From Dioscorea cayenensis subsp. rotundata (taxonomy: Eukaryota; Streptophyta; Magnoliopsida; Dioscoreales; Dioscoreaceae), in contig NC_052476.1 in the NCBI RefSeq assembly GCF_009730915.1, positions 20,751,257 through 20,815,256 of the forward strand: a DNA stretch of 64,000 nt, written 5' to 3'. Below are positions 1-64,000 of this stretch, piece after piece. Within the stretch, counting starts at the first letter, position 1; each line of letters starts with the position of its first letter. The notes under the pieces are model-generated. The model had not been told where the DNA came from. It saw nothing but the letters and a program-made list of their open reading frames with translations, and made no database searches. A program made the position numbers and the translations under genes.

Positions 1-500
1 TAAATTCAACAATTCATTAGTGTACTGGTTTAAAAAATAAACAAGTACCAACAATGCTTAATTGCTATATTAATTTCCTCTTTCCATAATTCATATTATT
101 TTCCTTTTTAATTATATCCAAATAACTACCTCATGACTAATTTTACACCTTTATAAATGCTTCCGTTTTATTCAATACTTTAAATAATAATAATAATTAT
201 TAAAAAAGCTTCCGTTTTCAGCGCCAACCGTTACTAAAATTTCGCGGGAACTTCACTTGACTAAGCCTAAACCAAATCACATATCCAGCCCCAAACAGCA
301 ATCCACCCTCCCAACCAATGAAACAACGACAACACGAAAACACTCTCTTCTCATTAGTGGGCCCCACTTATAAAACGCTGTTTGCTGTTCTAATCCCCAC
401 ATCCAAATCAACCCATTTTCCTCATTTTCCCTGTTTCTTTTTCTTTCCATATATCTTTGGCTTGCTTTCGGTTTTGAAGTTCTCTGGAGCTACTCCAACA
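1..500. promoter_or_regulatory. Upstream region and 5' leader of the universal stress protein gene
   Basis: AT-rich sequence with no coding signal for the first 230 bases. A TTTCGCGGGAA stretch at 240-250 matches the E2F consensus (TTTSSCGC-like). A TATAAAA-type box lies at about 370-376, roughly 125 bases before the chosen ATG at 501. An in-frame-looking ATG at 318 gives an unrelated peptide and is taken as leader. Promoter function is inferred from motif and position only. Confidence 0.4.
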
Positions 501-2583
501 ATGGCAGCCGCCGCTGAGAAGACTCCGATGATGGTGGTGGTGGGGGTCGACGACAGCGAGCACAGCTACTATGCCATCCAATGGGTTCTCCGCAACTTCC
601 TCTCCGTCACCGGCACCTTCAAGCTCGCGATCATTCACGCCCAACCCAGCCCTGCCTACGCCGTTGGTCTTTCCGGCACCGGTACTCCCTCTATTTTCAT
701 CCATTGGTTGTTTTGTTTAGGGTTTCATGGTTTTAGGGCAAAAAAATTTGATGTAGAAGAGGAAAGTTGGATTCTTTGGCGCAGGCACTGCTGATGCTCT
801 TCCGTATGTGGAGTCGGATTTGACGAAGATTTCTTCTAGGGTTATTGAAAAGGCTAAGGAGCTTTGTTCTTCCAGTTCGGTAGGGGTTTTTTTTGTTTCA
901 AATCTTCAATTTTTATGGTTTTGATTTGCTTGTGTTGTGGATTGGGAATTTGATTTCCTTGCAAATTTAGTGTTGCTTTTATTTTTATTTTTGAGTCTTT
1001 TTGATCTATTGGTTTCTTAGGAGCCATGGGTTCTACACTTGTTGAAGTACTAAGAGTGTTATAATGGATAGATCTCTTCCAACTGATATCTTTTTTGCAT
1101 ATACAATGATTTGAATTTGAAACCATTTGCTTAAATGACACAAACCTCAATCATTTGGAGAAACCTCAGTGGGTTTTGTTTAATGATGTTTGAAGGGAAA
1201 AGAAAATTTTCAAAAATTGGGAATATATGGTATGGATGTTTTGGTGAATGGATGACCTTTATATGTGTATGGTTATTTGTTTGATTGATTTGTCCTGTGA
1301 AGTGGATTAGAATGTTTCTTGGTAATTTTTATTCATGACATTTGAGGATGGTAAAAAAAGATGAGAAATTCATGTTTATGTGGTGATAGTTTTAAGAAGT
1401 TCGGTACTTGTGTGTGTGTGTTTATTGGTAATTTTCTTGATGAAGTTTGAGGAGGGGAAAGAGTGACGAGAAATTCATGTATTATATTGTTAGATTGTGG
1501 AAAATCAGTTCATCGGTTTATTTGTCTAGTGGAGTGGAAATTTGAGAGCTTTTTCATGGTAATTTTCTTCAGGAATTTTGAGGTGACATGGTAACAAGAA
1601 TTCCTGTCTTATTTGTTTGATATCTCTTTTTATATAACTTTGTTAAAGGACAGAACAGTTAATGATCCATATATTATTTGATAAGTTTTGAGGAATTTAT
1701 ATATTATTTGGGTGAGGTATTAGTTCTCAAAGGTGTACAATTTTTGGCAGCACTTGTTTGATTAGATATGTTTATTTCACACAGGTGAAAGATGTCGTGT
1801 ATGAGGTGATCGAGGGAGATCCTAGAAATATTCTTCCTGAAGCTGTAGAAAAGTACCATGCCGACGTGCTTGTCGTTGGCAGCCATGGCTATGGAGCAAT
1901 CAAAAGGTATACTTAGAGTTTTAAAAGTACGTTATTCTGTATGTTGACAAATACCTGAAAATGAATGACTGTCGATCATCTTATACATGTGAATCGATTT
2001 TATAAATTTAATGTAACCCTTCTTTTGATTTCTTCATTGTTTTGAATAATCTGAATGATCTATAGTGATTATTTCCTTGTATTAACTGTGAATCTTTATG
2101 AGTGGAAACATCATAAAACAACTGATGTAGCTTTTGTTATCAAAAGACATACAAACGATGCAAAATTTGAAATTCAACATACAAAGAATATCATGTTCTA
2201 TAAGTGTATGTTTCATCGTCTTGAGCTGTTGTCAAGCATTATTTTTCACGTAGTACTAAATACTCTCTGGTTCACTTAATACTGCATGACATCATAGTTT
2301 ATGCATAACATGCATACCTGCGGCCTGCGCTGTTTGATGTTATGTTCCGACATTCATCATCTATTTTTCATGTAAAATAAAGGAGAAAAAAAGATTTATT
2401 CAGATTAGAGTTCTGTAGTAATTAATTCTGAAACAATACGGAAAAACCAAACACATTCTTGAATGTGATCATACTGTTTTGTAAATCTTTTGCAGGGCGG
2501 TTTTGGGAAGTGTTAGCGATCATTGTGCTCATCACGCACACTGCACTGTGATGATAGTGAAGAATCCGAAGCCGAAACATTAG
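501..2583 (+). CDS. Universal stress protein (UspA-domain, ATP-binding type)
   Basis: Four exons with GT-AG borders and matching phases: 501-681, 785-879, 1785-1906, 2496-2583, giving 161 residues, the usual length of a single-domain plant USP. The N-terminus has the VVVGVDDSEHS strand with the Asp that contacts adenine in the family. The C-terminus has the nucleotide-binding pattern G-x2-G-x9-G-S complete (G124, G127, G137, S138, within VGSHGYGAIKRAVLGS). Family members are small soluble alpha/beta proteins that bind ATP and respond to stress; the substrate or partner here is unknown. The start was chosen because the following residues begin the conserved first strand. No frame defects were seen. 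Identity is very likely; the exact orthologue is not assigned. Confidence 0.9.
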
Positions 2584-3885
2584 GTGACCTTATTCTTTAG
2601 TAATGAAATTATTCTCTTAATATGCCTTTTAATTCTAGCAATAAATTGATGAACTTGAAGTTCATAGTGAACAACAGCCTTCGATACGAATGATTTCATT
2701 TGTATCAAATATGAACATGTGAATGTATTTGATTGGAGTGGAAAACTCTCAAGTTGGTGATGCACATAGTTTGAAGTAATTTTATCAATACTTGAAATTA
2801 ATTGATTTGGATTGTCATAATTTCTTATCATTATTCATTGTTTTTATATAATTTGAAGCCCCTGTTTCAATATAAATAACTTTATAAAACACTTTCTATA
2901 TGAAACAAAGTTGTTTATGTTCATAAGAAGCTTATTAGTTATTACACACACTGTGAATCATTTTCTTATCAGGTTGTGAAGCAGAGAAGTCATTGAACTT
3001 TTATTTTGGAGGCTGTAAAATGAACATCAATTGTCAATTCGGTAACTTAAATAACAGAAGTAAATTCATACATGTCATAAAACAATACAAAATTACTGAA
3101 CTTTTGTCTGGATATCTTACTAATGTAAATAAGATTTACAGCATTGTTTTTTCAGTTTCATTGTATGGAAAGAATCTGGAAAACAACAATAGACTATATA
3201 TATATATATGTATATATATATGGTTGATTCTCTGAGAATTTATCTACGAACGTTATCTTCCAACCGTTGGATTGAAAACCAACGATTAACTTTATTTATT
3301 CTGGAAACATTTTTTTTAAAACGTTATTGTGAACAGTAATAGATGAGATTAACAACATTCACATCGACAGTAGCTTAGTAAAAAAAATGAATTTTATCCC
3401 TTATTACTTATTTATAACCCCTTATTATTCATATTGGTCATCTACGGATGTATTAAAGAGCGGGACGATTAAGCGGTTTATTGGTATTCAAATTCAGTTA
3501 GAATTTTTCTCATGTGATGAAAATTCAAGTGGTTTATTGGTCATCGACGGTCAATAGTTAATATTTCATTTAAACCGTCAGATTACCATCCCACGACTGG
3601 AAATTCTGAGAGAAAGGCCAGTAATTCGAAATGGATTTTCAGGGTTTCGGATCCAAACCCGATATCAACTAAAACCCGATCCGATAACCTCCCTGAGTGG
3701 GCCCCATTTAACACTCACCCCAACCCCACCGTGGGTCCCGCGCCTACCGCGCGAAATCCATGTCCATCTCCACGAACGCTCTCTCTCTCTCTCTCTCCGG
3801 TGCCCTTTCCCGACTGCCGGAGCTCGCCGGAGTTTTCCTCCGATCATCGAGGCCGCCGAGATCGTCATCTCCAGGTTCCACTTCC
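2584..3885. other. Intergenic region between USP and auxilin-like genes
   Basis: The 3' flank of the USP gene, then AT-rich DNA with a (TA)n run at about 3196-3221. From about 3226 to 3615 there is a stretch bounded by imperfect inverted ends (TTCTCTGAGAATTT against TTCTCTCAGAATTT) that could be a foldback element. From 3690 to 3885 the sequence becomes GC-rich with a CT run (3778-3799), as expected for the leader of the next gene. No gene was recognised. Confidence 0.5.
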
Positions 3886-6800
3886 ATGGATGACTTGCCT
3901 GGCCTCCTCGCCCGTGATTTTGGACTCCGTCCAAAGGGAAAGTCTGCACCGATGGCCCCGCCGGCAGGATCCAGCCGATCCCGCTCTGGATCCACCTCAG
4001 AAGGCGTCTTCGGAGGCCCTCCTCGCTTCTCTCAGTCCCGATCTCCTCAATCATCCGACTCCTCGAAGGCCTCGTCTTTGCCTGTCTATGATAAGCCTGT
4101 TTACGATGACGATATCTTTGATGGGATCCCTGGAATGAAGAGCTCGACCTCGGCGAAGTACGATGATGTGTTTGCTTCGAATGGGTCGGCTGGGTTTGAG
4201 GCGCTGATTCCGGGATTTGGAAGGAGTAGTACACTACAACGGAGGTAATTTTCGAATCAATTGGATTTGAGAAATGGATTATTTGTGTTATGAATTATAA
4301 AGTTGCAATTTTTTTTATTTTTTATTTTGATTTAGTAGTGATTTCAGTTCTCATTTCATTCTATCTGCTCTCTTAGGAATACACATATGATTTGAAAACC
4401 TCTTATATGAACTCCTCCCATGATCCCATCTCTTGCTGATGAATGTCTGGCTTGCTATTTGATCAATGCAACTTGTATGAATTCTCTATGCTGATTTCTT
4501 TGTCATTCTTTCCTTTTTGGATGTGAAATTCTATGGTTCTGTTTGGTTTGAGGGATGTTTAAATACAAACTTGTGTTTTTTGTGTTTGTTTTGAGAGCTC
4601 AGTTGAGATTGGACAGAGTCACAGAGATGAAGACATCCCTCCATTTTTTCGAAGCCGTGTTTTTGTTCCTTGATTTGTGGAGGTGGTCTGTCCCTATTTC
4701 TCAATATTCCACCATTTGGACATCCACCTCCCCCATCCCTCCATATCTCCTTACCAAACACTACCTGAACGGTTGTAGTGTAGAGCTCCATAAATGTAAC
4801 TCAGTAACCTAACAAGAAACTCACGTCTATGTCACTTATTGTTTATGTATTTTAGTCCATCACAATGGACTAGTTGCCTTAGAGTCAAAGAAAGTAAATG
4901 AAATCTTATTAGGCAAAAATGTGTGCTTTGAATCTTTCTGGTAGATGTACTTTGAAACATTACTAACTGAAGATCATGCTGATACATTATGACCATCTTG
5001 AGCATCATGTGCAGAGCCTCACTAGTTAAAAGACTGCACAAAGCTCCAAAGGCCTTGACATGCTAAAGCCTAAACATATTTGAGGCATTCAAGATGATGT
5101 CACATAAAATAGCTACATAAATTATTTTTATTTTTACTACTTATTGAAATTTCTATGAGTGAAAGGCCTTGATTATTGCCCAGAACATCGACTGAAACTC
5201 TTTTACATTTTCTTACACTGGAATTTGATTTCATTTCTCCTTTTTATGAGGTTGACACCAAACAACCAGCTATATGCTGGTTGTTGTTTAAGAAGAGTTA
5301 TTATTTCGTTTTATGCCAATCTATCTTTGTCCAGGAACCAAACAGACTTCTTGCACCTAAGATAATATTGGACATGTCAAGCAGTCTACCGCCTTTGATA
5401 TGGCACTCTTACTCTCTTTCCGTGACAGTAATCTTTTCATTTGACTAGTACTATTACTTGGCCTTTTTTGGAAAATATTCATAACATCCAATTTAACTGT
5501 TTTGTGTCAAATCTTAGTGGCATTTGTTAGTAACTATTCTTGTCAAAGTGTAAGTTATTGTTATTTATTTTCCAGTAAGCTGCCAGAGTCTAACTATCAG
5601 CGAACATCAGTTCCAAGCTCCAAATCAACTTCAAATGCGACTGGCGATCCTTTTGTAGTCTTAGAAACATCTACATCAGCAAATTCAACCTCTGGGTTAT
5701 TTACTGACCCTTTGGAGCAGATTAGCAGTCCTATGCGCTCTGGAAGCACAAAGATCAATGCTTCTCCTGCCAGTGGAGGGTTATTTGATGATGTTGATGC
5801 TTTTGGCGTCTTCAAGAATTCAACTCCATCATTTACATCAGTAAAGAAAGAAAATGGGAAAGCTGACAGTCATCTAAATACTGTTCAGAATATGGCCCAT
5901 CTAGATCCTTTTGCTGATTTAGAACAACATACTAAACCTTCATCCAAGATATTTAAGAATGCTGTACCTAAAATGCGTTCCACTGATGGTAATCTAGAGA
6001 AAAATCACATGGTTTTTGAAAAGCCTAGCAAAACTCCTAATTCTTTTGAAGACATTGGCAGAAGTCGTTCCTCAAGTTCAGAGGGCAATGTAAAACATTG
6101 TGAAAGAAATGTGACCGCTGGTCTATCTCATAAGTTGAATCAACATTTGGAAGCGGCAGATGATGTGTGGCTCAATGTTTCTGAAATCCCTCTCTTCACC
6201 CAACTTACAAGTGCCCCTTCACCATCAAGACCGCCACCTCCACTGGATCTTAAACACACATCTACAGGAAAAGCAAGTCAAAATGCATCCCTTGGTATAA
6301 ATTCTCAAGGAAAACATAACAGATCATTTGATCAATCCAGTCAAAGTTATGAAAATTCTATGCGGAATTCAGGTGCATCACCTATAGAGGAACTTGAAAC
6401 TTTTGCTATGGGCAGGCTTCAAGCCTTTGCTAATGGTCATGCGAAATTTATTTACAATGAAGACAATTTTGAAAGAAAGTCAGCTGCAGAAGCATCTGCT
6501 GCTGCTATGAAGGAGGCCATGGATAAAGCTGAGGCCAAATTCAAACACGGAAAAGGGGCAAGGGAAAAGGAATGCGATGCAAGACCGGCTAAAAGCAGAG
6601 AGACCACAGATCAAGAAAGGCATGGCAAAACAATACCTGATCCATTGGATTTTGGATATCATGAAAAAGAACAGAGAGAAAGAGAAGAGAAAGAGAAGAA
6701 AGAAAAGAGACTTGAAAAGGAGAAGGAACTAGAGCATGGATGGGACAGGGAGAGACAAGTGGTGGAGAGGGCCAGAAGAGAGGCACAAGGAAGAGCAGCT

Positions 6801-9166
6801 TCTGAAGCTCATTTAAAATTTGAGAGAGCTGCATTTCAGAAGGCGGCAACTGAAGCACGCAGGAGGGCTGAAAGAGCTGCAGTTGACAGAACTGCTGCTC
6901 AATCTCAAGAGAGGACTGCCGCCCAATCTCAAGAAAAGCAGCACAAAAATGAGAATGATCTTGAGTCGTTCCTTTGGTATGGGTGCTCGAGCTAACAGTG
7001 CACCTAAACAAAGAGCTACAACCTCAGTAATGATCAATTCAAGATATTGACAGCATTATTTGTTATACTCTTTGCAAGCTGCCATCATGCGATTTTTTAT
7101 TTTTATTTTTAAGGAAAATTTCTTCGATGCACGAGTACAAAGCAAGGAGGCTTCTGATACAACTCGGAGATCATCTACTTCTTCATCCACCATTCGAAAG
7201 GCATCATCAGTGACAAATATTGTAGATGACCTGACTTCTATCTTTGGAGGTGGGAAGTATCTTCCTATGCGATGTCTCTTTTTATTCAACAATAACAAAG
7301 TAGTCCTCAGGTAATGTTAATCTTCAACTAATGAAGTTAATTTTGATCCACACATGTAAAAAGGTTCTCCATCTTCTGGAGAATATCAAGAAGTAGAGGG
7401 AGAGAGTGAAGAAAGAAGAAGGGCCAGGTTTGAACGTCATCAAAGGACACTGGATCGCACGGTATCAGTTTTCTTATGATGTTGTTACTTGTTTTCCTTA
7501 AAATTGAAATAGATACACATTCATTGTTTTCTTTTTCATTCTGCAAAAGCTTCTGTTGCTTTAAGCCTTATTTTTGCTATATCCTTATCCTTGGTTTCTT
7601 CTGATGATATTTGTGCAGGCAAAAGCTCTTGCTGAGAAGAATGAACGTGATATGCAAACTAGAATGGAACAGGAAGAAAGACATGTAAGGCATCTGAACC
7701 CTTATTGCGTTAGATTTGCCCAATTCTGTGCACTGCTTACAAAGCCCTACTGTAAAATTCTCTGTAGTGCTTGCATAAGCAGCATGCTGTACAACTTAGG
7801 TGAGATTATATTGCACTTGAATCTTGTTGTGGTTAAAGTCCTGGTCAGGGCGCATCATCTGATACAATCTGGTGAATTTCATGCTGTGCTATATGCGTAT
7901 TCGTCTTAATTCAAGAGAAGCTTCCGTAGCATCTTTGTGAAAATGTTTCACCTCTTTTTATGTTATTCACTATGATACTATCCAATGTACAGGACACTTA
8001 GATATTCACCCATTAAATATATAAAACTAGTTGAATGGTGTTCATTATGAACCACAACTCTTTCGACCATTGGTATAGGTCCTACCAAAAAGCTTTTCTT
8101 TAACTTCTATTTCTTGCTTACCTTTCTCTTTGCTGATTTCAGAGAATTGCTGAAACTCTGGATATTGAAATAAAGAGATGGGCAGCTGGGAAAGAAGGCA
8201 ACCTGCGTGCCTTACTCTCAACATTGCAATATGTGCGTTTGTGTTCTTGCCTTTGTGTAAAATTTTCCATCATCCTTTTCAGGTTAACTGTCTTGAATTT
8301 TTGCATGAGCTGTTGCACTGTTCATTCATCTTCTTTCCACTGAGTTATGTCATTTAACACAAACAGGTGCTTTGGCCTGAATGCGGTTGGCAGCCTGCTT
8401 CTTTGACAGATTTGATTACATCTGTCTCTGTAAAAAAGGTATACAGGAGAGCAACCCTGTGTGTCCATCCTGATAAGGTACAACAAAAGGGTGCAAATCT
8501 TCAACAGAAATACATCGCGGAGAAGGTGTTTGATATCCTTAAGGTATTTCTTCACCTATGGACAATTCCGTTGTAACTTACCTGCTTTTATTTCAATTCA
8601 TAGTGATCCGTAATTCATGCAGATAGCGTTGGTACCTTCTTTTCATGCATATCAGTCTATATTTAGTACTATAAACATGCAATGTACTAGGGTTCAAGAA
8701 ATGCCTATGTTAGAGACCAATATTTGAACATGCCCCAAACAAACTTAGTCATGCAATTTGACAGAAAGTTTGTAAGATTATACCTCACTTGGTGTAAGAA
8801 GGGTCTTCAATTCACAGATGTATACATCTAGTGTGAGAGTTTAATCTTGTATAAATATGAGTACAATTTGAATCAGGTTCCGAATCTCTTACCTGATGAT
8901 GTCTCTGCTAACAAATGAATCTCTCAAGCTGTCGAACTACTTTTGAATTGAAAACTATAACCCTAATAAACTTTTTAAGCTTATTTATGAACTCAAAGCT
9001 ACATGCATAGTACATATTGATAGTAGCTTAGTGCAATTTAATGAGAAACTGGCCTCGAGCAGAATATGATAAATACTTAAGGTTTGTTTGGCCGGGCTTT
9101 TCAAATCTTTTTTTCTTTTTGGAACAGGAAGCTTGGAACAAATTCAATGCCGAAGAGCTCTTCTAA
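3886..9166 (+). CDS. Auxilin-like J-domain protein (clathrin uncoating), with one frame break
   Basis: Eight exons: 3886-4244, 5576-7026, 7114-7249, 7364-7461, 7619-7684, 8143-8232, 8367-8543, 9128-9166; about 804 residues once one base is discounted. The N-terminus [14 protein letters not shown] is typical of plant auxilin-related proteins; an upstream in-frame ATG at 3760 would add 42 residues. The middle is low-complexity Ser-rich, then a charged Arg/Glu/Lys coiled-coil region in exon 2. The C-terminus is a J domain with the HPDK motif intact ([12 protein letters not shown]) followed by EAWNKFN and a terminal EELF. Plant relatives recruit Hsc70 to uncoat clathrin vesicles. Near 6971, TTCCTTT has one base more than the frame allows: exon 2 reads to DLESF, then [11 protein letters not shown] continues in the next frame. 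With that base removed, all exon phases close. It may be a sequencing error or a true lesion. Confidence 0.85.
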
Positions 9167-10441
9167 GAGGTATCGATAAACATAATTGCACACACTAGCA
9201 TAGAAACAAGAGAAACAAAAACAATTCGAACACGTACGCCTTCTCGATCTTGTTTTTCTTCTTCCTATTTTTATGTATGTTGTTGATCATTCAAGGTCAG
9301 TAGTTCTCACATAGAAAGAGATCCTTAATGAGTGTAATCATGTAAATCAAATCCATTGTAGTGTACCAGAAGAGGTGCAAAGCAAAAATATTGCTTCAGT
9401 ATACTTTACATTATAATAATTAGCAACTAATTTTCTCAAGTTTTTAATCACTTCCTTTAAAATTAGCCCCTTTTTTTGTTAATATCAAACATTAGAATTC
9501 CAAAAATATCAATTTTCAACTTATAAATGAGGGTGGTGTATTCAACCTATGATATTATGAGATTTTTTTATTTTTAAATTTTTTTGCATGTATACCACTG
9601 TAACACTATAAAATTAGAGTTTGAGAATGTTAAGTATAATTCTATTCTCTCAAATTTTTTCTTCAAGGGTATAAATATAAATTTATATTATAAAATGGTT
9701 AAAAGTTGTCATAAAAATATATGTAACATCATAGAAACTTTAGGAGAGTTTATGTGTAATTTCAAAATTTTGGAGGGTTATATATATAAACTTTCTAACA
9801 ACTCATTCTAATAATTTTTTTTATCTGGGTCTTAGACAGTTGGAAATGAATTAAAATTATAGAAAGACTTACTTGACTTGACCCAAAGTTCATTGTCAAC
9901 CAACTCTTGAATATTAAAAAATTGAATTTAAAACAAAATTTACACACCATTTTCTTGCATCTTCAATTATAAAATATGAATATTTATTAAAAAAAAATAA
10001 TTATTAAAAAAAAGACATGTTGAATAAGTCTTACAATAAGTCAGTTTGATAGTCAATAACAAACCAAGATTCCTCTTAAATGTCCATAGTGCACATGGTT
10101 TTGACCATATTTTTATATTTAAACTCATTAAATATATATATATAAAACTTTTTAAAACACTAAATACTTTATTTTTATATGTTAATTAATGTTCACCAAA
10201 TTCTTAGAAAGTTAGGAAAGAGTCCCTCTCTTTCTTAGCTTTCTAAGAGTACCTCAAATGCTGTTTTTTAAAAATATGGAAATTTTCTATTTTTAGATAA
10301 TTCATTTTAAAAACAATAAGAAATTAAGTACAAACTCTTATAATAACTTAATTTAGCTAAGAAATAACTTTGAGATTTGAAACTCTCTCTCTATATACAC
10401 ACATGTTTCTTTGAGCTATCTTTGTCTACATTAAAATAGAC

Positions 10442-10472
<31 letters not shown>

Positions 10473-11684
10473 TATTTCACCTCTAAATTGAACCTCTAGA
10501 GGAAAAAAAATCAATTTTATGGAAAACCTTTGTAATTAAATAATAAAAAGTTCTCTGTTTTAATGAACAAACTTTCCCTTATTACAAGATCGACACCTTT
10601 CCCTATCTGTCTTTATATATATATATATATATATATATATGAATATTACATTTCTCTATCTACATTAAAATTAAATAACTTTAAAAAGCAGACATAAAAA
10701 AATTAACTAAAACCATATACTCCTTTTTTTTTCATTTATTCAAATTTAGTCACGTCCCTACATGATATATATATATATATATATATATATTCATTTTCAG
10801 TAATATAATTCATACATGAACTCTTAATTTTAATTTTTTAATAAAATACTAAAATATACCTAACACCGACGATGAATGTGAGCTCGTAGGGGCAAAGAAA
10901 GTGAGCTCAAGGGGACAGAGTAAGGGTTTGAATCTTTCCCGTGTCAGATCATTTATGATCTTCACGCACTATCATGTAAGGGCCTGATCTATTTATAAAC
11001 TATTCACTGGCCTGCGTGTGAGTCCCTTATATGAGAAACAGTGGTTTCACCTCTCTTGTAGGGCAGATGAATTTTTTTAGGTGATATGCAAACCATCATA
11101 ATTGATGCACTTCGATACCTATTTGTTCATTTGACAATTTCTTAAATGGGTCTTGTTGTCTATTAAAAAAAAAAGGTAAGCTCACCTTAATCCACCTAAA
11201 TAATTTTATAATTTTATTTTAATTTATATTTAAATGTAAAATTTTTTAAAAATCCGAAATATTAAGAACATTTAAATTCGAAAGCTTTTTAAAAACAAAA
11301 TTGAAAGAGTTGGAGTCGCATGTTTCTCATTCCCTTTTTTTAAAAAAATAAAAAAATACATAATTATCCATTCACACCCTTCAAAATAAATAAATAAATA
11401 AATAATAAAAATAAAATAAAACAAAAATAGTCAAAGCCCATGGGCTATGTTTAGAGAGAGAGAGAGAGAGAGAGAGAACCCTAACCCTCGTTTTCGTCCC
11501 TTCTTCCAAATTGGGCATCTTTCTCTTTCCCTCTTTGGCCCGGCCCAATAAAACCCTAGCCTTCGGTTTTGCTCCGAATTTGGGGGCGAATCCTTGGAGG
11601 AAGCTCAGCAGGAGGAGCGAATCGAGGGTTTCTGGATTTCAGTTTCAATTCAATCTCGATTGCTCTTCGGATTGCTTGCAAAAC
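9167..11684. other. AT-rich intergenic region with (AT)n microsatellites, a SINE-like stretch and the RFI2 leader
   Basis: Very AT-rich, with three (AT)n microsatellites (about 10441-10473, 10615-10640, 10765-10790) and no coding signal. A possible short retroposon lies at 10870-11175 (listed separately). An (AG)n run at 11453-11476 is followed by a telo-box-like AACCCTAACCCT (11477-11488) and GGCCCGGCCCAAT (about 11537-11549). Both are frequent near transcription starts of plant housekeeping genes, and here they precede the RING gene start at 11685. Confidence 0.5.
10870..11175 (+). repeat. Possible tRNA-derived SINE-like retroposon
   Basis: The left part has TGAGCTCGTAGGGG (near 10878), resembling a pol III A box. 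About 35 bases later GGTTTGAATCT (10925-10935) resembles a B box, and the stretch ends in a run of ten A (11165-11174). This order and spacing fit plant tRNA-derived SINEs. No clear target-site duplication was found, so the call is tentative. Confidence 0.35.
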
Positions 11685-14428
11685 ATGGGCCTTGGTACCA
11701 CGGATCCGGCGGCTGATGATGCTGCCGGAGAAGCTGTCGCCACTGCTTGCTCGATCTGCCTTGATGCTGTCTCCGCCGACGATGGGGCGCGCTCCATCGC
11801 TAAGCTACGTTGTGGCCATGAATTTCATCTCGGTTAGTTTTAGACCCTGGCTTGTGTCTTTATTTGTGCTTTTCCTGTTGTTGGACTTGAGAAATTATGA
11901 TGTTTGTTTTATTTTTATTTTTTATAAGGTTTTGGTGTTGATATTTGGGTTAAAGTTTTGATTTTTGTTTAATTTTTGGTTTGATATTTGGTTGCTTTTG
12001 TGATTTGGATTTGTGATGAGTTATTGTGGAGAGATTTGGATTGTCTTTGCGTATAGATAGCTCTGCTCACGAATGCGGGGCTTTTTGCTTTGTTGTATTT
12101 TTTTTTCAATGGGAGCAAGATCATCACTGGTGAATAAAATTTAGATCTAATATTAAAGTTAGGGTTTTCTTTGGTTAATGAATATGGGATTTCTCATCAA
12201 ATCAAAATAAATAAATATATTATATAATATAGTATAATATAGTATAATATAATATTAAAGATGGACCTTTTGATTTAGTGAACGGTAAAAAATAGTGTGA
12301 AGGTTTATGTAGCTCTTTTTTACCATCTTTATTTCATTTTCTTTTCCTGAAATTTTATTTTTGGTTATTCATCAACCCTAAGGCTCAATGCTTTTTACCT
12401 ATCTACAATTTGTGGTAAGCATCATATGCCAGGTAGCAGTTGTTAAAAGACTGAAGTTGGAGCTGGCCTTTAGGATTCTGAGATGTTTAATCCATATTTA
12501 GATCCATTGAATACCATGGATTGGAAGTGTAGTTTCCTCTCCTAAACATTTATTAGGTTAAGTGCTTAAATGATGAATTTGTCTTATGGTATACTGTAAG
12601 GTGACCATCTTTAACTATGTAATTTCTCACAGTATGGAAATTGGAGCAGTTTAGTGGTGCGAGGGTTCTTTCTTTACTTATGAGAGCTAGCTTAGGTATA
12701 AAATTAAAACTCTTTTTTATGTCTTAGAAGCATTTATAGATTTTCAACTTTGTCAAACATTCCCATACATATGTATGTTGTGGTATAATTTATATCATGT
12801 GTTTTTTGTTGTTGTGTTGGAATTTTTTATATCATTTATGATTTCAACACAGCAACGTCTCTATAGCTTATTTCTCTTTTTGCAAAATCTTCAGATTGCA
12901 TTGGTTCAGCATTCAATGTTAAAGGAGCAATGCAATGCCCAAACTGCCGGAAAGTTGAGAAAGGTAATTGGCTATTTGCCAATGGTAGTCGGACATTGCC
13001 AGATTTTGGCATGAGCTCTTGGCCAGAGCTTAGCCTGGATGAATGGCGACAGGATGAAGATCTCTATGATCTTGGTTACTCAGAAATGGTGAGAACATTT
13101 ATTGAATATGTTTACTGTAGTAGCATGCAGCCGAGTTGAATGTGTTTTCTTAATAAAAATTATTGTATCTAACATTCTGCTTTTATTTTGTGAGATCATT
13201 TATATACTTTCCCCATAAAAATTCATCAGATACTATTTTGTGAATGTTCTTTGTTTTCTTGGCATATTTCATATTTGAATTCACAATGGTTCTTAAAATT
13301 ATTCATTGTCCTTGTTTTTAAGATTTTTCCCATGAAGCTCTTGTTTGGTCCCCAATCCACCATAATTTTGTGTATTAGTAATACAACTGTCACCATTGTC
13401 CTTTAGTTATTCTGTGTCCTGTACCTATTTGCATTATTATAATCTGTCTCCATTTTGAACACCCACCTTTCATTTTTTTTCTAGTTGCGTTTTACATATA
13501 TATATTGACCCTTTTTTTGTATGAAATTGGGTTTTTCTCATGTGACTGTACAAACTAAATACGTGAGATATTTAGTACTGAAGAGGAATATACTCAGAAG
13601 CTTCAGGCCTAGTTTAATTGGTGTATAGCTTTACTTGGAATAACATGGGGTATCCCTAGTTATTTCGGACTAAACAATTAAACAGAATAAAATGTAATGG
13701 GAATAAAACTTGAGACAAGTTAGGGTAAAACTTTCACCTTCAATACGAATTCTCTTTCTGCTTCTATTCCAATGTATACCAACTCATTCCAATCACAGCC
13801 AAATGCCACCTGAATGAGTAACAAAGGACCACATTAGAAGTGAAACATGTGCTTTTGATGTAAATTTTCAAAGAAAACTGGTGCGACAATTTTATTTTTG
13901 TGTGATTGAACAAAGGAGATTTTCTAGTATTAGGTATTAGTTGATAGGAATTGGCTTGGGCAGCTGTTTCCATGTTTGTGTAAAATAAGTGTGAGATACT
14001 TGCCCTTCTGAGCATTTTATTTCTACTATAGATCTCTATGTCAACCCTTATAACTTTATATTGTTGGATAAACTAGGTTTGCTTATGGAGTAGCTGTTAG
14101 TAACTAATAAATAGTGATGCTGCTTGCTGCTAAATTGGCATGGTATTTACTATGCCTTTTCATGCACTATGTACAACTTCTGATTGGTTGATTAAGTCCG
14201 ACATGTAAATTGGGAGCCAGTGACAATTATTTTCTGGGAAATAGATACATTGACTCTTGAGAGCAAAAAATCAATCGCTGAAGGTGATTATGAAATATAG
14301 ATTATAAGAGATGATCAGCAACTCAAGTTTTCTTTCTCATTTGTTCAGAAGTGTCATTTTTATTGCTATGATTTCATATTGTATATATAGCTTGCTCATT
14401 GTTTTTTCTGGTGCTAAAAGGGAATCTG

Positions 14429-14476
<48 letters not shown>

Positions 14477-16413
14477 ACTGTGTTTTGTCTATTCTAAGCT
14501 ACATTTTCTTGTGAGATATAATCATTTGTTACATCATTTTGTTGCCTTACCTTTACATTTGTTTATTTTCGCAGGCATTTGGACTTCATTGGTGCCCATT
14601 TGGCCGAGTAGCTCCACTGCCCACTCCATTTGAGTGAGTGCCATTAGTTCAATCTGCTTTTCAGTTGTTCAATTGCTACAGAAATGGTTTAATGCGCTGC
14701 ACTTTTCAAAACTTTGGAGGCATTGTTAATTTACAGTGTTGTCGATTTACTCAATTTTTTAGAGTGTCTTCTGGCTGCCAATACATTAGTTGACCGATGC
14801 CATAGATATTATTGAGATTATTTGAGCCTAGGGTATCCACAGATTTCCCTGAGAGAAGTTGATCTTCACAAATAAGTTCTGGAAGCCAACATATTGATTG
14901 CTAACCAGTAAGGAAATGCTTTCAACAACAAAACTTGATCATTTATTGGATGTCTAAAACTATTTTGTGGGACAGTCTTTTCTTTGGTTTGTTTTTTGCC
15001 GGTGTGTGGGGAAGTGAAGCAGAATTTTTACACTGATTTGATATTAATTTGTTAGAGATTGATTCCCTATTAAAGTTGTGTTCTTCTCTTAGGATATTGG
15101 TTGATTTTATGTATATGATGGGATTATTTGTTCAAGAGGTAACTTTGAGTTTTCTTGTTTAGTAGAATAACAACAATGGCATTGTCTACACAAATCATTT
15201 GGAAACACTAGTTAGGGGTAAACAAAAACCATGCACCTCACATCCACACTGATCCATTAGTAGATACATATTTCTGCCATCATAATTACATTACTTTGTT
15301 TATGATTATAGTGACATTTTATATTCTTTTTGCAGAGAAGGAGAATCCTCTCCACCAATTACTTGTATGTATTTGCTTTGCCTACCAACATATTAAGATA
15401 AAGTGCTCTTTGAAATGTTCCAACCATCATTGATCTCTTGCTTTGCAGTTCAAGAGCTTTTCCGGAACCATACTATACTTATGGAGCATCCGGCTACTTC
15501 CTCAACAGCTCATGTATGTCCATATGTGGCTTACCTCCATCCTCTTCAACCATCCTCTTCATCAAATCCTCACATTCCGTCTGAATCTTCCATTGATGGT
15601 CCTCCTGCGTATCATCAGCCCTGGGCTCGGGTACCTGCACCAGCAAATGTCCAGAATCAACATGCTCTTTCCGCCAATGAACTTCATTATCATGGTTGGG
15701 AACATCATCCTCAACACTCTATACCTACTACCCTTACAAACACTGCTGATCAAGCTTCAGTTCCTTCTGCAACAGTTAGGGTTAATTCTGATGGTCCACC
15801 AAGGACAGGATCTCTCGGCCACCCTTACATCCTTGCTCATAGGTACATCCCTCGGCTAACTTTCCTTGAAACCGTGCTCGTTTTTTATGACACTAACCCC
15901 TCTTTTACTCCGTGCAGCTCAGTGTCTAGAACCGGAGGTCCATTTGTTTCCCCATATCCACGGTATGTTAATAACTCTCGAGTCCAGGGCCATGTCCAAG
16001 ATCATCATTACCTACATCACAATTCAACGGCTGCGCATGGGCCTATCTCGGGTGCACAACGAGGTGCTAGGAGTTTAGCTCCCATAGGACCAGCCCAACT
16101 CCAGCCACCCAATCCCAACAGCCTATACCTAGTTACGTCCACCGGATCATCCGGCCGGAGCATTCAAGAAGTGGAAAACACCGGAGGAAACCATCTTTAC
16201 GCATGGGAAAGAGACCTCTTTGCACCCTTCCCATTACTGCCATTAGACAGGGAATCTGGTTGGTTCAGTCATCCCCACACCGGTGCATCATCAGACCCGA
16301 ACAGAAGAACAGGATCATGGCATCAACACAACGCCGAGAGACCGAACTCTCGTGGACGAACAGACGGTGCCTCACATTGGCAGAGCCATAGCAACCGGCA
16401 TCATTTTATCTGA
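11685..16413 (+). CDS. RFI2: RFI2-like RING-type E3 ubiquitin ligase
   Basis: Six exons: 11685-11832, 12895-13088, 14575-14633, 15336-15364 (only 29 nt), 15449-15842, 15918-16413; 439 residues. The RING finger is near the N-terminus: C22, C25, C43, H45, H48, C51, C64, C67 (C3H2C3 spacing). It is followed by the segments NWLFANGSRTLP, EDLYDLGYSEM and FGLHWCPFGR, which I recognise from Arabidopsis RFI2, a red/far-red light signalling and flowering-time regulator. The long C-terminal part is His/Ser/Pro-rich and disordered. The last intron (15843-15917) is 75 nt, a multiple of three without stops, so retention would give a 464-residue form. The start at 11685 gives the MGLG N-terminus shared with RFI2. 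Molecular role (ubiquitin transfer) follows from the family; the light role is inferred. Confidence 0.87.
14431..14471. repeat. (CT)n microsatellite in RFI2 intron 2
   Basis: An uninterrupted run of about 20 CT dinucleotides about 100 bases upstream of the exon 3 acceptor. It may vary in length between accessions. It could contribute to the polypyrimidine context, but that is speculative. Confidence 0.9.
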
Positions 16414-16711
16414 ATATCAAATTGAATTCGATACTTTATGAAAAAAAAGAACTGTAATTTATTTGTAAATGCAAACTGTATGTGTAACTTTGCCGGGTCA
16501 GGTCCTCTTTGATGGCTGCTACTCAATGTTCATCTTCTGACAGGATTTTCTCTGGCTGAATGAATGCATGATCTGGCTTCCTGTATTTTTTTTGAGACTC
16601 TGGAAGCTAAGAAATAACTTCTTTCATGTTTGTACTTGTAATGAGATATTACATTTGCATACTTTCGGAATTCCTTTTTTCTTCAGATTGAAAAATTATT
16701 GCCGGGAAATA

Positions 16712-16750
<39 letters not shown>

Positions 16751-17035
16751 TTTATTTATGAGGCTATTTTTGTGAATACAGGATTCTCCTTTCTTTCTTG
16801 TTAGGGTTTGTTTGGTTGGAGATGTTATGACTGTTCCCGGATTATTTATAGGGTAAATTGTTTCTGAGTCCTGGGTTTTTTTTTTTAAAAAAAAAAGGGC
16901 GTTTAGTCCTTTTAATCTTACAAATCCCTCTGAGCCTTTAGGTTTTTGTAATTCTTTATTAATCCTTGTTAATGGCCGATCTCAATTCCAATTCTAAATA
17001 TCAAATTCAATTTGACATGGCACCGAGAAAACTCC

Positions 17036-17066
17036 CATTGGCAGAGCCATAGTAACAGGCATAAGT
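17036..17066 (+). pseudogene. Short diverged copy of the RFI2 terminal coding segment
   Basis: CATTGGCAGAGCCATAG at 17038-17054 repeats exactly the segment at 16376-16392 that encodes the end of RFI2, and the bases after it continue with a few mismatches. Upstream, ATATCAAATTCAATT resembles the bases just after the RFI2 stop codon. It looks like a small local duplication with rearrangement; no function is suggested. Confidence 0.5.
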
Positions 17067-17145
17067 TTCTGTTTTCTCTTTTTTTAATTAATAAAAATGA
17101 TTTTTGTTAGAAATAAGATCAATAATATTATTATTTACATTTTAA

Positions 17146-17295
17146 TATTATGCATTTAAAACAATATTAAGATCTATATTACAAAAGTAAAAAATTAATA
17201 TGAGACAAAAAATTCTAAAATATTATGCATTTAAAAAAATATTAAGATCTATATTACAAAAGTAAAAATTAATGAGACAAAAAATTCTAAAAGAA
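17146..17295. repeat. 75-bp tandem duplication
   Basis: Two adjacent copies starting with TATTATGCATTTAAA at 17146 and 17221, both continuing through AAGATCTATATTACAAAAG and GAGACAAAAAATTCTAAAA, differ by a few small indels. Intergenic, no coding content. Confidence 0.8.
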
Positions 17296-18151
17296 ATTAA
17301 ATAGCATGGAAAGAAAATCCACGTAAAATAATAGTGGCGTATTATAAAATCCCATATATATATATATATATACTGTTCAAGCACCCAACTCTAAGATTAA
17401 CATGCAGTTTAGACGAAAATAAAAAATTACCTCCTAGCAAAGATACTTCATACATCTTTTTAATGTCAACTAAAAGATTTTATAAAAAAAATTAAACAAT
17501 AACATTTTCTCTTCGCAATAAAATTATAATATTTATAAAAAAAAATTAAATCTATGTCAAACAATAGTAATGTATTTTAAAATCTAAAAAAAAAAAATTA
17601 TACTTCGAGCACCAAATCTTAAAAACTACATCCGTGCAAAAATACTTATATATATATATATATATTCAACTAAAAAAATAAAGAAATTAAAAAGTAAACC
17701 ATAACATAATCTCCACCCTCCATTTGCCTCCCAAAAACCCAAAAAAACACAATAAAATCTCTTCTTTTTTTTCTTGTCCCTTGAAAAGCATAAAAAGCCT
17801 AATCCTATCATTCCTATGCATTATTTCACAGGGTATAATCAGACATTTTCAGATAATCAAATCATAAGTCAGCAAAATATATAAAAGGAACAGACCCACA
17901 ACAAAAGGAAAAGAGTTCCTTTTTTAGTATCATATGATTCATATCTCATGTTATACAACATGCCATAATGAATAAATAAAGTCATCACGGTCATCCTAAA
18001 TAAAAACCAGCAAAGTAGTTAGTAATTAATAACTAAAAACTTCCCAATTAATACATAATTGTTCCTAATTGTCTCAGTGCCCCAAAACAAAGCTAATTCA
18101 ATAGAGTCATCATCTTTTAATTGCCTGCAGCTTCAACTTCTGGGATCAATC

Positions 18152-20455
18152 TCAATTCTCTGCGGTACCAATTTCTTGACTGCCCTCAGGTTTCGCCTGT
18201 CAAAATAAGAAACAATCATTTAAAAAATTAATTCATCGCACAATATATATATATATATATATATATGATAATATGTTTTCTAGGGACGTCCAGCTGTTAT
18301 TTCATTACTAACTCCAGAGATGGGTTTAGTACAGGATTATATTTTTAACAAAACCATTAGATAATGATCTAATGGTTGTTGTGGGACGACCTCCCTAAAT
18401 TACCGGTCTTATATATATAGATAAAAATAAGTGTGGCATTTGATCATACAGCAGGGGATCTAGAGAGTGATCGGCTCTTGCTCCGAGCAGGGCTCTTGCT
18501 GGGTCGTTTGTTGCGAGGGGGCTGCAAAACAACTGGTTAGGTGGACATTGAAGTAAAACAACAAAAAGATTGGCAATAGAACTTACGGAAGCAACAGGAG
18601 ATCTGGATCGGGATCGGGATCTGCAAAAAAAGTTCCAGAAACAAGAGAATTCAATAATCCACAACTTTGGCTTTTAACGCCTTGATCCAAAAGCACCGAG
18701 GCCACTTCCACGTTGGATATAACCGCAGAGGAAAGCACAAATGTGAAACCATAAAAGTTCAGCAACACCATTGTTTTAAAACAGAATGAATTGGTAGTAA
18801 TTTCTAAAATTTGAACAGCTACCAAGGGCCAATATTCAAAAGAAGAAATAGTGACAAGTATATCATGTAAATGAAGCTGTGGCTAATGCAAATAAACTTA
18901 AGGTGCAGAAGTTATCCATATTGAAGTTATCTCTAACTGTACCATTTAATTCCACATCACAACTCTCCTGGGAGCAATGCCTATTAGCAAGGTGAAATTC
19001 CCCTATCGCTGACTTGCGCATTCCAATTCCACTTAGTTCACTGTTATCCAGCGCTTTAAAAGCAATCCATCCCTTCTATTTTTCTCTCATTCCGCTCCTA
19101 TTGGGATTAGGCGTAATACACAAAGGTATGACAATCATGGTAAGTTTTGGTTTCCAAAGCTGCTCATTTGTGAAACAGCATACCTCACACAACCAAGGAG
19201 CTCTATCCATTTCCATTGTATCCTGATCAAGTTCCTAAAATGCAATCCCCAGATCGCCGCATAAGCCCTTATCTAAAGATAGAAAGAAGGAAGCATTAAA
19301 ACATTGACATAATTGGACAGTACGGAAAATCTGTGTGCTCAACGTGGCTCTTACAGGACCATCTCAACTGGAATCATGCAGGAATGCAGATACATAGCAG
19401 GAAAAAAATGCCAAAAGAGATTGATTAATGCATCATGTCCTGCCATACTGAACACATAGAGCCATGCAGAAGTGACCCATCAAAACAAGTTGCACAGGTA
19501 TACTTCTCAAAACTCAAAAGTCATCAAATAAAAATAAAGTACATGTCCATAGGATCTAGAAAGCTTCTCAATCACATAAAATTACTTGGAATAATAATAA
19601 CAAAATAGCAGTTTAAAGGACTCAAATAAGAATGAAGTCCTTTGTTAGGTCACAGACTTTCAGAGTTGTTGATAATGGCTCTAGTAAATACTTGGGGACA
19701 AGACTTCATCTTGTATCTAATGAACAAGCTACATATTGTAAGCAATTCATGCTCAAGTAAATACTCAAGAGTTTCAGAGTTGTTGATAATGGCTCTAGTA
19801 AATACTTGGGGACAAGACTTCATCTTGTATCTAATGAACAAGCTACATATTGTAAGCAATTCATGCTCAAGCTTGGATTTTCACATCTAATTGAACAGAA
19901 TAATTGTATCAGGATCCATAGCTATTTTAACTACACAAAAGCCTCTAGAACTAGAAAGACATAAAGATGTAAAAGAGATGACAAGGCATACCCTGACAAT
20001 GACGGTCCCCTTGACCCTGAACGGGAACGTGAAGCAACAGATCTAGAACGAGATTTAGACCGACGTGCCGACTTAGCTTTTGGAGATTTGCTGTATAACA
20101 AATTTGCACAATGTAGGACAAGTTTTCATCCTTTCAAATCCGACCAGATAATGAAAATTAGATATAAACCAGACCTCTGACTGCGACTGCGACTGCGGCT
20201 GCGGCTGTTACTACGACTTCGACTTCTTGAGTAGGAACGGCTGCGACTGCGGCTCCTGGATAAACTTTGTTTGTACTCCTTAACCTGACGCAAGAAGAAA
20301 AAAATACTTACACTTTTCCATCAAAAATATCAAAGACAAACCATAAAAACCAAAACACATCCAAAAAAATATAAGTTATTGTACTCTGATATATGCCCGA
20401 GAAAATGCATTACGGAACTCAGAGTCATCAAGTTTCCTGATCTGCAGCAAACAAA

Positions 20456-20487
<32 letters not shown>

Positions 20488-23341
20488 CAAAGACCTAAAT
20501 AAGTTCCATTAACATTCATTGGTTGAGCAAGAAATTCAAACAAAACCAACAGAATATTAGCAACAAACCGCATATTTCATATCATCATAGTTTGTGTAAT
20601 CAACAATTCCTACAGTGCCTGCAATATACCAAGACAAAAATAGGATTGCATTTAGCACAGCTAATATCGCTTTTACAAAGAGAAATTGTCAGCTGATCTG
20701 CTTGATACACAAGAAATAATTGAACCAAAATAAAATACTAAAATTGGCCAAACCAAAAGAAATGTTCCTCTCCTTTCTCACAAAAAAACAATCTGTAGAA
20801 ACCAGATTCCTTTTCTGTACAAACTTATGCAGTTAAGAAACTAACCATACCTACATAAGTCTTGAAAATAAAGAAACAAGATGAAATAAAGGATGGATAT
20901 AATGCAGTATACCTCCAGACTCACTAAAAACTTGGGAGAAGCAAACATCACCAGCTAAACGCATATGGTCCTGAAAATGTGAATGAACTAGAAGTAAGCA
21001 TAACTAAATTGCACAATAAAAGGTTACAATAAGATAGGAACTGACAAGTGCAACTGATATGTTCATATATATATAGGGAGGTGTTTAATTCCTAATAAAA
21101 AAGCAATGTACTTGAAGTCGCATGGGCACTGGATATGTAGGAACTCAGAGAACATTTTGTATTAAACTCCAAATTCGTACTTGGTTGAAAGTAGGTTGCA
21201 ATACCATGTCCCATTTGAGATACAATTATAATGCCACATCTCCATTGTTGTAACAGATTAGTTATTTAAACAAATATAATTGCCACAAGCAAGATGAGCA
21301 TCAACTGAGTTGCATCACTGTAACCCACCCATATAAAGCTAAACATAAGAATGTAGTACATGGATCATAAACAGCACTATAGTATTTAAGAAAATCTGCT
21401 AGAAGGCTACCTTTAGGTCTTGCCATGAAGCTGAGGACGGAAGCCCCGTAACCCTAACTGAAAGCATACCGTGTCAGTATACAGAAGACTAGAACAACAC
21501 ACAAATATTCCTCAACAGGTATACATAAACATACCACGATATTCTGAGCGCCTAGAAACACCACCTCGGCCACCCCCACCACCTCTATAGCTATGGCGGT
21601 CAATTGAAGAAGAGTGTCCTCTTCCACCATGTGCAACTTCCACCTGCACAATAAGCAAAATCCCAAGATGGAAACAAACTCAAAATATATATATATATAT
21701 ACAGGAAAAACAGAGGACAGCAAAGGCATCAAAACCTTAATTAATGGTTCATTGAATATAGCCTTACCCGCAATCTGTGACCATCAAAGTTATAGCCATC
21801 CCGACCACGAATGGCATCTTGAGCATCCCGTGCCTCTTCAAACTATCACAAAATACAAACAGTCATATTACTGTATACCAAAAGACATGAGATACTGGTT
21901 CCTAAAAAAACATAAAATGACTGTAACATGCTCCTATTATGTGCTTCTATCAAACATAAGCAATTTAAAAAGGCATTAACAACTGTGATGCAATGAGAAT
22001 AGATTTTCTGTCTAAATCATAAACTGTAGTTCCATTGATTGCCTGGCAAAGTGCAAAAAAAGACAATATTGCCATGAGGAAGACTTCGTTTAGTACATTA
22101 TGTTGGAGAACAAAATTACCTCAATGAATGCATAACCTGGAGGCCTTGGTGGAACCTTGAGATCAATATCAACAATGGGTCCATACTGCATAGTAAGACA
22201 TGGCCAGATCAGCAAGCACATCCAGAAGTTTAAACAAATGAAAACAAAAAAATAAAAAAATAAAAAAATAAAAAAATAATCAATTCCCTAAAACCATAGC
22301 ATGGCACCAGAAAGTTAAATAACTATGATATTATTATTTCCAAACAAGTACACCATGCTCACCACTGTACAAAGCAAGAGATCTCTACTCACCTTTTGCA
22401 GTTAGAGACATGTTAACATGATTCTGAAACATTTTACTGAAAATAGGTTCAGAAATATTTTCCAAAAACAGCAGCCCCAGACAGCCATTGCTTACCATGT
22501 GTTAAATTCTTTGAGTTAAAATTTCAGGGTCAAAGAACCAAAACTTAAGTCAAAGTGGCATTAGGAAGTCCATTTAAGTAAATGAAGCGTCAAAACGGGT
22601 GGCATACAAACCACAACTTTAACAAGACGATGGAAGTTGTGAAGCGATTTTGCCATAATTATTGGTTGAAATGGCAGAGACAAAACTAATCCAGAATGGG
22701 AAGGTAAGAAGATTTCTCAAGTAAAAAATAAAATAAATTAAATAAGCAAATGGCATGATCTAGGAAAATGCATTCCTCCAAGGATGCAATTAACATCCAT
22801 CATAAATTGAACTATTAAAACATTTGACTCTGGAGAATACTCTGCAGGACAAGTCGATGCCAGATGCCTTAAAAGTGAAACCCTGAACAATTCACTAACA
22901 AAACTCCTTGTAAAAAAATGATGGACAATTGGTGAGCATATTTTGGGTAGTACAAATGGACCACAGTTCATGAGGAACATCTAGGTATCTTCATTTCTAA
23001 AAGTTCTGCAAAAGGATGTTTATCTGAAACTGTCCCTATTTATAAAAATATACATTCTCACAAACACCAAGAAATCAAATGCATAAGACTCTCCTCAAGG
23101 TCATCCAAAAATATGAGTGAGGGCATGCCTAGAACATCAAAAGAAACAGATCCCTAAAAGTGTTTAACGTGGAATTTAAACTGATGAACCAAATGCAAGA
23201 AAAATCAAAAAGACTAAGGCATCACAATATAGATGAATGAAAACAATAGACCTTGTGAAACAAATCCTCAACTTCCCTCTCACGGATATCACCCGGGAGG
23301 TTCCCAACATAAATGGTTCGGTTGCTTCCGCGGCTACTCAT
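18152..23341 (-). CDS. SR34-type serine/arginine-rich splicing factor (SF2/ASF-like)
   Basis: Thirteen coding exons on the minus strand: 23341-23252, 22185-22120, 21842-21768, 21643-21535, 21457-21411, 20970-20913, 20618-20569, 20441-20385, 20284-20175, 20090-19992, 18620-18587, 18521-18450, 18196-18152; 303 residues, the same length as Arabidopsis SR34. RRM1 has IYVGNL (RNP2) and GYAFIEFE (RNP1). A Gly-rich linker leads to RRM2 with the invariant SWQDLKD heptapeptide that marks SF2/ASF-type proteins, then an RS domain of many SR dipeptides. Family members select splice sites in the nucleus and regulate their own pre-mRNA. If the last intron is not spliced, GTA-TGA ends the protein at 18444 (290 residues). 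A leader intron (25840-23347) contains a tandem repeat array. All phases close and no defects were seen. Confidence 0.92.
18197..18449 (-). other. Terminal intron of the SR gene with (AT)n and a small foldback element
   Basis: Splicing GT (18449) to AG (18197) replaces an immediate TGA with a 14-residue tail (ends GTAEN). The intron contains (AT)n at 18244-18266 and a foldback stretch at about 18280-18398. Its ends read TAGGGACGTCC and, inverted, TAGGGAGGTCGTCC. It also has a perfect 11-bp hairpin, AACCATTAGAT / ATCTAATGGTT (18352-18377, 4-base loop). Both 3' ends are plausible; which one is used is not decidable here. Confidence 0.55.
19658..19871. repeat. Exact 100-bp direct duplication in SR34-like intron 10
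   Basis: Copies at 19658-19757 and 19772-19871 appear identical over 100 bases, separated by a 14-base spacer (period 114). The duplication is inside the long intron between the tenth and eleventh coding exons. Identity implies either a recent duplication or an assembly artefact. Confidence 0.9.
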
Positions 23342-23346
23342 GCTTT

Positions 23347-25840
23347 CTGCATCAATTTACCACATAAAATAAGACAAAGAAATGTTACACTGCAATGCAA
23401 AACAACCAAAAGAAGCCAAACTTTCATCAAAACCAACAACCAGCATCCTACGTTCCCTATACAAATTTAAAGAACATCCACACTGCAGCCTCTGAAAAAA
23501 AGAAGTCGAGGAATTAAAAGTGGGGAACAAATAATCACACAACCATCAATTTGAGCTTGCACCCCAAACATACAAAGAAAAAGAGAGTTGGTCATGCAAA
23601 GCAACCATAAACAACCCAACTCAAAATTTGAAAGAAACACTCAACCATCAATTTGAGATTTTGCCTCAAACAAAAACCCAAAAAAAAAGCTAATCACACA
23701 AAACAAGCAACCCAAAACAATATTAAAAAGAATAAAAAAATCCACACTCCATATCCCAAAAAGAAGGGTTTTAAAGAAGAAAAACAACAGTAATCGCCTA
23801 ACCAACACAAAAATTTCCACTAATTACACAAATCGAGCATAAGCTGCCAAAAATTTTGCAGCAAAAATCAACAATCATGACTAAAATCCTAAAAACCCAG
23901 ACATGAATTTGGATCCTCAGTGGTCTCAAAAGCACACCACAGAAACAGGCATATTACAAATAAGAATTAAAATCATGTGGCTTGATTCATAATTTGCAAA
24001 ATTCTTGCAACCATACATCAACCAAGACCAAAAAAAGAAAGAAAGAACCAAAAGGAGAAAATAACTGGAATCACAACTAGAACACAGTGAATCAAGATAG
24101 GAACACAACGCCATGTGGTTTCATGCATTATCTAACCAAGCATCACCCAACACAAACAAAATAAATAAATAATACAATTAGAATGACAACAAAACCCCAA
24201 AAAAAACCAGAAAGGACCAGAATACCAGGTGCCCTCAGAATCAGACTTCAACGAGCCAACATTAATACTAAAGTTGACAACCTGTGACTTGATTTATTAG
24301 TTGTCAATACCTTGCAACAATGCACACAAACATTTAAAAATATAACAACAAAAAAAAAAGTATAACCACTGAAACCCTAGAAATCCAGAAACACAACATT
24401 AAACTAATCATAAATACTCTGGAGCTTGACTCATGAAAAATATCTGAAATTTCAATCACCATTCATTTAAACAATGGATTCTGAGAGACAGGAACACCAA
24501 GAATCACAACAAAAACACTGGAAATCCATAAATACAACTTCAACACAGAGAATCAAAGCTCTAGTGCTCGATTCATGGAAATATAGATGAGATTTTAATC
24601 ACTGCTTACCTTAACAATAAATTGTAAGAGACAAGAACTCCTAGGATCACAACTAAAGCCCTAGAAATCCATAAATATGACACTAACACCAATAATTGAG
24701 ACTCTGGTACTTGATAAATGGAAATAGATACAAGATTTAGATCACTACTTACTGTGGCAATAGATTCCAGGCGACAAGGACACCAAGAATCACAACTAAA
24801 ACCCTATAAATCCAGAAATACGACATAAACAGTAGGAATCAAGACTCCAGTGCTTGATTCATGGAAACATACATGAAATTACGATTACCACTGAGCTTAA
24901 CAATGGATTCCAAGAGATAAGGAACACCAAGAACCACAAATAAAGCCCTAGAAATCCAGAAATACGAAAAATCAAGATTCTAGTGCTTGATTAAATAGAA
25001 ATATATACGAGAACCCTAAAAATCCAGAAATACAACATTAACACTAAGAATCCAGACTCCAGAACTTGATTCATGGAAATATACATGAGATTACGATTAC
25101 CACTCAGCTTAACAGTGGATTCCAAGAGATAAGGAACACCAGAACCACAAATAAAGCCTTGGAAATCCAGAAATACAACATTAACACTGAGAAACAAGAC
25201 TCTGGTGCTTGATTAAATAGAGCCCTAGAAATCCAGAAATACAACATTAACACTGAGAATCAAGACTCTGGTGCTTGATTAAATAGTAATATATACGAGA
25301 ACCCTAAAAATCCATAAATACGACATTAACACTGAGAAGCAAGACTCCAATGCTTGATTCATCAAAACATACATGAGATTATAATTACCACTCAGCTTAA
25401 CAATGAATTCCAAGAGGTAAGAACACCAAGAACCACAAATAAAACCCTAGAAATCAAGAAATACGATAATAACACTGAAAATCAAGACTCTGGTGCTTGA
25501 TTAAATAGAAATATATACGAGAACCCTAAAAACCCAGAAATACGACAATAACACTGAAAATCAAGACTCTGGTGCTTGATTAAATAGAAATATATACAAG
25601 AACCCTAAAAATCGAGAAATACAACATTAACACTAAGAATCGAGACTCCAGTGCTTGATTCATGGAAATATACATGAGATTACGATTACCACTGAGATTA
25701 ACAGTGGATTCCAAGAGATAAGAACACCAAGAACCACAAATAAAGCCCTAGAAATCCAGAAATACAACAATAACACTGAGAATCGAGACTATGGTGCTTG
25801 ATTGGATAGAAATATATACGAGATTTCGATCATCGCTTAC
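23347..25840 (-). other. Leader (5'UTR) intron of the SR34-like gene
   Basis: Minus-strand acceptor TTGATGCAG at 23347 leaves AAAGC before the ATG at 23341. The best donor is CAAG|GTAAGCG at 25840/25841, just inside the GC-richer first exon. The intron is about 2.5 kb. Its upstream half is a tandem array (listed separately); 23350-24240 is AT-rich and A-rich on the plus strand, without coding signal. Long leader introns are common in plant SR genes and usually alternatively spliced. Confidence 0.65.
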
Positions 25841-25850
25841 CTTGACGATG
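24300..25850 (-). repeat. Tandem repeat array, about 143-bp unit with 67-80-bp subunits, covering copies of a splice donor
   Basis: A landmark CCCTAGAAATCCAGAAATAC (with variants) recurs near 24375, 24516, 24659, 24802, 24946, 25013, 25155, 25222, 25302, 25443, 25522, 25602 and 25744. Spacing is about 140-147 for full units and 67-80 for partial ones, so about 13 copies. Many full units include a segment matching the end of leader exon 1 (GGAATCCATnGTnAA) and the adjoining intron start. On the minus strand strong donors survive at 25840 (CAAG|GTAAGCG), 24752 (CACA|GTAAGTAG) and 24609 (TAAG|GTAAGCAG); other units have lost the GT. Confidence 0.85.
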
Positions 25851-26010
25851 GATTCCGGGAGGCGATAACCAGGGAACAATGGCTCGAGACCGCGAGGGTT
25901 TTGAGGGTGCGAGATTTGTCACTTGTGAAACGGATGATGGGATTATATTGAGGGTGGAGAGACACGTGTCTATGAATAACTGGGCCGTGCTGGGCCAACT
26001 TTGAGCCCAA
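25841..26010 (-). promoter_or_regulatory. Leader exon and proximal promoter of the SR34-like gene
   Basis: GC-richer segment directly upstream of the leader donor. It contains a perfect palindromic G-box GACACGTGTC (25961-25970). Further upstream are repeated TGGGCC/GGGCC motifs (25980-26008), typical of TCP-bound plant housekeeping promoters. The transcription start is not determined. Confidence 0.5.
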
Positions 26011-27163
26011 GTCCACATTATACCAGAAATTGGGTTCTATTTATAAATTTTTAAAATATTTCAAACTATTTATATCACGTTCATAAATACAAATCATACC
26101 TGGAAGTCACCATGACTGGTGGGTGAGTGATGAAATATCGAACCCCTTGTGCTAGAGTACTATACAGTGCTTTGCAAACATACTATAGAACTAATATATT
26201 GATACTGTTTGTCTACTATTTACAGAGATCTTTTGTGGAATGAGTCCGTATTGTCCACTTCTCCAGTGTTGCAAAAACACAAGATTTACTATTATGGGGT
26301 TATAGTCATTGAAATATTATATTGGACACGCATAACAAGCCTTAATTGCCCCAGTGTTAGATAGCTCAATATGGTAAATTTTTAAGGGGCCGTTAAGCCA
26401 TAACTGGTATACCACTGTATATGTCTGTCCCTTTGACATCCTATTATAGGGTAGCGTTTGTTGCTTTTGTCAAAAATAAATAAATAAATACATCATAAAT
26501 ATACAATTTAGTATATAACTAACTCGGTGATTTAGATAAGTTATTTTGAATTTTAATGATAGTATAGGTGAAAAAACACTGTAAAGAGAAATCTATTTTT
26601 TTTTTTAATAATACTCGCAGATGTTTAATTTAGAAACAGTGACTCTTGTAATGTTGGAAAAATAAATTAAAATTTAAATAATTTTGGTAAAAAAAAGTAT
26701 CATTTTCCGTAAAAATAACAAACAACCTTAACCTCCTCACCATCAAATATTTTTTTTTAATAACATAGTCAAGTTATTTGCAACTATTACCCATACAAAT
26801 TATAATAATAATAATTTCATAGCTCCAAATCAAGATGAAAAAAATACAAACATATTTGTTTGAAGTGATGAAAGATCGGGTTTTAAATAGATGATTTTGA
26901 GTTTAAATCATTGTGTATACAAAAATAACATTAGTTGAAAAGACATATGTTCTTTTATACAACTCCCAGTACTTTGTTCTAAGAACTAGACTAATTTATA
27001 GCGTGTTGTTCCTGAAAATACTATAAATTAAAGATAAAAAAAAACGAGAGAAAGTATGTATATATATATAACAATATTTATATCCAAATTTAGATGTTGA
27101 AACACAAGTACCAAACAATTAAAACATTCATAAACCATACAAGAAACAACATAACATCATAGT
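26011..27163. other. AT-rich intergenic region with a possible A-tailed retroposon
   Basis: From about 26095 to 26490 the base composition is more even than the surroundings, and the stretch ends in TTTTGTCAAAAATAAATAAATAAATA. The nearby stretch at 10870-11175 also ends in an A-rich tail after a TTGT-type motif. This could be a SINE or LINE 3' fragment, but no protein or target duplication was recognised. The remainder is AT-rich with short A and TA runs and the 3' flank of the STIG1-like gene. Confidence 0.35.
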
Positions 27164-27592
27164 TCATAGATCACCACCACCATAACCACACAATCCAAAA
27201 CTACATTCAACCTTATGAGGACAAACATGATAACAAGAGCCACAATGCAAAGGATCATTCTCAAGACTAGTGCACCTACCACCACAACATGCAAGTCCAA
27301 ATCCACACTTAAGGCCACATTCCCCACAATGTTGTTCATCATTCAATACATCCTTGCAAAACCTATGAAAACAACAAGTGTAGTTCTCTTGCCAAGGTTT
27401 GTTTTCCATATACAACAAACACACACTTGTATCATCGAAACAAGGCCGGCCTCTCCGGCCTCGCACCGCCGCCCGGAGAAACCCTGAGCGTGTCACCGGA
27501 GTTGCGGCTTCTCCGTCTATCATTTTGATCATGTTGAAGATCAAGCAAGTGAGGAGAAAACATGAGAGAACTTTGGTGATGGTAGTAGGCAT
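27164..27592 (-). CDS. STIG1-like secreted cysteine-rich protein
   Basis: Single-exon gene of 142 residues. The first about 28 residues are a hydrophobic signal peptide (VLSCFLLTCLIFNMI). The C-terminal two thirds is Cys-rich with the STIG1-family pattern, including HCGECGLKCGFGLACCGG, HCGSC and CGYGGGDL. Stigma-specific protein 1 relatives are secreted to the extracellular matrix; tomato STIG1 binds pollen receptor kinases, and other members act in stigma exudate control or stress. Length (about 140-155 in the family) and lack of introns fit. The start is the only ATG giving a signal peptide. A TTATAATAA box lies about 60 bases upstream. The tissue of action is not shown by the sequence. Confidence 0.9.
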   Translation of the reverse strand: MPTTITKVLSCFLLTCLIFNMIKMIDGEAATPVTRSGFLRAAVRGRRGRPCFDDTSVCLLYMENKPWQENYTCCFHRFCKDVLNDEQHCGECGLKCGFGLACCGGRCTSLENDPLHCGSCYHVCPHKVECSFGLCGYGGGDL

Positions 27593-28623
27593 GAGATCAT
27601 TTTGAGATTGTTCTTTGTTTGAGCATATATGGATGTTTATCCTGGGTTGGTTTATTATAATGTGGTGGGTTTGGGAATCTTTTAACTACTCTATGCTTCC
27701 TCTCCAATGAACTTAATTTTATCAAGAGTTAGTAGCATTAGGTTCTCCAAAACAAAGATATTCCTAGTTTTATATATATATATATATATATATTTATTAT
27801 TATTATTATTATTATTATTTTTCAATAGGTGACAAATAGCCCAATTTAAAAGGTGGATGATTCATTAATAGAAGTTGTTAGTTTTGCTTTTTATATATAT
27901 ACATATACATATTTGATGAGAATTTTATAATCAGGAGCTTACATTATAATATCATAATGAAAGTATAAATTTTTTCATTAAAGGGGGTTTTAAATTTGAT
28001 CAAATAAAATTGGTTCAAGCTGTAGAAATTTGAGTGACTAAATCAATGATTTTGACTATAGTTTGTTAAACATATAAAACAATCATTAATGGAAAATCTA
28101 AATTAATGAAAAATATTTGTTTTAATTTATACAATTTTCGTTCAACTTAAAATTTAGATATTTAATTAATCATCTTTTGAGTTTAATGATTAAATTAATA
28201 AAGATGCTTTATTCATCAACTAGTAAATGTAACCGAAAAGATTAAATATTATCATTATTATACTTCATAAACACGGATTGTGGTTTTTAAAGCCAAAAAT
28301 TGAAATTAAATAAGAGAAATTTTTTTTAAAAAAAAAAAAAAAAGTTGACTTTGTTGATTTTGAAGTTTATCAATATTTTTATGATAAATAAACCACGTGT
28401 TAACGTTACATTGGTGCTTTTGTGTGGATGTCTCACCCAATAAAAATAGGACACGTCACAATGAAACTTTAGTTGCTGTTTGTTTCCATACATTGGATCC
28501 AACGGTAAACACCGCGTGAAACCTCGACCTCCTCGTTCTGTCTATAAATATCATGCCTAATTTTTCTTCTTGATTTTGTGAAAAAATTTATAATCGAAGG
28601 AGAAATCTCGAATCGAAGTGAAG
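27593..28623. promoter_or_regulatory. Divergent promoter region between STIG1-like (-) and HIG1-like (+) genes
   Basis: Shared upstream region of two divergent genes. It has (AT)n followed by (ATT)n at 27774-27820 and AT-rich DNA to about 28370. A CACGTG G-box lies at 28394-28399 and an ACGTCAC-like element near 28449. A clear TATA box, CTATAAATA (28542-28550), sits about 75 bases before the HIG1-like ATG. G-box-type elements are common in stress-responsive promoters; regulation by stress is inference. Confidence 0.5.
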
Positions 28624-30919
28624 ATGGTTGAGGGATTGAGCAACATGGAATCGATAAGGAAGTGGGTCGTGGATCACAAGCTGCGAACAGTTGGTAATCC
28701 TTCGAATTTTCCCTTTTTTTTTTCTAAATTTTTTGGGATATTTTTGGTGTGAGATTTGATTTTGATTTGGTTTTTTTGTTTTGGGAATTGAAGGATGCCT
28801 TTGGATTAGCGGCATTGCGGGTTCTATGGCGTATAATTGGTCTCGGCCTAATATGAAGCCCAGTGTCAAGATCATTCATGCAAGGTTTGATTTTTAACTT
28901 TTTGATAGCCGTGTTCTTTGGTTGCATTAATTCTGGTTTGCTTTTTATATTTTTGTTTTTTGTTTTTTTTTTTTGGGTTGAATCGATGAATAGGAGTGAA
29001 AAGTTGAAATTTTGGGAGGATTTAGGTTTCCAAGTAACCTTGATGTATTGTTTATCTGACTTATGGTTCTTTTAACAGTTAATTATGTTTGGTAATGTTT
29101 GTAAGGCTGAAACTTTGGAAGTCTAGATTTGTTATTTTGATACAAATCAGTATCTATATGGTAATAGATTGATTGAAATAGTGACATTTGTCTTCCTGGC
29201 ATTTTTTCAATGATGGCAATCAATGAATGGTAGTGAAAACCTGAATTTATTTTTTGGGGATTTTAGGTTTCCAAATAACCTGGATAAATTCTTGTTTGAG
29301 TTGGTTCATGATTATTGTTTTGATATGTATTCTTTTAGATGATTTTTTGAATAATGATTTGAGTTTTGATAACTAATTGTTACGTTTGACAATGTTCATG
29401 GGCCTCAAGTTTTGGAAGGCTTGATTTGTTTTTCAGACACAAATCAATACATGGAGGGTGGTAGAATGATCAAATAGAGACATTTGTCTTTCTAGTGTTG
29501 ATAGTTGTATTGTTGTGTGCTTTGTGACTGGAGTCTTGAATTGAGAAGTTATATTAGTGAGAATGTTAAGCTGTTGTTTAATGTGCTTTTGGGAATTGAA
29601 ACTAGAATGTGATATTCTATGTCGCTTCGTTCTGGCTACCAGAGATCACAATAAAATTGAAGGATTTTATATGAGGAAATAAATTTTATTTCAAGGATAT
29701 AGGTGCTGGCAGCGCTGCTGTAGGAATTTACTGATGAGACCCATTGTTTTATTTATCACATTGGGGCTCTATTTGGAGACCAGGTGATTTAAGTTGCTGC
29801 CAAACTTTATATTTGGTTTTCGTGAAATGAACAAGAAAAGAAAAGAGACATGTTGTTTTATATATTTTGACTTCGAGTAGCAACTTGAGTACATTTCAAA
29901 TGGGTTTCAAGCAAACTGGCAATCTATTGTAAGTTGTTTATATATTGTAATTTGACCTCTTGTAGACTAATATTATCGGATCCCTAATTGAAAGAATCAT
30001 TTGTTGTTATACTTATGGGTTTTGGCTTATTTTGAGGCATAAATGTTTAGCATGAAGCCCTTGGAGAAAGTAAATGAATGAACCATTTGCTTGTTGATTA
30101 AAGAAGATGCTGGTTAAACACATACATCCAACATCTTTGTCAGAGACAGATCTACCACCATCTCTATTTGTCAACATATTCCAAGTTCTTTCAAACACTA
30201 TTTTGATGAAATTATCGGTAATAACCATGAAGTAGTGGACAGTAAAATTGCTAGAAGTGTTTGTGGGTTGTTTGGGATCGAGTATGTGTTTTGGTATTTT
30301 AGTATCAAGAGATATTTCTGTCCATGGGGAAAGATAACCCAATGGTACTATTAGATCAGAAGATTTATTTTAGACAGAAGAAACAGCTGCAATGGATTAT
30401 TAAATTGTGGGTACCAGCATTGAGATGTGAGTATGCAGTTTACAATCTTCTATCTTGATCATCAAGAGTAAAATAAGAGTGCTATCTTTCAACATTGATT
30501 ACAAAGTCCGACCTTTTTTACTTACAACCTGTTAAAAGAGCATCTATATTATCAAATCTTTCTCATTTCTAACTGCTCACTATTGCTTTTCATACTTGCC
30601 AATACATTTTGTCATCGAAGTAGCCATTTTCTTTATTTTGTTATTTCTCATCTTCGAGTTGCCACAATGCTTACCATTATATGCTATAACCTGATTCACT
30701 AACATAGTCAAACTGATGATCAATTCTTATAGGTTACATGCTCAGGCACTCACCCTGGCTGCTCTGGCCGGAGCCGCTGTGGTTGAATACTATGACCACA
30801 AGTCGGGATCCGGATCGGGAACAGGATCAAAGGTGGACAAAGTACACAAATCAATTCCTGACTCATTCACAGAAGGATTAAAGATCGACAGCTCCCGAGG
30901 TTCTCATCTCTTCATGTAA
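28624..30919 (+). CDS. HIG1-domain (hypoxia-responsive family) mitochondrial protein
   Basis: Three exons: 28624-28693, 28794-28884, 30733-30919; 115 residues, phases close. The protein has RKWVVDHKLRTVGCLWISG, then SMAYNWSRP, IIHARLHAQALTLAALAG and VEYYDHKSG. This closely follows the plant hypoxia-responsive HIG1 family, with two membrane segments (around residues 25-42 and 55-75) and the conserved R-x-HAQ loop motif. HIG1/Rcf1 relatives sit in the inner mitochondrial membrane and associate with cytochrome c oxidase and respiratory supercomplexes. The C-terminal tail is Gly/Ser-rich (SGSGSGTGS) and longer than some relatives. Intron 2 (1.85 kb) carries diverged internal duplications. Confidence 0.9.
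28978..29500. repeat. Diverged direct duplication in HIG1-like intron 2
   Basis: The stretch from about 28978 to 29200 (ATGAATAGGAGTGAAAA, TTTAGGTTTCCAAGTAACCT, GACATTTGTCTTCCT) recurs in order from about 29215 to 29495 with many differences and a longer middle. An old intronic tandem duplication with no coding content. Confidence 0.7.
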
Positions 30920-31497
30920 ACCAATACAAACATTTTTTTGCAGGTCCTCAGTTGTGAGGACATTTTTGTTACTACTCTGGTTAAACACTTTCATTCAGAG
31001 ACGAGCTTTTCCTTTCATTGACTGGAAATTAACTATCCTTTCCGTTTCTAAATAAATTGTTATTCCAATTTTTTTTGTGGAGTAAACAAATGTAATTTAA
31101 ACTTTGTTCAATTCAATCAAATTATTTGATGTCCAACCATTCATTAGCATTCAGTTCAACTGGGTTTTTTGCTGATTTTCCAGTGATTGTTTAAGCACAT
31201 TTCCATTCTATTCAAGCTTGAAATTTTAATGTAATTATTTAAGCACGCTTATAAAGATTTAGTAATTATTTATCAGTTAATGTAAAAAAAAAATGATGCA
31301 ATAAAAATATTTTAAATTGATAAAAAGAAAGTACTTATTGGGACTTGGGTCAATGAAAGATTAGTTGGGCCGGGCCGGGCCGAGCCTTCATTTGGAGAAC
31401 TATAAATACTAGCCTCGAGGATGCAAAGATCTCTCTCTGTTCTTTCTAAAACCCTAACCCTAATCGAGGATCGCCGGCGGCGGCAAGAGATCTCGAG
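30920..31497. promoter_or_regulatory. Intergenic region and ribosomal-protein-type promoter of the eL22 gene
   Basis: The 3' flank of the HIG1-like gene followed by the eL22 promoter. It has three overlapping GGGCC repeats (TGGGCCGGGCCGGGCC, 31366-31381) matching TCP/site II elements. A telo-box AAACCCTAACCCTAA (31449-31463) ends about 35 bases before the ATG. This pair of elements is characteristic of plant ribosomal protein gene promoters. ACTATAAATA near 31400 could be a TATA box. Confidence 0.75.
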
Positions 31498-33373
<1,876 letters not shown>

Positions 33374-34412
33374 TTTTACGCAATATTTGCTTTGTAGTCA
33401 ACAATTTTGTGTCCTCACTTGATCATGCATGTGTTACACGCCACATTTTGTTGGTTCTATGGATTTAATTTGAATATCTTCTCATCCATGAGAAGCATAA
33501 TCAGTTGTTTTTTCCCTTAAAAGTATTTTGTGCTTGTGTGCATTTCTCATGGACAGAACTGCTTCTCTTACTCTTTCAGACAGACTTTGTCATGTTTGCA
33601 GATAAACTCTCATCCTGAGAGTAAGAGTATTTTTTTTTAATGACAATTATTTGTTTTAGTTCCGAAAGTTTGAATTAGGGGTGGGAAAAATCCTTTTTTA
33701 ATTAGGTTGTCTGGATGTTTTAATTTAATCAAATTTTTAAAGTATATTTAAATTCACTCAAATATTAAATTATATAAAAATAATTTAATTTACATTAAAT
33801 GTAAAAAAGATAAAATCAATAATCTAAAACTTACTTAAAATATATAGAAAAAAATAATATTTGTTAGAAGTTTTTGAAAAGATAGGATTTAAAATAGGTG
33901 GGTTTTAGATTATAATCTTTTAAAATTTTAGAAGTAAAATAACTCAGTTGTTCAAATTTTTCATGTCTTGACTTTATCAAGAATTTAAATTCGGACAACT
34001 AATTTATGTCCGCACCCTGACCCGTATTAGTAAAATTTTTATTCAAACCCATTTTATATTCTAGATCAGACAGAGTGATGGATCCAATCAGAGTATTGTC
34101 ACCCTCGTTTGAATACTTTAAAATTTATGTTGGTTTTTATGGTAAGCAATTAAAATAAGCAACACATGTCCCACGTGTGGTCAGCGATGTCCACTGGTTT
34201 CTTTGTCTTTTGCAAAATTTTTAACCTTTAACACATGTCGCTATTAATTTACATCAATAAAAATGGACAATGATATCAGTGGTCATCTTTTATTAATTAT
34301 TATGCTCTAGGAGATAATTTTATTTTCATCTTAGTTCTAGTCCACTTGATCATTAAAGTGAGTCACTTGAGTTCACATGATGACTTATACACATTGCATC
34401 AATTATTAAAGT

Positions 34413-34440
34413 CATGAATAGCTTTAATTAAGATATATTT

Positions 34441-34478
<38 letters not shown>

Positions 34479-35330
34479 TGAGGACTGAACATCCTATAGA
34501 TTTAAAATTTAGAAACACCCACAATATTTATTATATAGTAATTCAAAGTTAGATTTATTCATAAACAATATTAAAACAGTGTCAAACTATGTTACACACT
34601 GATAATAAAATAGTAAATTTATGCGGTATTAACATTGAAACCATGAATATCTTTAATTAAGATATATTTCATATATATATATACATGAGGACGAAACACC
34701 CTATAGATTTGAAATTTAGGGACACCCACAATATTTGATGTATAATAATCCAAAGTTAGATCTATTAAAAAATAATAGTAAAATAGTATCAAATAGTATT
34801 ATACAGTACTCATAGCAATATATTTATACAATATTAATACTAAAACTATGAATAATTTTAATTAAGATATATTTCATATATATATATATATATATATACA
34901 TGAGGATGGAAACACCCATAGATTTGAAATTTAGGGACACTCACAATATCGGTTGTATAGTAATCCAAAGGTAGATCTATTCATAAATAATATGTATAAT
35001 ATCCAAATATCTCTCTTCTCTTTTGGTTATTTTACTTAAAAATACGTCTCACTAATCCCTCTACTTTTGAAATGACTTAATTTAGTCTCTTTATCTTAAT
35101 TTTTTCGCATATAGTCCTTCTACCTTGAAAAATACAGTCAATAATTGGTCTATTTTAGAGTAGAAAGGACTAAATAGAACCATTTTCAAGTGACAAGAGT
35201 AGAGGGACCAAATAGAAAGATTGAGAAAAATAGAGGGACTAATTCGGGTATTATATCTAAATAATATTAAAACAGTATCAATAGTATTACATAGTAATTA
35301 TAAACAATAAATTTATATAATATTAATATA
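34413..35330. repeat. Three-copy tandem repeat of a 205-229-bp unit
   Basis: Units begin at about 34413, 34642 and 34847 with ATGAATAnnTTTAATTAAG, then an (AT)n tract, GAGGAnnGAA, CCTATAGATTTnAAATTTAG, GACACCCACAATAT, and a tail with AATAATATTAAAACAGTATC. The tail of the third unit is displaced to about 35258-35330 by an inserted element. Confidence 0.85.
34994..35257. mobile_element. 264-bp Mutator-type MITE with 10-bp target-site duplication
   Basis: The flanks carry the identical 10-mer TAAATAATAT (34984-34993 and 35258-35267). The two intact neighbouring tandem units have only one such site (CAATATTAAAACAG, ATAGTAAAATAG), so they act as empty-site controls. The ends are inverted: GTATAATATCCAAAT on the left and GATATAATACCCGAAT read from the right. 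Internally, CACTAATCCCTCTACTTTT on the left matches an inverted AATTAGTCCCTCTATTTTT on the right, so the element folds back. A 9-10-bp duplication points to the Mutator superfamily. No coding capacity; it needs a transposase supplied elsewhere. Confidence 0.8.
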
Positions 35331-35640
35331 AAAAATAAGTTTGATCATTATCTGACAGCTATAAACGAGACGGTAAATGAACATCTTTATTTTGCTACGT
35401 GATGAATATATATATATATGTATATCATATTTTATAAATAATTAAATATTATATATATGTATATATAAATAAATCACAAGGCTCATAATTATTTTGTTTG
35501 ATTATTTTTTGGTCTACTATTCCAGAGGCTACATAAGTACTTAATCCTTTACTATCACTAGGCTGGTATGTTTTAGTTTCTTCCAAAGCTTTTAGATAAG
35601 ACTTTTTACCGTAGTTACCCATTATGTGGTACTTAAATGT

Positions 35641-36642
35641 TTTAATTCTTTATTTATATTTTAAAGAAACAGAGCGTTAGTGAATCTCAAATGTGAGCGT
35701 GAATTTTTGGTTGGATTTCAGTCTGCGCATTTCCACGAGGTTCGTATGATCTCGCTCCAGCCGGAATCTCCGAGGAATCTCGCAGGAATACGGCGAGACG
35801 GATTCCCGCCGACGGCCGGACTCCTTTCGCTGGTTCTGGATTCGAGACCAGGTTCCACTTTCTCCGCCCCTACGTTTAATTCCAGGAATTTGTCTGAAAT
35901 TTGGTGATTTTTTGGGTTCTTATCATCTAAAAATTTGTTCTTGTGCTCTATTTTGAATGTTGTTTTGGTTTTGGATCTTTTCTCTTGATGTTTTTTCATG
36001 GAATTATTTTGGATTTCGACTTGTTGGGTTGAATCGGTGAGAGAAAAGGAGTTGGTCGCTGTCTGTGTTTGTTGTCTAACTTTTTCTTTGTTGGAGAGTG
36101 ATTTTGATATATTGCCTGAATTTCAATTTTAGAGAAGTTTTGTTTGTTAATAAACCAGATTATGTACCTCACAGAAGCCAAATTGTTAATCTGCAATCAC
36201 ATCTCCAGCCGTGGGAAGCATAAAGGTACCCAAAAATATACTGGCATGCATTTTTACCTCTTCTAAAAATAGGCAAATCAGCAGCCGCAAATGGACAAAA
36301 AATTGGACTTTTGTTGTGTGTGTTCTTTCTTAATATTAATCATATGATACTTGGAAACTTTTTTGATAGCGAACTAACAACTACTAACTTGTTTGCCTCA
36401 TTCATATCCTGTTGATGGCTAATCCTGAGGTTTTGATGCACTGAGGATTGCAGTTTTTGTTTTAATTTAATTTCTAGCATTCTTTAAAATAGTTTGATGT
36501 TATTAACTTATCATTTACTTTATTTAACCTGTATGAATGACACAATGATATTCATTGATTCAGGTCCCAGTCTATTGTCCTGAAAGTGCCACAATATTCA
36601 GTCTCAAATTGTAAATAACCTTGTGTTGTAATATATTAAAGA
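35641..36642 (+). promoter_or_regulatory. Probable 5' leader of the MHX-like gene with upstream ORFs
   Basis: A GC-rich block (35730-35880) in AT-rich surroundings suggests a first, mostly non-coding exon. It contains a minimal uORF ATG-TGA at 35691-35696 and a 53-codon uORF at 35746-35907. A leader intron is likely, ending at an AG near 36565 (ATTGATTCAG). Arabidopsis MHX is known to have a leader intron and an inhibitory uORF, so this layout fits, but the exon borders were not fixed. Confidence 0.45.
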
Positions 36643-39600
36643 ATGGCAGAAGGCAATACAGATGAAGTTTCTTTGTATGGAAGATGTGAGAATTACTTCC
36701 TATTTGGTGGTGAAATTTTTCTTTACAATGGATTGCGAGCTTTCTTGTATCTTGCTGCCCTTGCCTATTGTTTCATTGGGTTGTCTTCTATAACTGCTCG
36801 GTTTTTCAAATAGATGGAGAATGTTGTTAAACAAACAAGGGAGGTTGTACAAATTGATCCCATCACAAATACAGAGGTGATTAAACGGGTGAAGGTTTGG
36901 AACTATGCAGTAGCAGACATAGCTTTGCTGGCATTTGGGACAAGCTTTCCACAAATTTCCTTGGCCACTATTGATGCCATCAGGAATATTGGTCAGCTGA
37001 ATGCCGGAGGTAAGCATTATTATGCAATTCTATATAACAAATGTTCTTTATATTTTATATGCATTTTGAGTACTGGATCTCTACTACTCTCATGTAATGG
37101 CTAAATTGGTGGAGTGATCTCTAATTCTTCTGTCCATTGCATGTGTACTATGGCAAGATAATTTTCAAGCAATCACTGGAAAGTGTTTGCCTTTTTGAAG
37201 TTCTTACTATCTCGAAGGGTGAATGGACTCAAGTTGTTGACCGACATTTGTTGGATATGATTAAATGATTAACTCTATAGAAGTCACCATTTCATATATC
37301 ATTTAACAGACTGGAAACTTGAGTCAGAGGTTGAAAAAGTGGCTTCATCTATGTTCAATTTATGGCTGGAAGCTTATTTGCTTGAAGGAGCTTTAATCTG
37401 TTTTGCAAGAGTTCATATGTAGCCCTGCTTTGGTTTTTATCAGTGTCCTGGCTTGCATAGTGACGGAAAATAGCTAATCTTTCTTGTTTTATTTTACATG
37501 TGGAATATCCTTATATGTTACAACTTACATTTGATCTGTAGGTTTGGGACCTGGTACACTCGTAGGTTCTGCTGCATTTGACCTCTTTCCTATCCATGCT
37601 GTATGTGTGATAATCCCAAGAGCTGGTACTTTGAAGAAGATATCAGATATAGGTGTTTGGTTGGTAGGCCTCTTTTGGTCATTTTGGGCTTATGTTTGGC
37701 TCTACATAATACTAGAGGTCAGTTTGATCTACCTTGTTTATGATGATTTCATTTCTATACAACACTGCATGCTTGTGATGTTGAGTGAGAGACAATCTCA
37801 ATGAACTGATGCTTTCTGAGCGGGACATGAAACCAAGTAATCTATTATGTGAAGTCAAGTAAATCTTCACTGCTTAAAACATTGTTGAAAGCAAATGTTG
37901 CATTTAAAATCCATGTCTAAACCAGATCAAGTCAGTGATGAAAGTATACTATGCAAGCAAAGTAATAGGGAGGAAGCATTTCTTATTAACTTTTGTGCCA
38001 TATTAAGGAGAATAGCACTTTTGCTATGGACACTTGAAATACTTGGCCACAGAATCTTCTGATCTTGTAGCAGAATGAAACTTGAGAAATTCTTATAACT
38101 TCTGCTGGCCCCTCCATTCATAATGCCAGATTGAACTTCAAAGAACAAGAAATCCATATGTACTACTGAAGTAAAAGATATTTAATCATTTAATGCAAGG
38201 CCACTTTAACATGGTGAAATGATGTTAATAAACTTTTAGATATTTGTGAACAAATAATCCATATGCATACTTTGAGGTGACATGAGGAATATATCGGAAT
38301 ATATCTATATGATGCGGCTGATATCCATTCCATATGGCCAGAAGTTTTCTGTTAGAATTTGCGCAGGAAGTGACCTTGTTTTGATAAAGGGTTCCCAAGT
38401 CATTTTCCGATTAATATGCACCACCTTCATGTGATGTCCTTGGTTGTTCAATGCTTTGTCCTATTGTAGTCAAACCACACCCTTCATACACCTTATGCTT
38501 CTTAATTAACATTTTTATTTTGTGGAGCCAAATATTTACTGTATTATAACTGTACTCCACTTGAAATTTTGAAGTAGAGATTTCATGACTTTGTAGGTAT
38601 GGACACCCAATATAATTACTCTTTGGGAAGCCCTGCTCACAGTTCTGCAGTATTTATTGCTATTATTTCATGCATATGCTCAAGACAAGCGCCTGCCATA
38701 CCTGTCAATTCCCTTGTAAGTTATGTCTTTAGAGTTCTATTTCCAGGCACTGCATCTGTTTTATTGGGCCAATTGAAACTTCAAATACCCATTTTTGTTA
38801 CTACTAATGCATAAACATTTGTCTTGGTAAAGTCATTTATTTTCAATTTCTTTGTTTATCTCAAATCAGTGCAAGAAGTGAGAGGCCAGAGGATTGGGTT
38901 CCAGAAGGTGATAATTCATGTAAAGCTCGCAATGCTGAACATGACGAGTGCTGCAAGATACTTGATTTGAGTGAAGGACATGGCAGCAACATAGGTAATA
39001 TGTTTTCTATCCTTTCTGATAAAGACTGGTGTTTGTTAGTATTAAGCCTCCTGATTCATTTAAGTTATCTTATCCCTCCCTTCACAAAATTGTGCTAATA
39101 ATGGTTACTTTGAAAGGTGGAATGTTGCTTTAATTTTTGTTTGTTTTGCAGATCAAGTCTATGAAAATTTACCAGACACTGACATTTCAGAAGCATCTGC
39201 ATCAGCAAGTGGCAAAAAGTACATTGAAGAAGATTTCAATTTGTTCTCTGCATGGGGACGCCAGTTTATTGATGCTGCACTGGGTAGGTTATTACTCTTC
39301 TTAGAAGTTGATTTCATTCTCAAATAATAATAATTATAATACGATGAGCATTCTTATCAAGTTACTTCCTTTCAACAGTTGGAAACCACTAAATCGAAGA
39401 AAATGAATAGTTTCTGCTTCAGGATAGCAAGAATTCTCTGGCACTCAATACTTGTACCATGGAGATTGCTGTTTGCTTTTGTTCCTCCTTATCAAATTGC
39501 TCATGGATGGATTGCTTTTATTTGCTCTCTTATTTTCATCAGTGGGATAGCTTATGTAGTGACTAAAGCTAACTGATCAAATAAGCTGCGTCACAGGTTT

Positions 39601-40197
39601 CTCCGTTTGACTTCTTGAAAATTTAAACTCCATTCACTTAAATGTTAATATTACCAACTGTGTTTCTAATTCGTCGGCTTTCATATATTCTTGTAGGAGT
39701 AAATCCTTATGTTATAGCATTCACAGCACTAGCTAGCGGAACATCATGGCCCGATCTAGTTGCAAGCAAGATTGCTGCTGAGCGGCAAATAACTGCAGAT
39801 TCTGCCCATTGCAAACATCACATGCAGGTTCTTTCTTTCGCCAATTCCTCGATTCCTTCTCGCATTCAATGTTCGATTTACACACTTCTTTCTTTTCAGC
39901 AATTCGGTGAACATTTATATCGGCATTGGCATTCCATGGTTGATAGACACAGTATACAACTTTTTAATGTATAGCGAACCATTGTACATCGACAATGCAC
40001 AAGGCCTCAGCTTTTCTCTACTAGTATTCTTTGCGACATCGGTTGGCTGCATTGCAGTATTGGTACTCCGCCGTATTATTTTTGGCGCTGAGCTCGGTGG
40101 ACCAAGGTTGTGGGCCTGGTTAACGGCGGTGTACTTCATGCTTCTTTGGGTCGTCTTTGTCGTTCTTTCCTCACTCAAGGTCTCTGGCTTTATCTAA
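36643..40197 (+). CDS. MHX: MHX-type vacuolar cation/proton exchanger, coding frame broken four times
   Basis: Eight exons: 36643-37009, 37542-37717, 38597-38715, 38870-38994, 39152-39283, 39379-39596, 39697-39827, 39900-40197. With defects discounted, the protein is about 520 residues (Arabidopsis MHX is 539). Both Na+/Ca2+-exchanger-like alpha repeats are recognisable: [20 protein letters not shown] in the first half and [19 protein letters not shown] in the second, each inside hydrophobic segments. The C-terminus ([15 protein letters not shown]) matches plant MHX closely. Relatives exchange Mg2+/Zn2+ for protons at the vacuolar membrane. Defects: in-frame TAG at 36811-36813 where Ser is expected (FFK-stop-MENVV); one extra G at 39282-39284 (exon 5 end phase); one extra A at 39565-39567; one extra C at 39805-39807. 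Removing the three extra bases makes all phases close. Confidence 0.88.
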
Positions 40198-41220
40198 AGT
40201 TTCATTATATACAAATGTATCAGGCATGAGCTCACAAGACAAGGTGGCCTATTACATGATTTTTTTGAAAAGGATTAAATGCATATTTTTGGTTAGTACA
40301 AAATGATCATAACACTTAATATTTACTCCCTTTGTTTTTTTTAATTGTCGTGGTTAATCAAATTTCACGTATCCAAAAAACTCTTTTTGTTTTTTTAATC
40401 TGTTGTGATTAATCGAATCTCACATACTAAAAAAACTTAGTTATTTTACAAAATTTTATAAAAAATTAATTATCTTTTCAAAACTACTCCAAATTTATGT
40501 ATTTATATTTTCTTTATATTTAATTTCAATAAGAGAATTGAAATTGAGTGTTAAAGATAATTTTAAAAAAATATATAAATATTTTTCTGATTTTTAGAAA
40601 AATAACAAATAAAAAGAAATATGGATTATAAAAAAAAATAGCGATGTAAAGATCATTTGAAATTTTTTATAACTATATAAATAAAAATAAATGAGTACTG
40701 AGAGCCTCTCTATAAAAATATAGATTTGTCTCGATCAAGTATTTTTTTGTATAAATGAGAAATCGAATTCGAAACCAATTGTATCAATTTTGGTATTTTA
40801 AATATGTTTATTGGATGTATAAATATTTTAGAAATAAAATTATTTTGTAAAAAGATTGTATTTACATTAATGTTGAAGATATGAGATTATATATGAAATG
40901 TTGGAATGGTTAGTGAGCAACAAAAAAAGAAGAAGAAATACTTCACCTTTTTTTAATTATTAGATGACAATGGATAATTAACTTTTTTCTTTTCAACAAA
41001 AAACAAATAATTAAATAAAATGGATAATTAACTTTTTAGCAGTTTAGACGGGTAATATGTTCATTTTCAGATTTATTTAATTAAGGAAAAATATGAATAC
41101 TTGAAAAAAAATTTTAAAAATAAAAATATATCGAATATATGCATTTAAGCCCTCCAAAAGTTGAAAATTGTGTTATAAGAACCCCGCCGGCACACACTGA
41201 CACTGTGAAGCCCCGACGAG
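40198..41220. other. AT-rich intergenic region between MHX and the GCP4 fragment
   Basis: Mostly AT-rich. At 40327-40437 an approximately 55-bp motif is repeated twice (TTTTTTTAATTGTCGTGGTTAATC-like, then AATCTGTTGTGATTAATC). A more GC-rich stretch begins at 41150 just before the GCP4-like start. No gene was recognised. Confidence 0.5.
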
Positions 41221-41317
41221 ATGCTCCACGAGCTTCTCCTCGCCCTCTTGGGCTACACCGGCGACCTCGTCGTCGAGGACCGAGACCCTCTTCATCCCCC
41301 CTCAGCCCCCCCCCACC
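41221..41317 (+). CDS. GCP4 (gamma-tubulin complex component 4) N-terminal fragment, cut by the assembly gap
   Basis: Reads MLHELLLALLGYTGDLVVED, which matches the invariant N-terminus of plant GCP4, a subunit of the gamma-tubulin ring complex that nucleates microtubules. The frame then becomes Pro-rich over a C-rich run (41295-41317) and enters the N run. The main GCP4 gene of the window lies on the opposite strand at the far right (61075 onward). This is therefore a second copy, a captured gene fragment or a scaffolding error. The short length limits certainty. Confidence 0.65.
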
Positions 41318-42317
41318 NNNNNNNNNNNNNNNNNNNNNNNNNNNNNNNNNNNNNNNNNNNNNNNNNNNNNNNNNNNNNNNNNNNNNNNNNNNNNNNNNNN
41401 NNNNNNNNNNNNNNNNNNNNNNNNNNNNNNNNNNNNNNNNNNNNNNNNNNNNNNNNNNNNNNNNNNNNNNNNNNNNNNNNNNNNNNNNNNNNNNNNNNNN
41501 NNNNNNNNNNNNNNNNNNNNNNNNNNNNNNNNNNNNNNNNNNNNNNNNNNNNNNNNNNNNNNNNNNNNNNNNNNNNNNNNNNNNNNNNNNNNNNNNNNNN
41601 NNNNNNNNNNNNNNNNNNNNNNNNNNNNNNNNNNNNNNNNNNNNNNNNNNNNNNNNNNNNNNNNNNNNNNNNNNNNNNNNNNNNNNNNNNNNNNNNNNNN
41701 NNNNNNNNNNNNNNNNNNNNNNNNNNNNNNNNNNNNNNNNNNNNNNNNNNNNNNNNNNNNNNNNNNNNNNNNNNNNNNNNNNNNNNNNNNNNNNNNNNNN
41801 NNNNNNNNNNNNNNNNNNNNNNNNNNNNNNNNNNNNNNNNNNNNNNNNNNNNNNNNNNNNNNNNNNNNNNNNNNNNNNNNNNNNNNNNNNNNNNNNNNNN
41901 NNNNNNNNNNNNNNNNNNNNNNNNNNNNNNNNNNNNNNNNNNNNNNNNNNNNNNNNNNNNNNNNNNNNNNNNNNNNNNNNNNNNNNNNNNNNNNNNNNNN
42001 NNNNNNNNNNNNNNNNNNNNNNNNNNNNNNNNNNNNNNNNNNNNNNNNNNNNNNNNNNNNNNNNNNNNNNNNNNNNNNNNNNNNNNNNNNNNNNNNNNNN
42101 NNNNNNNNNNNNNNNNNNNNNNNNNNNNNNNNNNNNNNNNNNNNNNNNNNNNNNNNNNNNNNNNNNNNNNNNNNNNNNNNNNNNNNNNNNNNNNNNNNNN
42201 NNNNNNNNNNNNNNNNNNNNNNNNNNNNNNNNNNNNNNNNNNNNNNNNNNNNNNNNNNNNNNNNNNNNNNNNNNNNNNNNNNNNNNNNNNNNNNNNNNNN
42301 NNNNNNNNNNNNNNNNN
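41318..42317. other. Assembly gap of exactly 1,000 N
   Basis: An unbroken run of N from 41318 to 42317. The round size indicates a placeholder gap, so the real distance between the GCP4 fragment and the following sequence is unknown. Apparent open frames across it have no meaning. Confidence 0.99.
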
Positions 42318-43200
42318 GAACATTTATAATTGAGTGACTAATAAAGGGTAAAGCTCACAAGCTCTAGAAGGCAATTTGGCGATATATTAATACAATTCAT
42401 AGCATTTAATAAAACAAATACTTTAAAAGATGAAAAATTGCAAATAATAATCTACTAAATTTTTAAGGAAAATTGCATTCGTACCTAAGTAATTTTCAAA
42501 AACTTCCCAAAAACCACTCCTACTTTTACACTGCAGACTATGCTAGTTAGTGTTTAAGCTTCAGCACTACTTTCTAGATTAAGCTGAATGGGTCAGTAGT
42601 TTGTGAAATCCCATTTTTAGGCCACGAAAATAGTGGGAAAGGCAGCGAAATCACGTATTCGGCTATTTTTGAAGAACTTTACTGCTTGGTTTACGATGAA
42701 GCAGATCTGAGGGAGTTCACATTCGTCTTGTTATTCTCCGCATTCTCAAATGCAGAAATATATAAATCGGTTTCTCGAGCGAGAAAATAAATTGATTTCA
42801 GTCGGATTAGTCGAGTGCGGCCATCTTGAATGAGAATTTGTAGTCGATTTTATTGTCGAGCGGGAGGCGTATGCCGTTGTCGTCTTCTCGTTTATGGTTG
42901 TAAAGTTGTATTACCGGCGAGAAGAGCGAGTAATTACGATGAGTTCGTTTTAGATTTGTAAAAGTTACTTCTCGTTTATGGTTATCTCATTTGTATATTT
43001 TTAAATAATGTTTAACTATTTGCTATTATCCCGGTTTAAATATTTTTACTAATATGTTTAATAATTGTCGTATCGGGTTTAATACTTCCCAATCTCAGTT
43101 TAACATTATCTTTACATGTATAACTATTCGTAAGCGTGTAAATTCTCAAAAGTCTCTGCGTTAAAGCGGTGATCTTTTCGTTTGATGCTGAATTGTTGGC

Positions 43201-43520
43201 GTGTGGCGGCGTGGCGGTGGCGAGGTTATGGTATCCGTGCGTAAAATTAATGGCGGCATTAATTCTTATGCACGTAAATATAAACTCTCCGAACACCCGT
43301 TCGTTCTCAGTCGATCGATGTCGGCTGGCATGCGTTTAACTTTTTCTCGGATCTACGAAGAGTCGGACTGCTTGTGGACTTCAGCAGCTAAATAACCCGG
43401 GAAGAACCCTCGTGGACATGACCACTCCTCAGTCGTCCTCATCATCCTCCTCCTCATCCTCCTCCTCTTCCCTCCTCTTCCCAGTGGACAAGCAGCTCTA
43501 TCCGAAAGGATGTTCGTGAG
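43201..43520 (+). pseudogene. Possible N-terminal exon remnants of the MULE gene
   Basis: After a repeat-filled spacer ending GATCTTTTCGTTTG (about 43171-43184) come short open stretches. One is a 64-codon frame at 43201-43395. Another has an ATG at 43418 followed by a run of serine codons (TCC/TCA/TCG) up to about 43480. Neither part matches a domain I know. They are placed here because the same spacer motif recurs before the transposase segment at 45253. Confidence 0.3.
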
Positions 43521-44055
43521 CCTTCTTCCTTATCTTGAGAATCGATTAAGCCGTGTCCTTGAACTAGATTAAACTATCTTTTTCACTCGCGGCAGAAGTC
43601 CTCTCATAATTGCACTGAATCGCGAGAGGATTCTCCAGTGATGGATGCGGGAAAAGCGATTAAGAAGCGTTTCGACTTGGGTATGAAAAGAAAGTTTTTC
43701 ACGTATTGCGTGATTGCGGAGGATTCTAGAGGAGGAGATCAGTGGCACATCCTTTAAAACGAGGTTGACATTTACCAGCTGAGACTTTTTACTATTAGCG
43801 TTTAAGAAAATGGCGTCGGTGTCTGGTATTACGATTACGTGTTTAACTATCGGGATCGTCGTTTAAGTCCTACCATGACACGTTGATTAATAGTCGTTTT
43901 CATGAATGTGTGTTGTTTTAACCTTTTTTAATGTTATGCGTTTTGCGAGGTTCAAGTTGATGCGCTTGTTATCTGCCATGTGAGCGTTCGAATGTCTGAG
44001 GGCACTTGTTTTCGTTATCTGACGGTCAGTCGTGAGTGTCAAAGTCCAGAGCGGA

Positions 44056-44117
44056 CGTTGTAAATGTTGTAAATGTTGTAAATCTTTGTAAATGTTGTAA
44101 ATGTTGTAAATCTTTTA
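44056..44117. repeat. 9-bp minisatellite (TTGTAAATG)n
   Basis: Six or seven near-perfect copies of TTGTAAATG/TTGTAAATC lie in a row inside the Mutator-like element. The 9-base period keeps the reading frame open on the minus strand, but nothing suggests that it is coding. Confidence 0.9.
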
Positions 44118-44857
44118 TAAATAAAAGCGAAACGATCGTGTTTGTTGTGAACTTGAAATTTAAGCGGAGACCTAGTAAAAAGCAATGTGGGAAACAAAAA
44201 GCGTCGTTGTAAAGCAATAGAAAAAGTTAAAGCAATACTCGAGTTACTCTTTAAACAATGATGACGGTGTTTAAGAAAATACGTAAATATGTTTTAAAGC
44301 GGTGACCCGGGGAGGTGCCCATCTAGCAGCGCGATGTCGATTGAAAGCGTTCGATTTAAACGATAACATATTATTTTACATGATATAGACTTTTAGTTAA
44401 GCAGGTTAACCGTTATTTTTAAACACTATATGTATACAGTTTTAAACATAAAAAGCTGAGCGTTTACCACGAGAGACTCATGTTGAGTTGAGAACTTTCG
44501 TTCGAGCGATGACAACATGTCTTCCTCGCGACAATGGCATATATTTCCCTTTTTGCCCTTGGGATGGAGGGGAAAAATACTGCTGATCACATCACGTCTA
44601 ATCTAACCTCATGCTCATTAGCTATGCACTTTTTTTGTTTTGCGATTCAAATGCTGTATTTGTTCTACATCTTCTACTTCTTCTTAAACGTCGTCTTCGT
44701 TTTGTTCTTCGTTTCATTAGGGTTTGTACGATTTGGTTTTCGTACGATATATTATGGAGAGTTTTTGTGGTATTGCTAGATTCAGCGAGGAGGGAAGAGT
44801 GCTAATGTTCGGCTCGGGACTTCTTAGGAATTGGTGTTAGGTCGAGATATGTGAGCG

Positions 44858-47225
44858 ATGGGGTCTCGAAGTTTCTCTTGTCGAGTTAAGTTAAGTCACG
44901 CACGAGATGGATATAAAAGCGGTTTGCCGATGAAAAGCGATGTTGACTTCCAGTCGGATGTCGTCACGATCCGCTCCGTCTTGAATGTCTTTGTAGTTGA
45001 TCTTGTCGTCGAGAGCGAGAAAAATGTGCCATTGCAGAATCCTAATGAAAAGCGAGGTTTACTCGTTGTAAGTTCCTTTTCTTTTAATTATTTCGGTTAT
45101 GCGGGGTCGTTATTGTTTTAAATATATAAAAGTCACTTTGGTTAACGTATTGTCACTAGTCCTTTACGTTATTAGTTAATTGTTTAAGTATTTAATTTAA
45201 CGTTTAACTATTGTCGTTATCGCTTAAACATTATATTCTCAGCTTAACATATTGATCTTTTCGTTTGGTGAAGTGTTGGCGGGAATTGATTGCGAGTGCT
45301 CAATTCATTCCCATGCGGTGACCACGGCGGTGTGGGATGTCTTACTTCCCTCGTCGAGATCGTTACTGAAGTGTTGTCGTTGGATATTAGTGACGTTTTG
45401 GCGAGTGTCGAACATTTTGAGGATGTACTTGAAATCATGCGATCAAAAGGAATTTTGACTTCGAAATTCATGAAAACGAAAAACATCGGTGTTGTGGAAT
45501 CTTGTTGCTCGATGGTTGTCGTTAGTAGCGCTTCATCGTCAAAAAGAGTATAACAAAAATACTTTCGGAATCAAGACAATCGACCCGTCGCACTGCGGTG
45601 GTGGCGTAGGTTGGCGTCGCATCCGAGCGTCGAAAAATGGGTTAGCGCCGCGAGTGATTCGAGCTTCGAGGCCGAAATCCCTTGTCTGAGGCCGTGACGT
45701 TCGGAAGGACATGTTGCGGGAGCATGGTGTCCACGTACCACTACAAGCGAGCTTGGTTTGGGAAAAGAGCATGCCGGGTGGTCCTCGGCCAGCGGTGACA
45801 TCTCGGTATATTTGTTGCTTTGGTATGTGGATAAGGTGGTGAGAAGCAAATCCCGGCGTTGCGATCGTGGAGAGAGGCGGTGATCGTTTTAAGCGTGCGT
45901 TCTTTTTCTTTCGGGCGTGTATTGTAGGGATTGAGAGGGCTTGCGGGGCATTCTTGTTTCTCGATGGTACCCGCCTCCTTGGAAAATATCGAGGTGCGCT
46001 CTTTGCGTCGCGGGGAAAGATGGTAACAATGGTTTTTCCACGTCGCCTTGGTATGAGTCGACAGCGAGACCCGATGCCAATTGGACTTGGTTCAGTATCT
46101 AAGTTGGGCGATGCCTTATCACGGGGTGGAGATTATCGTGAGATAATTACCTTCGTGTCGGACGGGTCGAGGGCCTTGTGTGTGATTGCGAGAGTCTTCC
46201 TTCTTACGCCACATGCGTCTTGTCTTCGACATTTGGAGGCCAATTTTATGAAAAGCGATGTCGGACTTGGGAAGGCGTTGAGGGAGAGTCTTTCGAGTAC
46301 ATATGCTTCGCGTGCGTGGGCATCCAGCTAGAGATTTCGATGATCTAGTGAATGAGCTAGCGAGCCAGTATCACCTTTGAAAGCTCATCAGCTGGTTGAT
46401 TAATAAATCGGATATGGCACATTGGTCGAATTATCGTCGGAGGTGATCGTTGGGGTGAGATGTGATTCGAACGTCGCGTGAGTCGTTCGATGCTTGGATC
46501 AAGGAAGCTCGTCGATTTCTCGGTGACGAAAATGGTGGAAGCTCCGTAAGGTGCTGCGAGATGTTGATTTACACTTAACATTTAGTATTACCCTTTAAAC
46601 ATTCTCAATCTTTGTTTAATTACAGCTTTTTCAGACTTTAAATATTAATCATTTCGTTTATTTAATTACGATAATGTTTAAACATGTTGTGAATTATTTA
46701 ACCATCAACTGTCTTTGTTTAACCTTATTTGCGAGTTGAGTTGATCGCATGTTATGTAGCCGTGAGCAAGCGACGAATGGGAGACCTACTTATGCCCGAC
46801 GTACAGTTCGAAGTTAGAGATCATTGTTGAGACAGCAGAAATCTTCGTGTTGGTCGTTGTGTGCGATGATCGTTACGAAGTGATTGACAATCACGGCGAC
46901 TCAGTGGATCTCGCCATCGAGAACTTGTTCGTATGCCGAGGTGGCAAGTTTATGGTATCCCTGCCAAACATGCTTGCGGCAATAATGCGAGCAGACACGC
47001 AGCGTACAGTCGATTTATGAGCGGGTACTTCAGCGTCGGCAATTACTAGTGGCGTACTGATGAAGCTATATTCCCATGCAGAAGCGATGGCGGTGCCTTG
47101 AGGGCGGAAATCGTGAGCCGTTTCGCGACCTTTGTGACTAGAAAAGCGACTCAGGCGGCCTAGGCGAAAAAGAAGGATCGAGTCATGGCGTTTGATGTCC
47201 AGTGAGTTACATTCACGTCCCATTT
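44858..47225 (+). pseudogene. MULE transposase (MuDR-type), broken by stops and frameshifts
   Basis: Pieces of one transposase can be followed in order across frames. They run from SLVEIVTEVLSLDISDVLAS at 45,340-45,400 to a segment with ELGLGKEHAG, DISVYLLLWYVDKVVRS near 45,740-45,850. The catalytic core is at 45867-46331: RAFFFFRACIVG, FLFLDGTRLLGKY with the first DDE Asp, IITFVSDGSRAL with the second, then CLRHLEANF. INKSDMAHWSNY follows at about 46400-46435 and SFDAWIKEAR at 46480-46510. A SWIM-type zinc-finger remnant RWQVYGIPAKHACG lies at 46930-46985, with at least one zinc Cys replaced, followed by RFMSGYFSVGNY. A typical intact protein would be about 700-900 residues. Stops after 46331 and frame changes mean no functional product. 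Confidence 0.8.
45120..45270 (+). repeat. Degenerate TTTAAC-type periodic repeats in an intron-like spacer of the MULE
   Basis: Between coding pieces the sequence turns AT-rich with TTTAAC/TTTAAG words about every 20 bases (GTTTAAGTATTTAATTTAACG, GTTTAACTATTGTCG, GCTTAAACATTATATTC). It ends GATCTTTTCGTTTGGTG. The spacer at 42,960-43,190 has the same composition and nearly the same end, so these look like introns filled with one degenerate repeat. Related blocks occur at 46570-46730, 48720-48890, 50190-50340 and 51205-51370. Confidence 0.55.
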
Positions 47226-47355
47226 GCGCGAGGATCGGTCGCGATCGACGATCTTGCTGATGAAAGCTGTCGCACGACTAGGCATTGTTAATAAAGCCAA
47301 AGCGATGACGGAAACATTGTGTATTTATACGAATTGAATGTATTTACGGAGACAT

Positions 47356-47880
47356 TGTTATTTTAAGCGGATCTGTCTGTAATTTGAAATATTTCAGCTG
47401 ATGTTTAAGCGATATATGGTATATTTAAACAATGAAAGCGGAAATGTACACAACTTCAGCGTAAATTAAACAATGAAATGAGACGAATGAAATTTAACTC
47501 GCCTTACGATTGAAAACAAACAAAAATTTACATTGAGATATACAAGTCGATGTTCTTGAAAACAAAAACAATAATTGAATTGTGTATTGATGGGCAACTT
47601 TCCATATTTGGTTAAAGCAATAAGTGCGTTTCGTTTAAGCAGGAGAAAGTGTTATTTTAAGCGGAGTACGCAGTAATTTGAAATATTTAAAAGCGATGTT
47701 TAAAGCGATATATACTATATTTAAAGCAATGAAAGTGAAAATGTACACAATCACAGCGTAAATTAAACAATGAAATAAAAACCGAATGGAATTTAACCAG
47801 CTTTTACTGATTCAAAACAAACAAAATTTACATTAAGATATACAAGTCATGTTCTTGAACACGAAAACAAGATTGAATTT
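47356..47880. repeat. Diverged tandem duplication of about 225 bp (period 294) in the MULE
   Basis: Copies at 47356-47580 and 47650-47880 share TGTTATTTTAAGCGGA, GTAATTTGAAATATTT, AGCGTAAATTAAACAATGAA, TTTACATTnAGATATACAAG and TGTTCTTGAA in order, with scattered substitutions and indels. The block lies downstream of the transposase and may be its 3' untranslated region. Confidence 0.8.
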
Positions 47881-47899
47881 GTCAGATTTACGTTTGAAA

Positions 47900-50800
47900 A
47901 CAAAATTGTGATCGGATACTCTGAAGACATGTTATTCAGCAATTTAACAGCTTGTGACGAATACCGTGTCATGAAGCGGTACATTCTGCTCCACTCCTTA
48001 AGTATCACGGGTAACATCGCAGTAATCGAGGTAAGGGCGATGCATGCTGCGGTGGCCGTAACTTCTACTCCCCAGATGGTGCTCGATAAACCGCATGAGC
48101 GTAGCAGTATGATCGGCGCTTCCTTGTTTTTAGCGTGGGGTTTTACGTATGCAAATGCTGCGGCGGGTGCTACCCGTCGCCAGAGCTACGCTTTAACTCC
48201 GTGCTCGACCTAAAGGTCAGAATAGATTCAGTGTCGAGATATGACAGAGTCGAGATTAGAATACGATTTAAATACCAAAGCAGATATTAATCGGACGTCA
48301 ATTAAAGAACTTACCATGTCAGCCAGCGTCCTTATCGTACCGGGACATGAAGAATAATCACTGTATTCTTGTTTATCATTGTCGGGCAGCGACATGGAAG
48401 TGGCCATTCATGATTATCGGGAGGATGACAATTTGAACTTCATGCGAGGTTCTTGCGACATCCCGATCATAGCCATAATTGTGTCGTAGTGCGTCGTCAC
48501 GCTTTGACATCAGCTATGTGCCAAGCGGTCGATGATGGAGGGGCGCTTCTTGTAAGGATATGGCTGCTTTCTTCGGCGACTTTTGTATGTCATGCGGCGT
48601 CCATCGCATCATCGGTGACCATCTCCTTCCCTCAGCGGCGTGTATAACTGTCGGCGTGTGGTCTTGGCAGCGATCGTTCTTCCATGCGGCGGTCTTGAGG
48701 GTTAAACGATATGAGGATGTTAGAGACCATATTGTAAATATTTAAATGATATTATCAATTGTTACATGATATTATATATAATTAAGCGGTAGCGAAAAAC
48801 TTAAATGATAACATAATTGTATTAAACACTATTAGGTAATAGTTAAACACTATAAGAAACTCTTTAAACAATATCATAAAAAGCGTTACACTTACCCGTC
48901 CATAGAGCGGTTGAGGAAGATCCTCATCAACTCTGCTCGTATTTGTTAAAACGACTCGAGCCAACCCATTTCTTCTTCTTGGAATAAAAAGCTTTCAGAA
49001 GCCCGTCACGGTCGATTTTTGATTGGCCTTGATCATCTCTCTCGTTGCTCGGTCGGGGTCTTCATCGGCATCTTGCTTCGATCGCGGGGACGATGGCGGC
49101 GAGCATCAGCTGCCGAACACGTCCTTACATTGTTGTTCTTGTTGTGGGATTGTGTCAGCCGATCTTGAGGACGGCAGCCAGCGATGATCAGCCCAGCAGA
49201 CACTTCCTTACGTGGTTCTTGTTGTGGTGGGATTGTGTCGCACTTGCGTTTGCGGTCTCGTTGTCGGCGACGCCACAGCGGATTCGAGCGATCTTCTCAG
49301 CCGTGGCCGCCAGCGCAATGCATCGTTTGGGAGACCACGCGCCTTAACATTGTTCTTGACCTTCGGGGATTGTGTCCATCTTTGATCTGCCGATCTCGTG
49401 ACCAGTTCAGAGAGTCGAGCGATTTCATCGAGAAGAGAGTCGGCGACCTTCTCAACAGCGGCAGACCGCATCGTCTGATGTCCTCCAGCGTCGTAGCCCG
49501 TATGCGTCATCGACGGCGAGACTCGATACCGACATCGGTACTTGAGTGGTGTTGCTATTGTTCATCATCGGTAGGCGGTGGAGACGAGGCGATATTGTTC
49601 TCCTCTTTTTCGCTAGTCTCTTGAATGTGGCCGCCTTGGAATGACCTTCCCGATGATGTCGTCGTCGTCAAATCCAATTCCGGCGCCTCGTTAAAGTCCC
49701 GGGTAGCTTCGAGTTCTTTTCGAGGATAGGCGCGGTACGATTTGTGAAACGTCCTTCCGGGCGCCTCACGACGGCGACAGTCAGAAACTCGGTCATCAAT
49801 ATCTGGCGTACTGCGCAAGAGTTGCTGGTGACATCTTAGCCGCAATGTTACCGGGTGGAGTTTCTGCTGGCGGTCGGAGGGGCTCGCCGTAGTCGGGGGG
49901 CTATCGTTGTCGTGGTAGGGGGTTGTTGCAATCTGCAGGGTAGGGGAGGGCTTCTCGGCGTCGAGGAATCGTCTTGGCGTGGTGGGTGAAAGGAGGAGGA
50001 GAGCGGCGTCCAGCAGCGCCGCGATAGAAGTACCTCCTCACATCCCCGCGCCCGGCAGTGGTTCGGGAGCGATGGCATCCAGTCCAGTCGGTTGGCGCTA
50101 ACAAATATTTCTTCTTGACAGTAATCAGGAACCATTTCAGGAAACTAACATATGTAAACCAAACAATTTCGGTGAGATCGTTCATTTTAAACTATAAAAA
50201 CTATATATTTAAGCGTTATAGAATATAATTAAGCGGAGAACAAAATATTTAAACCAGGTATGAATAAGAGTTAAGCGGTAAATACTAAAGTTAAGCGCTA
50301 AATAAAAATGTTTAAACATTAAAGACTTATGTTAAACATTGTCATGATTTATTACCTCTTTTCCAGTCGACGATGACAAGCTCGTTTCTCACAGTCGCTT
50401 GCTTCCGGTAGTACTTTCAGCCGTATGCAGCATCCTTGGGATCTTGCCGAAAGCGGACTTTCTTCCCGTTCGGTCAGTACAGTAAAAACCGGAGCGTTAA
50501 GCGCGGCTGAAAGCAACCCCTTAATGTACCCTGTGTTGGTCTTCTTCCCGGCGCATCTATCTTGCAGCTCAGGGCGGCCACTTGTGGAATATCCTCCATA
50601 AGCACACTTGTGCGTCGCCTGCGCCCGTGCGTGTCGCCCGCACGTTTGGTAGATCATCGGCGTAATCAGCGATCCGATTCGGAGCGAGCATGATGTATTT
50701 GGGAAGAGGACTGTCCCATGAGAGTACACCATCGGAGTTTGACAAAATTATCTTCTTCTCCCTCTGTCGAGACAAGTTGCCCCGAGTGCTCTTGATGGAG

Positions 50801-51060
50801 TCTCTGTGTCTCTCGTGGGTCTTTGATAGATCTACAGACCTTGAGCAGCCCGACTCGGTTTTTCTTCTTACGAAGACCACGCTCGCATCGCAACGCCAGC
50901 CTCAGAGAACCCGAGGGCCACGTCTTGAGGTCAGAAACTCGAGCGAGGCTTTCCCGATCCCCAGAATTTATTGAGTGCGACCATCGCTACGCTTTGCAAA
51001 GAGAATCAAGAAGGGCCCTCTCTTGGTATATGGCTTCAGACTCGATGTGAGCAGCTATGA
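47900..51060 (-). pseudogene. Unassigned CpG-rich segment with broken ORFs, possible second gene of the MULE
   Basis: Several 60-126-codon frames are open on the minus strand (49208-49510, 49555-49845, 49848-50135, 50352-50732, 50569-50880). They are separated by TTAAGCGG-rich AT spacers (48720-48890, 50190-50340) that resemble the introns around the transposase. One stretch (AVEKVADSLLDEIARLSELV, 49395-49455) looks like a coiled coil. Large plant MULEs often carry an Ulp1-type protease gene, but I could not find its His/Asp/Cys motifs here. Function is therefore not assigned, and strand is by best fit only. Confidence 0.3.
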
Positions 51061-52096
51061 CGGTGTCCTTCGAATAATCTCCCGGTGTCGAGTGGGTCAT
51101 GTTAACTTTTCGATTCATTCAAGGTCTCCATGACCGGTGTCAAATAGCACGCCCATTAACTAGGTTGACCGCCGTAATCACAAGACTCTGACGATCGATT
51201 GACAAAAGTTTAAGCGGAAATATAAGGTTTTAAGCGGTAAACTCTCGGTTATTAAGCGAGAGATATAAAATGTTAAAGCGAGACCCATTTTGTTAAACTG
51301 AGGCGAGAATACTTAAGCGGAGACAACAAATGTTAAAGCTGTAACATCTCGTTTCTTAAAGCGTCGACCTCGTTTGTAAAAAGCTGCAACCATATCAAAG
51401 CGAAGCAGGGAAATGTACATTATAAATATTACACAAATCATATGATCGACTATTTCGATAGTGTATACATCTGAAAATGCAAAACAAAAACAAAACCCTA
51501 AATGAGAAATCTCCTGAGACTAACAAAACCCCGGTAGAAATCCCCTACTGAGACTTGATATCTTCCAAACAAAAGCGAGAGCACAAAAGCAAAACCGAAA
51601 AAAATCTTTCTTTTAGTAATAGAGCAGTTAACATAAAACCATACTCAATACCTTAGATTGCAATCTGATGAAATGCCAACTAGTTGCGCAGGGGACTTCT
51701 CCTCTGAGATCTCGGTGGAAAGGAAAAAGGCGATGAAATGGCGATTCATGGAGGCTTAGCAGGTAGAGACAACTTCGAGACGACTTGAAATGGAAAAGGC
51801 GAAGGCGTGAGTTGAGAAAAAGCAATTAAAGCGGCTCGATAAATTCGTCTCTCGGGGTTGCCCTACGAAAACCCCACTTCCTCAAATCACGAGATAGGCT
51901 GCAGCGACTCCCTCATGCAAGGGCATTTTCAGTCCCAAAAATTTGAAACTCACTCCAGATTCACATCCAGTTCTGAGGTTTGGGGTTTGAAAAACATAGA
52001 CTTTAAAAGGAGGGGTTTTTGGGGATTCGAAAACTAACAGGGGTGTTTTTGTGATTTACAAAGCTTAAAGGGTTTTTGGCATTTCCACAATTTTTA

Positions 52097-52902
52097 TTTG
52101 CCTAAATAATCTAGTGCTTATTTAAACTTATATATATATATATATATATTGACAAATGTGACAAATACCAAGGGACATGCATGTACGTGGTACTCGATCG
52201 AGGCGTTATATGGGTTTATAAAAAGTTACGCCACATATATAACAGGAAGATTTTCAAAAACCAAACTAAGCTTAATAAATCGCATCGCTGAACTACTATC
52301 GTAAGCTAATAAATTCTCTATTGTGCGGTTAGAGATACAACACCTCTCACAGAAAACCCATTGAACCTAACCAAAACCTATTTTAAAAGCAGTACCATAA
52401 ATAATATCTGAATTTGAGAATAATGATGAACCATACTACTACAGTATGTCAGCGCACCAAAACCATGCACCTTGGCCATTATAGTCTTGTGAAAATTCCG
52501 CTAGACTACCAACGGCTTATTAAACTTATACTCTAATCAGCACCACTAAACTCATAACATATTAATAATTATTGATTAAAAAAGTTAATCAAAATTAGTT
52601 TGCTTTATTTAACAAATACAACCAATTTGAGTAGACGATAACACAATACTAATAATTATCTGACAATTCAAATGTAAGGCTGTAAGCAAAGTTTTCTAAC
52701 ATTTTGATTTACAGTAAACAACAACAACAGCATCAGAAAAGTGCAGAAACTTCAAATTTCATTAAAGAGATAAGTTTTGAGAGTTTTACAATGAGTAAAC
52801 ACATGTGATGTTACAGATAAACTATGTGATGCTGCAGTAATGATCACATGAACTAAAACTCTTCCAATTCTTTCAAAACTTCAGAACAATCATCGAAATC
52901 AA
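52097..52902. other. Intergenic region between MULE and PARP2
   Basis: AT-rich DNA resembling the non-element parts of the window, with (TA)n at 52129-52149. The last 150 bases are probably the PARP2 3' untranslated region (minus strand). No other gene was recognised. Confidence 0.5.
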
Positions 52903-55900
52903 TTATCTCTTGAAGTTGAAATTTACATGAACTACGTAACGCATCCGTATTTGATCGACATCATAGACAATGTATTCATTGTACAACAAACCACCCTGCA
53001 AATGTAGAACGATAATAAGCTAGCTCTTGCTGATGCTCTTTACTGTAAGTACAAAAACAAGATGTTTGGTACCTGGTGGTCAGTTTGCTTCTTTGGTTTC
53101 CCGAGAGGAACGATCACATCTTCAAGTGAATAAGATTCCGACATGTTTGGTGCTGTAGTGCCGACTCCTTTTGTACTGCAAAGTAAAAAACATGTTGAGG
53201 GAAATCCATCATAGGTTAGAGAATTTTGTATGAGTTAATGTAGTAACACTCATGCTGAGACCAAATATTGAAAATTTCAGATCATGAAGAATATAGCTTG
53301 AAGTTTGAAAGAAACCTTAGTTTTCCTGGTGGTAACTGATTAGCATTATAGTCAGCGACAAGTAGCTCAGACATTTCCCCTAATGCAACCTGCCAGTTTG
53401 GTATTATAATCACTTGTGATCAAATACCAAGTAAATAAAAAATGCTGATTTTTTGAGTTAGAAGCAACCTCACATAAAAGCAGAACACCGGATGAAGATG
53501 AATTTGATGCACAGCAGTAATTTGCACTCTTAGAGAACATATCAGCAAAATAAACTCCCTTTCCAAACATATAGCCTGTGACAGGCGCTTCTGGTGGAGC
53601 AATCCTCAATCCTGTTAGTTTTATGGCACAATCAATAAATGATAAGATATTCTCACATAACTTTGAGAAAATTCAGAGTTGGATCACATGAAGTAAATAT
53701 TCAGAAAAAGGCATAAGTAAAAATTAGATGCATGCTCACACTAATGCAAATTCAGAAGCAAGAAGGAACAAGGATAACCTTGTGAAAGAATTCCAGTCCA
53801 ATTTGTGAGTCTAGAACCATGCCAGAGCAGCATCCGATTTTTTGTATTTGAAAACTGCAGTCACAAAAAACATTGACTCATATGACATGTTACTGAAGGA
53901 AATAAGTGTTGGAACTAGAACCTATGGGAGAATAAGGTAATGAAGTGCCTGGGTTTTCATCTTCACCTTACTGAATCGTTCGACTTCACCATGCCTAGAA
54001 ACTTTAAATATTTGCTGGATATCAACCTTATAATTTGAGTGTGTTTTGGCATGCGTATTCAGCATATACTTCCTTATCTGATGCGGGAAATCATGTCAGT
54101 AAATTGAAAGTCTTAACAAGTACATGATTCATAAATCATGCATTTAAACTCAAGGCTTGGATATATTTCTAACTAAAAAAGCTACAAATCAAATTACCAT
54201 TAAAAATTCCTCAGAATCAGCTTCAACTGGATTTAGATCACAGTGGAGTTGCTGATAACGATAATACAAAGGATCCTCCTACAAAATTGAAAAAATATGG
54301 TTTAGCAATAGAGGCAAAGCACAAAAATTTTCAAACTGATATGCTGCACCACTAGATAGCAAATCAATGGTAAAATGTATGATGCATCAAGCAAAGATAA
54401 GGTATTGTGAAATCAGAAATTCTTTGGCTTCTCATAAGGGAAAGCACAAGCATAAGCCTTTTTATTCATACTAATCTGATTTGTATTGTCATCAAAGCCT
54501 TATCAATAAGGTAGGGAGTAAATCTGAAGAACCTGGAAACAAATAAATAAATTCCAAGAAGAAACTTACTTGCGTCCTACAGTCATCCTGCAAAAGCTTG
54601 GTTGCAACTTCAATCTCACCAAGTGCTGCAACCTTCAAAAAGATAATAAAAATGAAGGCTATCTCAGCACATGCAAAATATGTAACGGAACATTAGGTTC
54701 CAGACTACATACACACAGATTGTGAACTTGTGAGTGAAAAACTGCAAGTTAAACAGGACAAATAAACTTGCAACTGTGATACAAAACTTGAAAGTGGACG
54801 AAACATCCCAGAGCAGAAAATATACAGTCATGTGTAGGATATAAACAGTAGTTGCCATTAACCGTTTTACAAGTGATTGGATGAATAGCAAAAATTATTG
54901 CTAATTATTATCCAGACACAGAAAGCAATTCTAAGTATCAAGTATAACCAAAGGAAAAAAAAGCTTTTCATGATCAGAAGAAATTACCATTTCAAGCTTG
55001 CCTTTTAACTTGGAAGGGGTGTCAATAACAAATTCTCCTGCAGTATTGGATTTCATATGATCAGTTACACCATACAGCATCATGGTGCAAAGGTAAAAAT
55101 AAAAAAAAATAAACAACTAATATCATAAAGCTCAAGCTCTGGCAGGGACATACGCATCTTTTTAAATCCAAAGTCATGCGGAATGACGGTGTAGAACTCT
55201 CTGCCAAGAAAAGTGGTCAGTTGCCATTTGAGGCAAGAATAGAGCACTCACGAATAACAACTCAATTGTAACAATGAGAAAACAGTATGAGTAGCACCAC
55301 ATGAGAAAGTACTATGAAGACTAACCAGAATCCAAACTAGTAGGACACTTCTATGCCATATTTTCCCAAGCTATATATGCCTTGTTTCATTAATGCGGGT
55401 GCAAACATGCCACATAAAAAGATGAATGGCATAAGCCTTAATTAGGAGACCTTAAAAATCCATGATGATGTTAATATGCTATAGAAGGAACCTGGTATTA
55501 TGTATCAACGTTGTTCCAGTAGCAACCAATGTTATCATGCAGTGTATTTTTGAGACCTCACCAACACTGTTAATAGAGTAAAAGGAAGAAAGCTATCTAA
55601 TTAATGAAGAGGCAGTAGTCCTTCAAGAAATAATACATACCCACTCAGTTCTTCAAGTTCATTTCGGTTAGATTGTCCCATCACCTCTGAGATTCTCCTT
55701 AATACATCATAACCCTGTGAGTTAAATCTTAGTGAGCAACACATCATCAGATAGAGAACAAAAAGAAAACTGTGCACTGTGGAGATCAGTGGTAGAATCA
55801 AGTTAGTAACTCAGTATAATTAAACATTACTTTGTTACTCAGGTTATCGTTTATCAATACCGCATGTGTTGCACTAGATGCATGTGGTACTTGTAGTATA

Positions 55901-58900
55901 GCACCCTCAACATTTTAGTTATGACATGAGACTTATATAAATACATTTAATTTCATAATCATTATTGTTTTAGTAGTCAAGGCATTTGTTTTTTCTCAGG
56001 TTACTTCACCTTGTACACACATATCAAACAGATGTCATGCAAGTTGCAATTGAATCAACCAATGCTTCACATTCTATAATTTTTAGTCCCCAGATTATAA
56101 GATTTGTGAGAAATATTTAATAATGTGATAATTTGGGCTAAAGTTATAGATAATTATCCTTTTCTTCCATCACTAAATTCCCCCAAAATATATGTTCATC
56201 TACTTTTACGCCACAAAATTGCAGGATCATGTGATTTTTTCGAGAAAGGAAACATAATTTTTATTGGAAATTAAAAGGCATAATAAAGCATATAAGGCTC
56301 ACCTTCAAAATTGTAGATTTGCTTAGCTTACCAAGCGGCAATTTTTCAGCATTGTATCCTAGAAGTAGGAGAAGAAAATTAGCCAAAAAGAAGAGGAAAT
56401 GCAGATTAAAAGGAGGAAAGCAATCTCGAAGGGATGGTTTATAAACAAATTGAAATGTGTGCCTACCATTTTATATTCATCACTAAAAAGTTCATGCCCA
56501 ATATAAATTATAGACCAAGTTCAATGGCAAGTAGATGAGATTTACTATTGATAGTGGTTAATTATTTATGCAACACCAACCATATCTCACAGCAAATTCA
56601 GCACAACTAGAGAGTACAAAAGGAATACTGACATAAGGAATACTGACCTATCTCCAACATTTGCTGCTTCATCATGCTAATATTGCAAATAAGGGATATG
56701 AACTTTGCAATACATTGGTCAAGTTTTGTCTCTTGAAGTTGACTACCAACAGATGAATCAGCACATTCAGAAACCTTATTATATGAAATACAATGTGTGG
56801 TCAATAAAAAGATAAGACATAATAATATAGTCAATTGAGTAAAATCACAATCAATCATAATCATATAAAATAAAAACAATGAATAACATACTGTTGCTTT
56901 GTCAGTTTCACTGTAGTCCATTTCCAACCAAGTGTAGCACTTTGGTTTACAAATAAAGGCCTTCCGACCAGACCAATGATTCTTTGTCTTGTCAAAGAAC
57001 TTCGTTTGAAATTCATTAATCGCCGCCTCAACCCTGTCATAAGGGCCAAGTAACTTGTCTTGACCTTTAATTCCAACTCTGCCCCATCTATTGTAAACCA
57101 TGAATTTGCCACCGTCATCGGATTCTGCAGTTAATATTGTGTAAGGAAAGATTTAGCAATGCAAACACAAAATCTATAAATTCATTTCATTAGCTAGAAA
57201 AGCATAAAGAAATGCATAATTTGCTCTGGAGTTTAGAAGTCAATAGTGCTCAATGCAGCAAAACTGTAAATCTTAAGAGATAAAGGAAGAACAGAAATGT
57301 CATGTGGGTCTAATAGATAAGCTTGATATGCAGGAGGTTCCATATATAACCACCCAAGAAGGACAGCATTTCTGAAGATAAGGATCATAGAATATAGGAG
57401 AAAGCAAATGGAAGCTCTCTATCACTAGCCATGAATTAAATATGGGGTTGGGAGAAAACCCCTCACAAACCACCCCACAAACCACCAGGGGCCTATCAGT
57501 CTGATGCATTTTCCACATAATAAATAATCTGAAGAAAATATATTAAATAAGCAAAATGAAAGAAGAACATACCAAGAACTTGAATTACATAGAACTTGTT
57601 ATTATTATCTCCGACATTTGTTTGATTAAGAATGGCATCATAGATTTCCTCCCCCTGCAAAAAATAGAGAATGCTACTCTTTGTTAAGCAGGTGTACAAG
57701 AACACTTATAAAATATCACAGCAGAATAAACATCCAATTGAATACCATATGCCAATTAAATATTTAACTATTTCCACCACTGCATCAAATCAAATAAAAG
57801 TTCATCTCAACTATTTGCTAAGGTTAGTATCTTTTTATTTTACCCCAAATTTATTAGAGAAAAGTTGCTCTCAACAAAAACAAATTAATAAAACTCTTGC
57901 AACAAACAATTTTGTGTTCTAGAATGAATTATGATCACATTATTGTTGTCCTGCCATTGAAGTTTCTCTAACAATGTCTTGTATTTTCCTTCTTGTTAAG
58001 ATGCAAATCAAACATATTATTTGAGCTAATTCAGCCCAATAGCTTACGCTAATAGGATGAGAGATCAAGATTTATATGTTTAAATCACATTGCTAAAACA
58101 ACCAATTAACCAAGCTCTAGGGCAATGTTATATGCAAACCAAACATATTATCTCGGCACGATTTAACCTAAAAGCTTAAGTAATAGGATGAGAGACCTAA
58201 GCTCATATGTTCAAATCATAGTTTATCAAATTAACTGAAGTGGGATGCTTTCAACCACCAATGTAGATTAGTAGCAATCATTTGTTGTCAGTCAGGTCAG
58301 TATCATTTTAAAGTAAAATGTAGAATATCTTCCTCGAAAAGGGCAAGTTAGAGAGGATATAAAATAAATTTGAATCAATCACTTATCGAAGCAAAAGTAT
58401 TTCTTGTCTCAGATGGAGAAAAATCACTTTCAGTGGTCCTGCTACTTTGTGCTAAAGCAAATAAGTTGATATATACATGTTGCAACACATGAAAGCTCGA
58501 CTTGATATTATCTGGGAGCCACTGATCAAGCACGGCCCCCCCTTTCTTTGTTGCAGTGACCATTTTCTCCTTACTCTCTTCCACCTCTTTAGCTGACAAA
58601 CATAGGCAAAAAAAAAACAAAACTTCATCAAAAACTGATTCAGCATCTATGTACAACGAACACCATTAATAGTTTTTCATGTACCTTCAACTGCATCTCC
58701 AGAATCCTTAAGCAAATCAGTAGAAAGCCTATCAATGAGTTCCCTCTTCAATCCATTTGTCTGGAGGCCCCGACTGGCAGCTAACTCACGAAGTTCTCTC
58801 ACACCCATCTCTTGAAGCCTCTCAATGGCATCACCAGGCTCAGGATCATCTTTAGACGAGTCTCTCCGTCTTTTCCTACCACCACCAGTGGCATTGCTAG

Positions 58901-59726
58901 TGTTATCATCTTTCAATGATTCCTTCTCTTCTTCTTCCTTCTGTATGGCTTCCTCAAGTCTCTTGACCTGTGATCAAAGAAACATGCCCCCATCTTATGC
59001 TCACCAAAGAAGCTCATGAAATTCAAGTAGAATTTGAAGATGGACTTCTATGTTAGCCATTCAACAAAACAAAGTGTGCTATGCAATGAGATATCACAAG
59101 ATAACGAATGAAAAGGTGTCTAAAGATTGAGATAGATGCAACTAAAATTTGATCTTATAGGGCAAGAGAGAGCTGAAATTCGATTAGAAACAGAACAAAA
59201 AAAAAATAATATTTTTTTGATGAAAGGGACAGACACCACAGAGTGAGGAATTAGGAGAAAAGGAGGAAATGGTGCTTTCTTAAGCCTCACAACAGCTCGT
59301 GCGAGCGACGATATATAACTCAAAAATTTGATCTTAGAGATATAGAGAGAGCTGAACTTTGATTTAAAACAGAGAACAAGCTGAAAATTTTCCATTAGAG
59401 AGAGACACAGAGAGAAGTAACAGGGCCAAGAATTGGGAGAGAACGAGGAAATAGCACTTTACTAAGCCTCACAAAAGCGCACCAACGAGGATATACAGCT
59501 GAAACTTGATCATAGAGACAGAAATTCCTCAACTTTGACTTCAAAGAGACAAGCAATGTTTGTTCCATCAAAAGCGATCCATCAATCAAGCGCCCAAGAG
59601 CGAACGAGAGAAAGAGAGAAAGAGATAAAGACAGCTTACCAGAACGGGCTTGGTACCGGCGGAGTCAAGTCCACGCTGAGCAAGCTGAGCTCGCAGCTCT
59701 TCTACTCGAAGCTTCGCAGAAGCCAT
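52903..59726 (-). CDS. PARP2: Poly(ADP-ribose) polymerase 2 with tandem SAP domains
   Basis: Eighteen exons on the minus strand: 59726-59640, 58967-58685, 58592-58477, 57654-57573, 57124-56892, 56774-56648, 56358-56303, 55714-55641, 55200-55154, 55037-54988, 54632-54570, 54278-54198, 54077-53967, 53854-53779, 53611-53469, 53389-53316, 53175-53073, 52995-52903. They total 632 residues (Arabidopsis PARP2 is 637) and every phase closes. Domains: two SAP DNA-binding motifs (about 2-35 and 77-112), WGR (about 165-260, with VYNRWGRVG), helical regulatory domain (about 280-400), catalytic ART domain (about 425-632). The H-Y-E triad is complete: H482 (LLWHGSR), Y516 (GKGVYFADM) and E609 ([10 protein letters not shown]). 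The enzyme uses NAD+ to build poly(ADP-ribose) at DNA breaks in the nucleus. A basic stretch [10 protein letters not shown] between the SAP motifs is a likely nuclear signal. A (GA)n tract lies just upstream of the start. Confidence 0.95.
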
Positions 59727-61074
59727 AGCATCCGAGAGAGTGATCGAGCGAGAGAGAGAGAGAGAGAGAGAGGGTTGAATCTTGAGAAGAAGAAGAAGAA
59801 GAGGTTATTTATAGAGAGGAGGAGGAGAAGGAGGAGAAGGAGACGAAGTGGAAGCTTAGAAGAGAAGAAGGAGCATGGCGAACATTGGTGGGAAATGGGG
59901 ACCATGCCTTTTGGAACTCCATTAAACTTTTTTTAAAATAAAATAAAATAAAATAAAATAAATTTTATTTTAATTGTTTTTAAGTCAAATGATACGTAAG
60001 AGATATTTTTAATTAATTATAATTACTTTCTTTTTCTTTTTTATCGTTTTCATCATGATATGCTGCATAATTTATTTTTTTACATAATTAAAAATAAAAA
60101 TAAAATTCAGTGAAATTATTATTATTATTATTTTTTACAAAAACAACAAACGTCGTAACAAATACAAACATATATAAAAAAAATACAGAACACATTATTT
60201 TTCTTATAAAGAACCCCCTTACTAATCTATTCTAACAAAAAAGAATCACATGTTCTATGATGTGATTTCTGAAATTACATAGGCTTAGTTTGACGATCTA
60301 TTAACGATAAATAAAAATAAAAAGTAAAGTCATTACATTTCGACAAAAGACCCATTATATTTCAATAGCTTTGCATCTGCTATCCCAATCATAATTTCCC
60401 TACTCTATAAAGATTGGCGGTTGTGGATGAGAAGGGATTCGAACTTCCAACACCTTGGTTTGTAGCCATGCGCTCTAATCCTCTGAACTACATATACCAC
60501 CCTATCTTTCACTAGATCTATTTTTGAGAGTACCCTTAAAAAAAACCCTTGTGCACTGAGTTACAGGTGGTTTGTCAAGTTTAAAATTGTTTTAAGAAAA
60601 AAAACTTGTAACTAGACTTTAGATTTATTAATACTAATTTTCTAATTAAAGATCTTAACTTATATTCAATTAAATATATTTATTTAAATAATTAAAACAT
60701 TATTTAAAAAAATAAGGGGTTTCATATGCAACTTCTACGGGTGAATCTATAAAAACCATAGTTTGGAAGGGTCTAAATGCAATTACAGTGGCTACCTCAA
60801 CATAAAAACAAGACATCAAAAGCTAGAAATTGATCATCTGATCAAAAAAGAAAAATTATATATGATGAAACACATACACATTCAGAAGCAATACAAAGTT
60901 TTGATTAATTATAAAATCTCCACAATGTTCCTGAAAACAATTACACACTGTAAAGAAAAGCTCAGATACACTCGAGGATCTCTTCGGCAATCGACTTCTC
61001 TGGTACATCGAAAACCTGTATATAGGAAGTATACATGATAAAGAATGCCGGTTGAATCGTTTATATACTCGACA
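59727..61074. other. Intergenic region between PARP2 and GCP4 with (GA)n leader and AT-rich DNA
   Basis: The PARP2 leader contains (AG)n at 59748-59771 and GA/GGA-rich sequence to 59870. It is followed by (AAAAT)n at 59934-59962, AT-rich DNA, the trnR-like pseudogene (60424-60498), and the GCP4 3' flank. No protein gene was recognised. Confidence 0.5.
60424..60498 (-). pseudogene. Decayed nuclear copy of chloroplast trnR-ACG
   Basis: Read on the minus strand it contains TAGTTCAGAGGATTAGAGC (D arm), GCATGGCTACAAACCAAGG (anticodon arm, loop CTACAAA) and AAGTTCGAATCCCTTCTC (T arm), ending TCATCCA. From memory of plastid trnR-ACG, the differences are mainly G-to-A and C-to-T changes, including anticodon ACG to ACA and CTCGCCC to CTCATCC. 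That pattern is expected of methylated, deaminated plastid DNA in the nucleus. The disturbed stems argue against a working nuclear tRNA. Confidence 0.75.
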
Positions 61075-64000
61075 TTATTGCTGAACAATAGGTGGCGTAG
61101 GGCGTGGTCGGACGAAATTCAGCACACCTCTTGCCGTAGCCTGTTGCCGGAGAAAAGCCAAATTAGAATTACATCTCGAAAACTAGACTCAGCTCTTAGC
61201 ATATGAGCTTACCTCGAAGAAGGAATTAAAATTCAAGCGCATGAGGAATTGTCGCAGAAATGGTGCTCGCTGACTTCCTGCGAGCCGGCTACTCCGGAGA
61301 ATTGTGTACAGAGAATTTGATTTCTTGCCAAATTCCTGGATCACCAGTTGAAAGTGATGAAATGATAGGCAAAACAAGGAAGGTGGAACTCGAGGTCGAT
61401 CGGTTACTGGCTTCCTCACTAGCAAAAGCTTAATCAGAGGGAAAGAAATTTGCAGATGATACCTCGGTAATGTGCTCCAGTTCAGACATGTCTGGATTGG
61501 TTTCATAGCGTTCGATGTTCCAGCAAAACTGCAGGCAAAGTTTCATTATGCTGTCTAATATTCTTGATACAGAGCCAATATCCAGGAAGGATTGCGAAAT
61601 CAAAGCTGACAAATAACTGCAAATAAAGACAAGTATGTCAGTAACAAAATAAAAATGTTTCCATATTGTTGACACCGGAAGATGTTACGGGAAGGGTATA
61701 ACAAATGATTGTATGATATGCTCTAACAAAAAATCACTTTCAAAACTATGACAGAGCAATATAGCTGTAAAATTTCATGTTTCATCCACAATGAAATATT
61801 TATGCACAGGAATTCAAACACAGGTTGCAGTGAGAAATAGCAAATCAATTACATACTCTTGGTGAAATCCAACAAGTTCAGTGAAATCGTGTGAATCTTG
61901 AACACGAGCTTGCAAGGAATTCCATTGAGACTCAATGACATCAACCTACAAAAGTAATAATAAGTCAGCATAGGTAAACTTTGTAAGCAGAAAACAAGAT
62001 ACTTGTACCAAACCAAAGTGAAATGTGCGAATCTAGACCACAAAGATTTGCTATTTAGTCATAACTTACATAGAAGGATACTTTAACAGTTGATCATGTT
62101 CCATAAATGTTATGTTTCTCGTAAGTAACATAAAAGAACCAAGGGAAATATGGCAACAATTTATCTTAAGGGAATGACCTGGATATAAAATTGCAGATTT
62201 CTGATCAAGAAAATCATATGTTCCCTAACTCGCCACATCGGGTTATACCGCCTCCGTAGGATAGATATGGAGCTGCTTTTCCTATCTTTGCGATAGTTAG
62301 CAAAGTCAACATGTTCTTGATGCATAACAGAAGCCCATGATTTCTCCAATTCCATCTGTGTACGCTTAAGCCTTATTAAATACTGAAAAACTTTGCGGTA
62401 CCTGAAACAATCCACTGCTTTCTTATATTAGATGAACAGAGACAACAACTAAATTAAAAGAAATTTATGAACCACAGAGTTGATGAGTTTGGTTACACAA
62501 TGTTTTGCAATTCAGAAATCAACAAAAAACTTCATTTATGGAACTCACTTGGATAGGACCTCTTGAGTGAAAAACAGCTGCAAGGGCCAATCAACAGAAT
62601 ATTCAAGAGCCATTCCATCCCAACCATCGACTGAAAGTTCTGATGAGGCAGATCCTTGTGATGGAACACCGGGAACACCATCAGTGCTAAGCTTCATCTT
62701 TGATAAACCCACTTGAGCAGCACCCACACTGATACCAAATGAGGGCATTCTGCGGAAAACCGAGAAAATAAATATCATGATGCATGCATATTAGAAGCTC
62801 CCAAAAGAGAGGAACCCATGCATGAGATTCAAATTCAGGCTATCTCCATTGGAGAGGCATCTGCTATGGCTGGATTTACTGACTATGATGATCATTACCA
62901 AACAATTTTAAATGATTTGAACTCAGATCAATAATATGGGGACAAATAGTAGACAAAAGGCACCAACCTAAGTGAGACTCTTGAAAAGTATTTGTCTTCA
63001 TCACCTATAGTCTTTAATGAAGCCTGCATTAAGTAATGGAAATAGTTCATACCCAAGCCTAATGTACCAACCAGAGGATGCAATTTCATTGATGTAACGA
63101 GTTTCGATGAAAAAAAATCTGAATCTTACAAGCTGAAATGGGACCATGAGATCTGCTTCAGCAGTGGATTGGCGAGGTGGTAGACGCATCAATTGCCGGC
63201 TCTCCTCAAGAAAGCACTGAAAGTTACACAAGCAACCGAGTGAGATAAGTTACATGGTAGGATCTCATATAGAATATTCTAGAAAATCAAACATCCACAA
63301 ACTGCTGTATTTGGGTAGGAGAATGACACATATGGCTCTTGAGACTGACAATACTGCCAATGGCAAGAAAGAAACCTCAAAGCTACTAATACTAATCACC
63401 AAATGAAGGGTATAATCACACTCTTCAATGTATCTCACATCATATGCAAGCATACTATTTCAGTATGATGGCAATGGTAATTTGGTGATGGTTCTGAAGG
63501 ACTATAAAAAGTTTGAGGAGAACCAAAAGAAAGCCCACCTGAAAGAAATCCCCTTTTGCTAAAAGGAAATAGTCTTTAAGGGCCTTTAAATGGCCATTCA
63601 AATCTGCACGTATGACAACAAGCTGTAACAAAAGAGAGTATGACTCAGCAAGAATTAAAAGAAAGAGTAACAAGAGTATCAAAATTTTGCAAGTGTGACA
63701 GTGGCACAACCTGCCAGAGATGATTTGCTGCAATAATGCGGATAGAACTAACAGCAGATTCAAAAAACCTTTTGTGAAACTCAGGTGATTCCTTCAAGAA
63801 AAGAAACACAGCTGAAAATTCACAATATTTGTAGACAAGGAATTCATAAAAATTGCAAGCAAAGAAAGAATAGATATTTATGTCAGCAATAGGACTGAGC
63901 ATGTATACAAACAGAAAAAATACAAATCCAATAAACCTTTAGCTGTCGAAGCATTGCATAAATCTTATCAGACTCAGATTGGGGAAGTAGTTCTTCAAAC
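61075..64000 (-). CDS. GCP4: Gamma-tubulin complex component 4 (GCP4), 3' part; gene continues past the window
   Basis: Exons on the minus strand, in transcript order: 64000(partial)-63937, 63791-63711, 63622-63539, 63216-63130, 63023-62968, 62749-62549, 62401-62179, 61945-61857, 61616-61463, 61335-61213, 61140-61075. Phases close at every junction. Diagnostic segments are CFLEESRQLMRLPPRQSTAE, YRKVFQYLIRLKRTQMELE, SQSFLDIGSVSRILDSIMK, LAGSQRAPFLRQFLMRLNFN and the final ATARGVLNFVRPRP. This is the C-terminal (GRIP2-type) half that binds gamma-tubulin in the ring complex which nucleates microtubules. The N-terminal half lies outside the window, so completeness cannot be judged. A separate N-terminal GCP4 fragment sits at 41221. 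Confidence 0.92.

Follow-up and report, generated by a model that had tools for sequence, protein, structure and literature searches.

A tandem array across the 5′ splice junction of a predicted leader intron in a yam SR34-type gene: probable intron growth with decaying decoy donors

The SR34-type gene and its predicted leader intron

The window analysed here, a 64-kb stretch of yam DNA, carries on its minus strand a gene whose translated exons encode two RRMs and a Gly-rich hinge, with SWQDLKD in RRM 2, followed by RS-coding sequence (Table 1). Pfam RRM_1 matches the protein in two stretches (E 1.1e-30). SWQDLKD in the second RRM is a mark of the SR34/SRSF1-type family, and the subfamily name is based on such sequence marks. 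By the two RRMs, SWQDLKD, and the RS region, we classify the encoded protein as an SR34/SRSF1-type SR protein; the translated exons and the Pfam matches thus bear out an earlier note on this DNA, which had called the gene SR34-like. The gene model was placed by eye, and its weakest own donors (20385, 20569, and 23252) may be misplaced.

Upstream of the coding exons, we predict a leader exon (exon 1) and a leader intron whose last base, at 23347, lies 5 nt upstream of the ATG. The exon 1 region contains no ATG (25841-25960) and has a GC content of 0.54 (25841-25940); a TATA-like ATTATATT at 25942-25949 and a CACGTG at 25963-25968 were read from the sequence. The leader intron is presumably spliced from the donor at 25840 to the acceptor at 23347.

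Other features of the window are (i) a STIG1-like gene on the minus strand (27164-27685; Pfam Stig1, E 9e-18), upstream of the SR34-type gene; (ii) a 114-bp segment that is near-perfectly repeated at 19654-19871 (1.9 copies, 99% matches; Tandem Repeats Finder) toward the 3′ end of the SR34-type gene, past its first RS-coding exons; (iii) a second tandem array at 34454-35001 (period 207, 2.6 copies), which is not near the SR34-type gene; and (iv) 1,000 N in a row at 41318-42317 (gap or masked).

Organization of the tandem array

The leader intron is largely occupied by a tandem array of 13 head-to-tail units, 8 long (approximately 143 bp) and 5 truncated, which spans 24353-25869 and contributes 1,488 bases to the predicted intron, itself 2,494 bases long. 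Tandem Repeats Finder, a repeat search, and nhmmer detected it alike. An nhmmer profile of the eight long units found all 13 units on the minus strand, each with an E-value of 1.7e-13 or better; the 8 long units, having built the profile, match by construction, whereas the 5 short units are independent of it. Beyond the array, the next nhmmer match in the 64-kb window reached an E-value of 0.57 only. The landmark spacings are 143, 80, 78, 143, 79, 66-67, 142-143, 68, 144, 143, 143, and 141, and Tandem Repeats Finder divided the region into a 143-bp array (24368-24967) and a composite 301-bp array (24968-25823; 2.9 copies, 86% matches). The short units lack the exon-derived and donor part, because the profile match begins in them only at position ~47 or 65. 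The earlier note had described about 13 repeats, with 143-bp and partial units, at 24300-25850 within the leader intron: the repeat count and unit sizes agree with the nhmmer units and the spacings, and the location in the (predicted) intron is supported, with the limits corrected to 24353-25869 by nhmmer.

Homology among the units ends sharply at ~25870, which is within leader exon 1 and ~30 nt upstream of the leader donor. Upstream of this point, the ungapped identity of U1 to the seven other long copies was 0-0.4 over 5, 10, and 20 nt, and the gapped local scores of five copies were reached by a fraction of 0.12-0.87 of shuffled sequences; the nhmmer profile match also starts at about 25870. 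Since homology starts inside exon 1, the unit spans the junction of exon 1 and intron 1, as the earlier note had held in describing it as the 3′ end of exon 1 plus the first intron bases. The array is thus a tandem duplication across a splice junction, the exon itself being predicted.

At the downstream end, two weak profile matches lie past 24353, one of 5.4 bits at 23870-23904 and one of 3.8 bits at 24066-24097. No score above 1.5 bits arose in 40 shuffles, yet both matches cover one T-rich stretch of the unit only. This stretch scores 3.4 bits once in the intron of the closest paralog (described below), and blastn aligned 23845-23893 with that T-rich place in the paralog intron (76%, E 5.5e-4). 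The T-rich match may therefore be a piece of the old intron and not a degenerate unit.

The array has no copies elsewhere in the 584-Mb genome according to two DNA searches, which ignore very common words and score the best candidates only: a 1,551-bp query over the array matched itself alone, and a 261-bp query covering U1 together with exon 1 matched 13 places, all within the array. Rfam yielded 0 matches at the gathering score over 17500-27000, and thus no match to an intronic structured RNA (snoRNA and the like).

Table 1. Features of the SR34-type gene and the tandem array (window coordinates; the slash in splice sites marks the junction).
Feature	Position	Strand	Remarks
SR34-type gene, exons 2-9	20385-23346	-	ATG at 23341; placed by eye and translated; Pfam RRM_1
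SR34-type gene, exons 2-9 and acceptor of the next, RS-coding exon	20285-23346	-	
Leader exon 1, non-coding, without ATG	25841-25915	-	putative 5′ end
Predicted leader intron, 2,494 bases	23347-25840	-	donor AAG/GTAAGCG, acceptor GATGCAG/AAAGC; layout shared with paralog L023
Tandem array, 8 long and 5 short units	24353-25869	-	Tandem Repeats Finder, nhmmer, spacings
U1, last 29 nt of exon 1 and first ~115 nt of intron	25726-25869	-	leader donor at 25840
U2	25583-25725	-	GTAAG replaced by CTCAG; weak GTG/GTAATC at 25689
Two short units without exon-derived/donor part	25425-25601	-	nhmmer envelopes 25510-25601 and 25425-25523
U5	25282-25424	-	GTAAG replaced by CTGAG; weak GTG/GTAATT at 25388
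Two short units	25138-25300	-	nhmmer envelopes 25214-25300 and 25138-25221
U8	24994-25136	-	GTAAG replaced by CTGAG; weak GTG/GTAATC at 25100
Short unit	24926-25013	-	nhmmer
U10	24782-24924	-	GTAAG replaced by CTCAG; weak GTG/GTAATC at 24888
U11	24639-24781	-	moderate donor ACA/GTAAGTA at 24752
U12	24496-24638	-	full-strength donor AAG/GTAAGCA at 24609
U13, downstream end of clear array	24353-24495	-	GTAAG replaced by ATGAA
Hypothetical 51-nt cassette leader exon, without ATG	24610-24660	-	acceptor-like TTTCTAG/GGC (24661) to donor 24609
Hypothetical 51-nt cassette leader exon, without ATG	24753-24803	-	acceptor-like TTTATAG/GGT (24804) to donor 24752

Donor sites carried by the units

Donors were scored with a PWM of approximate Arabidopsis frequencies rather than a trained matrix, and the U1 duplex energy served as an independent check. 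The leader donor at 25840 has a PWM score of 6.34 and a U1 duplex energy of -9.5 kcal/mol. The donor at 24609 (U12) has exactly the same values (6.34 and -9.5 kcal/mol); by PWM it exceeds each of the gene model's 8 internal donors, and by duplex energy 7 of them (their ranges are -3.73 to 5.31 and -3.4 to -10.8, respectively). The donor at 24752 (U11) reaches 1.76 and -7.2 kcal/mol; it is weaker than the leader donor because position -1 is A. Among the 7 extra long copies, therefore, 1 ties with the leader donor, 1 is weaker, and 5 have no GT, so that two potentially competing 5′ splice sites, 25840 and 24609, are of similar strength. The donorless U2, U5, U8, and U10 carry weak GTG/GTAAT sites 7 nt downstream of the lost donor (PWM 2.01-3.07), and U13 carries an ATG/GTGATT site (PWM 1.31). 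Three strong donors had been listed in the earlier note; their places and letters are right, and so is the strength of 24609, but 24752 is moderate. Its statement that the other copies had lost the GT holds for 5 of the 8 long units, whereas the 5 short units lack the segment altogether.

The GC content over 50 nt changes by 0.20 at 25840, 0.00 at 24609, and 0.14 at 24752. Because this step falls as low as 0.02 among the donors of the gene model, sequence context is no bar to the use of 24609 or 24752. In favour of 25840 as the donor in use, it precedes the others and lies at a GC-rich exon edge; the donor at 24609 lies in T-rich, intron-like sequence.

Paralogs in the same genome

A protein search of the genome returned 26 matches at E <= 0.001, including those of the gene itself. 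The closest paralog, on C7 (L023), is 93% identical over exon 2, and has a TATA box, a short exon without ATG, a leader intron predicted at ~768 nt, and, before the ATG, the acceptor GTGACAG/GAAAC. This similar layout supports the leader-intron model of the window gene. The leader intron of L023 contains no tandem repeat, the sole Tandem Repeats Finder row at the locus lying upstream of the gene. Since 44 of 88 aligned codons differ at the third position between the two SR34-type genes, the paralogs probably diverged long before the array arose, and comparing them is of little help for dating it. The candidate leader donor of the paralog (L023:4907, GTG/GTAATC, PWM 2.01; higher-scoring GTs lie deeper, at 5195 and 5388) is identical, over its 9 letters, to the weak sites in U2 (25689), U8, and U10, and these weak sites can therefore not be called dead.

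Two further paralogs, on C1 and C11, are in our assumption SR30-like, and they seem to have long leaders too. The unit profile found nothing significant in the three paralog loci (best E 0.076, outside the leader). Of the four genes compared, only the window gene thus has the array.

Two observations concern the SR30-like genes themselves. L024:5060-5500 and L025:3851-4278 share a leader stretch right after an acceptor-like TTTATGATAG site, and this stretch opens with a similar short reading frame; as the differences are even over the codon positions (8, 7, and 5; 36 codons), it is a conserved leader rather than a peptide. At L025:5063-5477, between the first and the second coding exon, a 203-bp segment is tandemly duplicated (two copies, 91% matches), which is another intronic tandem duplication in the SR gene family.

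Decay of the duplicated donors

The donor is among the less conserved segments of the unit. Across the 8 long copies, the pairwise identity of the donor 9-mer is 0.643 against a mean of 0.764, and only 3 of 120 windows are lower (2 of 120 when U1 is left out); when the four-copy clade described below is collapsed, 7 of 120 9-nt windows are lower than or equal to the donor 9-mer. When identity to U1 is the measure, the donor 9-mer stands out less (0.651 against 0.742, with 92 of 120 windows higher). The GT is retained in 2 of the 7 extra long copies, and the mean over all dinucleotides is 3.8. Compared with 6,233 scored GTs from both strands of the window, the donor-like ones among the 139 array GTs, with the U1 donor left out, number 1 (0.4 expected) at PWM >= 6, 1 (1.32) at >= 4, 4 (2.7) at >= 3, 7 (5.8) at >= 2, 12 (19.6) at >= 0, and 2 (3.46) at a dG <= -7; they are therefore near the background, slightly above or below it depending on the cut-off.

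An unrooted tree of the units places the donorless U2, U5, U8, and U10 in one clade (bootstrap 96), with U13 weakly beside it (52). This grouping indicates that donor loss happened once or twice and that the donorless sequence then multiplied. Three of these four copies, together with the short units, fall within the 301-bp composite repeat, so that the amplified sequence is largely donorless. We simulated neutral decay forward on the unit tree, with GTAAG assumed at the base and gene conversion among copies ignored. A mean of 4.5 of 7 copies kept the GT; the probability was 0.21 for at most 2 of 7, 0.58 for at least 2 copies with GTAAG, 0.24 for all four copies of the clade being without GT, and 0.12 for GTAAG in both U11 and U12, the last being unremarkable but not nil evidence. 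Because the simulation reproduces the counts, neither purging nor upkeep is needed, and losses and survivors alike are unremarkable. Neither the conservation windows nor the simulation revealed preservation of the donor relative to the surrounding unit sequence.

The earlier note had proposed a ladder of competing donors. With a donor segment that is less conserved, amplified units that are donorless, GTs near background, and a good fit of neutral decay, this proposal does not stand as the main account; a regulatory ladder is possible but is not the interpretation that we favour.

Discussion

Several readings would give the array or its donors a role. Under a dose-sensitive autoregulation, high SR34 would move the leader donor from 25840 to 24609 or 24752, and the outcome would be a leader of ~1.2-1.35 kb carrying 18-19 upstream ATGs, a drop in protein or NMD, and thereby negative feedback; counted from 25960, the leader exon would measure 1,208 nt with 18 ATGs to 24752 and 1,351 nt with 19 to 24609, against none up to 25840. 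Where 5′ splice sites compete, SF2/ASF (SRSF1) classically activates the intron-proximal ones. SF2, as Krainer reportedly found in 1990, activates proximal 5′ splice sites. Given that activity, this autoregulation is attractive because SR34 is counted as an ASF/SF2 ortholog (PMC4598772), and the SR34/SRSF1-type identity of the gene and the equal strength of 25840 and 24609 are in its favour. According to the same source, several plant SR genes autoregulate via PTC isoforms (PMC4598772); the family is the same, and here the site would be the leader. Nevertheless, the donor segment is among the less conserved, full strength is found in only 1 of the 7 extra long copies, the units that amplified are without donors, and the array is absent from the closest paralog, so that we regard autoregulation of this kind as quite unlikely. 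It is very doubtful that the distance by which the leader donor shifts downstream, along the tandem copies of the gene's 5′ splice site, serves as a readout of the SR34 protein level; if it did, array length would set the feedback gain. Cryptic cassette leader exons may also be envisaged, in which the acceptor-like TTTCTAG/GG of one unit would pair with the donor of the next, giving occasional inclusion at no coding cost. A T-rich tract ending in TTTCTAG/GG or similar passed an acceptor-like filter in 12 of the 13 units (14 sites in the array), a filter that 5 of the gene model's 9 acceptors also pass, and a 51-nt cassette exon without ATG is therefore conceivable before each of the two surviving donors. 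The filter is, however, a loose measure of T-richness rather than a trained model, and the segments look rather like intron sequence (over the 50 nt that precede the donor, GC is 0.34 at 24609 and 0.44 at 24752); we consider such exons unlikely.

We also counted motifs in the array. GGA, an SRSF1 core motif, is somewhat frequent: it occurs 21 times against 13.8 expected, a count reached by 7 of 300 shuffles in a test that repeats bias toward significance; GAAGA is absent, and so is AATAAA (0 against 0.26 expected). A promoter-proximal repeat could act through intron-mediated enhancement or through AACCCTA, presumably a telo-box-like element, which is found 7 times on the plus strand of the array and 0 times on the minus strand. 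In keeping with such a booster, the array lies within ~1.6 kb of the putative start, and on the sense strand GATYT occurs 16 times against 8.3 (1 of 300 shuffles) and CGATT 3 times against 0.8 (18 of 300). Intron-mediated enhancement by repeated TTNGATYTG has been described (PMC6760150). Like that system, the yam gene has repeats in a promoter-proximal intron; unlike it, TTNGATYTG is missing, with 0 occurrences in 1,488 array bases (0.24 expected from shuffles) and 0 in the other introns tested. CGATT, moreover, occurs 4 times on the antisense strand, the five consensus motifs of PMC8157754 number 0 each on the sense strand (0, 1, 1, 5, and 1 on the antisense strand), and repeats inflate motif tests. 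A booster is thus very unlikely, and the tests of intron-mediated enhancement motifs, AACCCTA, AATAAA, GGA, and GAAGA gave no convincing functional signal in the array. If transcription instead started inside the array, the array would be upstream or promoter DNA and its donors would never compete. We give almost no credence to such a start: the TATA-like box and CACGTG lie upstream of exon 1, the exon is GC-rich, free of ATG, and followed by a strong donor, and paralog L023 is built in a similar way, with a TATA box, a short exon, a leader intron, and an acceptor immediately ahead of the ATG. This arrangement of elements and the paralog layout make it unlikely that the array is promoter DNA.

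The array is probably the product of intron growth by tandem duplication across the 5′ splice junction, largely neutral, with one strong and one moderate decoy donor. A starting 143-bp segment, running from ~29 nt before the end of exon 1 across the 5′ splice site to ~114 nt inside the intron, would have been tandemly duplicated, and unequal exchange and deletion would later have given rise to the 8 long and 5 short units. Being situated downstream of the original donor, the extra copies would normally be spliced out together with the intron. Growth of the leader intron from roughly 1.1 to 2.5 kb would be the chief consequence, and the duplicated donors would be passengers, most of which decayed, while 24609 looks fully usable and 24752 moderately so. 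The donor at 25840 is most likely the one used, so that the array would be spliced out as intron and the copies would be inert. We infer that the extra donors are rarely or never used and that the array has no dedicated function. Several observations count against a neutral reading: 24609 has the score of the leader donor, acceptor-like tracts lie upstream of the surviving donors, the small GC steps are no bar to donor use, GGA is somewhat frequent, and GTAAG in both U11 and U12 has a modest probability under neutral decay.

Intronic minisatellite arrays consist of head-to-tail units and exhibit a composite higher-order repeat and deletion-derived short units. The yam array resembles them in these features, but differs in that its unit holds the gene's own 5′ splice junction. 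The closest published case that we found is the potato RdRp gene, in which one tandem duplication over a 3′ intron-exon boundary made a new spliced intron (PMC4974935); the first intron of this gene also has an 83-bp tandem duplication that left the gene structure unchanged. As in potato, a boundary-crossing tandem duplication in a plant carried splice signals along, and the yam array is of the same kind at the opposite boundary. It differs from the potato case in its repeated duplication, its position at the 5′ boundary of a leader intron, its larger number of copies, and the apparent lack of a new intron. In the Rogers AGGT tandem-duplication model, as outlined in PMC4974935, a new intron is made from exon; tandem duplication multiplies splice signals in both, whereas the yam copies remain inside an existing intron. 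Among the titles listed from an open-access library, none dealt with an SR gene whose leader 5′ splice junction forms a tandem array.

The locus would be a clear case of a leader intron enlarged as the 5′ splice junction at its start was tandemly duplicated, the copied donors decaying in grades, and the gene encodes a factor with an influence of its own on the choice of 5′ splice sites. If 24609 is used, the gene would be a natural construct for testing dose-dependent donor choice; if it is unused, the locus would show how a plant gene tolerates a perfect decoy 5′ splice site lying 1.2 kb deep in the leader intron.
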